A stretch of DNA of 64,000 nucleotides, taken from assembly GCA_026991575.1 (NCBI GenBank), contig JALXBF010000183.1:32653-96652 (forward strand), given 5' to 3'. The translations under genes were made by a program, and so were the position numbers. Below, piece by piece: positions 1 to 64,000 of the stretch (the first letter of the stretch is position 1; the number at the start of each line of letters is the position of its first letter). The notes beneath the pieces are model-generated. The model was not told where the DNA came from and did not search any database. It was given only the letters and a program-made list of their open reading frames with translations. The stretch is from Planctomycetota bacterium (lineage in GTDB: Bacteria > Planctomycetota > Planctomycetia > JALXBF01).

Positions 1-1017
1 TTGATGAACGCGGATGATTTCGGGCTGACCTGGCCTGACCGGCTCACAGGCCTTGATGCATCCGGCCTGTCGGCCACAGCCGATTCCGCGTTCGTCGCAC
101 TTGCTGCCGGCCTGCTTCTGGCGAAACACTCCGGCGAGGGCCGACCCAATCCAAGGGTCTGGGCGACCGGTGCCTGGGACGAGCAGGACCGGGAGGTGGA
201 CCGGGTCGAGCAGGTGGAAGCCAAGATCCAAACGTGCATCCAATTCGGAGCCGAACGGATCTTCGTGCCTGCTGACGACGCGCGGCGGGCACGACGCTAC
301 GTGCGTAAGTTGGCACGCGATCCGGACATCATCCAACCGCTTCCGGTACAGGCCGACCTGGACCGAGTAGTCGGCACGGTTGCCGTCGAGTTCTGGCTGG
401 AGCCTCCGGTGGATGCACGGCTCAATCTGCTCATCTCCTATTACAACTTCCTGGCACGCTACGGCCGACACCGCCTGACGGACTTTGCCCTGAAACGGCT
501 CATCAATGCAAGGGCCCAGCGTTGCAGGGAGCGGTTACCTGAGAGCCTGAAGTTACTGCCAGATCGTAATCCGGTGCTCGTCACAACGCTCAGTCTGGCT
601 CCCGACCTGATCGAGTTGGCACAGGCTGTGTTTCGGCCCAGGCACGTCGTGTTGATCTACCTGCCTCGGGACCCAGGGCCGCGCAAGCGCTATGGCAGGC
701 TGATCGAGCAGTGGAAAAACCGGGTTTCGGTCGACGAGTACGCGTTCGAGCCAGACGATACGCAACGACCTGACCGCTGGGCTAAAGGCCTGTACGAGCA
801 CCTGACCACCAAGTTCGCGAACGCGCCGATCCTGGTCGACCACACGCCTGGGCCGAAGCCGGTATCTGTGGGACTGCTAGTGGCTGCGCCACCCGGCGTG
901 CATCACATCTACTTGGACCACCGGTACACGGCTGACTCGGTGCCGGAGCCGTTGCCGGTGGGTTACGTGGATTTCTCTCAGTTCCTGGCAGGGCGAACCA
1001 TCGGTGGCCGGCCCTAG
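1..1017 (+). CDS. Putative Lon-type (S16-like) protease domain fused to a C-terminal CARF-like domain; N-terminus probably outside the window
   Basis: ORF of 338 aa open from base 1. N-terminal part resembles the Lon catalytic core: 'GLSATADSAFVALAAGLLLA' (Ser region) and 'ATGAWDEQDREVDRVEQVEAKIQTCIQFGAERIFVPADD', which parallels '[34 protein letters not shown]' of the Lon in this same window. C-terminal part 'PVLVTTLSLAPDLIELAQAVF...APILVDHTPGPKPVSVGLLVAA...HHIYLDHRY' matches the CARF layout (first strand, then a degenerate D-x-T-G-G-T-K-like motif). Confidence 0.6.
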   Translation: MMNADDFGLTWPDRLTGLDASGLSATADSAFVALAAGLLLAKHSGEGRPNPRVWATGAWDEQDREVDRVEQVEAKIQTCIQFGAERIFVPADDARRARRYVRKLARDPDIIQPLPVQADLDRVVGTVAVEFWLEPPVDARLNLLISYYNFLARYGRHRLTDFALKRLINARAQRCRERLPESLKLLPDRNPVLVTTLSLAPDLIELAQAVFRPRHVVLIYLPRDPGPRKRYGRLIEQWKNRVSVDEYAFEPDDTQRPDRWAKGLYEHLTTKFANAPILVDHTPGPKPVSVGLLVAAPPGVHHIYLDHRYTADSVPEPLPVGYVDFSQFLAGRTIGGRP

Positions 1018-1047
1018 CACGCCCCGAGGCAACCGGTCACTGCGCTG

Positions 1048-4000
1048 CTACAGGCTACCGAGCAAGTCGGCAATTGCCTCGTCGACCGTCAGCTCATAGT
1101 CACCGCGCTGGCCGGCATGCCCTTCGACCCGGACCCAATAGCGGCCGGCGGACAGCTCCAGCACCATGTCGTACCGGTAGGTGGGATCGGCGGCCTCTGC
1201 TGTGGCCAGCCGGCCCAGCACGCTGCCGTCGGCTGCAATCACGGTCAAGACCGAATCGAAGCCCAGCGTTCGGTTGTCGACCTTGATGCGATACGTCCCG
1301 TTCGCAGTGACCTCAAAGCTGAACATGTCCCGGTCGCGTGCCCGCTCGATCCGTCCGGCGCCAATCCATAGCACCCGGGTGCCGAACGGCACACGTTCCA
1401 TCCGTGTCGCGCGTGCGCGTGAGCCGGCATGGTCGTCGCGAGCGGGCTTCAGATACTGGGCCGATAGCACGTAATCACCCACTGTGTTACGCTGGCCGCG
1501 TACGAGAATTCGGTACTGCCGCCCTTGCCGGACGGTGAACTCCACATGGCTATCCAGCGTGCCACCATAGTTGCCGTTCCGGGCGACCGTGCGCTTTCCG
1601 AGTTTGACCACGATCATCGGGTCCAGCGGGCTCTGTGGTGTCGTCACGTCGATTGCCACGCGGCCATTCTTGACCGCTCGGAACGCATACCAGTCCCTGT
1701 CAGTCGGCTCCTCAATGCGGCTGCGTAGGACGACGGGCTCATCGCCGACGGGCAACCGGTGTGCCTGACCCGGACGGTCACCGACATCGTCGGCCAATTC
1801 AGGGATCTCCGTACCGGCTCCGGCCGGAGGCGGATCGAAATTTCCAACGACCGGTTCGGACCGGCGATCGCCAAAGCGGTAGAAAATATCCTGATCGACC
1901 AGCGGGATGCCGGGGGTACCGGTCGGAGGTGGTTCGAACTGGCCGTCACGGTCAACGTCCAGGAACCATTCTGCCTCGCGCTCCTGTGGGTTGATCTTGA
2001 AGATGCCGATCTTCGCCTGGCCGCGCGCGTTCCAGTCTGCTGCTACAGGCCGCTTCCGTCCGCCCACCGGGGGCGATTCTGCGATGACCAGGTCGCCCGC
2101 GTTCCGCTGGAAGTTGTCATCCAGGTCGAGCAGCCACCGGTTTACTGGTGTTGTGCCCGGCTGGTACGTCCGGTACACACCGACATCGCCGTCGCCATCA
2201 CCATCCCAATCCCCGGCAACCGGGTGGCCTGCCATGTTCGTGGCGATCTGCTCACCGGCATCCAGCGTCATGTTACCGTTCAGATCCAGCCACCATGTCT
2301 TGTTAAAGTACAGCCCCACTTCGTCCACGCCGTCGCCGTTCCAGTCCGCGGCGATCGGCTGCGCGTTGACGTTGCCGAAGGTGAAGACGGCATCGCCGCC
2401 GTCCAGTGTGCCGTTGCCGTTGACGTCCAGCTCGAACATGTACGTGCCAGCGCGCAGGCCGTAGACGCCGATTTCATCAAAGCCATCGCCGTCCCAGTCG
2501 CCCGTAACCGGCCAGTCTCCCGGCTGCCCGAATCGCCAGACGATGTCCCGATTCGTGGCGTCCCGGTTGTCCGGGTCAAAGATGCCGTTACCGTTGAGGT
2601 CTACGAACCAGAGCCTGTCGTTGAAGACGGCGATCTCGGGCCGTGAGTCTACGGTGAACCGCCCGACAAAATCTTCACCTGGCACGCCGTCGCCCGAAGG
2701 CAGCACCTCGGCAGCGGTTCCAGGGCCGGTCGCCTGCACATCGCCGTCCAACCGGTTACCAGCTCGATCCGCGAGGCGGTCCGTGATTGTCAGCGTGAAG
2801 CGGTCGTCGGGCAGAGGTGTGGCGAAGACCAGGCGAACGGTCGTGCGCGCGATGTCACCGGCAACGGTTGCGTCGAGAAACAGCACGTCTGTGATCAGGA
2901 TATGCCCGTTGGCGTCGCCAACGAGGCGGTAGTTGCCGGGTGTCGTGGCCAGCACCGGGTTGACCGCCGGATACACGAAGCCCACCGCGCCGTTGACCCG
3001 CACCGGCTCATCCTCGAACGTGATGTCAATCGCTTGAGTCAGGGGCGTCGGGCCAAAGGTCGGGGCCAGCGGCTTGGGCGTGAAGACCGGCACGTTCGGC
3101 CCACCCGACAGCGGCACGTACTCGATGTTCGTCACCCGTGGCCCGCGGGTGTCCACGAAGATCTCCAGTGACTGCGGGCTACTAACGTTGCCGGCCAAGT
3201 CCTCGGCCGTGACGAAGATGGTCCGCAGGCCGTCCTGCGGGAAGTAGCTCGGGTCGTTCAGGTCGATTTCGGTGCGGAATTCCCAGAGTCCGCGCGGGAA
3301 CTGATCAGACCCATCGGTCGGAACCGCGACCGTCTCACCGAGGAACAGGTCGCTGCCTGGGTCGAGCAGCCCGTCGCCGTTCAGGTCCGCATACACGCGC
3401 ACGATGGCATTCGCTTCGGCAACACCCCACCAGGTCGGCGTCGTGTCGGCCGTGATTCTGTCGACGAACGTGTCCGGCTGATCAACGATGCCGGTGTCGG
3501 AATCCGGGTGCAGGCCATCATTCGCCACCGACGGCTCACCGAACGCAACCGGCGGAGCAACCGTATCGACGAAGATCTCCAGCGACTCGCTTCTCGGACC
3601 GAATCCGCGACGTGTCGGATCGGCCGGGTCGGTCATTTCGACACGGGCAGAAATGAAATGGCTCCCGTCGGGCAGGTCGAGACCGGCTCCGTTGAGCGCG
3701 TTGTCGAAATCAAACACATAGACACCCGGAACCGCGCTCGGCTGGGCAAAGCCGACCGGTTCCTGTGGGTCGATGCCCGGCACCTGTGGGTCGCCCTCCA
3801 CAAAGACCGCGACGCGATAGCCTGGGGTCGTGTCTGCCGGGTCAATCGACGGGTTGAACGGAATCGGAATCACCTCATCCGGGGGATCTTGCGGGCCCGG
3901 ATTGCCGGGCAGATCCTGCAGCAGGATGGCGTCGTCCAGGCGGAGGACGATGGTCGGTGAGTTGTCGCAAGTGACGTTGTCCGTTTGGTTCCTGCCCGTG

Positions 4001-7000
4001 TCGCTGTTCAGAGCCGACGGTGGATCATCGGTGCAGTCGTAGTTCGGGTCGGTTGGCAGATCGTCGAGTTCCAGATCGTATGGCGTGGGGGGGAGGTCGT
4101 TGATGATGGTCAAGTCATAGGCGTTTACGACCGGTGATGTCGGGCTTCCGGCCGGAGCCCCGAAGACTCTCACGTAGTACGTCTCGCCAGCCACGACCGG
4201 AATCCGCACCCGCTCGTCATCATCTGTGTCGTTGGTCCCGAACAGCGGCCCGTTGCCGGCGATGAGGGTGCCGTCCTCGTCGTAGATCTCCAGCTGCAGA
4301 TCACCGCCAGCCGGGAGTAATGCCGGGTCAAACTGGCGGAAATACGCCTGCACGTCGAGGGTCCCCGTCTGGTAAGCAACCACACGGAACCAGTCCTCAT
4401 CGGCCGGCACGAAGCGGTGCTCTCCCCAGTTCGGGAAGATAACAAGATTCGACACGTTGATCCGTTCACCCGAACCCAGGAAAGCGGCTGTTGCCCGGAA
4501 CTGGTTCGGTTCGTACAGGTCCGGGCCCGCGATCAGCAGGTTGTTGTCTCGGCCGACGCCCGGGTCAGTGATCGGCGAGACGACCTCGATGTCGCGGTAA
4601 CTGATATCCGGCATCGCAACCGCGTTGCGGTAGACCCGAACGCGACCCTGGTCCGCGTCGCGGCCGCGGTACAGCACGACGAAATCGCTTGCTGGCAGGG
4701 GGGCACCGCCCGCCTGGGCCACGACCAGCGCATCGCTCGCTCCCGGGGGACCACCGTCGACAGAAACCGAGCGGTTGTACGGCTGACCGTCGGTCGAGGT
4801 GGCCGCTGCCGGAGCCGGGATGACCAGGACGGTGTCATTGCCAAGACCAGCTTCGATCGAGACATGTTCTACCGTATCCGCGAGCTGGACCGGTTTTAGC
4901 ACCGTGCCCGCTGCGTTTTCCACGGAGACCACTCGTGCTGGGCTGTCCACAGTGATCACGTCGTGATTGTTCGTGCCGGACACGACAACGGTGTCGGCCA
5001 CGGCGTCCAGCAGATCGACGGTGAACGTCCCTGGAATGGCATCGAACCGGAAGCTTGTCACAAGGCCATCCAGTGTGAACCGCCCGCCGTCAGCGGCATG
5101 TGGGCGATACCGTAGTGTGTCGTCGATTACCTCCCGGCCCAGGACCGTGAGCGTGTCGGCGCCTCCGCCTCCGTCGATCTGGACCGACTCGATGCCGGCA
5201 AACGATATCGTGGAACCCACGCCGCTGATTGTTTGAACGTCCAGGTCAACGCTGATGGCATCCGCTCCAGCGGTCCCGATCACCTCCAGGCTGTCGCTTT
5301 GCCCAGGACCACCACCGTCGACGACAAGGTCCAGGCCGCCGGTGGGGTAGGCCGCGAGGCTGTCGTCGCCGTCGAGCAGTTCGAAGGTGACCGGGCTGAG
5401 CTGATGCAGCACGACGTTTGCTCGGCCCGCGGTCGTGACCACCGAGCCACTGATGGCCATTGCGTCCGACTGGTCGGTGCCACGCAGTGTCGCGGTGCCG
5501 CCTGTGGCAGGTCCCGCAAGATGTAGCGCCTTCGGCGGCATGGTGCCTCCGGTCAGTCCGCGGTACCGGATCTCCAGGCCGTCTGCCCACAGCGTGCCAC
5601 GGTCGGTGGCCACGTCGGGCGCGTGGAGATACTGTTCAGCTTCGGTGATCCACAGGTTTGCGGTCGGCCCGGCCACATCGATGGCCAGTGTTTCGGTGCC
5701 GATGAACGCCACGGGCGGCTGCGCAATGCCGGCAATCCGGTTGACGCTGCGGTCGATGGTCACCGCCGCTGCCACACCCGTTGCCTGTAGCGTGTCGGAG
5801 CCGGCCTTCAGATCGATGGTGAGCAGGTCGTCGGAGTCCAGCCCGATCAGCTCGATCGTCGGGCCGACACCGGTGAGCTCGATCCCGGTGCCGACGAGAT
5901 CCACGGTCAGCACGTCGTCGCTGCCTGTTCCGAGCACGCGCGCGGTCTGACTGGTCCCCGTGCCGAAGTCGGCAACAATCGTGCGCAAAGCAGTAGTGGT
6001 GATGTCCTGCATGACCAGCCCGTCGTCACCAGCATCCAAATCGAGATTGAGGTCTTCGACACCCGCTAACGTGACGTCCGTTCCATCGACTGTCACCGTG
6101 GCGACAGTTCCGTTGGCGCCTAGCACCACCGCTTGGTTACCGCCATCGCCGACCATCCGGGCCTGGTCTTCGCCGTCTCCCCCGATGAAGTAGTCGGCAG
6201 CGTCACCACGCCCCCAGTGCAGGAGATCGGGACCGGCACCCCCGTTGAAGACGTCTGCGGCACCACCCGACCAGAAATGATCCTCTCCGTCTCCTGCGTC
6301 GAACTCAATCGGCGTGCTGGTCACGTTGATCGCATCAACGAGGTCCTTGCCCGGGCCGGTGCGGATTGTGATCCGGTTCAGGCCCGTTGCGACCACGTCC
6401 TGCATGAAGCGAACACGATCGTTGGGCGAGTCGAGTGGGTCGTCATTGGAGGCCAGGTCAAGAGCCAAGTTGGTAACGTCGTAGAACTCGAGCGTCTCGA
6501 ACGCCACGCCGCCGCTCGTTCCTGTGATCTTATTCGACGTGTTGGATACCTTGACGATCTGGATATCGTCGTTGCTGTTTGGGCTGATGAAAGTAAACTC
6601 GGCGAAGCCGCTGATTACGATCGGCTCAAGGTCCTGGAAACGTATGCTGCCACCGTCCATCTGCAGGGTGCCCGCGCCGGTGACGGCCGGATCGGGCAGA
6701 TAGCTGCCCACTGACGAGCTACCGATCAGGATGATCCTGTCGCCCCCAAGGCTGTCGCCGCGCCCGTCGAAATCAATGCCACCTACAGGAATGGACTGCC
6801 CGGCGCTGTTGTCCACGACTAACCAATCGGCGTCATCAGACCCGGTGATGATCAGCCGCTCGACGGCATCGTATAGTAGCGTCCGGGAAAGCTGGCCATC
6901 TAGGAACACCTCCAGCATGGGGCCGTTACGGCGAATCAAGAACTCGTCGAAGTCGTTGCCGCCGGTATTGGTGCCGTCACCGTAGAGGTCGTCCGCGGAG

Positions 7001-8439
7001 ATGTAGATATCGGACTTGCCAAAGCTGAGTGCGGCGACTCTCGTCTGCCAGCCACTGCCTGGGCTGTCGATGTACTGGGTCGTGTACCAGAACGTACGGC
7101 CATCGGCCGGATCGACGGTCATGCTGCTGTAGTCACCCCAGCGCGGATTACCACTCTGCCAACCGCCTCCGGTCACAATCGTGTGCTCGCCGTCGGGCAG
7201 CGCACCGAGTGGATCGCCCGGCTGTCTACCGGCGTAGCGGATGCTTGGATAGACAGTCTTGCTCGAGACGCTGTAGCCCAGTGCGATTTCGCCCAACTCA
7301 TTGATGGCCGTCGATCCCATCCAGTGGTGTTCGTCATCGGGGGCGTATGTACCTTCCTGGTACACGGTCCAGGTGGGCGTTCCGGAACGGCGCAGTTCGA
7401 ACCAGCGGATGCCGGCTTGTTCCTCCGCAGTGCCGCCGTCGTAATCCGGCGTACTGTCCTCGTTGGCATCGACCGTGAAGCTGCCCACCAGCGCCTCATA
7501 GCCGTCGAACACCCGGTAGGTGACTCGGTAGTGCATGTAGTGGGGAAGGGCGTCGATCTGTTGGGACGTGCCCGGCTGCTCGATGTCCTCGCGGCCAGGG
7601 TCACCGAGCCAGTAGTCAAACTCCTGAATCGGCACGACCTGAGCCAGCGTGTAGGTCGAGTTAGCTGGCGTGACGAAGTCGACGTCGAACTGCCAGATCT
7701 CAAGGAAATCGGCGTTCGGGTCAGCCGACCCAGGGTTCGTCACTTCGTCGTCGACCTGTCGCACGAAAATGCCTGGCGTGCCGGGCGGTGGAGGGGCACC
7801 GTCAAGATCAACAGGCATGATGTGGTTGCGAGCCCAATTAGGCAGATCGACACCAGATCGCCGCACCATCTTGGCAGGGTTGCCCTGGAGCATGGCGGAG
7901 CGCTCCAGGGCATAGACCGGGTTGTCGCCCTCGTTGGTGCCGATGTAGTACGCGTCCGGCCACACGGCAAGCTTGGGATAGTCGGGGAAATTGGGCGTCT
8001 CGAACTCGTATGCGTACCAGTCGTCCGGATCGGACGTGGGCACGCCGGTCTTGGACACGTATACACAGAGTGCATTGTCGACGGCGTCGTCGACAAACTC
8101 CAGCAGCACCCAGCGGTCAGCGAGGTGGTCGTACGCGACGATCGGATCACCTCTGCCGTTAGCGCAGTCAGACCCAGGGGGAGCAAGTGAGTCGAGCAGG
8201 AACGTGTCGAGCGTGGTTCCGTCTTTCTGGTAGATGGCCACGCGCGTGCCGCCCGCTGCGTTGGTGGCCTGCACGTAATGGTTCGGGCCGACATCGCCAA
8301 CGGTGTCCGACGGCCGTGCGCCAGTGAAGCCGATCCCGTCGAAGTTGACTAACGGCGTGGCGAAGGCAAGCAGTACGCGCTCTTCGAGCTGCTCCAGCCG
8401 AGTGAGACGGCGGGCTCCACGGCGCTTGGCGATGCGCAT
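1048..8439 (-). CDS. Giant LEPR-XLL-type surface/exported protein with bacterial pre-peptidase (PPC)-like, Ig-like and FG-GAP-like segments
   Basis: 2463 aa ORF; N-terminus MRIAKRRGARRLTRLEQLEERVLLA; repeated 'DWDGDGFDEIGVYG'-type segments; PPC-like 'DRDWYAFRAVKNGRVAIDVTTPQS...'; many G/D-rich beta repeats. Confidence 0.85.
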   Translation of the reverse strand: MRIAKRRGARRLTRLEQLEERVLLAFATPLVNFDGIGFTGARPSDTVGDVGPNHYVQATNAAGGTRVAIYQKDGTTLDTFLLDSLAPPGSDCANGRGDPIVAYDHLADRWVLLEFVDDAVDNALCVYVSKTGVPTSDPDDWYAYEFETPNFPDYPKLAVWPDAYYIGTNEGDNPVYALERSAMLQGNPAKMVRRSGVDLPNWARNHIMPVDLDGAPPPPGTPGIFVRQVDDEVTNPGSADPNADFLEIWQFDVDFVTPANSTYTLAQVVPIQEFDYWLGDPGREDIEQPGTSQQIDALPHYMHYRVTYRVFDGYEALVGSFTVDANEDSTPDYDGGTAEEQAGIRWFELRRSGTPTWTVYQEGTYAPDDEHHWMGSTAINELGEIALGYSVSSKTVYPSIRYAGRQPGDPLGALPDGEHTIVTGGGWQSGNPRWGDYSSMTVDPADGRTFWYTTQYIDSPGSGWQTRVAALSFGKSDIYISADDLYGDGTNTGGNDFDEFLIRRNGPMLEVFLDGQLSRTLLYDAVERLIITGSDDADWLVVDNSAGQSIPVGGIDFDGRGDSLGGDRIILIGSSSVGSYLPDPAVTGAGTLQMDGGSIRFQDLEPIVISGFAEFTFISPNSNDDIQIVKVSNTSNKITGTSGGVAFETLEFYDVTNLALDLASNDDPLDSPNDRVRFMQDVVATGLNRITIRTGPGKDLVDAINVTSTPIEFDAGDGEDHFWSGGAADVFNGGAGPDLLHWGRGDAADYFIGGDGEDQARMVGDGGNQAVVLGANGTVATVTVDGTDVTLAGVEDLNLDLDAGDDGLVMQDITTTALRTIVADFGTGTSQTARVLGTGSDDVLTVDLVGTGIELTGVGPTIELIGLDSDDLLTIDLKAGSDTLQATGVAAAVTIDRSVNRIAGIAQPPVAFIGTETLAIDVAGPTANLWITEAEQYLHAPDVATDRGTLWADGLEIRYRGLTGGTMPPKALHLAGPATGGTATLRGTDQSDAMAISGSVVTTAGRANVVLHQLSPVTFELLDGDDSLAAYPTGGLDLVVDGGGPGQSDSLEVIGTAGADAISVDLDVQTISGVGSTISFAGIESVQIDGGGGADTLTVLGREVIDDTLRYRPHAADGGRFTLDGLVTSFRFDAIPGTFTVDLLDAVADTVVVSGTNNHDVITVDSPARVVSVENAAGTVLKPVQLADTVEHVSIEAGLGNDTVLVIPAPAAATSTDGQPYNRSVSVDGGPPGASDALVVAQAGGAPLPASDFVVLYRGRDADQGRVRVYRNAVAMPDISYRDIEVVSPITDPGVGRDNNLLIAGPDLYEPNQFRATAAFLGSGERINVSNLVIFPNWGEHRFVPADEDWFRVVAYQTGTLDVQAYFRQFDPALLPAGGDLQLEIYDEDGTLIAGNGPLFGTNDTDDDERVRIPVVAGETYYVRVFGAPAGSPTSPVVNAYDLTIINDLPPTPYDLELDDLPTDPNYDCTDDPPSALNSDTGRNQTDNVTCDNSPTIVLRLDDAILLQDLPGNPGPQDPPDEVIPIPFNPSIDPADTTPGYRVAVFVEGDPQVPGIDPQEPVGFAQPSAVPGVYVFDFDNALNGAGLDLPDGSHFISARVEMTDPADPTRRGFGPRSESLEIFVDTVAPPVAFGEPSVANDGLHPDSDTGIVDQPDTFVDRITADTTPTWWGVAEANAIVRVYADLNGDGLLDPGSDLFLGETVAVPTDGSDQFPRGLWEFRTEIDLNDPSYFPQDGLRTIFVTAEDLAGNVSSPQSLEIFVDTRGPRVTNIEYVPLSGGPNVPVFTPKPLAPTFGPTPLTQAIDITFEDEPVRVNGAVGFVYPAVNPVLATTPGNYRLVGDANGHILITDVLFLDATVAGDIARTTVRLVFATPLPDDRFTLTITDRLADRAGNRLDGDVQATGPGTAAEVLPSGDGVPGEDFVGRFTVDSRPEIAVFNDRLWFVDLNGNGIFDPDNRDATNRDIVWRFGQPGDWPVTGDWDGDGFDEIGVYGLRAGTYMFELDVNGNGTLDGGDAVFTFGNVNAQPIAADWNGDGVDEVGLYFNKTWWLDLNGNMTLDAGEQIATNMAGHPVAGDWDGDGDGDVGVYRTYQPGTTPVNRWLLDLDDNFQRNAGDLVIAESPPVGGRKRPVAADWNARGQAKIGIFKINPQEREAEWFLDVDRDGQFEPPPTGTPGIPLVDQDIFYRFGDRRSEPVVGNFDPPPAGAGTEIPELADDVGDRPGQAHRLPVGDEPVVLRSRIEEPTDRDWYAFRAVKNGRVAIDVTTPQSPLDPMIVVKLGKRTVARNGNYGGTLDSHVEFTVRQGRQYRILVRGQRNTVGDYVLSAQYLKPARDDHAGSRARATRMERVPFGTRVLWIGAGRIERARDRDMFSFEVTANGTYRIKVDNRTLGFDSVLTVIAADGSVLGRLATAEAADPTYRYDMVLELSAGRYWVRVEGHAGQRGDYELTVDEAIADLLGSL

Positions 8440-9009
8440 AAAGCACCCCCGGCGTCAAGCCAGAGTTGGACTGTGTGTTGGACACCGCACTGCGGTCAGG
8501 ATGACAGGTATTGCGGTGTGGTTGTCGCAGCTAGCAGAGTGCGGGTCGCAGAGGTGGCTTCGGAGTCGCGCGCTACCGAGACCAGTTCTTGACCCAATCT
8601 GCTGGAGCCGCCATCGCACCGGCAACACCAACAGCCGAAACCTTAACTGATTGCACCCGCACTGTCAACCCCTTTTGCGACACGCCACTGCGCCCGACCG
8701 TCGCAATTTGGCAAGAGTTCACGAGGCCCATCGTTCCTGACTGGCCCACCCATGGGCTCGCGATCAGCACGCCTGCTCGGCTCCTGCGTCGTCGGGGACA
8801 GCCACCCGCCGATCAGACAATGGCGACCAGTTCAGGGTTATCGCCGCCAAGATGTCGGCACCAAGGCGCACCGCACGGGAAAGAGTTGCGTATCGCGGGG
8901 TAGTGGCGTGAACCTGTCTCCCAGCCATCCCCGCCTGCACGTTCCCAGCTACGGCGCGGTGACCGGAAGCTCAAGCGGTCGCATTCCTGCAGTTCGACGG
9001 GGGTCAAAG

Positions 9010-9082
<73 letters not shown>

Positions 9083-9382
9083 GTGAGTCAGCGGCAACGC
9101 AGATCACTGTCATCTTATGCCCCACGGCCCACATGGCAAGCACCCGAGCCGGCGGTCATCCGCTGGAGTCTTCAGACCCATCCCGATCCGTCCCCCCTCG
9201 AACGCCAGGTACGGATGAGACCGACGGTGGTCTCCCCGTTAGGCTGCTCGATGGCCCGGGATTGCGGTCCAACTAGCCATACGATTCCGCTGTAGCAGGA
9301 GCCTTGCACCCGAGACTGGCCATGCCTGCTGGCGGGGCCGCGCGGCCAACGGGACGCATGTGGGCGGAGCGGGCGTGGCGGG

Positions 9383-11449
9383 CTAGCTCTCGTCGTCTCC
9401 GCTCTTCTTCTGCTCCGGTGCCGCTCGCACGGGCTCCGTTGAGCTGTTTGGCGAAAGCTGCCGGCCGTCACCCTCGACCGCACTGCCGTCGTTGGCGACC
9501 GGCTTGTTCGCGTCGCTTGGCTTCGCAGATGCAGGCGGCTGCTTGCCCTCGGCCCGAGCCTTCATGATCTCATACAGCCGCAGGCCGATCTTGTCCTTAG
9601 GCGCTAGCTGCTTCAGGTAACCGAGCTCCCGGGCGGCCTCTTTCGGGTAACCAAGGAACCCGTAGTGGTAGCCAACCAGGAACCGAAGAGCCGGGTCGTT
9701 AGGGTTCTGCTGGATTGCTTTCTCCAGTGCCCTGAGGTGCTTGGTGTAGTCCTCCGGTTTGCCGTACAGTTCGCGCCAGTTGGCGACGACCACGTTCCAG
9801 TTCTTCTCTTCCAGAAGCGCCAGCCCGGCCTGAACCGCTCCGGCCGCCTCCCGGTACTTGCCGGTGGCAAACAGGGCCTGTCCCATCAACAGGAGCAACA
9901 GCCCGTTTTGTGGGTCTTCGACCAGGGCGTGCCGCCACAGCCGGGCAGCCCGTTCGTAGTTGCCCTGGCGAAATGCCTCTTCGGCCAGCGCTGCGAACTC
10001 ATCCAGCAGCTCTCGGTCCCCCTCGGTCGTTGCCGACTCCGACGCACCAGCTGGTGGAGGCGGGTTGTCGGTCGATGGTGGGACAGCACGTGGTGCTTCA
10101 GCCTGCGGCTGTTGCTGTTGAGGCGGCAGGGTCGATGCGACCGTTGAGCCGTCGACGTTGTAGGTTGCGGCCGAAGGGGGAGCCCAGATGTTGTAGACGT
10201 TCGTGTATGTCACCGGGCCCAGCACGTACGGCCACAGGACTACCGGAGCCGGCACCGCGTAGGGCACGCACCACAGCGGCGCGTGCGCTCCCAACGCGAT
10301 GGCAACGGACACCGACCAATCCTCGCCCACGTACCCGTAGTAGCCGTAAGTGAACGGGTCGTAGTACCAGCTCCATGGCCAGGCGTGGTGGTAGTAGTGG
10401 TAGGGTACGTAGTGCGGGTAGTAGCCGCGGTGGTAACCCAAGTAGAAGCTTCGGTAAGGGTAATACCAGTCACCAACGGCAAAGCCGAAGTAGAAGTGGT
10501 CCCGGTCCTTGTGCCGGTTATGCCTTGCCTCGTGGTGCTCGTCGCGGTGGCGGTCTACCCGGTGCGCAGCCGAACCCGAAGCGGCATGCCAGCGCCGTTC
10601 GGGACGTCCGGCTTCCCGTCGCTGCCGTTCGGCCTCGCGCCTGCGCAGGATGCTCAGAACCGACGGATTCGTGATTCGCCGCAAGTTGCCCTCGGGTGTA
10701 ATGCGGTAGAACCGGTCGCGGCGGTGATCGTGCATGACCGTGGGCGAGTGTCGGTGGAAGAAGCTGTTCCGTGCCCGGTGAGCTTCGGGTCGGTCACCGA
10801 GCCGCAGTCTGGATAAGGTGCCGTCGCGTGTTGGGATGCGTTCGATGTCGCGTGTGCTCAGCCGGCGCAGCCGCGACAGCGATTCATCTCGACGTCGATC
10901 ACTGCGCCGCTGGGGGCTGGCAGCTTGCCGCTCATGGCCCGCATGGCTGGCAGCACGCCGCAGCGCCGGGTTCACGCCATGACGCTCCAGGAAACTGGGC
11001 CGCGACGCGGCGCGAGCCGGAAGCTGGCGAGCGTCACCGCCGGGGCGGGCCTTCAGCTGCCGGGACGCTCCGGGTACCTGGCGCTTGCCGAGAGCTGCCG
11101 CCGCCGGCCGCTTCCGGACTGAGGCCCGGTCCGCGGGCCGTTTCCCGAGCGCGGCCGGTGGGTGCGATGGCCGCGTCGGCAGGGTTGCCCTTGGTCTTGC
11201 CGCGGGCCGAGACCGCGGCACTCGCGCTCGCGCAGCCGGCGCGGCCCGGCGTGGCCCGATGCGTGGCATGCTGCGGCGAATCGGGGTCCGCTGAATCCGT
11301 GCCGGTCCAGTGATCCGTGGTGCAGGGCGAGCACGTCGACTGCGCTTGCCATCGGCGCCGGCCGACAACGCCGACAAGCCAATGACGACAAACCCCAGGA
11401 GCAAGACGACGACGGAGCGAATCGACCGGATGTGGATCGCTGGCATCAT
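9383..11449 (-). CDS. Exported TPR-repeat protein with an Arg-rich N-terminal region and a Tyr/His-rich central segment
   Basis: ORF 9383..11662; preferred start 11449 (GGGGAGGATTTATGATG) followed by signal-like MMPAIHIRSIRSVVVLLLGFVVIGLSALSAGA. C-terminal TPR-like 'AEEAFRQGNYERAARLWRHALVEDPQNGLLLLLMGQALFATGKYREAAGAVQAGL'. Confidence 0.75.
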   Translation of the reverse strand: MMPAIHIRSIRSVVVLLLGFVVIGLSALSAGADGKRSRRARPAPRITGPARIQRTPIRRSMPRIGPRRAAPAARARVPRSRPAARPRATLPTRPSHPPAALGKRPADRASVRKRPAAAALGKRQVPGASRQLKARPGGDARQLPARAASRPSFLERHGVNPALRRAASHAGHERQAASPQRRSDRRRDESLSRLRRLSTRDIERIPTRDGTLSRLRLGDRPEAHRARNSFFHRHSPTVMHDHRRDRFYRITPEGNLRRITNPSVLSILRRREAERQRREAGRPERRWHAASGSAAHRVDRHRDEHHEARHNRHKDRDHFYFGFAVGDWYYPYRSFYLGYHRGYYPHYVPYHYYHHAWPWSWYYDPFTYGYYGYVGEDWSVSVAIALGAHAPLWCVPYAVPAPVVLWPYVLGPVTYTNVYNIWAPPSAATYNVDGSTVASTLPPQQQQPQAEAPRAVPPSTDNPPPPAGASESATTEGDRELLDEFAALAEEAFRQGNYERAARLWRHALVEDPQNGLLLLLMGQALFATGKYREAAGAVQAGLALLEEKNWNVVVANWRELYGKPEDYTKHLRALEKAIQQNPNDPALRFLVGYHYGFLGYPKEAARELGYLKQLAPKDKIGLRLYEIMKARAEGKQPPASAKPSDANKPVANDGSAVEGDGRQLSPNSSTEPVRAAPEQKKSGDDES

Positions 11450-11821
11450 AAATCCTCCCCATGCGGGGAATGTGTACTCTTTTCCGTTACCCGTAGTAAT
11501 GCTATCGGGTGCAAACCAGGTGCCATACTGCGCCGACCGATGGGGCAAGTTCCGGACGTGCTGCCGGTTCACGGGGTTGCATCGATCATCCGGCAACCGC
11601 CGCTGCCAGCGGTACGCACTTAACCCGATGGGCCGCCGCTGCCGGGACGATCCACCGTTCACCGCGTGAGGCCAACAGCCGCGCTGCGCGTGGGCTCGTC
11701 GTGCCGGGTGGAGCCGATGGTCCTGGGAAACCGCCGCGAGCGTCGCGGCGAGCGTATCCTGCGCGCGGCGCTGCGCCCTCAGTTAGACTACCGCCAACGC
11801 GTCACAGGAGGAGCCTTCCCA

Positions 11822-12679
11822 ATGAAGATCGGGATCGATTCCTATTCCTATCATCGATACTTTGGCGAGGTGTATCCGAAGATCCAGAAGCGGGCGCCTC
11901 GCAAGCGGTCGGTGTGGTGGTTCTTGGAAAGGGCCCGCGAGCTGGGCGTCGACGGCGTTTCGTTGGAGAGTTGCTTCTTGGAGCCGCTGTCGAGCCGGTT
12001 GGCGCGGCGTCTTCGGCGGTACCTCGATGAGCACGGGCTGGAGTGCGTCTGGGCCTGGGGTCATCCGACTGGTTTGAAGTCCGGCACGGACCGAGCGGCG
12101 CTGGCTGAGCTGATTGAGCACATCGCGGTGGCTCGGGAGCTTGGCGCGCGTGTGATGAGGATCGTCGGGGGCAGTCGCTTCACCACGCCGCCTAGCTGGT
12201 CGCAGCACAAGCGAAAGCTGGTCGCAGCGCTGCGTCGTGCGGTGCGGGCTGCCGAGCAAGCGGACGTGGTGCTGGCGCTTGAGAATCACATCGACCTCAC
12301 TGCCGACCAGATGCTGGAAGTGCTCGATGCGGTTGGTTCTCCGTACTTGGGGGTCTGTCTGGACACGGCAAACAACATTCGCATGTTCGAGGATCCGATC
12401 GAGGTGGTGCGGAAGCTGGCACCGTGGGCCCGTGCGACGCACCTGAAGGACGTCAAGCCGTGGCGGGGCAGTCCGCGAGAGTTTTCGTTCTGGGCAAGCG
12501 TTCCGCTGGGCGAGGGGATCATCGGTATTGCGGACGTGGTTCGCTTGCTGAAGCAGGCACGATACAGCGGGCTGCTTGCGATCGAGATCGACTTCTTGCA
12601 TCCGGACTATGTGGACGAGGACGAGGCGGTCGCGCGGAGCGTTGCCTACTTGCGCGAGCTGCTGGGCCGGGGCGGCTGA
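11822..12679 (+). CDS. Sugar phosphate isomerase/epimerase (xylose isomerase-like TIM barrel)
   Basis: MKIGIDSYSYHRYFGEV...; 'LALENHIDLTADQMLEVLDAVGSPYLGVCLDTANNI...THLKDVKPW'; RBS AGGAGGA before ATG at 11822. Confidence 0.85.
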   Translation: MKIGIDSYSYHRYFGEVYPKIQKRAPRKRSVWWFLERARELGVDGVSLESCFLEPLSSRLARRLRRYLDEHGLECVWAWGHPTGLKSGTDRAALAELIEHIAVARELGARVMRIVGGSRFTTPPSWSQHKRKLVAALRRAVRAAEQADVVLALENHIDLTADQMLEVLDAVGSPYLGVCLDTANNIRMFEDPIEVVRKLAPWARATHLKDVKPWRGSPREFSFWASVPLGEGIIGIADVVRLLKQARYSGLLAIEIDFLHPDYVDEDEAVARSVAYLRELLGRGG

Positions 12680-12780
12680 CCGGCGTTGCATTTTCGCACG
12701 CGAATTGCCGATATGGATGGTGGTGACGGTCGTAACGGAAAGCTGCCCAGCAACGTCCGAGGACACAGCGAGGAGCGCCC

Positions 12781-14178
12781 TTGAACGTGCAGTTTCGCAA
12801 GGTCCACTGCGTGGGCGTAGGGGGGGCCGGAGTTGGTGCCGTAGCGGAACTCCTGTGTCGTTCCGGTTGCCAGGTGAGTGGCTCGGACAGCGCGGTGGAG
12901 GGGGCGCCGGAGCGGCTGCGCCAGCTTGGGGTGCAGCTGTTCCAGGGGCATGCGGCGGAACACGTGCCCGAGGACGCGGACTGCGTCGTCTACAGCCCGG
13001 CGGTGCCGCTCGACAACATCGAGCTCCTGACGGCGCGTAGCCGGGGCATTCCCACCTACTCACTGCCGCAACTGCTGGGCCTGTTGATGCGCCAGAGCTA
13101 CGGCGTCGCGGTTAGCGGCACACATGGCAAGACGACGACGGCCGCGATGCTGGGACGGATATTGGATGCTGCTGGGCTAGACCCGACGGTTGTTGTGGGG
13201 GGGACGGTGCTGGATTGGGGATCCCCGGTTCGGCTCGGCCGCGGCCGGATCGTGCTGGTCGAGGCCTGTGAGTATGCCCGTAGCTTTCTGGAGCTGGCAC
13301 CACGTGCCGCAGCGATTCTGAACATTGACGCGGACCATCTTGACTGGTATGGGCACCTGGATTCGCTAGCGCAGGCGTATCGTGACTTTGCGGACCTCGT
13401 GCTTCCGCATGGCTATCTGCTGGTGCACGGAGATAGCGTTCTGGTGAGGCGGCTGGGGTTGGCGGAGCGGCGCGGATGCGAGCTGTTCGGGACCAACTCC
13501 GCCTGTCACTGGCGCTACGAACTCTGTGCTCAGGAGCACGGCTGCTATCAGTTTCGCGTTTTCCGACGTGGCCGGTTCCATTGCCACGTGGCGCTTGGTG
13601 TTCCCGGCAAGCACAACGTGGCCAACGCGGTGGCGGCCCTGGCACTGGCCCAGCGGCTGGGCGTGCCAACCCGCACGGCTGTAGCGACCCTGGCCGACTT
13701 CTCCAGTTGCGCACGCCGGCTACAATTCGTTGGCTTTCGCCAGGGTGTTGCGCTCTATGACGACTACGCGCACCATCCAACCGCCGTTGCTGCCACGCTT
13801 GAGACGCTGCGGGAGTTGGCTCCACGCAGCCGCCTCTGGTGTGTCTTTCAACCGCACCAGCTCTGGCGCACGCGGCAACTGGCCGAGGAGTTCGCCCGCG
13901 CGCTGGCCCTGGCGGACGTCACCGTGATCCTGCCGGTGTATCCGGCACGGGAACGCGTTCCCGGATCGCTCTGCGCCGTGGCCAGCCAGAAGCTGGTCAC
14001 GCTCTGCCGGGCACTGGGCAGCGACGCGGTCTTCGCGCCGGACATGCCTGCAGCCGCTACAATCGTCGCCAGCCAAGCAGCGGCCGGGGATGCCGTCGTG
14101 ACCATGGGAGCCGGCGACGTATGGAAGGTCCGCGATGTCCTTAGTCAAGGAATTCAGCACCATCGTCAAGCAGGATGA
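12781..14178 (+). CDS. murC: UDP-N-acetylmuramate--L-alanine ligase
   Basis: HCVGVGGAGVGAVAELL...GSDSAVEG; GTHGKTTTAAMLGRIL; EACEYARSFLELAPRAAAILNIDADHLDWYG; YDDYAHHPTAVAATLE. Confidence 0.95.
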   Translation: MNVQFRKVHCVGVGGAGVGAVAELLCRSGCQVSGSDSAVEGAPERLRQLGVQLFQGHAAEHVPEDADCVVYSPAVPLDNIELLTARSRGIPTYSLPQLLGLLMRQSYGVAVSGTHGKTTTAAMLGRILDAAGLDPTVVVGGTVLDWGSPVRLGRGRIVLVEACEYARSFLELAPRAAAILNIDADHLDWYGHLDSLAQAYRDFADLVLPHGYLLVHGDSVLVRRLGLAERRGCELFGTNSACHWRYELCAQEHGCYQFRVFRRGRFHCHVALGVPGKHNVANAVAALALAQRLGVPTRTAVATLADFSSCARRLQFVGFRQGVALYDDYAHHPTAVAATLETLRELAPRSRLWCVFQPHQLWRTRQLAEEFARALALADVTVILPVYPARERVPGSLCAVASQKLVTLCRALGSDAVFAPDMPAAATIVASQAAAGDAVVTMGAGDVWKVRDVLSQGIQHHRQAG

Positions 14179-15013
14179 ACCGCTCGCGCCGTACACCTAC
14201 CTGAAGATCGGCGGTCCTGCCCGCTACTTTGCCGAACCAACCACCGTCGAGCAGCTCCGGGCGCTGTTGGTCCGGGCGCGGAACGAGGGACTGGCCGTGT
14301 ATGTGCTCGGCGGCGGTTCCAACGTTCTGGTCCGCGACGAGGGGGTCAACGGTCTGGTCATCCGTACCACAGCGCCGGCGTTCCGCACCATCGACGTACG
14401 CGACAACCTGGTCTCGGCCGGCGCAGGCACGAGCCTGTGGTCCACGATCCGTGCTGCTGCGGAGCGTCGGCTCGCCGGGCTCGAACTCTTAGCTGGGATT
14501 CCCGGCACTGTTGGCGGTGCCGTGCGTATGAATGCCGGCGGACGGTTCGGTGATATCGGCCAGTTCACCCAGTCGGTCACCGTGATGGACTGGGACGGTG
14601 AGATTCATGTTCTCGAGCGGGCGGACTTGAACTTCGAATACCGCGACAGCGGCATCGATGAGCCGATCATTCTCTCAGCTACCTTTGCCCTAGAGGAAGA
14701 CGATCCGGTGGCAATCGCTCGCCGCATGAAGAAGGTCTGGATCACCAAGAAGGCGACCCAGCCGTTGACGTTTCAGTCCGCCGGCTGCATTTTCAAGAAT
14801 GTGCGCGGCCTGTCTGCCGGGGCGCTCATCGAACAGGCCGGGCTCAAGGGCTACCGTGTCGGCTCTGCTGAAGTGAGCGAACGGCACGCCAACTTCATCA
14901 TTGCTCACCCCGGCTGCACAGCCCGCGACGTGCTCCGCCTCATTGATCTGATCCGTGAACGGGTTAAGGCGAAGTTCGGGGTTGAGCTGGAACTGGAGAT
15001 CAAGATTTGGTAG
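14135..15013 (+). CDS. murB: UDP-N-acetylmuramate dehydrogenase
   Basis: LAPYTYLKIGGPARYFAEPTT; LGGGSNVLVRDEGVNGLVIR; GIPGTVGGAVRMNAGGRFGDI; QSAGCIFKNVRGLSAGALIEQAGLKG. Overlaps the murC 3' end by 44 bp. Confidence 0.95.
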   Translation: MSLVKEFSTIVKQDEPLAPYTYLKIGGPARYFAEPTTVEQLRALLVRARNEGLAVYVLGGGSNVLVRDEGVNGLVIRTTAPAFRTIDVRDNLVSAGAGTSLWSTIRAAAERRLAGLELLAGIPGTVGGAVRMNAGGRFGDIGQFTQSVTVMDWDGEIHVLERADLNFEYRDSGIDEPIILSATFALEEDDPVAIARRMKKVWITKKATQPLTFQSAGCIFKNVRGLSAGALIEQAGLKGYRVGSAEVSERHANFIIAHPGCTARDVLRLIDLIRERVKAKFGVELELEIKIW

Positions 15014-15132
15014 CTCTTCTGCCGCGGCGGGCACGATCGAGACGCTGTCCGGGACGGTCGCTCCGGCCAGCGGCCCCGCGCCTCTGAAGGACGATCACGT
15101 AGCTTGTTGCTACCAGACAGGGATGTTCTGCC

Positions 15133-16101
15133 ATGAACCAGGCGTATGCCGGCGGCCATGGACATCAGCCCCTGCGTATCGCGGTGTTGCTGGGCGGTAA
15201 CTCCGCTGAACGTGAGGTCAGCCGCGAGAGCGGCCAGTGCGTTGCCGAGGCGCTTCGCTCGCTGGGCCACTCCGTCGTGCTGTTGGATCCGGCCGAGTGC
15301 GCCCTGCGGAGTTTTCCGTGGAGCGAGGTCGACGTGGCGTTCATCGCGCTGCACGGTGGCAGCGGCGAGGACGGCACGGTGCAGGCGCTGCTAGCCCGGC
15401 TCGGCGTGCCCTACACCGGCAGCAGTCCCGAAGCATGCCGTATGGCCCTCTCGAAACGGCTCAGCAAAGAACGTTTCCGGGCCGCCGGCCTGGTTTGCCC
15501 CCCTTGCATCGTACTCACTCCCGACCTTCCCCGCCGCGACGTCGAGCGAGCAGTTCAGATGCTTGGCTATCCGGTTGTGATCAAACCGGACCGGCAGGGC
15601 TCGAGCGTGGGGGTGTCGGTGGTCCACGAGCCGGCCGACCTCGAACCGGCTCTGACCGCCGCTGCCCGTTTCGACCCGGTGGTGATCGCCGAACGGTACA
15701 TTGCCGGACGTGAGCTGACGGTGGCACTGCTGGGACTGCGCACCTTGCCGCCCGTGGAGATCCTGTACTACGGCGATTGCTTCAGCTACCACGCCAAGTA
15801 CCATGACAGTGACACGCAGTATGAGGTGCCCGCGAACCTGAGCCCACGGGCGGTCGAGCGTGTCCGAGACGCAGCGCGGCGTGCTGTGCTCGCGCTGGGC
15901 TGTAGTGGCCTGACACGTGTCGATCTGCGGCTGGATGACGAGGACCAACCGTGGCTGCTGGAGTTAAACGCCGTCCCGGGTCTTACTGCGCACAGCCTGG
16001 CTCCGCTGGCTGCTCGGGCGGCCGGTATGAGCATGGCCGAGCTTTGTCAGTGGATGGTGTGCGACGCGCTATGCCGTGGGCGGGTACGTCGAGCTGCCTA
16101 A
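15133..16101 (+). CDS. ddl: D-alanine--D-alanine ligase
   Basis: IAVLLGGNSAEREVSRESGQCVAEALRSLGHSVVLLDP; ALHGGSGEDGTVQALLARLGVPYTGSSPEACRMALSK; VIKPDRQGSSVGVS; LLELNAVPGLTAHSLAP. Confidence 0.95.
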   Translation: MNQAYAGGHGHQPLRIAVLLGGNSAEREVSRESGQCVAEALRSLGHSVVLLDPAECALRSFPWSEVDVAFIALHGGSGEDGTVQALLARLGVPYTGSSPEACRMALSKRLSKERFRAAGLVCPPCIVLTPDLPRRDVERAVQMLGYPVVIKPDRQGSSVGVSVVHEPADLEPALTAAARFDPVVIAERYIAGRELTVALLGLRTLPPVEILYYGDCFSYHAKYHDSDTQYEVPANLSPRAVERVRDAARRAVLALGCSGLTRVDLRLDDEDQPWLLELNAVPGLTAHSLAPLAARAAGMSMAELCQWMVCDALCRGRVRRAA

Positions 16102-16247
16102 GCGGCGCGTGAAGCCGTGGCGCGTGGGGGGGCGGAGGCGCGGCCAGCGAGGGGCGCGGTGCCGGTCGATTCTCGCCCGCCGCGCCACCGCCCGGGCCAT
16201 CGGGGGGGGCACCGCGCCCACCAACTTGAACAGTACGTCCGAACACG

Positions 16248-17267
16248 ATGAGTCTTCCCCGACGCTACGCAAGCCGCCGCCCGGCCAAGCTGCAACTGGC
16301 CCACGTGCCAACGCCACTGGAAGAGCACGCCCGGATTCGCACCGGGCTGTGGGTCAAACGCGACGACTGTACGGGCATCGAGTGGAGCGGAAACAAGATC
16401 CGCAAGCTCGCGTATCTGGTCTCCGACGCGCTCATCTCGGGCTGTGACACGCTGGTTACGGTCGGCGCCATCCAGAGCAATCACGCACGGGCCACTGCTG
16501 CCGTCGCAGCCCGTCTTGGCCTGCGCTGCGTGCTGATCCTCAGTGGCAAAGGCTCCGGGGAGACGTGGCGCCTCGGCAACGCGCTCATCGACCGAATCTA
16601 CGGCGTCGAGCTGGTCCGCGTTGGTGACGACCGCCAGCTGCTTCCAGCAATGCGCGACGTCTGTGACAAGCTTACCCGTCAGGGGCACCGCCCCTACGCA
16701 ATTCCGATAGGGGGGACCTGCCCGCTGGCAGCTTGGGGCTACATCGACGCGGCCGAGGAACTGTACGATCAGGTCAAACAGCTTGAGCTGCCGGTGCACC
16801 GGTTGGTCTGCGCTGCGGGTTCGCTTGGGACGCTGATCGGCCTAGCATGCGGGGCACACATGCTGAGCTGGGACGTGCGGGTAACCGGCATCAGCATCAG
16901 CTCGACACTGGAGAAGAAACTGGCCTATCTGGAGCGGAGCCTGCGGGAGACCTGCCAGTTCCTGGCAATCGATTACGATGCGGTGCGGGCTCGTGTTGAA
17001 CTCTACGACTACGCCGGCGCCGGTTACGGAAAGGCCACACCTGAGGAGCTGAACTTCCTCGTCCGCGTAGCCCGCGCTACCGGCCTGCTGCTCGATCCGG
17101 TTTACACGGCCAAGGCACTGTTCGGTTTCCTGGATCTGTGCCGCCAGCAACTGGTCGATCCCGAGGAAAACGTCGTTTTCTTCCATACCGGAGGACTGCC
17201 CGGGCTGCTAGCCTTCGGAGACGAGCTGGATGCCTGGCTTGAGCCTGTGCCTGGTCTACCTGAGTGA
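16248..17267 (+). CDS. PLP-dependent D-cysteine desulfhydrase / ACC deaminase family enzyme
   Basis: LAHVPTPLEEHARIRTGLWVKRDDCTGIEWSGNKIRKLAYLVSDAL..GCDTLVTVGAIQSNHARATAAVAARLGLRCVLIL; LLLDPVYTAKALFGF; VFFHTGGLPGLLAF. Confidence 0.88.
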   Translation: MSLPRRYASRRPAKLQLAHVPTPLEEHARIRTGLWVKRDDCTGIEWSGNKIRKLAYLVSDALISGCDTLVTVGAIQSNHARATAAVAARLGLRCVLILSGKGSGETWRLGNALIDRIYGVELVRVGDDRQLLPAMRDVCDKLTRQGHRPYAIPIGGTCPLAAWGYIDAAEELYDQVKQLELPVHRLVCAAGSLGTLIGLACGAHMLSWDVRVTGISISSTLEKKLAYLERSLRETCQFLAIDYDAVRARVELYDYAGAGYGKATPEELNFLVRVARATGLLLDPVYTAKALFGFLDLCRQQLVDPEENVVFFHTGGLPGLLAFGDELDAWLEPVPGLPE

Positions 17268-17555
17268 CGGCAGCAGCGCCGGTCGTTGCGGCGGGACTAG
17301 CAGCATGACATGACGAAGGGCTTAGCCTCGCGGCCCCGAGTGGCAGCTGTGACCTGTACCGCCTGGCGGGCCGCTGGGGGGCCTGGCCAGGTCGTGCCAC
17401 CGGGCAGCCAGCGCGAGCGACGCGGTCAGGCGAGCCGTTGTCACCGGCAGATCCGGACTGCGCGACGTGTTGCCAGGCGGTTGCGGTTGCCAACCGTTAG
17501 GTGCTTGGCCGATCGAAAAGAGGGATTCTGCCCACCGGACGTTGGATGAGCTTGC

Positions 17556-18458
17556 ATGGGCAAGAGGACGGCCAAGATCTTTGGACCGCTTGCGCGCATC
17601 ATCCCGACGCTCTGCTCAGCTACCAGCCTGCGCCGCGGGGCGCTGGCTGCTGGATCGCTCGCAGCGGTTGCGGCAGTCTGGTACGGCCTCGCCTGCGCGC
17701 GGGATTACGCGCGAGCCACACTGCAGACCGATTGGGATCGGATCCGCCTGACCGAACAACCCGGCTGGATTGCCGTACCCCTCAAGGAACGCATCCTGGC
17801 ACGTAGCACGTTGCCGCGTCGGTTCTCGGTGCTGGAGCCCGGCATAGCAAAGCGGCTGGCGCGTGCATTCGCACTGGAGCCGTGGATCAAGCGCGTGGTG
17901 CGCGTACGGCTGTTCCGATCGGGTGAGGTGGTCGTGGAGGTCGAGTACCGCGAGCCGGTAGCAGTCGTCCAGCAAGGGAACAAGCTGGTGCCGGTGGATG
18001 CAGAAGCTGTTGTGCTGCCAGTCGGCGAGGTGACTGCCTGGCAGGTATACCCGCGCGTCGTTGTGGGGCGGTCCGCTCGAGCGCCATCACCGGGGTTGTC
18101 TTGGGAAAGCGAGGCTGTGCGGGCAGCTGCGGCACTGGCTGCCTTTCTGGCACCGTACCAGCACAAACTCCAGGTGATCCTCATCGACGCGACCCGCTAC
18201 CGCGGTGACGCTCCTCCGACCGGCCCGATCGTGCTGGAGACACGCGGGGGGTCGCGTATCGTGTGGGGCCGCCCCCCGGGGACCAGCTATCCCGGCGAGC
18301 TGGCCGCCGAACAGAAACTGCAACGACTTCTCGATTACGTCGACCAGTTTGGTTCATTAGAGGCTCCTAGTGGTCCGTACGAGATCGACGTGACCCGCTG
18401 GACGGGCATGTCCCGCCGCCTTCGTTCGGTGACGCCCTGGCAACCGGTCGAGCCTTGA
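17556..18458 (+). CDS. ftsQ: FtsQ/DivIB-like protein (POTRA-type)
   Basis: N-terminal TM segment, then 'EPWIKRVVRVRLFRSGEVVVEVEYREPVAVVQQGNKLVPVDAEAVVLPVGE', typical of FtsQ; next to the mur/ddl genes. Confidence 0.65.
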   Translation: MGKRTAKIFGPLARIIPTLCSATSLRRGALAAGSLAAVAAVWYGLACARDYARATLQTDWDRIRLTEQPGWIAVPLKERILARSTLPRRFSVLEPGIAKRLARAFALEPWIKRVVRVRLFRSGEVVVEVEYREPVAVVQQGNKLVPVDAEAVVLPVGEVTAWQVYPRVVVGRSARAPSPGLSWESEAVRAAAALAAFLAPYQHKLQVILIDATRYRGDAPPTGPIVLETRGGSRIVWGRPPGTSYPGELAAEQKLQRLLDYVDQFGSLEAPSGPYEIDVTRWTGMSRRLRSVTPWQPVEP

Positions 18459-18894
18459 AGGCGGCTGGGCCCCTGTGGCACTTCGGCCTCGGCAGCGCTC
18501 GAGTGTCCACGGCTGCGTGGTGGCTTTTCCCGGTAGAACTCCGCGCACGAGGGCTGCACCTGTTTTCGCGGGCGGAACTCCTGCCCCCGCGCACGCTTTG
18601 CCCGTTGATCCCTTGCCGCGTTGGCAGAAGGAGCAGGGACTACGATATAGTGGTGGATCGGATGACTTGCTGACCGTTGTGGGAGTGGGCGGCACGTGGT
18701 GCCGTCGGGCCAATGCCTGCCGGTGTCGGTTGTGGGCGCTGCGGTCGATGAGGTGGCCAGCAGCTGATGGTGCTGTCGGGGGTGGCCGGGCGGTCGGTCG
18801 ACGGTCTAGCTGGGATCAGGGCAGGGAACGTTGAGCATTGGCAGGGCGGCGGTCGGGCCGATGTCGTCAACGACTGCACTCGGGAGCCGGATCG

Positions 18895-19266
18895 ATGGAC
18901 GAGGATTCGGTGGAACAGCTCAAGAGGCTTTTCTTGCCGCGGACGTTTGCCAGCAGCCGAACGTGGACGCCGCCGGTAGATGTGTATCGCACGCCAGTAG
19001 GCTGGGCGGTGAAGCTGGATGTTGCCGGCGTGCGGCTGGAGGACATCTCCTGGCAGATTGAGGGGAACCGGCTGGTGGTGCAGGGGGTCAGACGGGACAT
19101 ATGCGTGCGTCGCGGCTGGCAGGTGTATCAGATGGAGATCGCGTACGCGCGCTTTCGCCGGACGGTGGAGCTGCCCTGCGATGTCAGCCAAGCGACGGTA
19201 CGCGTGGAGCAATACGAAGGCATGGTCGTGTTGATCCTGGAGTGCACGCGCGAGGCGGAAGGATGA
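18895..19266 (+). CDS. Hsp20/alpha-crystallin family protein
   Basis: 'PPVDVYRTPVGWAVKLDVAGVRLEDISWQIEGNRLVVQGVRRD...FRRTVELPCDVSQATVRVEQYEGMVVLIL' matches the alpha-crystallin domain pattern. Start ATG at 18895. Confidence 0.8.
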   Translation: MDEDSVEQLKRLFLPRTFASSRTWTPPVDVYRTPVGWAVKLDVAGVRLEDISWQIEGNRLVVQGVRRDICVRRGWQVYQMEIAYARFRRTVELPCDVSQATVRVEQYEGMVVLILECTREAEG

Positions 19267-21662
19267 GCAACGAAACCGGTGCGGAACGAAGCCAGCAAGA
19301 GCGGAGCCCCAGCGCGCTGGAGCCCGGTGCTCAGATGACGCTCCCGTTGCTGGCCGTGAAGAACACGGTGCTGTTCCCCTACCTGTTTCTGCCGCTGTCG
19401 GTCGGACGTGCCAAATCGGTTGCTGCGGTGGAGCAGGCAGTGGCCAGCGAAGACAAGACGCTGGTCGTTGTGAGCCAGAAGAGTCCGGACGTGGAGACGC
19501 CCGGACCGGACGACCTGCACCGCGTTGGGACTCGGGCAGTGATCAAGAAGCTGTCCCGCGCCGATGGCAGCATGGAGCTACTGGTCCAGGGGATTGATCG
19601 TGTGCGGATCCTGGCGTTTACCCGCGAGGAGCCATATCTGGAGGCGCGCGTCGAGCTGCTGCCAGTGCCGGCGGGCGAAGGCCCTGAGGTGGATGCCCTG
19701 TATCGGGAAGTCGAGGCGGCGGCACGGCGCATCGTGGAGCTGTCCCAACCGGAGGTCCAGCAGCATCTGATCCAGATCATCCAGCAGGCACCGAGCCGTA
19801 TCTGGCTCGTGTACATGCTCGGCTCGATGCTCACGCTGGACACGGACAAAGAGCAGGCGCTTCTGGAGGCGGATACGCTGAAGGACGCCCTGGAGCTGCT
19901 GCTGCGGTACCTGAACGAGGAGATTCAGATCCTTGAGCTACGCCGCAAGATCGCTGAGCGTGCACGCTCGGAGATGACCAAGGAGCAGCGCGAATACATG
20001 TTGCGCCAGCAGCTGCGGGCGATCCAAGAAGAACTGGGCGAGACTGCGCCGGAACTGGAGGACCTGCGCAAGCGAATTGCCGAGGCAGACTTACCGGAGA
20101 ACGTGCGGACCGAAGCCGAGCGCGAGCTGAGCCGACTGGAACGGATCCCTACCGCCTCACCCGAGTACCAGGTCGTGCGCACCTACCTGGAGCTGATTGT
20201 TGAGCTTCCCTGGAACAAATCCACTCAGGACAACCTCGACATTGAGCACGCGCGGCGGGTTCTCGACGAGGACCATCACGACCTGGAGCGCGTCAAGGAA
20301 CGGATCCTGGAGCACCTTGCCGTCATGCGGCTCAACCCACAGGCGCATGGCCCCATTCTCTGTTTCGTCGGGCCCCCTGGTGTGGGGAAGACTTCGCTCG
20401 GACAGTCAATTGCGCGTGCGCTGGGGCGGAAGTTCGAACGAATGAGCCTTGGAGGGCTACACGACGAGGCCGAGTTGCGCGGTCACCGCCGCACGTACGT
20501 CGGAGCGATGCCCGGTCGTATCATCCAGGCAATCCGGCGGGCCGGAGTCAACAACCCGCTGCTTATGCTCGATGAAGTGGACAAGCTCGGTCGTGACTTC
20601 CGCGGAGACCCGGCGGCTGCTTTGCTGGAGATCCTCGATCCGGCCCAGAACCACTCCTTCCGCGATAACTACCTCGACCTGCCGTTCGATCTGTCCCGAG
20701 TGTTCTTCATCTGCACGGCGAACACGTTGGACACGATCCCGCGACCGCTGCTTGACCGGATGGAAGTGCTTCGGCTGGCGGGCTACACGCCAGAGGAGAA
20801 GCTGGTCATTGCCCGCCGCTACCTCATCCCGCGCCAGCTTAAGGAGACCGGCTTGCCAGCGGAACTGGTGGAGCTGCCCGATGAGACAATCCGGGCAATC
20901 ATCATGCGATACACGCGTGAGGCCGGGGTGCGCGAGCTGGAGCGGACTATTGGCCGGGTGTTTCGCCGCGTGGCGGTAAAGGTCGCCGAAGGGCGACGCG
21001 AGCGGACGGTCGTTCGTCCGGAGGACTTGACCGAGTACCTGGGGCCGGAGCGGTTCGCCCCAGAGCAGCTGCGCCGGAAGCTGCCGCCGGGCGTGGTACC
21101 GGGATTAGCGTGGACGGAGTACGGGGGCGAAGTGCTTTACGTGGAGGCGGTGTTGCTGCCGGAATCGGAGGGCGTGCGGCTGACCGGCTCGCTAGGCGAA
21201 GTGATGAAGGAGTCGGCGTATGCGGCGTACAGCTACGTCTGGTCGCGTGCGGAACGGTACGGCCTTGATCCACGGCAGCTCAAACGCAGCGGTGTCCACA
21301 TCCACGTGCCTGCTGGTGCGGTGCCGAAGGATGGCCCGTCGGCCGGCGTTGCCATGCTCACCGCCATTGTCTCTGTGCTGACCGCAGTGCCCGCGGACCC
21401 ACTGACAGCAATGACCGGCGAAATTACCCTGAGCGGCCTGGTGCTCCCGGTGGGAGGGATCAAGGAGAAAGTGTTGGCCGCGCACCGCGTGGGGATGAAG
21501 CGGGTGCTGCTGCCCGAGCAAAACCGATCCGATCTGGAGGAGATCCCACAGGAGGTACAGGAGGCGATCGAGTTTGTCTTTGTCTCCGAAGTCGAAGATG
21601 CGTTGCGCGTGGCATTGCCGGGACTGGCCGACAGACTGACCGTGGCCGGTGCACAGCCGTAG
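19263..21662 (+). CDS. lon: ATP-dependent Lon protease (endopeptidase La)
   Basis: N-terminal LON domain 'LPLLAVKNTVLFPYLFLPLSVGR'; Walker A GPPGVGKTSLGQSIARALGRKF; PKDGPSAGVAMLTA; LPVGGIKEKVLAAHRVGMKRVLLPEQNRSDLEEIP. ATG at 19263 overlaps the hsp20 stop (ATGA). Confidence 0.97.
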   Translation: MSNETGAERSQQERSPSALEPGAQMTLPLLAVKNTVLFPYLFLPLSVGRAKSVAAVEQAVASEDKTLVVVSQKSPDVETPGPDDLHRVGTRAVIKKLSRADGSMELLVQGIDRVRILAFTREEPYLEARVELLPVPAGEGPEVDALYREVEAAARRIVELSQPEVQQHLIQIIQQAPSRIWLVYMLGSMLTLDTDKEQALLEADTLKDALELLLRYLNEEIQILELRRKIAERARSEMTKEQREYMLRQQLRAIQEELGETAPELEDLRKRIAEADLPENVRTEAERELSRLERIPTASPEYQVVRTYLELIVELPWNKSTQDNLDIEHARRVLDEDHHDLERVKERILEHLAVMRLNPQAHGPILCFVGPPGVGKTSLGQSIARALGRKFERMSLGGLHDEAELRGHRRTYVGAMPGRIIQAIRRAGVNNPLLMLDEVDKLGRDFRGDPAAALLEILDPAQNHSFRDNYLDLPFDLSRVFFICTANTLDTIPRPLLDRMEVLRLAGYTPEEKLVIARRYLIPRQLKETGLPAELVELPDETIRAIIMRYTREAGVRELERTIGRVFRRVAVKVAEGRRERTVVRPEDLTEYLGPERFAPEQLRRKLPPGVVPGLAWTEYGGEVLYVEAVLLPESEGVRLTGSLGEVMKESAYAAYSYVWSRAERYGLDPRQLKRSGVHIHVPAGAVPKDGPSAGVAMLTAIVSVLTAVPADPLTAMTGEITLSGLVLPVGGIKEKVLAAHRVGMKRVLLPEQNRSDLEEIPQEVQEAIEFVFVSEVEDALRVALPGLADRLTVAGAQP

Positions 21663-22590
21663 CAGCGGCTCGGATGCACGCGCACGCGGCGGTCCCAGCC
21701 CGGGCAACACCGTAACCGGACGGGGGCAGAACGTGCCCGGGCGGACGCAAGCGTCTGCTCGAAAGGGAGCTGCAGTGGGACGGCGCCGTCAGCAGGCCTC
21801 GGGCTGCCAGCATGGACGGCAGGGTCAGGAGGCGGTGGCCTCATGCGGCGAGCTTGCACAAGCCATCGCCGGCGTTTTCAAAAGCCTTCGGGACAGGGTC
21901 CGACGTGCAGCGAGCAGTTCTCCCTTCCGTGCTCCAGCGGCTCGCCTGCCCGTGGCCAGCAGGCGGGTATCACAGCACGATGGCTGCACGTAATGCCTTG
22001 CACAGGATAGCGGCAACGGTCGAGCCTCACCGCCTCCCGCGGCATCCCCGGTGAGTCGGAGGCCGGCGGTGGCGCCGGGAGGAGCTTCCCCGTTGGCCAT
22101 GCCCCCCCATTGTGACCCGTGCACTACCGGGGACGGTACGGCTGGGCATACCAAACCGTACGGGCCTGCGCGTTCTCCGCGGAAGGTTCGGCCACGCAAC
22201 GTGGCCTGGGGAGCGAGAGTACCCGGTGGACGGCTTGCCGTAGTCTCGAACGCCAGCTCAGGACGGGAAGAACGCACCTGTGTGGCTACGGGGGCAGTAG
22301 TCGAGCAATCCTGCGTTCGGGGGGCTCCCGCGAGGGCTGGTTCAGCGGGGTTCTCCGGGGACAGTGTGCATTGGCCCAGCCCGGCCGAAAACGGTCAATG
22401 CATGCAGTCCCTGCCCGGAGTTCCGGCGACTCATCCCGCCGTCCTGTCCGCAGGAGCTCGAGCGCACTGGCTCCTCGAGGCGCGTCTGCGGGGGGATCGA
22501 CTTGGGGCGGGCCAGCAGCTACAATGAGTGGCCCTGCCGTAGCACGGGTGCGGTGGGGGCAGAAGACCAGAGGACCGAGGAAGGGACGCT

Positions 22591-23331
22591 ATGTTTCCCA
22601 TCCGAGACACCATTCCACATCGGCGGCCGCCGCTGGCCATGTGGGGAATCATTTTGTTGAATGGCCTGGTGTTCTTTCTTGAGCTTTCGCTGCCGCCGGC
22701 GGAGCTCGAACGGCTTTTTCGGATGGCAGGGGTGGTGCCAGCGCGACTAGCCGAGCCTTTCCTTGTCGGCAATCCAGTATTGTTCTTGCAAAGGCTGCCT
22801 GCCTATCTGACGCTGCTTACGTGCATGTTCCTGCACGGTGGATGGTTCCATTTCATTTCGAACATGTGGGCGCTGTGGATCTTCGGGGACAATGTCGAGG
22901 ACCGCATGGGCTCGGTCCGGTTCGTGGCTTTCTACGTTCTGACCGGAATCATCGCCAGCATCGTACACGTGTTGATGGATCCGACTTCGACGGTGCCTGT
23001 GGTAGGAGCTTCCGGGGCCATTAGCGGGGTAATGGGAGCGTATATGCTGTTTTTCCCAACCTCGCGTGTGGTGACTTTGGTGCCGGTCTGGATTTTTCCT
23101 TTCTTTTTCGAGGTGCCTGCCGCAGTGTTCATGCTTGTGTGGTTTCTGATCCAGCTGCAAAGCGGCCTTTGGTCGCTGGTTGCACCTGAGTTGGTGGGCG
23201 GCGTGGCCTGGTGGGCGCACGTGGGTGGTTTTGTCGCCGGTTTGGCCCTGTGCAAGTTCTTCCAGCTGCCCACGGGCTACTGTCGCAGGTGTGAGCTGGA
23301 TGAGGGGGTTTGGGAATCGGCCTGGACGTAG
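22591..23331 (+). CDS. Rhomboid family intramembrane serine protease
   Basis: 'LTCMFLHGGWFHFISNMWALWIFGDNVEDRMG', 'VVGASGAISGVMGAY' (GxSG), 'WWAHVGGFVAGL' (catalytic His helix). Confidence 0.9.
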   Translation: MFPIRDTIPHRRPPLAMWGIILLNGLVFFLELSLPPAELERLFRMAGVVPARLAEPFLVGNPVLFLQRLPAYLTLLTCMFLHGGWFHFISNMWALWIFGDNVEDRMGSVRFVAFYVLTGIIASIVHVLMDPTSTVPVVGASGAISGVMGAYMLFFPTSRVVTLVPVWIFPFFFEVPAAVFMLVWFLIQLQSGLWSLVAPELVGGVAWWAHVGGFVAGLALCKFFQLPTGYCRRCELDEGVWESAWT

Positions 23332-23353
23332 ACCGACCGACCGGAGGAAGCAG

Positions 23354-24184
23354 ATGAGCGGCGCGGATCTGATCTGGGGGTTCTTCTTACTCGCGATGCT
23401 TCAGCCGCTGTTCCGCCAGCGGATGTTGGAGGCTGCCCGGCAGCGGTTGATTGCCAAAATCGAGAAAGAACGCGGCTCACGGGTCATCTTGCTGGTACAT
23501 CGTCAGGAGACGATGAGCCTGCTGGGGTTTCCCGTCTTCCGATACATCGATATCCACGACTCCGAGGAAGTTATCCGCGCAATCCACCTGACCGATCCGG
23601 ACCTCCCGATCGACTTGATCCTGCACACGCCTGGCGGACTGGTCTTGGCGTCACTTCAGATTGCCCGGGCCATCAAGAAGCACCGGGGCAAGGTGACGGT
23701 GTTCGTACCGCACTATGCGATGTCCGGCGGGACGCTCATTTCGCTTGCGGCCGATCAAATCGTGATGAGCCCGCATGCGGTGTTGGGACCGGTTGATCCC
23801 CAACTCGGCCAGTATCCGGCCGCCAGCGTGCTGGAGGTCGTTCGAAAGAAGCCGATCGACAAGGTGGACGACCAGACGTTACTACTGGCGGACCAGGCCG
23901 AAAAGGCGATTAATCAGGTGCGCACCGCGGTTGCCGAGTTGCTTGAGGGCAAGTTGCCGCCGGAGAAGGTCAACGAGTTGGCAAAGTTGCTATCGGAAGG
24001 GACCTGGACGCATGATTACCCGATCACGTTCGAGAAGGCCAGGGAGTTGGGGCTACCGGTCAGCGATGAGATGCCGGACCTGGTCCTGCAACTGATGGCG
24101 CTTTACCCTCAGCCGGTGCGCCAACAGCCTACGGTCGAATACCTGCCCATGCCTCGGCATCGAGAGGCGCAGCGAACCCGCTGA
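23354..24184 (+). CDS. SDH/Clp-fold membrane-anchored serine protease (serine dehydrogenase proteinase family)
   Basis: N-terminal hydrophobic segment; 'IDLILHTPGGLVLASLQIARAIKKHRGKVTVFVPHYAMSGGTLISLAADQIVMSPHAVLGPVDPQLG'. Confidence 0.82.
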   Translation: MSGADLIWGFFLLAMLQPLFRQRMLEAARQRLIAKIEKERGSRVILLVHRQETMSLLGFPVFRYIDIHDSEEVIRAIHLTDPDLPIDLILHTPGGLVLASLQIARAIKKHRGKVTVFVPHYAMSGGTLISLAADQIVMSPHAVLGPVDPQLGQYPAASVLEVVRKKPIDKVDDQTLLLADQAEKAINQVRTAVAELLEGKLPPEKVNELAKLLSEGTWTHDYPITFEKARELGLPVSDEMPDLVLQLMALYPQPVRQQPTVEYLPMPRHREAQRTR

Positions 24185-24213
24185 GCGGGCCAGCGTGCAG
24201 GTTACCTGGGCGT

Positions 24214-25617
24214 TCAGGACAGGTTGTACTCTTTGATCTTGCGCTGCAGCGTCCGAAGGCTGATGCCTAGCAGGCGGGCGGCCTCGGTACGTTTCCCTTT
24301 GGTGAACTCGAGCGTGCGTCGGATTGCTTCCCGCTCTAGCTCATCCATCGTCATGCCCGGACGGAAGATATCGTTTCCGACACTGTGGGTGGAGCGGATG
24401 TGTTCTGGCAGGTCGGACACCTCGATGCGGTCGCCTTTGCAAAAGACGATCACGCCTTCTAGCGTGTTGCGCAACTCACGCACATTGCCGGGCCATGGAT
24501 ACCGCATCAACACCTTCATCGCTTCCGGGCTTACTTTCAAGGGGGGACGACCAGCATCGTCGCAAATCTCACGGACGAAGTGGTCGACCAGCAACGGGAT
24601 ATCCTCGATCCGCTCACGCAGCGGAGGCAGGTAGATCTCGGCGACACGTAATCGATAGTAAAGGTCCTCGCGGAACTTTCCTTCCTTGACCCGCTCAGCG
24701 AGGTCCCGGTTGGTAGCGGCCACCAGGCGCACGTCGACGGCGATCTCCTGAGTGCTCCCAACCGGCATGATGCGCCGGGTCTCGACAGCACGTAGCAGCT
24801 TGGCCTGGGCTCCCGGTGGCAGCTCGCTAACCTCGTCAATGAACAACGTGCCGCCGTCGGCTGCCTGGAACAGCCCCTTCTTCCTGGCTACTGCTCCGGT
24901 GAATGCGCCACGCTCGTGACCAAACAGCTCGCTCTCCAGCAACGACTCCGGAATGGCCGGGCAGTTGACCGGGATGAACGGCCGGTCAGCACGATCACTG
25001 TTGGCGTGGATTGCCCGGGCAACCAACTCCTTGCCTGTGCCACTCTCCCCGGTAATCAGGACCGTTGCCCGCGTGGGAGCCACGAGCTTGATCTGCTCAA
25101 AGACGCGCTGCATGGCCGGCGAGCAGCCCACGAGCATTCCGAAGCGGGCTTGCTGCTGGACCTGGTCCCGTAGGGCGGCCAACTCCAGTGCGGTAGCCCT
25201 CTCGCGCAGACCCCGCCGGACCCGCTCGACGAGCTCGTCCAAGTTGACCGGTTTGGTCAAATAGTCCAGTGCACCTTCGCGCAACGCGGCCACCGCCGTG
25301 TCGACCGTCGCATGCCCGGTGATCAGGATCACCCCGATGTGAGGCGCGTTCTCCTGGACGTAGCGGAGCAGATCCAGACCGCTGCCGTCGGGCAACACCA
25401 GATCCGTGACGATCAGCCCAACCCTGTCAGGGAGCTCGGCCACCGCTGCCTTGTAGCTGTCCGCCACGACAACGTCGAATCCTTCCAACTCAAGAAACTC
25501 GGCGATGCTTTCCCTGCTGGTCGGATCGTCCTCGACCAGCAGCAGCTTCCAGTTGCGCGGGATGCCATCGGCCGCGCGTGCCTTCTGTTCAGCCGGTTCG
25601 GTGTGATCCAACGTCAT
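24214..25617 (-). CDS. Sigma-54-dependent response regulator (NtrC family: receiver, AAA+, Fis-type HTH)
   Basis: 'LLVEDDPTSRES...VGLIVTDLVLPDGSGLDLL...VILITGHATVDTAVAALREGALDYLTKPV'; 'GESGTGKELVARAIH'; GAFTGA motif; 'EAARLLGISLRTLQRKIKEY'. Confidence 0.95.
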   Translation of the reverse strand: MTLDHTEPAEQKARAADGIPRNWKLLLVEDDPTSRESIAEFLELEGFDVVVADSYKAAVAELPDRVGLIVTDLVLPDGSGLDLLRYVQENAPHIGVILITGHATVDTAVAALREGALDYLTKPVNLDELVERVRRGLRERATALELAALRDQVQQQARFGMLVGCSPAMQRVFEQIKLVAPTRATVLITGESGTGKELVARAIHANSDRADRPFIPVNCPAIPESLLESELFGHERGAFTGAVARKKGLFQAADGGTLFIDEVSELPPGAQAKLLRAVETRRIMPVGSTQEIAVDVRLVAATNRDLAERVKEGKFREDLYYRLRVAEIYLPPLRERIEDIPLLVDHFVREICDDAGRPPLKVSPEAMKVLMRYPWPGNVRELRNTLEGVIVFCKGDRIEVSDLPEHIRSTHSVGNDIFRPGMTMDELEREAIRRTLEFTKGKRTEAARLLGISLRTLQRKIKEYNLS

Positions 25618-26342
25618 CGGTTAGCCGGTTGCTCCGCTGCTTGTGTCATCACTTGCCCGGCCACGGGCAACCATAGCCGGAAGATCGTACCACGGCCTTC
25701 TTCGCTTTGCACCTCGATCCGTCCGCCCATCTCGTCGACCGCTTGCCGAACGATGGCCAGTCCCAGACCCGTACCTCCCGGCTTGGTGGAGAAGAACGGC
25801 TCGAAGATCTTTTCCTGGATCTCCTTTTTCATGCCCTGACCCGTATCCTGGACTTCCACGAGCACACCCTCATCGCATGCAGGCCGGATGCGCACCGTGA
25901 GGCGGCCACCGTCAGGCATGGCTTGCTTGGCATTCAGCACCAGGTTGAGCAGCACGCTACGCAGCCGATCGCGGTCGGCCCGCACCGGCGGTACATCGGG
26001 GGATATGTCCTGTACCACCTCCACCCGGCTTTGCTGCAGGTCCAAGGACACGAAGTCGAGCACTTCGGAAGCGATCTGGCAAACGTCAACCGGTTGAAGC
26101 GTACTGCGATTCGGGCGGGCGTACGTCAAGAAACTGTGGAACAGGCTGTCCAGGTCCACGATCAACCGATCCAGCGTGGCCGTGTGCCGTTCGATCCCCT
26201 GAGCGTTCGAGGCGACCTTCTTCTTCAGCAAGGCAAGCTGGGCACGCATAGCGTTAAGTATGTTGCGTGCCTCGTGCACGAGCTTGGGCGCAAGTTCCTT
26301 AAGGCTGTCGTCACGGCCCACTTGGCCTATGGTGTCCGTCAT
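25614..26342 (-). CDS. Two-component sensor histidine kinase lacking an obvious sensor domain
   Basis: H box 'LVHEARNILNAMRAQLALLKKK'; 'LLNLVLNAKQAMPDGGRLTVRI'; 'VEVQDTGQGMKKEIQEKIFEPFFSTKPGGTGLGLAIVRQAVDEMGGRI'. Overlaps the regulator by 4 bp. Confidence 0.92.
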   Translation of the reverse strand: MTDTIGQVGRDDSLKELAPKLVHEARNILNAMRAQLALLKKKVASNAQGIERHTATLDRLIVDLDSLFHSFLTYARPNRSTLQPVDVCQIASEVLDFVSLDLQQSRVEVVQDISPDVPPVRADRDRLRSVLLNLVLNAKQAMPDGGRLTVRIRPACDEGVLVEVQDTGQGMKKEIQEKIFEPFFSTKPGGTGLGLAIVRQAVDEMGGRIEVQSEEGRGTIFRLWLPVAGQVMTQAAEQPANR

Positions 26343-26534
26343 CGGTAACTGCTCTCACGCGGTGGCGCCAACTCGGACCACCAAGTCCAATCCCCATTCT
26401 AGAAGCGATAGCAGTGCTACCGCGTTCCCACCAGGTGCCAGGCAGCACGGAAGACGAGCGGCTGCAGGTTGCTCATGGGCACGGCTACGTTTCCCTTGCT
26501 AAAGAACCTGCCGGGCAGCGACGTCCTGTGGCGG

Positions 26535-26942
26535 TCAACTCTGGCTCTCCTGGGCAAGCAGCTCCCGGACCAGCAATTGGGCGATCGCTTCCAGCTGGTG
26601 GCCATACACGGTGATGTATCGGGTAACCCCCGACAACATCAACTCCTGTAGCAGGCAGCCCCGCGTGGCTTGTTCCCGGACGAGAGCGATTACCGGGAGA
26701 TGTCCCCCAAGGACGTGGCGCAGATGTCTGACCCACGCCAGCTGAGCGGCGGCAACCGGGGCGTCGATATGGATGATGGCACCGTCCAGGTCGGTGAACG
26801 CCGCACTGAGCGAATCAGGATGCTCGCCAATCGGTACACGGCTAACGATCTGGACTTCACAGCCGAAGCTACTCAGCCGGCTGCAGAGGTGCGCCGCTAC
26901 AGTCGTCTTGGGATCGCACAACAGCAGGATGCGTCGTTTCAT
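26535..26942 (-). CDS. Degenerate receiver-like (pseudo-response-regulator) protein
   Basis: Start ATG at 26942 preceded by GGAG. 'MKRRILLLCDPKTTVAAHLCSRLSSFGCEVQIVS...GAIIHIDAPVAAAQLAWVRHLRHVLGGHLPVIALVREQATRGCLLQELMLSGVTRYITV' has receiver-like periodicity but lacks the usual conserved T/K residues. Confidence 0.5.
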   Translation of the reverse strand: MKRRILLLCDPKTTVAAHLCSRLSSFGCEVQIVSRVPIGEHPDSLSAAFTDLDGAIIHIDAPVAAAQLAWVRHLRHVLGGHLPVIALVREQATRGCLLQELMLSGVTRYITVYGHQLEAIAQLLVRELLAQESQS

Positions 26943-27174
26943 CGTTCTCCGTGCATATTGCGCCTGGCACACGGACTGCGAGCGGCCGCGGCCCCCGTGC
27001 GGACCCGGTGCGTAACACGCCCCTTGAGCGCCTCTAGCGGTAGGCCTATCGGCTCCCGGCTGTTGCTGGCCATGACGTCTTGTTTGGACCCAGCGACTAC
27101 TACCAGCCATTTCCCGACGACGCGTCGGCGTGCGGTGTCCTGGTAGCTTGCCCTTGCCGGCTGCCCAAATGCAA

Positions 27175-27199
27175 GAGGCGCAGGGCGTCCCTGCGCCTC
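27175..27199 (-). terminator. Weak terminator-like hairpin after the hsp20 array
   Basis: Perfect 11-bp stem GAGGCGCAGGG-CGT-CCCTGCGCCTC 3' of the 27253 stop on the minus strand; only a weak T-rich tail (TTGCATTT). Confidence 0.5.
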
Positions 27200-27252
27200 C
27201 GGTGATTGCTTGGGCGACGGCGACCGTTCTTCGTTGCCGGCTCCGGATCGGC

Positions 27253-27726
27253 TTACTCGGCCTTGACCAGGACCTTGCGTCCGCGGGCCTCTTCGGGCTT
27301 CTTCTTCACGTGAACCTCCAGCACGCCCCTGTGGTAACGGGCCTCTGCCTGTTCTGGATCAATTCCTGGCGGAAGCGTGATCACGCGGCGAACCACGCCG
27401 TAGCGGCGATACTCACCGGTGCCACGCTTTGCTTCCTCGCGCCGTTCGGCCCGTACCGTGAGCAGGTTTCCGGAGAGCCGGACATCGAAATCCTCCGGCT
27501 CAAAGCCCGGGGCGTCAATACGGACCACCACCTCATCGTCGCGGTCCTCCAGGTCAAGGCCCCAGCGCCAGTCAAACCACGGTCCGACCAGCTCGCGCCG
27601 TTCCAGGAACCGGCCGAAGAGCCGGTCGATTTCGTCGCGAAGACGCACCAGCGGTTCTAGTTCGGTTGCCACCGGCTCGTGAGCCTTCTGACTACGCCGC
27701 CTTCTCCACGGAACCAGCGCAAACAT
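27253..27726 (-). CDS. Hsp20/alpha-crystallin family small heat shock protein
   Basis: 'WGLDLEDRDDEVVVRIDAPGFEPEDFDVRLSGNLLTVRAERREE...YGVVRRVITLPPGIDPEQAEARYHRGVLEVHVKKKPEEARGRKVLVKAE'; SD GGGAGGTGAGCC-ATG. Confidence 0.92.
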   Translation of the reverse strand: MFALVPWRRRRSQKAHEPVATELEPLVRLRDEIDRLFGRFLERRELVGPWFDWRWGLDLEDRDDEVVVRIDAPGFEPEDFDVRLSGNLLTVRAERREEAKRGTGEYRRYGVVRRVITLPPGIDPEQAEARYHRGVLEVHVKKKPEEARGRKVLVKAE

Positions 27727-27831
27727 GGCTCACCTCCCGTGCGCTCGCACGTGCTACTGCACGCTGCTTAGAGCACCCCGTCATCAGAGCCCCTCCTGGG
27801 CCGACGTGCTCCTGCGTGGTAGCCGCACGGA

Positions 27832-28227
27832 TCAGCCGGTCTTAACCGGGATCCGGCGCGGCTTGGCCTCAGCGGCCTTTGGCAGGTGCACGATCAGCAC
27901 GCCGTCTCGATACTCGGCGTGGATCTTATCAGGGTCGACGTCCTCGTACACGACGAACGTGCGGACGTAGTCGCCCACGCCGTATTCGCGGAACAGGTAG
28001 TCTCGCTGCTCGTCAGCCTCATCCACCCGGCCGTGCACGGTCAGCTCACCGTTCTCGAAGCGGATATCGATCTTTTCCGGGTCGAGGCCGGGCATGTCTG
28101 CGTAGATCCGCAGTTCTTCGTCCGTCTCCAGGATGTCGACCAGCGGCGTGTAGGCAACACCGCCACGGGTGCGCTCAGGCATGAGCACACCACTTGTTGG
28201 AACCTTCGTCGCCAGTTCCCGTGCCAT
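27832..28227 (-). CDS. Hsp20/alpha-crystallin family small heat shock protein
   Basis: ORF 27832..28329; preferred start 28227 (MARELATKVPTSGV). 'YTPLVDILETDEELRIYADMPGLDPEKIDIRFENGELTVHGRV...YVRTFVVYEDVDPDKIHAEYRDGVLIVHLPKAAEAKPRRIPVKTG'. Confidence 0.93.
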   Translation of the reverse strand: MARELATKVPTSGVLMPERTRGGVAYTPLVDILETDEELRIYADMPGLDPEKIDIRFENGELTVHGRVDEADEQRDYLFREYGVGDYVRTFVVYEDVDPDKIHAEYRDGVLIVHLPKAAEAKPRRIPVKTG

Positions 28228-28325
28228 GGCTGTCTCCCTCCTTTTTCGGTCTGTAGTGTCCCGACCGACGGTTCCCGGCCCGGGCTCTTCGCCCGGGCCC
28301 AACGGCGTTCGATCCAGCCGGCCGA

Positions 28326-28799
28326 TCACTCGGCCTTCACCGGGATCTTCCGGGCACGAGCCGACTCGGCCTTCGGCAGCCGAATTCGCAGCAGACCGTT
28401 GTGCAGCGTAGCCTCGACCTTCTCTGCGTCGACCTCAACCGGCAAGGTAATCACCCGCGTGAACGACCCGAACATACGCTCACGCCGGTGCCAGGTTCCC
28501 TTTTCGACCTGCGGAGCTTTCCGCTCGCCGCGAATCGTCAGCTGGTTATCCCGGGTCACGTAGATCTCAATGTCCTCAAGCGCCATGCCCGGGAGCTCAG
28601 CCTCCACGTAGAGCGCCTCGTCGTCCTCCCAGATGTTCAGCGGCGGAAAGCCCGCGCTGAGCCGTGGCCACGCCGCACTCTCGAACAGATCCAGGCCGAA
28701 GTCGCGGAAGATCCGGTTCACCTCACGCTGCAGGCGATTCATCTCCTGCCAGACGTCAGGCAGCGTGCCGCTGAATGGCTCCCAACGCGTCAGATACAT
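28326..28799 (-). CDS. Hsp20/alpha-crystallin family small heat shock protein
   Basis: 'PPLNIWEDDEALYVEAELPGMALEDIEIYVTRDNQLTIRGERKAP...GSFTRVITLPVEVDAEKVEATLHNGLLRIRLPKAESARARKIPVKAE'; SD GGGAGGTGGAGCC-ATG. Confidence 0.94.
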   Translation of the reverse strand: MYLTRWEPFSGTLPDVWQEMNRLQREVNRIFRDFGLDLFESAAWPRLSAGFPPLNIWEDDEALYVEAELPGMALEDIEIYVTRDNQLTIRGERKAPQVEKGTWHRRERMFGSFTRVITLPVEVDAEKVEATLHNGLLRIRLPKAESARARKIPVKAE

Positions 28800-28874
28800 G
28801 GCTCCACCTCCCGTCTGAGAACCGACACCCCAACGGAACTGCCACCGACCACCGACTGCTCGCCCGGTGAATCT

Positions 28875-28891
28875 TGCAACGTGCGTGCCAG
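28875..28891 (-). promoter_or_regulatory. Sigma-54 (RpoN)-type -24/-12 promoter of the tandem hsp20 array
   Basis: Minus strand reads CTGGCACGCACGTTGCA, matching YTGGCACG-N4-TTGCW exactly (GG-N10-GC), about 75-90 bp upstream of the hsp20 ATG at 28799. Confidence 0.72.
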
Positions 28892-29118
28892 ACCGGGGCC
28901 GAGAGGGTTGCGGTATGTCCGTGTAAGTGTTTTCCTGGAAATAGGTTGCGTGAGGAACGCGCCGCGGGCCCGTGCGGACGGTGGAAGTAACGCGAGCGTT
29001 GGTGACAAGCTGTCTGGCATCGTGTCAGTTTGTCGGCGCGAACAGGGCTACTCCGGCGCGATAGGATGCTGTAGAGCTGGCCGCTGTCGTCGTTAGTGTG
29101 GCCGTTCGGGGATTGGGT

Positions 29119-29358
29119 ATGACAGACGGATTGCCCGGCGAACTTGGCAAGTTGTTGATCGGAGTCGGCCTGGTGCTGGTTCTGCTCGGCCTAGTCTTTC
29201 TGGCAGCCGGGCGCCTAGGTCTGGGACGGCTGCCCGGCGACATCATCTGGCGCCGAGACAACGTCACGATCTACTTTCCTATCATGACGTCGCTGATCCT
29301 CAGCCTGCTGCTGACGCTGCTGCTGTGGATCATGCAGAGCTTCTCGGGGCGTTCCTAG
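29119..29358 (+). CDS. DUF2905 small membrane protein
   Basis: 'LGKLLIGVGLVLVLLGLVFLAAGRLGLGRLPGDIIWRRDNVTIYFPIMTSLILSLLLTLLLW' matches the DUF2905 pattern (GxLPGDI, yFPi.tsillS). Confidence 0.88.
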   Translation: MTDGLPGELGKLLIGVGLVLVLLGLVFLAAGRLGLGRLPGDIIWRRDNVTIYFPIMTSLILSLLLTLLLWIMQSFSGRS

Positions 29359-29508
29359 CCGTCCGGGAACAGGCTCCGGTGGCGTGCTGACCCGCCGGTG
29401 CTGCTTAACGTCGTTGGCGGTTTGCCGCGCGCCATGTCTCTCAGAGCGTGTGTCCACGAACCGCGCCGGGCAACCGTGCCTCTGCGCCGGTTCTCAGCGC
29501 TGTGCGGG

Positions 29509-30534
29509 TCAGGCAGCGTGCTTGCGCTGCCATTCAAGCCACTGAGCGCCAGCTTTCGGGTCGCTGAGGTGGCGCGCCATGTCGAGAAAAGCGGCGAAAT
29601 AGCTTGGGAACACGGGGCCGGAGGAGGGGGCATTGTTGCCAGCGGGGTACACCAACGGGTAGGCCGCCGCCGTCTTGTTTTCCGGGATCGTTGCGTACCG
29701 GTGGTGGACGCCGTGGAGCGAGATGTTAAACCAGGTAAAGTCGACGAGCTTACCGAAGAGGGAGTGGTGTACCACCGTGCGGGTCGCCTCTACCGGACCG
29801 TTTGCCAGTAGGCCAAGATGCTCAACGTACTTGCGCAGGGACTGTATGTTCGCTGCCAGCATCGCGGGTACGAGGTAGCAGGATGCCAAGTAGAGCCAGG
29901 CGTCTAATGCGGCAGTGACCACCAGGATGCCGGCCCATGCCAGCGCGATCAGAGCCAGTTCGACGGCGATCCGACGACGCACCTTGTGGTTACGGATCAG
30001 GCTGCCCGGACGCAGGTACGCCCGAAGGAACAGGACCGGTGTGTAGATCAGCCCGAACGTCAACTCGACGAACGCCACCAGGCGACGGAACCAGCGGGCG
30101 GTGCCTGGGATGGTGAACGGCCACATCTCCTCGTCCTTCTCCGAGTTGATGTAGGCATGGTGCAGGTGGTGCGCTGCGCGGTACAGTGAGATCGGGACGA
30201 AGGCGAACGTGCCGATGAGCTGGCCAACGACCTCGTTCAGCCAGCGCGGTGGCGCAAGCGTGTAGTGCGAGCACTCGTGGAAGGCCATCAGGTGGCCGTG
30301 CATCAGATGACCAAGCACCAGCCAGAGGGGGACGACGGCCCACCAGATGCCTTCGTAAGTGAGGTAGCCTAGCAGGGCAACTAGGCCGAGGAACAGGACG
30401 GCCATCACGAGCCACTGGTAGAACGGGGCCCAGCTCTTGCGATGCAGTTCGATCAAGTAATGGCGGCGTTCTTCGTTGGAGAGGTTCAGGGGCACGGTAG
30501 CCGGTGCACTGTGCATCGGTGTTCCTCCCATCAT
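29509..30534 (-). CDS. Fatty acid desaturase family protein
   Basis: His boxes HECSH, HHLHH, HGVHH with several hydrophobic segments; start could be 30516 (MHSAPATV). Confidence 0.87.
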   Translation of the reverse strand: MMGGTPMHSAPATVPLNLSNEERRHYLIELHRKSWAPFYQWLVMAVLFLGLVALLGYLTYEGIWWAVVPLWLVLGHLMHGHLMAFHECSHYTLAPPRWLNEVVGQLIGTFAFVPISLYRAAHHLHHAYINSEKDEEMWPFTIPGTARWFRRLVAFVELTFGLIYTPVLFLRAYLRPGSLIRNHKVRRRIAVELALIALAWAGILVVTAALDAWLYLASCYLVPAMLAANIQSLRKYVEHLGLLANGPVEATRTVVHHSLFGKLVDFTWFNISLHGVHHRYATIPENKTAAAYPLVYPAGNNAPSSGPVFPSYFAAFLDMARHLSDPKAGAQWLEWQRKHAA

Positions 30535-31063
30535 CGCGGGGTGGGCGACGCCGGGTCACGTGCTGCTTGACCACGTACCCCTTGATCGGCGTCAGGCGGT
30601 CCAGAGCGGCAAACACTATGGCCAGGCGAGCGTCCCTGGTGAAGAGGCTAGCATTCGTGTCCCCTCCGTGCTCACTTACCAATTCTTTCGGCAGTAATCG
30701 CGGGGGGCAAGAGCTTTCTCCGGGGCTTCATCGGCCCCGCGGGTCGGTGATCCGGGCTGCGTCTGCTCGGAGCACACCGCAAGAGCGGCGCGCGCCGAGG
30801 CGCCCCCAGGTGGGCTGGGCAGGCCGCGAGTGCCGCTGTGGGGGGTTCCTCCACAACCGACAGGCAGCGCGTGTCTTGGCTTACCGGCTCGGGGGATTCG
30901 CAGACGAAGTTCGCCGTTGTTTGTGGTCCGCCTGGGCGCGCTTGTGAGAAGCTGCAGACACGATGCACCCTGCTGTATGCGAGTCCCCCTCGCCCGAACA
31001 CGCCACGAGGTTGTCGAATGTCTCGCGGTCAGGAGCTGCTGTCTGCTCTTGGTTTCTCCACGG

Positions 31064-31096
31064 AAAAAACGGCGGCGGTCTCAAGAACCGCCGCCG
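31064..31096 (-). terminator. Rho-independent terminator of the 31130..33229 gene
   Basis: Minus strand CGGCGGCGGT-TCTTGAG-ACCGCCGCCG followed by TTTTTT; perfect 10-bp stem just past the stop codon. Confidence 0.9.
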
Positions 31097-31129
31097 CGAG
31101 ACGCGATGGACGTGGCGTGGGTGTGCGTG

Positions 31130-33229
31130 CTACGCGAGTCGATCGGCCAGGCGGCGCAGGAGCCTGGCCAGCGCCCTACGGAACGTCACGCTCTTGGCAG
31201 CAGTTCCCCCGAGTGTCGCCCCAGCCGAGGCCGTTACCAGCAAGGCCGTCTCTGGTCCAGCTGCATCAGACTCCTCGGCCGCGCCAGCGACGGCGGCGAG
31301 GTCCTCTGCGCTGCCACCTTCGGCTGCCAACCGCCGCTCAAGCACCTGCTCCGCAATCGCGGTCGCATCATGGAACGCGGTGTCCTGTTGTACTGCCTCC
31401 CGCACCAGCTCCGACCAGTCCACGTCGGCTTGGTGACCATCGTGTGGCGAGGTGTCCGCGTGGCGCAGCGCGTAGAGAGCCGCTGACAAGGTGCTCATTG
31501 CTGGCACCTGATCCTGTGCGCCAGCGCGGTGACTCGCCACCGCTATAGCTTCTAGACTCTGGAGAACTTGCTGGGTTGGCACGGGGGCGCTCCGGCCGGT
31601 GAACGGATCCACCACCAGAACCGGTGCGGTGTAGATCGGACTGCCCTGCATGTTAGGCAGCACCCGCGCGCCACCGCGCTCCGACAGGCTATCGCCATCG
31701 CTGTGTTCACGGCTGGCTGATTCCCCAAGAGCTTGCCAGACCAACTCCTGGGTGGGTTCGAGCGCCCGCAGCGCGCCGGCGTCGACCACTGGAGCACCTT
31801 GGCCGAAGGAAGGAACGTGGGAGATGGTCAGCGTCACCTGGGGCACTTCTGCGTCCACGTCCAGCTGGCCTCCCGACAGCCACAGAGCGCTCAGCGCAAG
31901 TTCATAGTCGCCGCTGGCCCCGGCCTCGCTTGCCACCACTCGGTACACACCGGGGCCTAACACCAACGTGATTGCCTCACCCGAGGCTGGGTTCCAGCTC
32001 GCGACGATCTGTCCCAGGTGGTCGGTCAACACAAGCTGTGCGCCCGCGGGACCATTCCACACCAATTGGTACAATCCGTCCGTCGGCAGCTCAAACCGAT
32101 AGGCGTCTGCATCGCCCTGTCCCAGACTGCCGCCGATGGCCACACCGAGGGTTAGCTCAGCCTCGAACAGGTGTCCCAGATCCAGTTCAGCCACATCCTG
32201 TCCCGGCAGCTCCCCCCAGCTCTGCGAGGCTGCGACGGTGAATGTCACCGTGAAGTCCGATGCGGCCACTTGCCCGGCACCGTCTACCAACGCCTCACGC
32301 GACACGACGAGCGTGTACGTACCGTTGGCGAGCCGCTCATTGAGTAGGAACCGTAACGTACCGGCCTCTGGATCGTAGTGAGCCGGCGTCAGCGTGATTC
32401 GCTCGCCATCGGGTCCAACCAGGTAGATCTCGCCGGCAAGTAGCGGCTCGACTGCCACCGGTTCGCTCAGCGTCAGCACAATCTCCGTCGGAGCCTCGTC
32501 GAGCAGGTCGCCTTCGGCCACGGACGCGGCCACGACGCTGGGCGCAGCGCCTCCGTCCTCGACGGAGACAACCAGTGCATACTCCCCTGAGGATCCGCCC
32601 GCAGTGCCACCGAGCGGGTCGGCCCAGCTAAATCCGCCGCGCTGTTCGGCCTCATTGCCCGTTGCGCTCACCGCCACGTAATAGGTTCCCGGGTTCAAAG
32701 CGAGTGTGGCGAAGACTTCGCTCGGCGAGCCTCCGTCCGGAAGATGGAGCCAACTCGTATCTCGACCGTTCCAGATCAATTCCCCCTGAGCGTCATAGAT
32801 CGCAAGACTCGGATCGAGTCCGCTACCCAGCGAGGGGGCCAGGAGCTGGAAACGGACGGCCTGCGGCCCCTGACCATCGATGACCAGCGTGAAGAAATCG
32901 ACGTCGTTGGCTTGCCGCGAAGGCCCCAGCAATGGGTTATCGCCGATGACGCCCGCCAGCACGACCGTTGCGCCGGAGACCACCTGCGTCGCCGGTGTGC
33001 GTGCAGGCCCGTCTGCCGCTTCGCCGAGAATCCATGCTGGCACGGCGTTGCCGTTTACGGTCGCCTCGGTTCCGATCAGACCTGCACCGGCCAGAAAGCT
33101 CGACAGGGGTAGTCCCCCGGACAGCAGATCCAACCCGAGCAGGGACAGGACACATCGCTCTTCGAGCCGCTCAACCTTTAGCGTCGCCTGCTCCCGCCGC
33201 TGCCTGCGAATTCGTTCGATTCGGCTCAT
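31130..33229 (-). CDS. LEPR-XLL-type exported protein with PPC-like and Ig-like segments
   Basis: ORF to 33283; likely start 33229 (MSRIERIRRQRREQATLKVERLEERCVLS). 'DVDFFTLVIDGQGPQAVRFQLLAPSLGSGLDPSLAIYDAQGELI...LNPGTYYVAVSATGN' is PPC-like. Confidence 0.8.
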   Translation of the reverse strand: MSRIERIRRQRREQATLKVERLEERCVLSLLGLDLLSGGLPLSSFLAGAGLIGTEATVNGNAVPAWILGEAADGPARTPATQVVSGATVVLAGVIGDNPLLGPSRQANDVDFFTLVIDGQGPQAVRFQLLAPSLGSGLDPSLAIYDAQGELIWNGRDTSWLHLPDGGSPSEVFATLALNPGTYYVAVSATGNEAEQRGGFSWADPLGGTAGGSSGEYALVVSVEDGGAAPSVVAASVAEGDLLDEAPTEIVLTLSEPVAVEPLLAGEIYLVGPDGERITLTPAHYDPEAGTLRFLLNERLANGTYTLVVSREALVDGAGQVAASDFTVTFTVAASQSWGELPGQDVAELDLGHLFEAELTLGVAIGGSLGQGDADAYRFELPTDGLYQLVWNGPAGAQLVLTDHLGQIVASWNPASGEAITLVLGPGVYRVVASEAGASGDYELALSALWLSGGQLDVDAEVPQVTLTISHVPSFGQGAPVVDAGALRALEPTQELVWQALGESASREHSDGDSLSERGGARVLPNMQGSPIYTAPVLVVDPFTGRSAPVPTQQVLQSLEAIAVASHRAGAQDQVPAMSTLSAALYALRHADTSPHDGHQADVDWSELVREAVQQDTAFHDATAIAEQVLERRLAAEGGSAEDLAAVAGAAEESDAAGPETALLVTASAGATLGGTAAKSVTFRRALARLLRRLADRLA

Positions 33230-33537
33230 CGACTCGTCCCCGGTTTGCATGACGTGTTTCTGTCTGGGCCACAGAGAAGACATGGTCCAAACCGCTCACT
33301 CAACCCTAGGTCACCTACCCCGTCGGTCAAGTTGGTCCCGCGCCGGCAGCTTTCCCGGCGGCCTGTCGAGGCCTCCCTGAGAGGGTGCACGGTCTATTAA
33401 GTCGCGTCCATGTAATGGGTTGTGAATTTTTCGAAACCGATGTCCGGTTTCGCGGCGGAAATCCGGTTAGAAGAGTGGACGCGACAAGTGGTACTGAGGT
33501 GGACAGCGACAACGGTTTGCTGGTGGAGGAAAACGCG

Positions 33538-34929
33538 ATGCGACGCCGCGAGCAAGTCAGCCGAATTCGCCGCCGGGGCACCCAGCTTCGCGTTGAGAAT
33601 CTCGAGGGACGTGTCCTGCTGTCCCATGGTGGTCCTGAATGGCCGCATCCTGAGCGGATCACGGTGAGCTTCGTGCCCGACGGCACGGAGTGGACCATGA
33701 ACGGCACCACAGAGCAGTCGGTGCTGCAGCAGGCAATCAGCTCTCAGTATGACTGGGCCACCTGGAAGAAGGAATTCCTCCGTGGCCTGTATGCGTGGGC
33801 CCAGTACGCGAACATCAACTTCGCTCTGGTCAGCGACGATGGGTCGGCCATTGGCAGCGCCGGATCGACGTCCGACCACAACGTTCAGGGCGATGTGGAC
33901 TTTGGCGACATTCGCATCGGGATGTGGACGCTTCCGTGGAGCAGTACTGTTGCCGGTGCCTACTTGCCACCGCCGAACGTGACCACGACCGAGGCTGGCG
34001 ACATCACGCTGAATGAGTCGTACAAGAACTCGTCCTACTTCTACCCGAGCTTTGTGAAGACGGTTGCTGCCCACGAGGCCGGGCATGCCCTGGGCCTGGG
34101 TCACATCTCAGGCAGCGTCATCATGAACCCGACGCTGACGACGTACGAGTTCCGTCAGGTGGACATCGACGCGATCCAAGAGATTTACGGGCCGCGTCAG
34201 CATGACAGCTTCGATCAGGGTGGCCGTGGCAACTCGATGAGCACGCCGATCAACGTGACCAACCGGCTGGACAGCCAGTATCGGTACACCTTCAACGGCG
34301 TTGACATCACCACGCCCACCGACCGCGACTGGTACAAGATCCGGATTCCGTCCGGGGCGGGCGATGAGCTGTTGGTGCGGATGCACACGCACAAGTTGAG
34401 CATGCTGGCGCCGCGCCTGGTGCTCTACGACGCCAACGGCAACCAGATCAAGGCGGTCAATGGTGAGTATGGCAAGACAATCACCCTGCGCAAGAAAGTG
34501 AGACCGGGCCAGGTTTACTACGTGAAGGCGACCGGCAGGGGCACGGACGAATTCTCGGTGGGTGCCTATGCTCTGATGGTTCGCATCTCGAATGCCCCGT
34601 TGCTGCCGGTCCAGGTACCCAACACCGCAACCCCCGCTGGCAACACCAGCGGCACACCGCAGAGTGCTCTGGCTGCCGAACTGTACGAGACGACGGAGGT
34701 GGCCCGGCTGGACGTTGCTGGTACCACGGGCGAGCATGAGCGGGAGCAGCAGGAGGAGGTGGTTGCCCGCGACGCGGTGCTGGCCAGTGACGATGCTGCG
34801 GCCCTGGCCTACTTGACCTCAGACATCGACTCGCTGCTGGAGGATTCCGACGCTGAGGAGAACGCGAACGCGGTCGATCCGCTGGGCGGCGATCTCCTGG
34901 CGGATGCCCTGGCCGAGCTGAGCCTGTAA
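33538..34929 (+). CDS. Matrixin-like zinc metalloprotease with LEPR-XLL-like N-terminus and PPC-like domain
   Basis: Start 33538 after GGAGGAAAACGCG; 'LRVENLEGRVLLS'; zinc motif 'HEAGHALGLGHISGSVIMNPTL'; 'DRDWYKIRIPSGAGDELLVRMHTHKL'. Confidence 0.85.
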   Translation: MRRREQVSRIRRRGTQLRVENLEGRVLLSHGGPEWPHPERITVSFVPDGTEWTMNGTTEQSVLQQAISSQYDWATWKKEFLRGLYAWAQYANINFALVSDDGSAIGSAGSTSDHNVQGDVDFGDIRIGMWTLPWSSTVAGAYLPPPNVTTTEAGDITLNESYKNSSYFYPSFVKTVAAHEAGHALGLGHISGSVIMNPTLTTYEFRQVDIDAIQEIYGPRQHDSFDQGGRGNSMSTPINVTNRLDSQYRYTFNGVDITTPTDRDWYKIRIPSGAGDELLVRMHTHKLSMLAPRLVLYDANGNQIKAVNGEYGKTITLRKKVRPGQVYYVKATGRGTDEFSVGAYALMVRISNAPLLPVQVPNTATPAGNTSGTPQSALAAELYETTEVARLDVAGTTGEHEREQQEEVVARDAVLASDDAAALAYLTSDIDSLLEDSDAEENANAVDPLGGDLLADALAELSL

Positions 34930-35216
34930 CAGACGACACGCACTGCTGATTGCCACGACGCGGACGCGTCTGGCTGAGCTCGCGACGGAGCCGCGAATAG
35001 CCAAAGGTGCCTCGCCACCCGTACCGATGGTGTGCCGGCCCGCTTCTCGGCTCCGTCCATGGGGACCGGCCCGCCAGCCACCCGAACTCTCCCCATGTCC
35101 GCACACCAGCCTCCGGTGAGCTCAGCCAACGCGTCCGTCGTCGTTTTCTTGCGCGCAGCTGGCCCGGGCGTGCCGCTACAATGGCCGCTGCACAATCGCT
35201 CAGCGGAGACGCTGCT

Positions 35217-35726
35217 ATGGGCTACCTCATCAGCATCTGGCTTGCCCTCCAGCAGGGGCTGGCCAAGGCCGAAGAGTTGGCTGAGGTGCGCCGCGCGTAC
35301 GGCGTTGCGTGGTCAGGGTCGTGGGAGGAGCTCCGTCAGCTGATGCGATCGCCGTACGCGGCAGTACGGTACTGGGCTGCCAAGGCGGTACGTTACCGTG
35401 CGAATCCCCCTACCAATCTCATCGAAGCAGTCGCACCACTGACGCGCGATGCCGATCCGGTGGTGGCCGTCGCCGCGGCAGCGGCACTGGCCCACCACGG
35501 CAAGGGCGATCTACCGGATGTACGGCAAGCATTCCTGCGCGCGCTGCGTCACGGCCAGCCAGGTGTCCGGCTGGAAGCCCTGACGTTTCTGCGGGAGCTG
35601 CCCGCACTGGCGGCAGTGTTCCGCGACGAGTACCGCAGCACCCTGGCACTGGGTCGGCAGATGCCCAGCGAAGTGCAGAAGCTCTGCACCGAACTGCTGG
35701 AACGTACCGCCGAGCCGGACCGGTAA
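35217..35726 (+). CDS. HEAT-repeat-like protein
   Basis: 'LMRSPYAAVRYWAAKAVRYRA...LTRDADPVVAVAAAAALAHHGKGD...LRHGQPGVRLEALTFLRELP' shows HEAT periodicity. Start 35217 (alternative 35181). Confidence 0.65.
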   Translation: MGYLISIWLALQQGLAKAEELAEVRRAYGVAWSGSWEELRQLMRSPYAAVRYWAAKAVRYRANPPTNLIEAVAPLTRDADPVVAVAAAAALAHHGKGDLPDVRQAFLRALRHGQPGVRLEALTFLRELPALAAVFRDEYRSTLALGRQMPSEVQKLCTELLERTAEPDR

Positions 35727-35828
35727 GCATCCCGCGGGACGTCGCGCGGCCCCGGCTGCAGCGCATGCGGATTAGCCGAGTGCGGCGCGCGGTCCGGTTG
35801 CTGGTCAGAAGCGTCCGGAGGAGCAAAC

Positions 35829-37481
35829 GTGACGATCCGCCGCACGATCCTACGGATGACTCCAGTGGTCGTTCTGCTTGCGGTTACGACCGCCTGGGCG
35901 CGCAGCCCGGATCCGCAGCGGAGGCCGAACATTCTGTGGATCAGCTGCGAGGACATCAGCCCTGACCTGGGATGTTACGGTAGTGACTACGCGATCACGC
36001 CAAACCTGGACCGGCTCGCCGCCGAGGGCGTCCGGTACACAAACGCGTTCACCGTGGCCGGCGTCTGTGCTCCGAGCCGTTCCGGCATCATCACCGGCAT
36101 GTACCCAACTTCGATCGGCACGCACCACATGCGGTGCCGCGGTGTGCCGCCCGAGTATGTGAAGTGCTTCACAGAGTACCTGCGGGCGGCCGGCTACTAC
36201 TGCGTGAACAACGTCAAGACCGACTACAACTTTCCCACCCCCAGAACCGCCTGGGATGAATCCAGCCGCCGGGCTCACTGGCGGAACTGTCCCCCCAATA
36301 TGCCTTTCTTCTGCGTGATCAATTTCACGATCACGCACGAATCACAGATCCGGCTCCCGGACCGACAATTCTGGCAGCGCACCGCTGCGCTGCAGCCGAG
36401 CGAACGGCATGATCCGTTGCGGGCCGTACTACCGCCCTACTATCCGGACACTCCCCGGGTGCGACAGGACTGGGCCCGCTATCACGATCTGATCACGGCG
36501 CTGGACAAGGAAGTGGGCCGTGTTCTGCGGGAGCTGGAGGAGGATGGGCTGGCGGACGAGACGGTCGTCTTCTTCTGGAGCGATCACGGTCGCGGGTTGC
36601 CGCGGGCGAAGCGATGGATCTACGACTCAGGTATCCGCGTCCCGTTGATCGTGCGTTGGCCGGGCAAGATCAAGCCCGGAACCGTGGACGACCGGCTGAT
36701 CTCGCTCATCGATCTCGGTCCCACCGTCCTTTCCATCGCGGGTGTCCCGATTCCGGAGCACATGCAGGGCAAGCCGTTCCTGGGACCGGCTGCGGCTGCC
36801 CCCCGTCAATATGTCTTTGCAGCCCGCGACCGGATGGACGAGTCATACGACATCATCCGGGCGGTGCGCGATCGGCGGTTCAAGTACATCCGCAACTACG
36901 AGCCGTATCGCCCCTACGCTCAGCGCATCGCCTACATGGAACTGATGCCGACCATGCAGGAGATGCGCCGCCTCTGGGCCGCCGGTAAGCTCAGCGGGGC
37001 CCGCGCCCTGTACTTCCGCCCGACCAAGCCGCTCGAAGAGCTCTACGACACCTGGACCGACCCGCACGAAGTGCACAACCTAGCCGACGATCCCGCCTAC
37101 CGCGATGTCCTCCAACGTCTTCGCCGCGTGCACGAGAACTGGGTGAGAGAAACCGGCGACCTGGGACTAATTCCCGAGGGCCAACTCTGGGAACGGCTCA
37201 AGCCGCGCGGTCAGGCGCCGAGAACCGCAACGCCAACCGCGGACCCCCCTGGTGGCAACTTCGAAGGACGCGTGCACGTGCGACTCGCATGCCCGACGCC
37301 GGGCGCTTCGATTGCCTATACCACCGAGCGCGGACCGGCGCACCGGGTGCACTGGAAACTGTACACCGGTCCGATCGTGCTGACAGATGACGCCGTATTG
37401 CGCGTGCGGGCAATCCGCTACGGCTACGATGAGAGCGAAGAGGCACGATTCGACTTCCGTGTTCGCGCCCCCGGCCGGTGA
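35829..37481 (+). CDS. Sulfatase with C-terminal chitobiase/hexosaminidase C-terminal-type domain
   Basis: 'RPNILWISCEDISPDLGCYGSDYAITPNLDRLAAEGVRYTNAFTVAGVCAPSRSGIITGMYPTSIGTHHM' (CxPSR sulfatase signature); 'VFFWSDHGRGLPRAKRW'; C-terminal 'VRLACPTPGASIAYTTERG...YTGPIVLTDDAVLRVRAIRYGYDESEEARFDF'. Confidence 0.92.
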   Translation: MTIRRTILRMTPVVVLLAVTTAWARSPDPQRRPNILWISCEDISPDLGCYGSDYAITPNLDRLAAEGVRYTNAFTVAGVCAPSRSGIITGMYPTSIGTHHMRCRGVPPEYVKCFTEYLRAAGYYCVNNVKTDYNFPTPRTAWDESSRRAHWRNCPPNMPFFCVINFTITHESQIRLPDRQFWQRTAALQPSERHDPLRAVLPPYYPDTPRVRQDWARYHDLITALDKEVGRVLRELEEDGLADETVVFFWSDHGRGLPRAKRWIYDSGIRVPLIVRWPGKIKPGTVDDRLISLIDLGPTVLSIAGVPIPEHMQGKPFLGPAAAAPRQYVFAARDRMDESYDIIRAVRDRRFKYIRNYEPYRPYAQRIAYMELMPTMQEMRRLWAAGKLSGARALYFRPTKPLEELYDTWTDPHEVHNLADDPAYRDVLQRLRRVHENWVRETGDLGLIPEGQLWERLKPRGQAPRTATPTADPPGGNFEGRVHVRLACPTPGASIAYTTERGPAHRVHWKLYTGPIVLTDDAVLRVRAIRYGYDESEEARFDFRVRAPGR

Positions 37482-37543
37482 CCGCCGGCCCCCCCGCGAA
37501 CGCGGCTACACGCAAGCGGGCGGCAGAGCCGAGGCTGCAGAGA

Positions 37544-38698
37544 ATGGATCAGGCCGTTCTTCAGCTCGTGAAAGCGATCCATGACCGCCCGTTTCACGCC
37601 GCGGTCGTCCTGACCGGTGGTGCTGCCCAGTTTGCTGCCTGGCTGTTCTCGGTACCCGGCGCGTCACGCACCATCCTGGAAGTGTCGATCCCGTACAGTG
37701 CCCGCTCTCTCGCCGAGTACCTTGGAACTAGGCCGCAGCACTATTGCAGCGAAGAAACGGCCGGCCGCATGGCTCGGCGGGCCAGACAGCGGGCGCTCTG
37801 GCTTGCCGACGGCTCGCGCGAGCTGGTGCTCGGCATTGCGGCAACCGCTGCGCTGGTTACGGATCGGCCGAAAAAGGGCGAGCACCGCTGCCATGCGGCC
37901 GTCTGGGATGGCACAACGCTACGCGCCGCGAACCTGTTCCTCGCCAAAGGCAGCCGGGACCGGTTGGCGGAAGATGCACTGGCGGCACGGGTAGTACTAA
38001 ACGTGGTGGCCGAGACCCTGGGCTTGGACGAGCTTCCCTTGGACCTGACGCCCCAGGACCGTCTGCAGCGGCACGTTGCTGCGGTTCCGGGGCCGCTCTG
38101 GCGCCTGCTCCATGGCGACGTCCGCCGGGTCACGCAGCTACCGGGTGGGATGCTGTGCGAGGGGGCGGAGCTTCCGGCTGCGGTCCTGCCCGGTTCGTTC
38201 GACCCGCTGCATGAGGGCCACCGCAGACTGGCCGCTGTGGCAGAACGCCACCTCGGCACCAGGGTTCATTTCGAGCTATCGGTCACTAACGTGGACAAGC
38301 CACGGTTGAGCGAAGGGGAGGTACGTCGGCGGGCTCGTCAGTTCGAATGGTACCGCCCGCTGGAGCTCACCGACGCGCCGCTGTTTGTCCAGAAAGCCGA
38401 GCTGTTCCCGCAGGCTGTGTTCGTGGTCGGAGCCGACACGGCCGATCGCATCCTTGCTCCACGCTATTATCGCGACGGGCAGACCGGGATGCTGGCCGCT
38501 CTGGAGCGAATCCGCGCGGCCGGCTGCCGCTTTCTGGTGGCTGCGCGGCGGTTTCCAGATGGCAAGCTGGTTCAGCTGGCCGATCTGCCTGTGCCCGACG
38601 AGTACCGAACGCTGTTCGAAGCGATTCCGCTGGATCACTTCCTCTTTGACATCTCCTCCACTGCCTTACGGCAAGCCGGCCGCCCCGCTGTCCCGTAG
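37544..38698 (+). CDS. CinA C-terminal-like (NMN amidohydrolase-type) domain fused to a nicotinate/NMN adenylyltransferase-like domain
   Basis: N-terminal 'AVVLTGGAAQFAAWLFSVPGASRTILEVSIPYS...EETAGRMARRAR...LVLGIAATAALVTDRPKKGEHRCHAAVW' is CinA-like; C-terminal 'AAVLPGSFDPLHEGHRRLAAVAE...FVVGADTADRIL...FDISSTALRQ' is a nucleotidyltransferase (GxFDPxHxGH, ISSTxxR). Confidence 0.75.
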   Translation: MDQAVLQLVKAIHDRPFHAAVVLTGGAAQFAAWLFSVPGASRTILEVSIPYSARSLAEYLGTRPQHYCSEETAGRMARRARQRALWLADGSRELVLGIAATAALVTDRPKKGEHRCHAAVWDGTTLRAANLFLAKGSRDRLAEDALAARVVLNVVAETLGLDELPLDLTPQDRLQRHVAAVPGPLWRLLHGDVRRVTQLPGGMLCEGAELPAAVLPGSFDPLHEGHRRLAAVAERHLGTRVHFELSVTNVDKPRLSEGEVRRRARQFEWYRPLELTDAPLFVQKAELFPQAVFVVGADTADRILAPRYYRDGQTGMLAALERIRAAGCRFLVAARRFPDGKLVQLADLPVPDEYRTLFEAIPLDHFLFDISSTALRQAGRPAVP

Positions 38699-38769
38699 GG
38701 GGAACGGGCCGGTAGAATGCGCCGATCGGACTTAGCCTCGCTCGGGACCGTACCGTGGGAGGACAGAAA

Positions 38770-39765
38770 ATGCGAGTACTGTGGCGTCTCACACCGGTTC
38801 TGCTGTTCCTTTCGCTGGTCGTGTCCGCCATGACCGTCGCCTGGGCCGATGACGGAAAGCCATGTTCTTGCCGGGCGCAGGCGAGGGCCAAGTGTGCCAG
38901 TGCCTGCCGCAATCCGCAGAAGTGCTGCTGCAAGGCGGACGCGCGCTCGGAACAGCAGGCTGGAGGCGGTGCTTTGCTGATTGGGCCTGAGGAGCTGAAG
39001 AAGCTAGTGGCTGAGAAGGCGGACCGCGTTCGCATCCTAGATGCTCGGCCCACCAATGCGTACGTTCGCGGACATGTGCCGGGGGCGGTGCCGGTCGACG
39101 TTGCCCAGTGGGTGAGCCAGGCGCGCAAGCCCGGTGGACTGGAGGACAAGAAGGCGTGGGCGGAGCTGGTCGGTGAGTTGGGCATCAACCGTGACACCAT
39201 CGTGGTCGTCTACGGGACGCCGCTACCGTACGCCGCGCGCATCTGGTGGCTACTGAAGTACGTAGGGGTCAAGGACGTCCGGCTGCTGGACGGTGGCATC
39301 GATGCGTGGCGCTCTGCCGGCTTGCCACTCAGCGAGGACATTCCGGACGTGCCGCCGGCGGACTTCGAGCCGCAGTTCTGCAAAGCGATTCTGGCCACGG
39401 CCCGTGAAGTGCTCCACGCCGTGCGTGCCAAAGATGCCGTGATTCTGGACGTACGCAGCGAGGGTGAGTACACGGGGCGCATCGTGCGAGGCAAACGCGG
39501 AGGCCACATCCCCGGCGCGATTAACCTCGACTGGACGAATTTTGTCGATGACCAGGGCCGGATCAAGCCAGCCGAAGAACTGCGGCGGTTATTCCACCAG
39601 GCGGGTGTCCCGCTGGACAAGCCGATCATTACGTACTGCCAGTCCGGGGCACGTGCGTCGGTCGGGTTCATTGCCGCCCAGCGTGCCGGAGCTAAGACGG
39701 TGAAGAACTACTTCGGAAGCTGGGCTGAGTGGAGTGCCCGAGAGGAGCTGCCAGTGGAGAAGTAG
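38770..39765 (+). CDS. Exported rhodanese-like sulfurtransferase (two rhodanese domains) with Cys-rich N-terminal segment
   Basis: Signal-like 'MRVLWRLTPVLLFLSLVVSAMTVAWA', Cys-rich 'PCSCRAQARAKCASACRNPQKCCCKAD', rhodanese motifs 'RILDARPTNAYVRGHVPGAVPVD', 'VILDVRSEGEYTG', active site 'ITYCQSGARAS'. Confidence 0.88.
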   Translation: MRVLWRLTPVLLFLSLVVSAMTVAWADDGKPCSCRAQARAKCASACRNPQKCCCKADARSEQQAGGGALLIGPEELKKLVAEKADRVRILDARPTNAYVRGHVPGAVPVDVAQWVSQARKPGGLEDKKAWAELVGELGINRDTIVVVYGTPLPYAARIWWLLKYVGVKDVRLLDGGIDAWRSAGLPLSEDIPDVPPADFEPQFCKAILATAREVLHAVRAKDAVILDVRSEGEYTGRIVRGKRGGHIPGAINLDWTNFVDDQGRIKPAEELRRLFHQAGVPLDKPIITYCQSGARASVGFIAAQRAGAKTVKNYFGSWAEWSAREELPVEK

Positions 39766-40020
39766 TCCAGCAGCGCACCCCCTCTGAGAGGCTGAAAAAC
39801 TCGGCTTCCGCCCGGTGGGCCAATGCCGCCCCGCGCGCCGAGGGTCCTAGCCCGACTCTGGCTGGCGAACGTGCTGAGTGCCTGTGGGGGGTTCACAGCG
39901 GCCGGCCGACCGGTTGGTCGGCTGGCCGCGGCTGCTGCGCTCCCTGGCAAGGAAGTGCGCCAGACCTGTGCCGACGCACCTGGGAGCTAGTCGGGCCACG
40001 CTGCCAGAGAGTTGCACCGA

Positions 40021-40644
40021 ATGGCGGAAAAGTTCCATCGGAGATTGGTTCTGGCGAGTAACTCGCCCCGCCGTCGTCAGCTGCTTGCGCAGGCGGGTTA
40101 CCTTTACGAGGCGACCGTGCCTCGGATAGAAGAACCCGAGCCGGCGGGGATGGATGCAGAAGCTTATTCGGTGTACACGAGTTGGCTCAAAGCGCGAGAC
40201 GTCGCCTGCCGGTACGAGGAACAGGCCGTCGTGCTGGCCGCCGACACCGTCGTGGCCGTGGACGGTGAGATCGTGGGCAAGCCGGCTGACCGAGAGGATG
40301 CTCGGCGGATTTTGCTGCGGCTGTCCGGCCGCCGGCATCAGGTGTACACGGGCGTCTGCCTCTGGCTTCGTCCGGAAGATGTGTGGCTCGGTGCTGTAGC
40401 ATGCTCTGAGCTGACGATGCGCGAATGGAAGCCGGACGCGCTGGAAGCGTACTTGGACAGCGGCCAGTGGCAGGGCAAGGCAGGCGCGTACGGCATCCAG
40501 GATGAAGATAGCAACGTCATCCTGCATTCCGGCAGCTTTACCAACGTGGTCGGCCTGCCGATGGAACTCGTTGAGCGGCTGCTAGCCCAGTGCGGCATCG
40601 AACCAGAACGAACATCGCGCCATGCCATGCGGACCGAGCCGTAA
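40021..40644 (+). CDS. maf: Maf family nucleotide pyrophosphatase
   Basis: 'RLVLASNSPRRRQLLAQAGY'; 'VVLAADTVVAVDGEIVGKPADREDARRILLRLSGRRHQVYTGVCL'; 'YLDSGQWQGKAGAYGIQDE'. Confidence 0.92.
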   Translation: MAEKFHRRLVLASNSPRRRQLLAQAGYLYEATVPRIEEPEPAGMDAEAYSVYTSWLKARDVACRYEEQAVVLAADTVVAVDGEIVGKPADREDARRILLRLSGRRHQVYTGVCLWLRPEDVWLGAVACSELTMREWKPDALEAYLDSGQWQGKAGAYGIQDEDSNVILHSGSFTNVVGLPMELVERLLAQCGIEPERTSRHAMRTEP

Positions 40645-41696
40645 TGACCTGTGCATCGTCTGCTTCCGCTTCGCCACGTTTGCTGCTAGGGCTTGGCCTG
40701 TTGGCCGTGGCCTTGGTGATCGGTCTCGGTGCGGTCCTGTGGCAGCGGCACGAGGGGCGCTCCGAACGGAGCCAGCTTCTGACGCCGAGTCCGGAACCGA
40801 CCGGGATCCAACAGACGATGCAGCCGGTCCCGGTTGACGGTGCCCGTGCCTACACCTATCTCCGCCAGCAGACGCGTCTTGGTCCCAGGCCGACCGGGAC
40901 GGCGGCGATCGAGCGGTTGCGCATCCTGCTGGAGCGGCACTTCAGGGCTCAGGGGCTTGATGTGCAACGGCAGCGGTTCCTGGTGCGACACCCCGTGCAG
41001 GGCCGTCCTGTGCAAGCCGCCAATATCGTGGCTCGCTACCGCCCCCAGGCCCGACGGCGAATCCTGTTGGGGGCTCACTATGATACCCGCCCGCTGGCAG
41101 ACGAAGACCCCCGGCCGCGACCCTACCTCGGTGCCAACGACGGTGCCTCGGGAGTGGCGCTGCTGATGGAACTGGCCCATCATTTGGGTAAGCTCCAAGG
41201 AGAGGTCGGCGTGGATCTTGTTTGCTTCGACGCCGAGGAGTTGGTCTATGGGCCTTCAGCTGGCACTCAGCGTGGCGAGTACTGCTTGGGCTCAAAGCAT
41301 TTCGCGCGGTTGTTCCGGGCCGGTCGTCGCGACAGACCTTACTACGAGGCTGCTGTCATTTTGGATATGGTTGGTGGCAAGGATGCGGCCTTTTACCCGG
41401 AACGCTATTCGGTGGAACGGGCGGGCTGGCTGGTGGAAGAGATCTGGCGCGTCGCTGAGGGGCTCGGTGTCGAGCATTTCCGGCGACCGGCGTTTGGCCG
41501 CCGGTGGCGGTACGAGGTCTACGATGACCACGTGCCCCTCCAGGAGTCGGGGATTCCGGCTATCGACATCATCGACTTCGACTACGAGCACTGGCACCGC
41601 AATAGCGATCGACCACAGAACTGCTCTCCGAAAACGCTGCAGGCTGTAGGAACCGTTGTGCTGACCTGGCTGACGCAGCGGTCAGCTAGCCGGTGA
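40644..41696 (+). CDS. M28 family peptidase (glutaminyl-peptide cyclotransferase-like)
   Basis: Start overlaps the maf stop (TAATG). 'ILLGAHYDTRPLADEDPRPRPYLGANDGASGVALLMELAHHLG...VDLVCFDAEELVYG'; C-terminal 'DDHVPLQESGIPAIDIIDFDYEHWH'. Confidence 0.87.
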   Translation: MTCASSASASPRLLLGLGLLAVALVIGLGAVLWQRHEGRSERSQLLTPSPEPTGIQQTMQPVPVDGARAYTYLRQQTRLGPRPTGTAAIERLRILLERHFRAQGLDVQRQRFLVRHPVQGRPVQAANIVARYRPQARRRILLGAHYDTRPLADEDPRPRPYLGANDGASGVALLMELAHHLGKLQGEVGVDLVCFDAEELVYGPSAGTQRGEYCLGSKHFARLFRAGRRDRPYYEAAVILDMVGGKDAAFYPERYSVERAGWLVEEIWRVAEGLGVEHFRRPAFGRRWRYEVYDDHVPLQESGIPAIDIIDFDYEHWHRNSDRPQNCSPKTLQAVGTVVLTWLTQRSASR

Positions 41697-41720
41697 GGAT
41701 GATGTCTGAGCGAACAGACC

Positions 41721-42200
41721 ATGGCGCCGGAACTGACCGATCAAGAAATCATGGCGTGCGTGCTGCTGGCCACCGTCGCCACGACCATCGGCCTGCTGCT
41801 GCTGGTCTGGGAGCAGGCCAGGTGGCGCCGGTGCCGTCGCGATCCGTCGCTCGATGACTTTGAACGCTCGCATGAGCGCTGGCGCGTGATCCGTCGCACG
41901 GCGATCGCAATGGTCTTGGTGCTCGGCGGTCCGGCGCTTGCTTTCGGCTGGCTGACGATCGACGCGGCTCAGCATCGGCACGCGTTCGTCGGCTTTTGGA
42001 CGGCCACACTGGCGATCCTCTTGACGCTCATCCTGATGGGCGTGCTTGACGCGGTGATCATGCTCCGCTTCGGCCTCAAACAGTCCGCACGGCTCTACGA
42101 ACAGCGCATGCACACGCTAGCGGAGTTCGTACGGCGACGTCAGGAGCAGCTGCGCAAGCGGCCCTGGCCGCCACCGCCAACCAAAGCAGAGCAGAATTGA
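41721..42200 (+). CDS. Hypothetical membrane protein
   Basis: 159 aa with about three hydrophobic segments, collinear and closely packed after the M28 gene. Confidence 0.55.
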   Translation: MAPELTDQEIMACVLLATVATTIGLLLLVWEQARWRRCRRDPSLDDFERSHERWRVIRRTAIAMVLVLGGPALAFGWLTIDAAQHRHAFVGFWTATLAILLTLILMGVLDAVIMLRFGLKQSARLYEQRMHTLAEFVRRRQEQLRKRPWPPPPTKAEQN

Positions 42201-42394
42201 GCAAGCGTGTCTGAACGGGTCGCTCGGGGTGGCTGGGCGGATCGGCCGGCGCAGCCGGTCGCCGTGGTGCCAACGTGGCACGTGCCGGCTGCCACCAGGG
42301 CTTGCGCGTGCACAGGACACCGAACAGCAGGGGCACTGGGAGCTACTAGCATCCTGACGCGAACCAAGCGGGATCGTGTTGAGAGAACGCGACG

Positions 42395-42688
42395 ATGTTC
42401 TACCTAAATGTCAGACTCACGGTGCGCAACGAGGCCGACGTGCCTGCGGTGAAAGCCGCGTTGGAACGAATGGTGCCCATGGTCCGCCAGGAACCGGGCT
42501 GCAAGCGATTCGAAGTGTACCACTCGCAGGATAACCCAACACTGTTCTTCCTGGTTGAGCACTGGGAGACGCGTGAACATTGGGTGGCACACCGCCAGCT
42601 GGAGGCGATCCAGACGATCTATTTGCCTGAGGTGTTGAGTCGGGCGGACCGAGAGGGGCACGCTTGCGAGGTGGTGGGGGGGCTCTAG
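42395..42688 (+). CDS. Antibiotic biosynthesis monooxygenase (ABM)-domain protein / putative quinol monooxygenase
   Basis: 'FYLNVRLTVRNEADVPAVKAALERMVPMVRQEPGCKRFEVYHSQDNPTLFFLVEHWETREHWVAHRQ'. Confidence 0.85.
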   Translation: MFYLNVRLTVRNEADVPAVKAALERMVPMVRQEPGCKRFEVYHSQDNPTLFFLVEHWETREHWVAHRQLEAIQTIYLPEVLSRADREGHACEVVGGL

Positions 42689-42755
42689 CTGCAGACGAGG
42701 TGTCAGCCCTCGCGGAACGCCCGGCGGTGCCGGTGTTGCGTACGCCCCCAAACGG

Positions 42756-42790
42756 AAAAAGACTCGGCCGACAGCAGGGCCAGCCGAGTC
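42756..42790 (-). terminator. Rho-independent terminator of the ThuA-domain gene
   Basis: Minus strand GACTCGGC...GCCGAGTC 8-bp stem followed by TTTTT, just downstream of the stop at 42836. Confidence 0.8.
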
Positions 42791-42835
42791 CCATGAGTGT
42801 AAAGCGGGGAAGAGATCGGCGGACGGTCCCCGAAG

Positions 42836-43750
42836 CTAGCGGCGCTTGCGGCGCGGTTTGCCCAACTGGTCCGCATGGGGCGTGACCTGATCGATGTTCG
42901 GCGTTACATCCGCGTCGACCTGGCCGGAACACCAGGCAATTGCGCCGGTGAGCAGTTCCTGAAACAGCGGGTTAGTCCAGACGTCGGCGCGATGCCCCAT
43001 GCTGGTGTAGAACACCCGTCCCTTGCCGTGCATGCGCGCCCAGGTGGCCGGGTAGGGCGGCCGTTCGTACATCGGGCCAACCATCCCACGGGTCTCCTGC
43101 ACGAGGATCACGTGCAGGTCGGGGGCAAAGTTCTTCAGAGCGTACCATTCCTCCAGAAGCTGAAAGGACCTACCCAGGCTGCCGCAACCGGGGAATTTCG
43201 GATCGACCACCCGCATGGTCGCCTTCTGCTGACGCCCGTGCACGATGAATTCGCCGCCCAACATGCGGATGTACGGGGTCCGCTTATCGATGGGCTGGTT
43301 TGCGTTGCGTGGGCCAGGGCTGTGGAACGAATCGCTTGCACAGTGCGAACCCATGAACCCGGTGCCGCTTTCCACGGCGCGGAACAGGTTCGCCAGGCCT
43401 CTTCGCGAGATCGGAGGCTGCTTGTCGGTGCCCGGCTGGGTTAGGTCCCCGGTCGTATAGAAGAAGATCACGTCGTACTTGCTGAGATCCCCATCAAAGA
43501 TGCGGCCGTCCTTCGTGGCGGTTACGTCAAAGCCGGATCGTTTGCCCAGCTCCGTGAGCACGCGCTCGGCATGTGCCAGTTGGCCGCCCTGGCGGCGCAC
43601 AACTGCGTGCTCATACCCGCTAGACTTGGTGAAGAACAGCACGTGCGGCTTCTTCCCAGACCGCTCGGCCGTCCAGCCCAGGGGAAACGGCATACTGACC
43701 AGTGTCAAACCACTGGCGGCACACCATCGAAGCCATTCGCGACGATGCAT
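42836..43750 (-). CDS. ThuA domain-containing exported protein
   Basis: 'PHVLFFTKSSGYEHAVVRR...YDVIFFYTTGDLTQPG...VESGTGFMGSHCASDSFHSPG...MLGGEFIVHG...RVFYTSMGHRADVWTNPLFQELLTGAIAWCSG'; start 43750 after GGAGGACC. Confidence 0.85.
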   Translation of the reverse strand: MHRREWLRWCAASGLTLVSMPFPLGWTAERSGKKPHVLFFTKSSGYEHAVVRRQGGQLAHAERVLTELGKRSGFDVTATKDGRIFDGDLSKYDVIFFYTTGDLTQPGTDKQPPISRRGLANLFRAVESGTGFMGSHCASDSFHSPGPRNANQPIDKRTPYIRMLGGEFIVHGRQQKATMRVVDPKFPGCGSLGRSFQLLEEWYALKNFAPDLHVILVQETRGMVGPMYERPPYPATWARMHGKGRVFYTSMGHRADVWTNPLFQELLTGAIAWCSGQVDADVTPNIDQVTPHADQLGKPRRKRR

Positions 43751-43764
43751 GACGGTCCTCCGAA

Positions 43765-44547
43765 TCACTTTGCTTTGTCTTGCTCGCAGATCGGCTCAAA
43801 CACCAGGTAGTACTGGTACGGCAGCAGCTCCACGTTGTCCTCGATGAGTCGATAGCCCGCTTCCTTCATCTCCTTCAGCACCACTTCGCGCGCGAGCTTG
43901 TGCTCGGGCGGAGGTCCAAACTTCTTGTGCTTGAACAGATCGATAATCACCAGCTTCCCGCCCGGCTTGAACACCTTCTTCAGCCGCCGATAGTACTCGA
44001 CCCGGTTCTGGATGTGGTGGTTCGTGTTGCAGAGGAAGACGAAATCGACCGAACAGGGCGGCAACATCGGGCTCCAGGTGGCGGCCAGCACCGTGACGAT
44101 GTTGTCCACCCCCCGCTTCTTGCAGTCCTCCTGAATGTAGCGCAGCATGTTCTCCGCGACGTCACAGGCGTAGACGATGCCTTTTTCGCCGACCACCTTC
44201 GCGAACCTGCGGCTGAAGTAGCCAGAGCCGGCACCGATGTCTGCGATCACCTGGCCGGGCCTCAGCCCCATGTGCTTGATGACCAGTTCGGGCTTCTGCC
44301 ACTCGTGGCGGTTGGGCCGTTCGAACATCTCGGGCCGAAGGCCGCCCCGCCGCCGTTTCCGTTTGCGTTCCGCCTTGCTGCCGGCCTTCTTGCTGGCGTC
44401 CTGCTGCTTGGTCGCTTGCTTCTGCTCCGTCTGTTGGCCAGCCAGAAGTTCTCTGGGCCGACCACTCAGTGACGCCGTCAGGGACAGGCACAAGAAGACA
44501 CCGGTTGCCACTAGCAGCAGCCGCGTGCAAACGGCGACATTCCGCAT
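43765..44547 (-). CDS. Class I SAM-dependent methyltransferase with apparent signal sequence
   Basis: 'GQVIADIGAGSGYFSRRFAKVVGEKGIVYACDVAENMLRYIQ...RRLKKVFKPGGKLVIIDLFK'; N-terminal hydrophobic 'VAVCTRLLLVATGVFLCLSLTASLSG'. Confidence 0.82.
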   Translation of the reverse strand: MRNVAVCTRLLLVATGVFLCLSLTASLSGRPRELLAGQQTEQKQATKQQDASKKAGSKAERKRKRRRGGLRPEMFERPNRHEWQKPELVIKHMGLRPGQVIADIGAGSGYFSRRFAKVVGEKGIVYACDVAENMLRYIQEDCKKRGVDNIVTVLAATWSPMLPPCSVDFVFLCNTNHHIQNRVEYYRRLKKVFKPGGKLVIIDLFKHKKFGPPPEHKLAREVVLKEMKEAGYRLIEDNVELLPYQYYLVFEPICEQDKAK

Positions 44548-44832
44548 CTACAGAACCTCCCGTGGTATGACGATCAGAACAAACCGGGGGGACAACCAGA
44601 CAATTCGGGCAGGCCACGTTGAGTTTAGCAGAAATCCCACCGACAGGCTATCCTGCAGCACGCGAACTGCGCAGCACTGGTCCGACTCAGCCGCTGCGCG
44701 CGGCGCACCAGAGGCCGACAGGTTCACTTGCTCTGGGGGGCAATCGCGCCCGCCGACCCGTGCCCAACTGCATCATTGCCACCTAGCGGCACGCGTGCCG
44801 GTGGCGCCTGGCCAACCGACGCACGCCGGGCA

Positions 44833-47610
44833 TCAGCGCGACGCCGGTTTCAGAGGAGCAGCTACGGCGTACGGGGAATAGCCCGGGAGCAGGCGGTCCA
44901 CGAACAGGGGGCTACCGTCTGTATCGTAGACCAGCACCGGCTTTGCGGGCCCAAATGGCCACCCCGCCGCCCAGATCAGCGGGTCGTCGACCGAGACGGA
45001 CGCATGCGGAGACGTTCGGGTGCCCAGGACGAGGTCGAACCGAAGCGAGGTCCGCCGAGGTCGTCGTGCCTTGTCAGGTGCCAGGCCGTCCGGCGACAGC
45101 CGGACGTCCCATAGCACCTCATCTGCGAAGAGCGAACCGGGCACCGACAGATCCGCGATCGTTGTCGGCAGCCTGTCGTGGGATAGCTGGTAGCGACGAG
45201 CCGCGACAGAGGCGACCGCTACCCGAAGCGCACGCTCAGCAACCCAGCTGGCCACGACCGCGCGTCGGAAGGAGTCGGCAAGGTCCTCGAGGAACTGCGC
45301 TTCGGCGGCGTTCAACAACGGGTGGTCCTGGTTTGCGGGGTCCGAAAGTGTCCGGTGGAAGAACTGTTCGGGACGAGATGCTGAGAGGCGACGCAGACGC
45401 GGCAGCCGGCCGGGTCCGGTGGCGATCCCGCGGTTCTGCCAGATCGTCTCGGTGTAGTTCAGAACATCGTCCAATAGCGCGCTGGCCAACGCAGCGAGTC
45501 TGCGACGCTCACACGGCAGAAAGCTCAGCGGCATGAATCGCCTGACAAGAACGAGCGACTCAGCCGCTGAGGCTCGAAGACTCCTCTGGATCAGTTCGGC
45601 TGGCCAGCGCCGTGCCAGTAGCGTTTGTGACAGTTGCTCAAGCACCTCCTCCGGCACCGCTTCCGTACTCCAGACCATGGCCACGATCAAGCTCAGGCAC
45701 CTGATCCTCGCCGCGGCTGCGGCAACGGGCGAGGTCGCACGGGTGCGAACTGCTGCATCAGCCACCGCAAGGGCGAGGTCCATCACCGAGACGGCCGTCC
45801 GATAGTGTCCCTCAAGCCAGAGCGCGGCCGCGTAGTGCCAGAGCAAACCGTCAACTGCCCAAGGGCTCCTTAGCCGTTGCGGTTCGTGTTGGAGTTCCTC
45901 TATCCACTGGTTCAGCCGGTGGCGGTCGTCGGGATGCTCCTCGAGGAAGCGGAGAAGAGTTCTGCCTGCTTTCTGCCATTGATCGGCCTGAGGCACGGCG
46001 CTGATTCCGGCGCGCTTGCTCAACGCTAACAACTCGGCCTCGACCGCGGCGGGTCGGTGTTCCGCGGTGTAGGCCGTCGCGGCTGCCTCGGAGGCCAGTG
46101 CGGCTGCGAGTCGCGCAAGCTCCTTCGGCAAGGGGAAGTGCCGGTAGGAAGCGTACACGGCGTATTGCGCAAGCAGCGACCCGGCGATCACCAGCACAAC
46201 GGCGACCGGTGCCCAACGCGGACGCCGGCCGTCGAACCGGCAGCGGCTTTGCCACCAGGCCGCCGGCCAGAGGAGGACGGTGACCGCAGCGAGAGGCAAG
46301 GGGAGCACATGGTTGTAGGCTGCCATGAGGACCAGAGCAGCCTGAAGGACGGCCATCGGGATGCCTGCGCACGCGGCGTAGATCATGCGGCCGGTCAGCG
46401 ACACGGCGAGCAGGCCGGTGCTGAATCCGGCTAAGGCGCACGAGAGGGCAAGCGTTCCGATAGGCAACGGGCTGCTGGTCGTGGCCCACAGTTCCGTATT
46501 CAGCCTATAAGTGGTCGGCCTAACGGCAGCGGGGTTTGCCGGCACCACGCCGACGATCACCGACAACAGCATGCCCAGCGCAAGCCACCAGATACAGCGC
46601 ACGGCAAGCAGCGTGCGCAGTTGGACGCCGCAGTCCCGAAGCAGTTGGAGGCTGCCCTGAGCGAGTTCACCCCGCCACACGGCAATGCCGCAGCCGAAGC
46701 CGACTGCGGTCGCCCAGGTGGCCGCGACAATCGACAGAGGGCTGGTCGCGGCGCCAAACGACAGCGCGGTGGCCGGCAGGTCGGCTGCCAGTAGCAGAGC
46801 GATTGCCAGGCACGCAGCCAGAGCAAGTGCCACGACGGCAGCCAAGCCGGCCGGAGCCAGCCGCAGTTCTAACCAGGCCAGTGCGGCCAACGGTCGTGCT
46901 GGGCCGGGCACCGCTACAGCCGTCGTTGTCGGCGCGCTCTCATGTCGATGAAGGCGGCGCAGCAACAGTAGCGCGACGGCCAGCGGGATGAGGATTGCCG
47001 TCGGCCCCCGCCAGCTGTCGCGCAACGGCGCCAGCATGACCGCAGTGGCCACCCACAGCAGCGTACCGGCAACCATTGCCGCAGCGGCTTGCCGCATCAG
47101 CAGGCCGCCGACCAGGCCCCACAGGCCCCCCTGAAGCAGGACTCCCACGGCAAACCAAACCTGGTACCGAAAAGCCGGCGGGTTGCTGGCGCGCTGGGGG
47201 AGCACGTCCAGTTCGGCTGCCTGACCGACGGCAATGAGCAATCCCATCGCAGCGGCAAGCACCAGCGTGCTCAGCGTCGTCCAGAAGAGCTTGCCGGTCA
47301 AGACTTGCCAGCGAGTTGCCCCGGCAACGAGCAGCAACTGCTCGGTGCCATGTTCGCTTTCCTCCGAGACAGCTGCGGCCGTCAGCGCCAGCGCATGGGC
47401 ACCCATTAGCCAGACGGCGAGCGTCACCGGGCTAAGCGGTGACGGGAACCCGTAACTGCGTTGGAGGACCGATGTCAGCACGGCCGCCAGCCAGACCAGC
47501 AGCAGGCTGACCGTCACCGGCCAGTAGCTGCGCGCTTCCTTCCACACAAGCGCGCTGAGCCAGTGTGGCTCACTTGGCGGCGCCGCGGACGAAGCCGTCA
47601 ACGGGTTCAT
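44833..47610 (-). CDS. Large ABC-2-type permease with long C-terminal soluble extension
   Basis: N-terminal about 500 aa multi-TM; 'ESEHGTEQLLLVAGATRWQVLTGKLFWTT' typical of ABC-2 permeases; overlaps the ATPase gene by 4 bp. Confidence 0.78.
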   Translation of the reverse strand: MNPLTASSAAPPSEPHWLSALVWKEARSYWPVTVSLLLVWLAAVLTSVLQRSYGFPSPLSPVTLAVWLMGAHALALTAAAVSEESEHGTEQLLLVAGATRWQVLTGKLFWTTLSTLVLAAAMGLLIAVGQAAELDVLPQRASNPPAFRYQVWFAVGVLLQGGLWGLVGGLLMRQAAAAMVAGTLLWVATAVMLAPLRDSWRGPTAILIPLAVALLLLRRLHRHESAPTTTAVAVPGPARPLAALAWLELRLAPAGLAAVVALALAACLAIALLLAADLPATALSFGAATSPLSIVAATWATAVGFGCGIAVWRGELAQGSLQLLRDCGVQLRTLLAVRCIWWLALGMLLSVIVGVVPANPAAVRPTTYRLNTELWATTSSPLPIGTLALSCALAGFSTGLLAVSLTGRMIYAACAGIPMAVLQAALVLMAAYNHVLPLPLAAVTVLLWPAAWWQSRCRFDGRRPRWAPVAVVLVIAGSLLAQYAVYASYRHFPLPKELARLAAALASEAAATAYTAEHRPAAVEAELLALSKRAGISAVPQADQWQKAGRTLLRFLEEHPDDRHRLNQWIEELQHEPQRLRSPWAVDGLLWHYAAALWLEGHYRTAVSVMDLALAVADAAVRTRATSPVAAAAARIRCLSLIVAMVWSTEAVPEEVLEQLSQTLLARRWPAELIQRSLRASAAESLVLVRRFMPLSFLPCERRRLAALASALLDDVLNYTETIWQNRGIATGPGRLPRLRRLSASRPEQFFHRTLSDPANQDHPLLNAAEAQFLEDLADSFRRAVVASWVAERALRVAVASVAARRYQLSHDRLPTTIADLSVPGSLFADEVLWDVRLSPDGLAPDKARRPRRTSLRFDLVLGTRTSPHASVSVDDPLIWAAGWPFGPAKPVLVYDTDGSPLFVDRLLPGYSPYAVAAPLKPASR

Positions 47611-48608
47611 CTCCGATCTGACTCCCCGGTTGGCTCTGTGGCTGACGATTCAGAACCCGCCGTCGGGGGCGCCGGCTGCTGAGTGTGATCACCGGCGCCC
47701 CGCGACGTCCCCGACAGTGCCCCGCTGATGGCCGCCAGGAAAACATCTTCCAGCGTGGCGGCCGACACGGACGTTGCGGTCACACCTTCGGCTCGCTCAG
47801 CCCGGGCCTCCACGTGTTCAGCCCAGTCGACGATGAGCAGGTCGGCAATGCGGCCCGTGCGCCGGTGTGCGACGACAGTCGGGCCAAGATCGGGCAACGC
47901 GGTCCGGTCATCGCGCAGCACCAGCCGAAGCCACCGGAATCTCGCCAGAAGATCTCGAAGGGGAGCAACGACCACCAGCTGACCTTCGTGTAGAATCGCC
48001 ACGACATCGGCTACCCGCTCCACCTCGTGGATCTCATGACTGGCCAGCAGGACGGTACGTCCGGTGGCGGCAAAGTCCACCATGCTCTCCAGAAACTCAC
48101 GACGAACCGCTGCATCCATGCCCCCTGTGGGCTCATCAAGCACCAGCAGTGGCGGATCGGCGGCCGTGGCCAGGCAGAGCGAAACGAGTGCCCGCTGACC
48201 GCGTGATAGCGTGCGCAGCGGTCGGTTGCCGGGCACACCGAAGCGGTCCAATTCTGAAAGGAACCGACTCAGGTAGCCGTCCGTGCGAAACGATGACAGG
48301 AGCCAACCTGTCTCTGCAGCTGTCATCCACTCATAGAATCGTGGCCGTTCCGGGACGTAGCCGATTTGCCGCCGAATCCGGATGGCATCGCGGCGTGGGT
48401 CCAGCCCAAGGACTCGGGCGGTTCCTCGGTCAGCAGCGACCAGACCGAGCAACACGTGGAGCAATGTGGTCTTGCCGGCGCCGTTTTCGCCCAGGAGGGC
48501 GAAAACAGTGCCCGGCTCGACGCAAAACGACACGTCCCGCAGCGCCTGCACCGTGCCGAAGCGTTTCGTGATATGCTCGACTGTTACGGCCGGATCACGG
48601 CTGGACAC
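47607..48608 (-). CDS. ABC transporter ATP-binding protein
   Basis: 'GENGAGKTTLLHVLLGLVAADRG', 'LSRGQRALVSLCLATAADPPLLVLDEPTGGMDA'. Confidence 0.93.
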   Translation of the reverse strand: MSSRDPAVTVEHITKRFGTVQALRDVSFCVEPGTVFALLGENGAGKTTLLHVLLGLVAADRGTARVLGLDPRRDAIRIRRQIGYVPERPRFYEWMTAAETGWLLSSFRTDGYLSRFLSELDRFGVPGNRPLRTLSRGQRALVSLCLATAADPPLLVLDEPTGGMDAAVRREFLESMVDFAATGRTVLLASHEIHEVERVADVVAILHEGQLVVVAPLRDLLARFRWLRLVLRDDRTALPDLGPTVVAHRRTGRIADLLIVDWAEHVEARAERAEGVTATSVSAATLEDVFLAAISGALSGTSRGAGDHTQQPAPPTAGSESSATEPTGESDRR

Positions 48609-49036
48609 TAGCTCGCTCCTCCGCCCTGCTCGGGCCGTTCGCTACGGCGATGTTCTTGGCCGTTGAGCGTCGCCATGAGATCGCGGAGCATGGTCTTGAG
48701 TTCCTGCGGGGTGATGCCACTGCGCAGCGCGTCACGCAGAGCCGACTCCAGGCGTCGCCGCACGAACTCGTCCCGCTGACGCCGGCATCGCTCGCGGACA
48801 CCCTCAGCGACGGCCAGGCCCGTGCCACGCACGGGTTGGAGGATGCCCTGGTCCTGTAGTTGGCGGTAGGCCCGCTGGACCGTGTTCGGGTTGACCAGGA
48901 GCTCTCGCGAGACTTCACGGACAGAGGGCACCAGCTCTCCCGGCTGCAGGAGCCCGTCGGCAACGGCCGAGACGACCTGCCGCACGATCTGCTCGTAGAT
49001 CGGCACGTCATCTTGGAGATCAAGCCGGAAGATCAT
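48608..49036 (-). CDS. GntR family transcriptional regulator (YtrA-type)
   Basis: 'VPIYEQIVRQVVSAVADGLLQPGELVPSVREVSRELLVNPNTVQRAYRQLQDQGILQPVRGTGLAVA'. Confidence 0.92.
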   Translation of the reverse strand: MIFRLDLQDDVPIYEQIVRQVVSAVADGLLQPGELVPSVREVSRELLVNPNTVQRAYRQLQDQGILQPVRGTGLAVAEGVRERCRRQRDEFVRRRLESALRDALRSGITPQELKTMLRDLMATLNGQEHRRSERPEQGGGAS

Positions 49037-49593
49037 GGGGCCCTCCCGTGTCCCAGTTCACTAGTGTTATAGCATGGTAGAACACCCCCGTCAAGTCCGC
49101 GCGTACTCTACGAACCGATCGATTCCAGCCGGACCAGCGGGCGTTCCCTCGCAACGGACCGTGCGTGCGGTGCTCATGGGACAGCGGGCAGCAAGCGCCG
49201 GGGGAGCGATGGACACACAGCCCCAGCGTTTCCTGGAGGGCGTCTGGCCAGGATGGTGGCACTATGCGGAGGAGCTATTTGGAGCAGCTCCGGAACAGGG
49301 GGACGGCTCGGCCCTTGCGTGCGCGACCCGGAGCGGGCCGTCGCAGCGCGAAGCGGGGGACTGGTGGACGGGTGCTCCCGAGCGGGGCCAGCCCGGGCGG
49401 GTGCCGGTCGGGTAGAGTCGGTGAGGGAGCGCACAGGGGGACATTTTCCCGAACGCAAGGCTGCCTGAACCGCGGCCGCATGGTATTTTTTCCGCGCGGT
49501 GCCTCGGCCGGGACCGCCAATAGCCTGCACCGTTAAGGCGCAGCGTGCTAGGATGGGAAGCACGACGAAGCTGCAGCGAGAGGAGTGCCTACC

Positions 49594-51675
49594 ATGCGCC
49601 AAAGCCGTTCCTGGACAGATCGTCTCTTGTTGATCGCGGCTGTTGCGGTGCTTCCGAGCGTAGTCGGTTTTTGGGTCGTCGCCTCTCACGACGGGGCCTC
49701 ATGGGCGGCGCCGCCTGCCGATCGCGGTGGTGTCCACCTCGAGCTTCTGTATGAGGACCCGAAAGCGTTCTTCGAGGGCCCGGCGTGGGACCCGGTGACC
49801 GGCACGCTGTACTTTACCGCCTTCTATCGCGGCAACAGCAAGGTCCTGGCCTGGCGCGATGGCAAGGTGTTCACTGTCATCGATGAGTCCAAGGGCATCA
49901 ACGGGTTGTTCGTGTCCCGGCGCGGTGGGCTGATCGGGTGCCAGGGCCAGACCGGCAGAATCGTCCGGATTACGTTTGACGAGAATGGCCGGCCCGAGCT
50001 TCGGGTTGTGGCTGACGGCTATGGTGGCCAGAGGTTCCAGCGACCGAACGATCTGGTCGAGGACGCTCGCGGCGGCATCTACTTCACGGATCCCGCCCCT
50101 GACCCGGCGAAGAGCGCCGTCTACTACATCCGGCCCGACGGGGCGGTTGAGCGGCTGATCACCGGGCTGGCCTTTCCCAACGGCATCTACGTTGCCAAAG
50201 GGGGCCATCATCTGTTGATTTCTGAGAGTCGTCAGAAGTGGGTGCATCGCTATCGGATTGATCCGGTTAGCGGCGCGGTCGTCGGGAAAGGGGAGCGGTT
50301 CTTTAAGCCCAAGGATGGCAGGGACGAGCCGTGCGACGGGATGACCATGGACCAGCACGGCAATTACTACTTCACCGGTTGGGGGGGCGTGTGGGTGGTG
50401 AGCCCCGGTGGCAAGCTGCTGGAGCGGATCCCCGTCCCGGAGTTCGTGTCCAACGTGACCTTTGGGGGGCCCGAAGGCAAGACCTTGTATCTGACCTGTC
50501 GGGGCAAAGTCTACGCCGTGCGTCGTGCGGTGAAGGGCTGGGAGCCGGCGTCGCGGCACCGCTTCACGGGCAAGGAGCCGTTGAAGTTTAGGGTCGTGCA
50601 GCTCGATACGCACTTCCGCGCCGAGGGAGTGGCGGTGGCCGACGTTGATCGTGATGGCCGCATGGACGTGCTGGCCGGCGAAGTCTGGTACCGGGCTCCT
50701 GACTGGAAGCGGTACGAGATCGCTCCGCCTGGCCAGTACGACCCGCGGCGCGGTTACAGCGAGTGCTTTGGCGGCTTTGCCGACGATTTCAACGGCGATG
50801 GCTACCCTGATTTCCTCTCCATTCCGTTTCCGGGCAAGGCGTGTTACTGGTACGAGAATCCGCGCGATCCGAACAAGCACTGGCCGAAGCATCTGGTCTG
50901 GCACAGCTCGACCAACGAGACGCCCATCTACGGCCGCTTGCTAGCCACGGGCAAGCAGCTGGTGATGGGCTGGCAGCCACGAGGCGAGCAGCGCAACGGT
51001 TATATGGCCTACTTCATCCCGCGGGGTCCCGAGGCGAACTCCTGGCAGGAGCACACCATTGATGGCCCGGGCGTGCCAGGTACATTCCGCTTCTACCACG
51101 GGCTCGGCATTGGCGACGTCAACGGCGATGGCCGCAACGACGTGATCATCCCGGACGGCTGGTGGGAGCAACCGGAGGATCCGGCCAGCTCGCCGTGGCC
51201 CTTCCACCGCGCGCCGCTTGGCCCCCCCTGTGCAAACATGTACGCCTACGACCTCAACGGTGACGGCCTCAACGACATCATCAGCAGTTCTGCGCACGGT
51301 TACGGCATCTGGTGGTTCGAACAGAGGCGAACTGCGGATGGGGCGATCCAGTGGGTGCAGCATCTGATCGACGATTCCTATTCCCAGACCCACGCGCTCC
51401 TTCTGGTCGACATGGACGGCGACGGTACGAAGGACTTGGTAACCGGCAAACGCTACTTTGCACACCAGGGTCGGGACCCCGGCGGATTCGAGCCCGTGGT
51501 GCTGTACTGGTACCGCGTCAGCCGCAAGGGGAATCAACCGGTGTTTGAGCGGCACCTGATCGCGCTAGGCGTCGGGATCGGCACCCAGTTTACTGTGACC
51601 GACATCAACGGCGACGGCAAGCTTGACATCGCCGTGGCGAATAAACGCGGGGTACATGTTGTTCTCCAGCAATAA
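49594..51675 (+). CDS. Exported SMP-30/gluconolactonase-like protein fused to FG-GAP/VCBS-like repeats
   Basis: 'FEGPAWDPVTGTLYFTAFYRG...NGLFVSRRGGLIGCQGQTGRIVRI...RPNDLVEDARGGIYFTDP...FPNGIYVA' then repeated 'VADVDRDGRMDVLAGE', 'DFNGDGYPDFLSI', 'DVNGDGRNDVIIPDG', 'DLNGDGLNDII', 'DINGDGKLDIAVANK'. Confidence 0.87.
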   Translation: MRQSRSWTDRLLLIAAVAVLPSVVGFWVVASHDGASWAAPPADRGGVHLELLYEDPKAFFEGPAWDPVTGTLYFTAFYRGNSKVLAWRDGKVFTVIDESKGINGLFVSRRGGLIGCQGQTGRIVRITFDENGRPELRVVADGYGGQRFQRPNDLVEDARGGIYFTDPAPDPAKSAVYYIRPDGAVERLITGLAFPNGIYVAKGGHHLLISESRQKWVHRYRIDPVSGAVVGKGERFFKPKDGRDEPCDGMTMDQHGNYYFTGWGGVWVVSPGGKLLERIPVPEFVSNVTFGGPEGKTLYLTCRGKVYAVRRAVKGWEPASRHRFTGKEPLKFRVVQLDTHFRAEGVAVADVDRDGRMDVLAGEVWYRAPDWKRYEIAPPGQYDPRRGYSECFGGFADDFNGDGYPDFLSIPFPGKACYWYENPRDPNKHWPKHLVWHSSTNETPIYGRLLATGKQLVMGWQPRGEQRNGYMAYFIPRGPEANSWQEHTIDGPGVPGTFRFYHGLGIGDVNGDGRNDVIIPDGWWEQPEDPASSPWPFHRAPLGPPCANMYAYDLNGDGLNDIISSSAHGYGIWWFEQRRTADGAIQWVQHLIDDSYSQTHALLLVDMDGDGTKDLVTGKRYFAHQGRDPGGFEPVVLYWYRVSRKGNQPVFERHLIALGVGIGTQFTVTDINGDGKLDIAVANKRGVHVVLQQ

Positions 51676-51781
51676 CTCGCCCGGTGGGCCACTGCCGGGG
51701 CTGCCCGCGTTGAGCGGGGGAGCTGGGCTGGCGCGCTAGTGGTATTCTGATCGGGACTCGGTTTGTTCAGGAGAGCGTGAC

Positions 51782-53539
51782 ATGGCAGGTTGGTCTGTCT
51801 CGAGAGGCCTCCGCGCAGCGGTGGCCACGGTCGTGGCGCTCGTTACCGTCGTCGGAACGTCTGTTGCGGCCGAGTGGGGGCGCTTTCTGCCGGAAGACTG
51901 CGATGTGGCGATCGTGGTCAAGGGCACGGAACCGGTCCTACGCGCCGTCGAAGCGTATGGCGATCAGATCCTGGCGGGCCTGGGGCTCCAGATCCGCTCG
52001 TCGCTGGAGCTGGCACTGGCCACCGCACTGGGGACATCCCAGTGGGATGGCCTGGCAGAGAACGGCGTAGTTCTGTTTGCCTACGACGACGCCCGGCAGC
52101 TGACCAGTGCTCGGGCATCGTGGATTGCAGCGCAGGTGGCGAACTACGAGCTGTTCATCCGGTCTCTTTTTCCGATCGGGGACGACGCCGCTGGCGAGAC
52201 CGAGCAGCTCGACGGGCCAATCACTCGTATCACGTATGCCGGAAAGGCCTATTTCGTCGCCAAGGTTGACGATTTCGCGGTGATCGCGCGCAACGAGGCC
52301 ACTTTACGATCCCTGCTTGCCGGCAAGCTGAAGCGTCCTGTCCTTGCTCCAGCTGCTGCGGACGTACTCCAGCAGCACGTTTTCGGGGTCTACGCCAACG
52401 TGCGCCGGCTGCTGAAGCGGTTTGAAGGCGAGCTGGAGATGGTCAAAGCCCAGTTGCAGTTGATGGCACAGCTGGCTGCCCAGCAGCAGCAACAGCAGGT
52501 CGACGGCCAGCCGCAACTGGGGCAAGCGCAGGAGCTAGCGGGTACGTTTGGAGATTTCATCGCGCGGCTCGGCGAGGTCTCCTACGTCACGTTTGGTGCC
52601 AGCGCGGCCGGCGGTTTGTTGACAGCTGACATAGCCGTGCAACCGGTAGCAGACAGCAAACTTGCTGAGTTCATTGGCTCCGTAGGGAAGCAGGTCGACA
52701 CATCTGAGCTTGAGCAGCTTCCGGCGGGCGCACACGCGTACTACGCGTTCCCACTGACCGATTCGGCTGCGGCTACGTGGGCCAGCTGGTTGATTCCCTA
52801 TGACGCACAGCACTTGCAGCGTCGACTCTGGCAGGAGCACCTAGAGGAACTGGCTCGTGCGGGTCTTCGGTCGGTTCTGGAAGCGATCTGGCTCGATCCT
52901 GAAGAGGGGATCCGATCGCTGGTCGTCGTGCGCACTGAGGATGCCAGAGCCGGCGCGGAGGCGATGACGAGATGGTACGAGGACCTTGCCAAAGATGCGG
53001 GCAAGGGAAAGGGGCCCTACAAGTCGGTCGTCGTGCGCCGTGGTGCCGTTCTGGTTGGCGATGCCACGCTGGATGAAATCAAGGCAACGCTGTCTGACCA
53101 GCTCCTGGAGACGCTGCGCCAGATCGAGCAGGCTACTGGCGGCGGCGGCGTTCGGCTTGTCCGCGCCGAGCAGGTGGTGCTTGTCGGAGCGGTGGCAGGG
53201 CACGTGGTCCTGGTGACTGCCTCCAGCCGCGACGCTGCGGTGTCGACCATCGAGCAGTTCATGGCGGATACGCAGCGGTTGTCGCGTGACCCAGCAGCAG
53301 CAAACGTGCTGAAGGCCTTGGGCGGCAAGAGTGCTGGCGCGTTGCTGATGGATGTAGGCCGGCTGGCCGGAGCGTACATGGCTCAAGCGCCGATCGTGCA
53401 GCCGGCGTACTTGGGGCTGTCCGGGCGAATGGTTGACGCCACTGCCACGGTTCGGCTGGTGCTGCCTGCCGCTTCCATCACCCAAGTGCTCCAGATCGGG
53501 GCGGCAGCCCTCGGAGGCCAGGCTCCCCTGGTTGACTAG
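51782..53539 (+). CDS. Exported protein of unknown function (DUF3352-like layout), paralog of 55442..57142
   Basis: 585 aa, signal-like N-terminus; 'RFLPEDCDVAIVVKGTEPVLRAVEAYGDQI'; shares C-terminal pattern with the later ORF. Confidence 0.6.
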   Translation: MAGWSVSRGLRAAVATVVALVTVVGTSVAAEWGRFLPEDCDVAIVVKGTEPVLRAVEAYGDQILAGLGLQIRSSLELALATALGTSQWDGLAENGVVLFAYDDARQLTSARASWIAAQVANYELFIRSLFPIGDDAAGETEQLDGPITRITYAGKAYFVAKVDDFAVIARNEATLRSLLAGKLKRPVLAPAAADVLQQHVFGVYANVRRLLKRFEGELEMVKAQLQLMAQLAAQQQQQQVDGQPQLGQAQELAGTFGDFIARLGEVSYVTFGASAAGGLLTADIAVQPVADSKLAEFIGSVGKQVDTSELEQLPAGAHAYYAFPLTDSAAATWASWLIPYDAQHLQRRLWQEHLEELARAGLRSVLEAIWLDPEEGIRSLVVVRTEDARAGAEAMTRWYEDLAKDAGKGKGPYKSVVVRRGAVLVGDATLDEIKATLSDQLLETLRQIEQATGGGGVRLVRAEQVVLVGAVAGHVVLVTASSRDAAVSTIEQFMADTQRLSRDPAAANVLKALGGKSAGALLMDVGRLAGAYMAQAPIVQPAYLGLSGRMVDATATVRLVLPAASITQVLQIGAAALGGQAPLVD

Positions 53540-53777
53540 CCGTTCGGCCCGCTGCCCAGAGCAGTTCCGAGTGGCGCCGCTGGCCCTGGCGGCACGCGTT
53601 GGCCATCTTGGGTGCCGGGTAGCGGTACCGATCGCGGCCGTTGCCCGGTGCCTGCCGCACTGCCCTCTGCGTCGTTCCCCCTGAGCGCGCGTAGAATGTA
53701 CGCATCCGGTGGTGGGCCGCGGGCGCGTGGCTCGCGGCACGAGTTCCTGCGGTTGGCCCAACGACGGGGGAAGAGCT

Positions 53778-54398
53778 ATGGCGTATACGCTTCCCGAGCT
53801 GCCCTACCCGTACGATGCGCTGGAGCCGCACATCGATCGCACGACGATGGAGATCCACCACACCCGCCACCACAAGGGCTATGTGGATAACCTGAACAAA
53901 GCGATCGAAAAGGCTCCTGCGGAGTTCCAGAACCTTGCCATCGAGGACCTGCTCCGGCAAATTGATCGCATTCCCGAGGAGATTCGCACGGCGGTGCGCA
54001 ACCACGGCGGCGGCCACGCGAACCACAGCCTTTTCTGGGTGATCATGTCACCGCAGGGGGGAGGCCAACCCAGCGGGCCGCTGGCCGATGCGATCAACCG
54101 GACCTTCGGCAGCTTCGACGCGTTCAAGGAGAAGTTCACGGCTACGGCCGTCGGGCACTTCGGGTCCGGATGGGGCTGGCTTTGTGTCGACGGTTCAGGC
54201 AACCTGATCGTGAAATCCACCCCGAACCAGGACAGCCCCTACATGGAAGGGCTGACCCCGATCCTTGGCATCGACGTCTGGGAGCACGCTTACTACTTGA
54301 AGTACCAGAACAAGCGTGCCGAGTACGTGAACAACTGGTGGAACGTGGTGAATTGGTCAGAAGTGCAGCGCCGCTACGAGGCGTGCGCGAAGTCGTAG
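53778..54398 (+). CDS. Superoxide dismutase (Fe/Mn family)
   Basis: '[42 protein letters not shown]...[11 protein letters not shown]...[15 protein letters not shown]...[32 protein letters not shown]'. Confidence 0.97.
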
Positions 54399-54441
54399 GC
54401 TGCGAAGCTCTCTGTGTGCGACCAGGTAGGCAGATTCGCGA

Positions 54442-54466
54442 GCGGGAGCCTGCGGCTCCCGCTTTT
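54442..54466 (+). terminator. Rho-independent terminator after superoxide dismutase
   Basis: GCGGGAGC-CTGCG-GCTCCCGC-TTTT, 8-bp perfect stem, 44 bp after the stop. Confidence 0.78.
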
Positions 54467-54512
54467 CGTTACTTGTCGGGAACCACCATGGCAAAGAGGG
54501 GCAGCCAGCTGG

Positions 54513-55391
54513 ATGAGCGAACTCAGTGAAGTCGGCCGGTTCGTGCCGGATGCTGTCGAAAACGCACCGATTCTCCGGTTGCAACACGGCAACCTGACCA
54601 TCGAGGGCTACTCCCGTGCCGCGGTCCAGACTTACTGGCGGATCCCCGAGCTGAAACTCGGCTTCGATCTCGGGGCCCACCCATGGAGCTTCATGAACAC
54701 GCCAAACTGGTTTGTCAGCCACTTTCACCTGGATCACGCCGCGGCACTGCCGGTCTACGTTGCCCGGCGTCGGATGATGAAGATGGCCCCCCCACGCATC
54801 TACGTCGCGCAACAGGCCGTCTCCCTGGTGGAACGGCTCTTGCGGCTCTGGGAGCGGCTCGACCGGGGGCGGATGCGCTGCGAGCTGGTCGGACTGGAAC
54901 CCGGCGACGAAGTCGAACTAACTCGTCATCTGGTTGTCTCCGCGTTCTCTACCAGCCATACCGTGCCGTCTTTGGGGTTCCTGGTCTGGGAGCGACGGAA
55001 GAAGCTGAAGCCAGAGTACCAGGGGCTACCGGGCGAAGAGCTTGCCCGGTTGCGGCGTTCCGGCGTCGAGATCACCCAAGAGCTGCGCATCCCGTTGGTC
55101 GCTTACCTCGGCGACACGTCACCAAGAGGGCTGGATGCCCATCCAGCGATTTACGAGGCGAAGATTCTTATCCTAGAAGTCACGTTCCTGGCACCTGACC
55201 ACCGCAAAGAGATAATCCACAAATACGGTCATATCCATCTGGATGATATCGTGGAGCGGGCCGATCGGTTCAACAACGAACTCATCATTGGCGCACACGT
55301 GAGCACACGCTATCATCGTGATCGTGCCGAGCGGCTCATACAACGCCGTGTTCCAGAGACGCTTCGTGACCGGTTTCGGCTCTGGCTCTAG
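54513..55391 (+). CDS. Metallo-beta-lactamase-fold (RNase Z-like) hydrolase
   Basis: '[32 protein letters not shown]' (HxHxDH), '[24 protein letters not shown]', '[27 protein letters not shown]', 'GHIHLDDI'. Confidence 0.85.
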
Positions 55392-55441
55392 GGCCTAGAC
55401 CGCTGTGCACCATCTCGTTCGATAGCTTGGAAGGACGGGTT

Positions 55442-57142
55442 ATGGCAGCTTCCTGCCGGCTTGTGCCGTTCCTGTTCTACGCCGTCATCGTGCTACCGAC
55501 ACACGCGGCGGCTGCTGCTGTCGAGCAGCCCGGGCAGCTTGAGCAGCTTGTTCCCGACGACGCTCGGCTAGCTCTTGCCTTGCGCCGTCCGGCTGATCTG
55601 CTCGCGCGGGTCCAGGCTTATCTGGACCGCGTGGCCCCGGAAGTGAGGCGTCCGTTTTACCGCTGGCTGGAGGAGACGCTGGAGCGAATGCTCTGGCCTG
55701 TGCCGCTCAACGTCGCGTCCGAGAGCCAGGCTGTGATCTTCGGCTATGACGATACGGCACAGCCGTCGGTGCGCTCTGCCCATTGGGTGCTGCTGCTCAC
55801 CGAGGACGTTGACCCACTGGCTCGCGCCATTGCGGCCACCGCTGAACGGGCCGGCGTGGAGAACGGCGTTCTGGTGCTGCGCTTCGGGAATCACCGCCGG
55901 TATCTGGCGCGCGGGAACGGCTGCGTGGTGCTTGCCTCCGAGCGTGGCCGTCTGGAGAGCTTGCTGGCCAGGCTTGACCCGGAGGGGCCCGCACGGGCAG
56001 CCCCGGCGGACCATCGCCAACCGCCCACGCAAGAGGACGTGCCGGGGATCCTGGTGAGGGTTGACCTGAAAGAGTTCGTTGCCTTCGTCGGCGAGGTGGT
56101 CAAGCAGACTGTCGTGGCGCGAGGGGGGGCTGATGCCAACGATTTCCTGGCACTGCTCCAGTCTGCTACCACCCTGACGCTCTGGGCCGAGGTGACGGAC
56201 GCGTGGATCGACGTGGCGATGGCGATTCGGATCGAGCCTGACTCGCCGGCTGCCGCCTTGGCGGGCGAGCTGAACGGCGGAGCGGTCCCGGAGTTGTGGT
56301 TGCTTCCGCGTGGTGCCCAGACGTACATGACAGTGTTCCTGGGCAAGGGCATGGCGGCGGAGCTGTTCGGGCCGGCCGCGCTCAGCGGCGGTGCCGCTGG
56401 CGGGGTCATGGAGGAGGTGCTGGACGTGATTGAGGAACGGCTTCTGTCGCTGACCGTTCGTCGGGTTGCCGCCGCTTACTGGTACGACCCACGCGGCGAC
56501 GCACGGTTGTACTCGATCGTGGTCACCGACAGGCCGGAACAACTGGTCGAAACGCTCTTGGCCGGTTGGCGGATCGTGGCGAAGGACCAACCGACGCTCA
56601 CACGCCGCTTCATCAAGCGGATCGATGTGGCCAACGAGCAGTTCCCGCTCAACGGCATCAGATGGCGTGTGGTTAGGGTGGTTTGGGACTACGAGGCAAT
56701 GCGAGCGGCCGCCGGCGCGCAAGACGACCGGCTATCGACTATCACGAAGTTCCTGCTGGGAGAGACCATGTACGTGGCCTACGGCGTGGACGGTCAGCGG
56801 ATGCTGACCGCCGTCGCGACCGGGAGACCCGGTCTGGAGGCTCTGATTCGCCTGGCGGCCGTTCGGACCGTGCGCGGGGATGAGCAGATCCGGGCCACAC
56901 TCCAGCGGCTCGATGGACGGTTCGCCTACCTTCTCATCGCTGACCTTGATCAACTACTGGCCATTGCGCTCTTTTCCGGGGGCGAACGGCGCTCGTTGCC
57001 CTGGCGGCCGGCCTATGTGGGCTTCGGCATAAGCGGCTCAACCGAGGCTCTGGTCGTCCGCGGTTCGGTCCCCGCGGATGGTGTGCGGCTCCTGGCAGCC
57101 GTTGCCGCTGCGGCGGCCCGCGGGGCTGCAGCCGGTCGCTAG
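55442..57142 (+). CDS. Exported protein of unknown function (DUF3352-like layout), paralog of 51782..53539
   Basis: 'LEQLVPDDARLALALRRPADLLARVQAYLDRV'; C-terminal 'RPAYVGFGISGSTEALVVRGSVPADGVRLLAAVAAAAARG' resembles 'QPAYLGLSGRMVDATATVRLVLPAASITQVLQIGAAALGG' of the earlier ORF. Confidence 0.6.
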   Translation: MAASCRLVPFLFYAVIVLPTHAAAAAVEQPGQLEQLVPDDARLALALRRPADLLARVQAYLDRVAPEVRRPFYRWLEETLERMLWPVPLNVASESQAVIFGYDDTAQPSVRSAHWVLLLTEDVDPLARAIAATAERAGVENGVLVLRFGNHRRYLARGNGCVVLASERGRLESLLARLDPEGPARAAPADHRQPPTQEDVPGILVRVDLKEFVAFVGEVVKQTVVARGGADANDFLALLQSATTLTLWAEVTDAWIDVAMAIRIEPDSPAAALAGELNGGAVPELWLLPRGAQTYMTVFLGKGMAAELFGPAALSGGAAGGVMEEVLDVIEERLLSLTVRRVAAAYWYDPRGDARLYSIVVTDRPEQLVETLLAGWRIVAKDQPTLTRRFIKRIDVANEQFPLNGIRWRVVRVVWDYEAMRAAAGAQDDRLSTITKFLLGETMYVAYGVDGQRMLTAVATGRPGLEALIRLAAVRTVRGDEQIRATLQRLDGRFAYLLIADLDQLLAIALFSGGERRSLPWRPAYVGFGISGSTEALVVRGSVPADGVRLLAAVAAAAARGAAAGR

Positions 57143-57334
57143 AGAATGCCGACAAGGATTAGGAGCGGGCAGCGCGCGGTGCCGCGCGGACCCCATGCGA
57201 CCGGGCCGGTAGCCTGGCGGGCGTGCAGGCCGTGTGGGTGAGCGTTCGGACGCAACGGTGTTTGACGTTGCCCGCGGCCAGCCCGTAGGATGCTGACGAA
57301 GGGTCGCCTGGGGTGTGTTACACCGTCAGAGTCA

Positions 57335-57730
57335 ATGAATCGCCTGGCTGCTGCATTGCACAAGCTGGCCTTTCTGGGGGTCGCCTTCCTGCTGGTAGGT
57401 GATGCCTACTGGTGCCGGCTGGCCTCCGGCTGTGAGTTTGCCTGCAGTCAGTGCGAGCGGTCGTGCCGCGACTGTTCGGCTTGTCCCAACGGCTGCCGGT
57501 GTGACGAGCAGAGCGCGGACAGCTGTTTTTGCAAAGGCGCATCGGTAAGCTCTTCGGAAAACGGGCGGTCTCTGTCGGGGCGTGCCAGCCTTGTGGCGGC
57601 GCCGGCTGAGCTTGTCCGCTGGAACGGTCTGACTGATGCCGCGGCAACGTTGACGGTGGAGCACCGCCTGTCGGCGACCGGGACCGATGGACGGGTGCTT
57701 CGCCTATTGATGCAGTCCCTTCTGAACTAG
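57335..57730 (+). CDS. Small Cys-rich exported protein upstream of RND efflux genes
   Basis: 'MNRLAAALHKLAFLGVAFLLVGDAYWCRLASGCEFACSQCERSCRDCSACPNGCRCDEQSADSCFCKG'; ORF begins at 57290, ATG at 57335. Confidence 0.55.
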   Translation: MNRLAAALHKLAFLGVAFLLVGDAYWCRLASGCEFACSQCERSCRDCSACPNGCRCDEQSADSCFCKGASVSSSENGRSLSGRASLVAAPAELVRWNGLTDAAATLTVEHRLSATGTDGRVLRLLMQSLLN

Positions 57731-57850
57731 TCTCTCGTCATCGTTCCCGCCGTTCAGCACGCTCTGTCTCGGTGTGCCTTTTTCTGACCCAAGACCGGTG
57801 TGCGTGCTTCAAGCGTGCGCGTCTCGGGCGGTTTCCGGAGTTATTCAGCC

Positions 57851-59383
57851 ATGAAGTTTCCTGTTGGCATGCAAGGCAGTGACCGTCGCCGTCAGGCCTT
57901 CTCGTACGTCGTGGTTGCCGTGGCGGCGGTGTTGGTTGGCACGGTAGCCGGTGGTTTGGCCGTGTCGTGGTATCGATCATCACGTGCTGCCGCAGGTGGG
58001 GCAGGGCCGGCTGTGCATGCCGGTGAAGAGGAGCACGGCCATGACCATGAAGAAGGCGAAGAGGGGGTGGTCTTGTACCCTGAGAGTCGCTGGCCTGCGG
58101 CCGGGATCCGGGTCCAGAAGGTAAGTCGCGGCCCGCTTCGGATGAGTAAGTGGGTGACCGGAAAGCTGGTCCTGAACCAGGACCGGGTGGCGCACATCAG
58201 CCCGTTGGTTGAGGGGATCGTGCGCGAGGTGCTGGTCGACTTTGGCGAGCGGGTACAGGCTGGCCAGGTGCTGGCGGTCGTGGACAGCAAGGAGGTTGGT
58301 GATGCGAAGCTGGAGTTGGTGCGTAGCCGGCTGAGCGTCCGGGTTGCCCAGGTCGAATACGACTGGGATACCACCGTTCAACGTAACGTCAAGGCACTCA
58401 TCGCCGCTCTCCGCCAGGGGGTGCCGATCGACGAGATCGAGACCCGGTTCCAAGGGCTTGCAATCGGTACGTACCGTGCCCAGCTTGTTTCCGCGTATGC
58501 TCGCCTGCACCGCGCCCGAGCCGATTATGAGCGGCTGAAGGCGTTGACTGCGAAAGGCATCACGCGGGAAGCCGACCTGATCCGCGCGAAGGCCGAGTAT
58601 GACGCTGCGCGCGCGTCCCTTGCCGCGTGGCTGGAGCAGATCGAGTTCACGGCCACCCAGGAGCAGATCCGATCGCAGATGCAGGTCGAACAGGCGGACA
58701 CTCAACAGCGCGTGGCTGAAGCATCGCTGTACATCCTCGGTTACAGCCGGGATGAAGTCCAACAGATGGAGCCCCTGTCGGAGTACCAGAAGATCTCGCA
58801 CTACCCGGTGCGTGCCGCGTTCGCCGGCACGATCATCAGCAAAGATGCCATGCTCGGGGAACGCGTTGGCCCGGGCAAGCAGATGTTCACCCTGGCGGAC
58901 CTGTCCACGATCTGGCTTCAGGTTGACATTTACGAGCAGGACATCGGTTTGATCCGTGACTACGAAGGTCGCAAGGTGCGCTTCCGTACCGCGGCGTTTC
59001 CGGGACAGGAGTTCGTGGGCACAGTCTTCTACACCGGCGACATTGTCGATCCGGAGACGCGCACGGTGCGGATGATGGCTACTGTCGCGAACGCGGATCG
59101 GATGCTTAAGCCGGGAATGTTCGTGGAGGTCGCCCTGGAGCGCGTCGTGAGCAGCGTGCTGCAGATCCCGGCCTCGGCGTTGGCCGAACATGCCGGCGAG
59201 CAGTTCGTGTTTATCTACCAAGGAGCCGGTCGGTTCGAGAAGCGACCAGTCCGTGTGGGACGGAAGACGGAGACTGCCGTGGAGATCCTGGACGGCGTCC
59301 GTGAAGGTGAGCCGATCGCAGTCAGTGGCGTCCTTGCGTTGAAGACCGAGCTTGTGGGCGTCGAGGCTGAGCACGGCCACTAG
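57851..59383 (+). CDS. RND efflux periplasmic adaptor (CusB/CzcB family)
   Basis: TM anchor, His/acidic 'EEEHGHDHEEGEE', 'VAHISPLVEGIVREVLVDFGERVQAGQVLAVVDSKEVGDAKLEL', 'DLSTIWLQVDIYEQDIGLI'. Confidence 0.92.
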   Translation: MKFPVGMQGSDRRRQAFSYVVVAVAAVLVGTVAGGLAVSWYRSSRAAAGGAGPAVHAGEEEHGHDHEEGEEGVVLYPESRWPAAGIRVQKVSRGPLRMSKWVTGKLVLNQDRVAHISPLVEGIVREVLVDFGERVQAGQVLAVVDSKEVGDAKLELVRSRLSVRVAQVEYDWDTTVQRNVKALIAALRQGVPIDEIETRFQGLAIGTYRAQLVSAYARLHRARADYERLKALTAKGITREADLIRAKAEYDAARASLAAWLEQIEFTATQEQIRSQMQVEQADTQQRVAEASLYILGYSRDEVQQMEPLSEYQKISHYPVRAAFAGTIISKDAMLGERVGPGKQMFTLADLSTIWLQVDIYEQDIGLIRDYEGRKVRFRTAAFPGQEFVGTVFYTGDIVDPETRTVRMMATVANADRMLKPGMFVEVALERVVSSVLQIPASALAEHAGEQFVFIYQGAGRFEKRPVRVGRKTETAVEILDGVREGEPIAVSGVLALKTELVGVEAEHGH

Positions 59384-59447
59384 AGGAGGCCACCGCCGAG
59401 GCGTTCTTCCGGCAGGCAGAGAGCACAGAAAGCGGGGTGAGGCTGCC

Positions 59448-62400
59448 GTGATCAACCATGTGATCGACGCCGCACTGAACAATCGCTTCGTCGTCCTGCT
59501 GGTGACGTTCATTCTGATCGGCATCGGCGTTCATTCGCTGACCACGTTGCCGATCGGTGCGGTACCCGACATCACCAATGTCCAGGTCCAGATTCTGACC
59601 AATGCACCGGGGCTGGCGCCCGAAGAGGTCGAGCAGCTGGTGACGTTTCCGGTTGAGGCGGCGATGAGCGGCGTGCCGCGCGTGCAGGAGATCCGCTCCG
59701 TTACCCGCTTCGGCCTGTCGGCCGTGACGGTCATCTTCGAAGAAGGCACGGACATCTACTGGGCACGGCAGATGGTCATGGAGCGGTTGCCGGAGGCACG
59801 TGCGGCGATCCCGGAAGGATTTGGTGAGCCGGAGATGGGGCCGATTGCTACCGGTCTGGGCGAGATCTATCAGTTCTCGGTTGAGAACGACGACGACCCG
59901 AGCACACCCGAATACAGCCTGATGGACCTGCGGACCATCCTGGACTGGGACATCGCTTTCAAGCTGCGCAGCGTGCCGGGGGTGGTGGAGGTCAACACCT
60001 GGGGAGGATTACTGAAGACGTACGAGGTGGCGATCGACCCGAACCGAATGATCAACTACGGCATCTCGCTAGGGCAGGTGCTTGAGGCACTTCGCCGCAA
60101 CAATGCCAATGCCGGTGGCGGCTACATCGTGCACCATGGTGAGCAGAGGATCATTCGCGGTGAGGGGTTGATTAGCAGCCTGGACGACGTTGCCGACATC
60201 GTGCTCGACGCTCGCGAGGACGGTACACCCATCCGCATCCGCGACATTGCTGATGTGCGCTTCGCGCCGATGATCCGCCAGGGGGCGGTCACCCGTGATG
60301 CCCAGGGGGAGACCGTTATCGGCATCGTCTACATGCTCATGGGCGAAAACGACCTGGCCGTGGTCCAGCGGGTAAAGCAGAAGGTGGAAGAGATCCAGAA
60401 ATCGCTCCCGCCCGGCGTGGTCATCAAGCCGTTCTATGACCGAACGGACCTGGTGCACCGAACGATCGAGACGGTCGAAGAGAACATCACGACCGGCGCC
60501 GTCCTGGTCATCATGATGCTGTTGCTACTGGTCGGCAACCTGCGCGCCGGGCTGATCGTCGCCGCCTCCATCCCGCTGTCTGCTCTGGTCATGGTCACCG
60601 CGATGAAGGCGGCCGGCGTGTCGGCGAACCTGATGAGCCTGGGAGCGATCGACTTCGGCATCATCGTCGACGGCGCGGTCGTCATGGTCGAGAATGCCAT
60701 GCGACACGCCGCCCTCTACCTGCGCCGGAATCCGGGCGAGCGCAAGGTGCCACTGGCCGTTTTCCGGGAGGCAGGACACGAGGTCGGGCGCCCGATCCTG
60801 TTCGCAGGGCTGATCGTCATTATCGTCTTCTTGCCGATTTTCAGCCTTCGGGGCATCGAGGGCAAGATGTTTCGCCCGATGGCGTTCAGCTTCTCGGCAG
60901 CTCTGATCGGGGCACTCATCCTGGCCGTAACCGTGATGCCCGTGATGGCGTCGTTGTTCCTGGCCCGCCGGATCAGCCAGCGCGAAACCTACCTGGTGCG
61001 AGGAATCAAGGCAGGGTACGCACCGCTTCTGCGCTGGGCACTGCGGCATCCGTTGCCGGTGACCGGCACGGCAGCCGTGGCGTTCGCCGCCAGTGTTGTC
61101 CTGGCCCTGGGCCTGGGGGCAACGTTCATCCCGGAGTTGGACGAAGGCGATATCGCCATGCAAGCCTGGCGCATGCCCAGCGTATCGTTGGAGCAGTCGA
61201 TCGAAAGCACCACGCAGATCGAGCGGGTCCTGACGAAGTTTCCCGAAGTCGTCACTGTCGTTTCCAAGACGGGCCGTGCTGAGCTGGCGACCGACCCGAT
61301 GGGCGTCGAGATCTCGGACATCTTCATCATTCTCGAGCGCGAGGAGACGCTGCCACCGCTGAAGTGGCCGCTGGCCTGGCTGGGCCTTGTCGAGTACCCG
61401 CCCGACAAGTGGATTACCGAGAACAGCCCGGAGAACATCTACCAGGTGCTCAGGGCTGTGCACATGGATCTGGTCGAGAAGGAATCGCTGAGCCCTGAGG
61501 AGGAGCAGGCGCTGCGGCAGCAGGCGGAGGAGATCTACCGGGACATGGAAGCGGCGAACCTGGAATTCGAAAAGGAGCGGCTCATCTTCGTGATGGACCG
61601 CGTGCTGCGCCAGTACGTGCCGGCTAACACATTCAGCTACACACAACCGATCGAGCTCCGCTTTCAGGAGCTGATCGCCGGTGTCCGCTCCGATATCGGC
61701 ATCAGCCTGTACGGACCCGATCTCGATGTGCTCAAGCAGAAGGGCGAGGAGATTGCGGCTGTGCTCCGAACCATCCCGGGCGCTGCCGACGTGAGGCCAC
61801 AGGAAATCGCAGGTCTGCCCAACGTGCGGATCAAGATCGATCGCCGTGCCATTGCTCGGTATGGTGTCAACGCAGGCGATGTGCTGGACGTGATCAACGC
61901 GTTGCGCGGCGTTATTGTAGGCCAGGTCCTGGAAGGGCAACCACGGTTCTTCCTTCAGGTGCGATACGCCCCCAAGTGGCGCGAGAACCTCTACGCGCTG
62001 GAGTCGCTGAAGGTGGCCGATCCTCTGGGCCGGCAGATCCCCTTGTCCCAGCTAGCGGCGATTCAGGTCGAAGAGGGGCCGACGATGATCACACGCGAAG
62101 CGATTTCCCGTCGCTTGCTTATCGAAGCGAACGTGCGGGGCCGTGACCTGGCAAGCTTCGTGGCCGAGGCTCAGCGCGCCATTGAGGAAAAGGTCGACTT
62201 GCCCCCCGGCTACTACCTCACATGGGGTGGCCAGTTCAAGAACCTGCAGGAGGCCACTGCCCGTCTGGTTATCGCCGTGCCCGTAGCGCTGTTCCTGATT
62301 TTCGCGCTGCTCTATCTGACGTTCGGTTCACTCCGGCTGACGGCACTCATCTACCTCAACGTCCCGATTGCCGCCACGGGCGGCATCCTCGCACTGTGGC

Positions 62401-62750
62401 TACGCGGCATGCCGTTTTCGATTTCTGCGGGCGTCGGGTTCATCGCTCTGTTCGGCATCGCCGTGATGAATGGCGTGGTGCTGGTCGAGCACATTCGTGA
62501 GTTGCGACGACGCGGCATGTCTACTGAGGAAGCGGTCTACCAGGGGGCTCTGGATCGGCTTCGTCCTGTGCTGATGACGGCCACGACCGACGCTTTGGGC
62601 TTCCTGCCCATGGCGATCTCGGTCAGTGCCGGCGCTGAAGTGCAGCGGCCGCTGGCGACCGTGGTCATCGGAGGCGTGATCACCAGCAGCATGCTGACGC
62701 TTATCGTGCTGCCGTCGATCTACCGCTGGTTCGAGCCCCGGTCCTCGTAG
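59448..62750 (+). CDS. Heavy-metal efflux RND transporter permease (CusA/CzcA family)
   Basis: 'LPIGAVPDITNVQVQILTNAPGLAPEEVEQLVTFPVEAAMSGVPRVQEIRSVTRFGLSAVTVIFEEGTDIYWARQMV'; 'SLGAIDFGIIVDGAVVMVENAMRH'; 'GIAVMNGVVLVEHIREL'. GTG start at 59448. Confidence 0.95.
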   Translation: MINHVIDAALNNRFVVLLVTFILIGIGVHSLTTLPIGAVPDITNVQVQILTNAPGLAPEEVEQLVTFPVEAAMSGVPRVQEIRSVTRFGLSAVTVIFEEGTDIYWARQMVMERLPEARAAIPEGFGEPEMGPIATGLGEIYQFSVENDDDPSTPEYSLMDLRTILDWDIAFKLRSVPGVVEVNTWGGLLKTYEVAIDPNRMINYGISLGQVLEALRRNNANAGGGYIVHHGEQRIIRGEGLISSLDDVADIVLDAREDGTPIRIRDIADVRFAPMIRQGAVTRDAQGETVIGIVYMLMGENDLAVVQRVKQKVEEIQKSLPPGVVIKPFYDRTDLVHRTIETVEENITTGAVLVIMMLLLLVGNLRAGLIVAASIPLSALVMVTAMKAAGVSANLMSLGAIDFGIIVDGAVVMVENAMRHAALYLRRNPGERKVPLAVFREAGHEVGRPILFAGLIVIIVFLPIFSLRGIEGKMFRPMAFSFSAALIGALILAVTVMPVMASLFLARRISQRETYLVRGIKAGYAPLLRWALRHPLPVTGTAAVAFAASVVLALGLGATFIPELDEGDIAMQAWRMPSVSLEQSIESTTQIERVLTKFPEVVTVVSKTGRAELATDPMGVEISDIFIILEREETLPPLKWPLAWLGLVEYPPDKWITENSPENIYQVLRAVHMDLVEKESLSPEEEQALRQQAEEIYRDMEAANLEFEKERLIFVMDRVLRQYVPANTFSYTQPIELRFQELIAGVRSDIGISLYGPDLDVLKQKGEEIAAVLRTIPGAADVRPQEIAGLPNVRIKIDRRAIARYGVNAGDVLDVINALRGVIVGQVLEGQPRFFLQVRYAPKWRENLYALESLKVADPLGRQIPLSQLAAIQVEEGPTMITREAISRRLLIEANVRGRDLASFVAEAQRAIEEKVDLPPGYYLTWGGQFKNLQEATARLVIAVPVALFLIFALLYLTFGSLRLTALIYLNVPIAATGGILALWLRGMPFSISAGVGFIALFGIAVMNGVVLVEHIRELRRRGMSTEEAVYQGALDRLRPVLMTATTDALGFLPMAISVSAGAEVQRPLATVVIGGVITSSMLTLIVLPSIYRWFEPRSS

Positions 62751-62818
62751 CCACCCAAGACGAAGGGGGGCAGCGGCTCAACGGGAAACCGGTCGTCGTC
62801 CCGGGCAAGTGGGCCACA

Positions 62819-64000
62819 TCACGCCATGGCCTGCGGTGGCTGCGTCGCAAGCTGCTCGATCGTTTCAGCAGCGGCCCGGTAGGCTTGGGCCACGCAGTCG
62901 TTGACGGAAACACCGTCCAGAAAGTTTCCCAAGCAGCGGATGCCCCGGTAGCGCGCCAGCACCGTTCGGAGCTTCGCGATGCGTTCCAGATGGCCCGGCT
63001 CGGGAATCGGAATCGCCCGCTGCCAGCGGATGATCTTCTGAAAACACGGCGTCGCGCGCACGCCCATGGCACGCTGCAACTCATCGAGCACGGTGGTTAC
63101 GATGGTCCGGTCGTCGGCCTGTACCAGCTCAGGCCGTTCCAGCCCACCGACCATGGCACGCAGCAGCACGTGGCCCTCGGGCGCCCGGCCGGGGAAGACC
63201 GTCGAACTCCACAGGACCCCCAACACGCCGCGACGATAGCGACTGGGGACCAGGAATCCGAAGCCTCGCAACGGATGGGCGAACTCGTCACGGCGAAATC
63301 CAACCGCGACAACCGCCAGAGGCACAAAGCGGATGGCTGCCAACAGGCGCCCTGCGTCCATATCAAAGGTTTGTAGCAGATTTGCCTGACCGTGCGCGTC
63401 GAGCGCCAACACCAGCTGGTCACTTCGCCACACCTTGCCGTTCTCCGCAACGGCCACCCATTGTCCGTCCATAAATCCCAGCTGACTGATCCGTACTCCC
63501 GTCTGCACGCTATCCCCTAGACGCTGCGCAAGAGCCTCGGTGAGTGTCCCCATCCCGGAGCGGAAACTCCACAGACCCCGCCGCGGAAACTGCTCCGGCA
63601 GTGCCTGCTCGTATGGTTCCGGCTCGCGCCGCCTCAACCCCGACCGCACCAGACCCAACAGCACCGAGCCGTACTGCTGCTCCCAGTGCCAGAGCTGACC
63701 GAATGCAGCACGTACGGAGACCTGTTCTGGAGCAACCCCGTAGATGCCGGCACAAGCAGCATCGATTACGATTTCCGTTACCTCCGCGCCGAAACGGCGC
63801 GTTGCCCAGGCCTTGAGCGTCGGGTCGTCGTTAGCCGGCCAACGAGGAACGAGCGGCTCCCTGAGCAACCGTGCTTTCGCAGACCAACTTAGCAGCGAGC
63901 TGCGCGCGAACTGGATGAGCCCCAACGGCAAGGGTTTCAGCACGCCATCGCGATAGATGTACCGCCATCGAGCCTCCGGAGCAGCTCGGACAAGCTGATC
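62819..64000 (-). CDS. Protoporphyrinogen oxidase (PPOX-type flavoprotein), partial; N-terminus beyond window
   Basis: Frame stays open to 64000 (...RWRYIYRDGVLKPLPLGLIQF...). 'GIYGVAPEQVSVRAAFGQLWHWEQQYGSVLLGLVRSG', 'LWSFRSGMGTLTEALAQRL', 'GIRCLGNFLDGVSVNDCVAQAY' (PPOX C-terminal pattern). Confidence 0.85.
   Translation of the reverse strand, partial: DQLVRAAPEARWRYIYRDGVLKPLPLGLIQFARSSLLSWSAKARLLREPLVPRWPANDDPTLKAWATRRFGAEVTEIVIDAACAGIYGVAPEQVSVRAAFGQLWHWEQQYGSVLLGLVRSGLRRREPEPYEQALPEQFPRRGLWSFRSGMGTLTEALAQRLGDSVQTGVRISQLGFMDGQWVAVAENGKVWRSDQLVLALDAHGQANLLQTFDMDAGRLLAAIRFVPLAVVAVGFRRDEFAHPLRGFGFLVPSRYRRGVLGVLWSSTVFPGRAPEGHVLLRAMVGGLERPELVQADDRTIVTTVLDELQRAMGVRATPCFQKIIRWQRAIPIPEPGHLERIAKLRTVLARYRGIRCLGNFLDGVSVNDCVAQAYRAAAETIEQLATQPPQAMA

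Follow-up and report, generated by a model that had tools for sequence, protein, structure and literature searches.

The DNA analyzed here, called the window, is a 64 kb stretch (64,000 nucleotides) that carries three tandem hsp20 genes on its minus strand. Downstream of them on the same strand lie the genes for a small pseudo-receiver-like protein, a soluble histidine kinase, and an NtrC-type response regulator, while a -24/-12 element and an enhancer-like palindrome lie upstream of the array (Table 1). A DUF2905 gene (29119-29358, plus strand) is divergent from the array and borders the same intergenic region as the palindrome. Gene content and relatives point to a planctomycete origin of the window.

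Table 1. Features of the hsp20 locus, in window coordinates
Feature	Position	Strand	Description
Enhancer-like palindrome	29014..29028	.	minus-strand reading CTGACACGATGCCAG; center 131 bp upstream of the -24 element
Sigma-54 -24/-12 promoter	28875..28891	-	CTGGCACG-CACG-TTGCA; exact consensus; shuffles 0.00005; kept before hsp20 in relatives
First hsp20 gene	28326..28799	-	157 aa; PF00011, E=6.8e-23
Second hsp20 gene	27832..28254	-	140 aa; PF00011, E=3.2e-21
Third hsp20 gene	27253..27726	-	157 aa; PF00011, E=2e-17
Strong RNA hairpin 3′ of the array	27175..27199	-	11-bp arms, no U-run
Pseudo-receiver-like protein	26535..26942	-	135 aa; no Pfam match; between array and kinase
Soluble histidine kinase	25614..26342	-	HATPase_c, HisKA; no recognizable sensor domain; 4-nt overlap with the next gene
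NtrC-type response regulator, candidate activator	24214..25617	-	REC, sigma-54 AAA+ with GAFTGA, Fis-type HTH

The array is separated from the regulatory genes by a 310 bp gap and by the strong hairpin, whose surroundings (27150-27220) fold with -39.7 kcal/mol (z=-4.0). This hairpin may be a terminator, an attenuator, or an mRNA stabilizer. Because of the hairpin and the gap, it is not certain that a single operon runs from hsp20 through the activator gene. A further hsp20-like gene (18837-19266, plus strand) is divergent and lies directly upstream of or overlaps lon (19101-21662). It has no sigma-54 site, in contrast to the array of the same window.

The -24/-12 element before the array

An earlier note on this DNA had proposed a consensus sigma-54 promoter before the array, about 75-90 bp before the ATG at 28799, aimed at all three genes. 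The minus strand from 28891 to 28875 indeed reads CTGGCACGCACGTTGCA, an exact match to YTGGCACG-N4-TTGCW with GG-N10-GC spacing. With both strands counted, the window has no other copy of the full consensus. The site is positioned 75-92 bp before that ATG and is oriented toward the three Hsp20 genes, with a predicted transcription start at about 28864-28866. When the 319 bp intergenic region is shuffled, the full consensus appears in 0.005% of shuffles. The looser core TGGCACN5TTGC has two exact copies in the window, the second of which (11511-11525) falls within a 799-codon open frame, and exact cores occur 43 times genome-wide compared to 29 for a reversed control pattern. This enrichment is mild, so the core alone is weak evidence, and position and conservation carry the case.

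The absence of rpoN, which the earlier note had named as speaking against its proposal, does not apply, as the genome encodes one copy (single PF04552 match, E=1.9e-61). Consensus with correct spacing, an encoded rpoN, and a palindrome within roughly 80-200 bp upstream are thus all found together. By all of the sequence tests applied, the -24/-12 element before the hsp20 array is a real sigma-54 promoter.

Conservation of this element was examined among relatives that are of the same class at closest. The search for hsp20 loci covered 39 genomes, that of the window among them, and 60 hsp20 regions from this set were scored with an approximate sigma-54 matrix made for this analysis. Of the leading hsp20 genes, 29/62 score at least 12. 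That score is reached on the opposite strand in 2/62 cases, by 0/35 inner hsp20 genes, and by 2/354 of the remaining genes in these regions. This contrast between leading and control genes indicates that the sigma-54 match is not due to chance. With starts corrected, a site scoring at least 11 is found in 29 of the 37 genomes that have hsp20 loci, and these 29 include all seven families. The GG-N10-GC element, whose conservation the earlier note had suggested checking, is therefore found before hsp20 clusters in every family examined. A strong sigma-54 site is missing at about 40% of the relatives' hsp20 loci.

A palindromic enhancer-like motif and the genes it marks

When the 250 bp before each of 36 hsp20 promoters were searched de novo for dyads, CTGCCA-N3-TGGCAG emerged far above shuffles. 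The refined class motif is (C)TGYCA-WWW-TGRCA(G), also written (C)TGYCA-N3-TGRCA(G). The dyad occurs 60-200 bp upstream of 29/37 strong promoters, compared to 2/18 weak ones (Fisher p = 4e-6) and 0.5% of shuffles, and nine promoters have at least two copies. Consistent helical phasing was looked for in the enhancer-promoter distances and was not found. Exact CTGNCA-N3-TGNCAG sites number only six in the genome, and the palindrome of the window is among them (shuffles 0.0003). It is a variant whose two variable positions hold A and C, bases that the motif matrix places at 1-2% of class sites. By the shuffles it is a good dyad, with imperfect class specificity. The palindrome is presumably bound by an activator. 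Since rpoN is present, the -24/-12 element occurs in all seven families, and the palindrome stands at the right distance, sigma-54 control of the window's hsp20 array is strongly supported at the sequence level.

The palindrome also leads to other chaperone genes. When the strict palindrome was searched across the 39 genomes, blind to genes, 22 of the 42 sites examined had a sigma-54 promoter 74-151 bp away, compared to 5.6% of random positions (binomial tail 4e-17). All 22 of these pairs point into hsp20, dnaK, groES, groEL, or htpG, and the Pfam identities of representative targets are HSP70, Cpn10, Cpn60, and HSP90. Because the discovery set contained only hsp20, the result for dnaK, groES, groEL, and htpG is largely independent support. 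The strict sites that have no sigma-54 promoter are mostly in or near unrelated genes, and none adjoins an activator gene.

The same arrangement is repeated within the genome of the window. A sigma-54 site with a palindrome upstream precedes dnaK (locus L022; GTGGCACCGTTTTTGCAA, with TTGCCACATTGGCAT 91 bp upstream), grpE (L029; GTGGCACAAAATTTGCAG, with CGGCCAGTTCGGCAG 118 bp upstream), and groES (L312; ACGGCATGCATGTTGCAA, with CTGCCACTTCGGCAG 124 bp upstream). Contig C88 carries a second hsp20 gene, whose sigma-54 site is accompanied at best by a degenerate palindrome. Among 110 genomes of the wider phylum, the sampled groES promoters from outside the class mostly have no promoter/palindrome pair, with G057, G096, G129, and G135 as exceptions. 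This rarity indicates that the arrangement is mostly a class trait.

Other exact sigma-54 sites of this genome (loci L002-L031) include those before an apparent glutamine synthetase gene (L002) and an apparent kinase gene (L007), as well as two divergent sites 214 bp apart (L003/L004).

It could be argued that the sigma-54 match before the array is chance or decaying sequence and that an ordinary sigma-70 family promoter transcribes these genes. The frequency of the bare core in the genome, only mildly above its reversed control, favors such a chance match, which is nonetheless very unlikely given the full consensus, its position, its conservation in seven families, and a palindrome linkage far beyond shuffles. 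Moreover, no sigma-70-like hexamer pair was found in the promoter region, by a search that is not diagnostic for sigma-32, and this disfavors an ordinary promoter. RNA thermometers and HrcA/CIRCE are common means of control in other bacteria, and one or the other might mainly set the heat response, leaving sigma-54 a basal role only. Both mechanisms were considered and rejected here. HrcA is not encoded (no PF01628 match in the genome), no element like CIRCE is present in the groES promoters sampled, and the genome's own groES promoter is at least 9 mismatches from CIRCE. For a thermometer of the ROSE or FourU kind, the stretch 25600-29400 matches no Rfam family at E≤1, and the fold of the hsp20 leader is unremarkable (z=+0.63), so the leader is not unusually stable. 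A merely basal role for sigma-54 is thus highly improbable.

Candidate activators

The earlier note had assigned control of the array to the adjacent NtrC-type activator. This gene is present on the same strand, and its product matches PF00158 (E=2.9e-72, with GAFTGA), PF00072, and PF02954, so that by domain content it is a genuine sigma-54 activator. It fails the NCBIfam equivalog cut-offs for AtoC (432.8 vs 714), ZraR (410.1 vs 760), and NtrC (421.6 vs 558.6), and the models nearest to the kinase are AtoS and ZraS, also far below cut-off. The 135 aa protein encoded between the array and the kinase has an AlphaFold model of alternating β and α elements (pLDDT 71), with Foldseek matches to receiver domains (nearest TadZ, PhoB, and HP1043), and probably folds like an atypical receiver domain.

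In E. coli, the ZraPSR and AtoSC systems combine a kinase with an NtrC-type regulator, and the chaperone gene ZraP, which adjoins its regulators, is under sigma-54. The kinase and regulator of the window resemble these systems in scoring best to AtoS/ZraS and AtoC/NtrC/ZraR. They differ in that both are far below the equivalog cut-offs and in that the kinase has no recognizable sensor domain. In addition, Hsp20, a cytosolic protein, has no relation to ZraP.

The kinase/regulator pair is tentatively the best local activator candidate. It may be a private activator that acts on the variant palindrome, apart from a class-wide regulator. The pair lies directly downstream of the array on the same strand and has the GAFTGA motif. 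The pair is paralogous to a widespread one from which it has diverged, with the recognition helix ISLRTLQRK instead of IGERTLYRK, and the palindrome of the window is likewise changed, at its two variable positions; the altered helix and the altered palindrome together suggest a private circuit. The genome's other sigma-54 hsp20 locus, on C88, is also about 3 kb from a kinase/NtrC pair. On the other hand, the relatives' hsp20 clusters do not adjoin NtrC-type genes, isolated cases excepted, and the pair is cut off from the array by the hairpin and the gap. A private circuit is therefore possible, at less than even odds. A different candidate is the widespread response regulator itself, encoded here on C88, which could bind the palindrome as the general heat-shock activator. 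It has a near-invariant recognition helix (IGERTLYRKIKEY), each of the 39 genomes searched has a clear best match to it, and here its gene is about 3 kb away from a sigma-54 hsp20 gene. Yet it also occurs in many genomes of other classes that have no groES palindrome (G040, G070, G118, G104, G060), whereas G057 and G129 have the palindrome and only weak matches to the regulator, which makes this role unlikely. The presence of the widespread regulator does not follow that of the groES palindrome, and the relatives' hsp20 clusters do not adjoin such genes, so neither regulator can be assigned.

Two further approaches to the activator were tried and set aside. A search by co-occurrence led to the dropping of the IGERTLYRK regulator, which is phylum-wide without tracking the groES palindrome. 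Self-regulation was rejected because the best regulator and kinase homologues have no composite site, save for a marginal one at L159 and one in G033, where the kinase gene happens to adjoin hsp20. This histidine kinase gene of G033 (L102, 5884-6669, minus strand) lies directly upstream of an hsp20 gene with both the sigma-54 site and the enhancer, and no partner regulator for it was found in 11.5 kb. The IGERTLYRK regulator is recorded phylum-wide (L110, 8624-11174; loci L252-L281 and L352-L380). Its gene adjoins a kinase gene in many genomes of the class, and in the genome of the window it lies after a polynucleotide phosphorylase-like gene and before a mutL-like gene.

A proposed sigma-54 heat-shock regulon

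The best reading of the promoter is wider than the earlier note proposed, namely membership in a regulon with a dedicated enhancer. With an estimated probability of about 0.8, the array is one part of a heat-shock regulon under sigma-54 that spans the class and shares a dedicated enhancer. Of the local circuit that the note had proposed, the promoter and rpoN are in evidence, and an enhancer-like palindrome can be added. The part assigned to the adjacent activator fares less well, as the arrangement is class-wide and the relatives' hsp20 genes are usually not beside an NtrC-type gene.

The output of sigma-54 is normally set by its activator. In the proposed mechanism, RNA polymerase with sigma-54 would transcribe the array from the -24/-12 element, and an enhancer-binding AAA+ activator would sit at the palindrome 131 bp upstream. 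The bound activator would loop to the closed complex and open it by ATP hydrolysis, with protein-folding or heat stress as the trigger. The members of the regulon would be hsp20, dnaK, groES, groEL, and htpG, plus grpE in this genome, and (C)TGYCA-N3-TGRCA(G) would be their common enhancer. That sigma-54 transcribes these chaperone genes, and that heat is the inducing signal of the regulon, are both inferred. A fuller scheme is offered at a little under even odds: an activator-driven regulon of DnaK, GroES/GroEL, HtpG, GrpE, and Hsp20 with one enhancer would replace sigma-32 and HrcA across the class, and in this lineage a duplicated kinase/regulator pair would have been captured beside hsp20 with its own altered enhancer.

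Heat induces ClpB, GroEL, DnaJ, GrpE, Hsp20, DnaK, and Cpn10 in Rhodopirellula baltica, where neither rpoH nor rpoN changed on heat; a “significantly different response cascade” is what the study deduced (PMC2754498). The induction of these chaperones speaks for the proposed regulon. The lack of heat regulation of rpoN in this species is a point against it, though one weakened by the usual control of sigma-54 output through the activator. The earlier note had called the circuit unusual. That it is a local oddity is only partly supported, since dnaK, groES, groEL, grpE, and htpG share the arrangement, and there are precedents. The E. coli small heat-shock gene ibpB is transcribed by sigma-54, according to work cited in PMC4370416; ibpAB is also transcribed by sigma-32, and the sigma-54 signals here differ in reaching the main chaperones too. 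For Planctomycetia, predicted sigma-54 promoters have been described as enriched for IbpA, GroEL, GroES, GrpE, DnaJ, and DnaK (PMC12316311, 2025). That prediction is at the level of orthologous groups; its relevant passages give no enhancer for the chaperone group, and neither “UAS” nor “upstream activat” occurs in its text. Relative to those passages, the palindrome, its spacing, and the operon are additional here. In Chlamydia trachomatis, a member of a related superphylum, hrcA-grpE has tandem sigma-66/sigma-54 promoters and atoC is up on heat shock (PMC8762339). HrcA controls the sigma-66 promoter there; the genome of the window has no HrcA. The literature searched, which did not cover Studholme and Dixon 2004, holds no report of the enhancer palindrome or of the kinase/regulator linkage.

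The findings suggest that the whole group turns on heat shock through sigma-54 and not through the textbook regulators. A regulon under sigma-54 that has one defined enhancer would be a concrete, testable answer to how planctomycetes control heat shock, and the enhancer motif (DNA TGCCAAAATGGCA) could serve as bait for finding the heat sensor. If true, it would mean that a further general design of heat-shock control exists, based on an ATP-driven enhancer protein, beside the alternative sigma-70 family factor and derepression.
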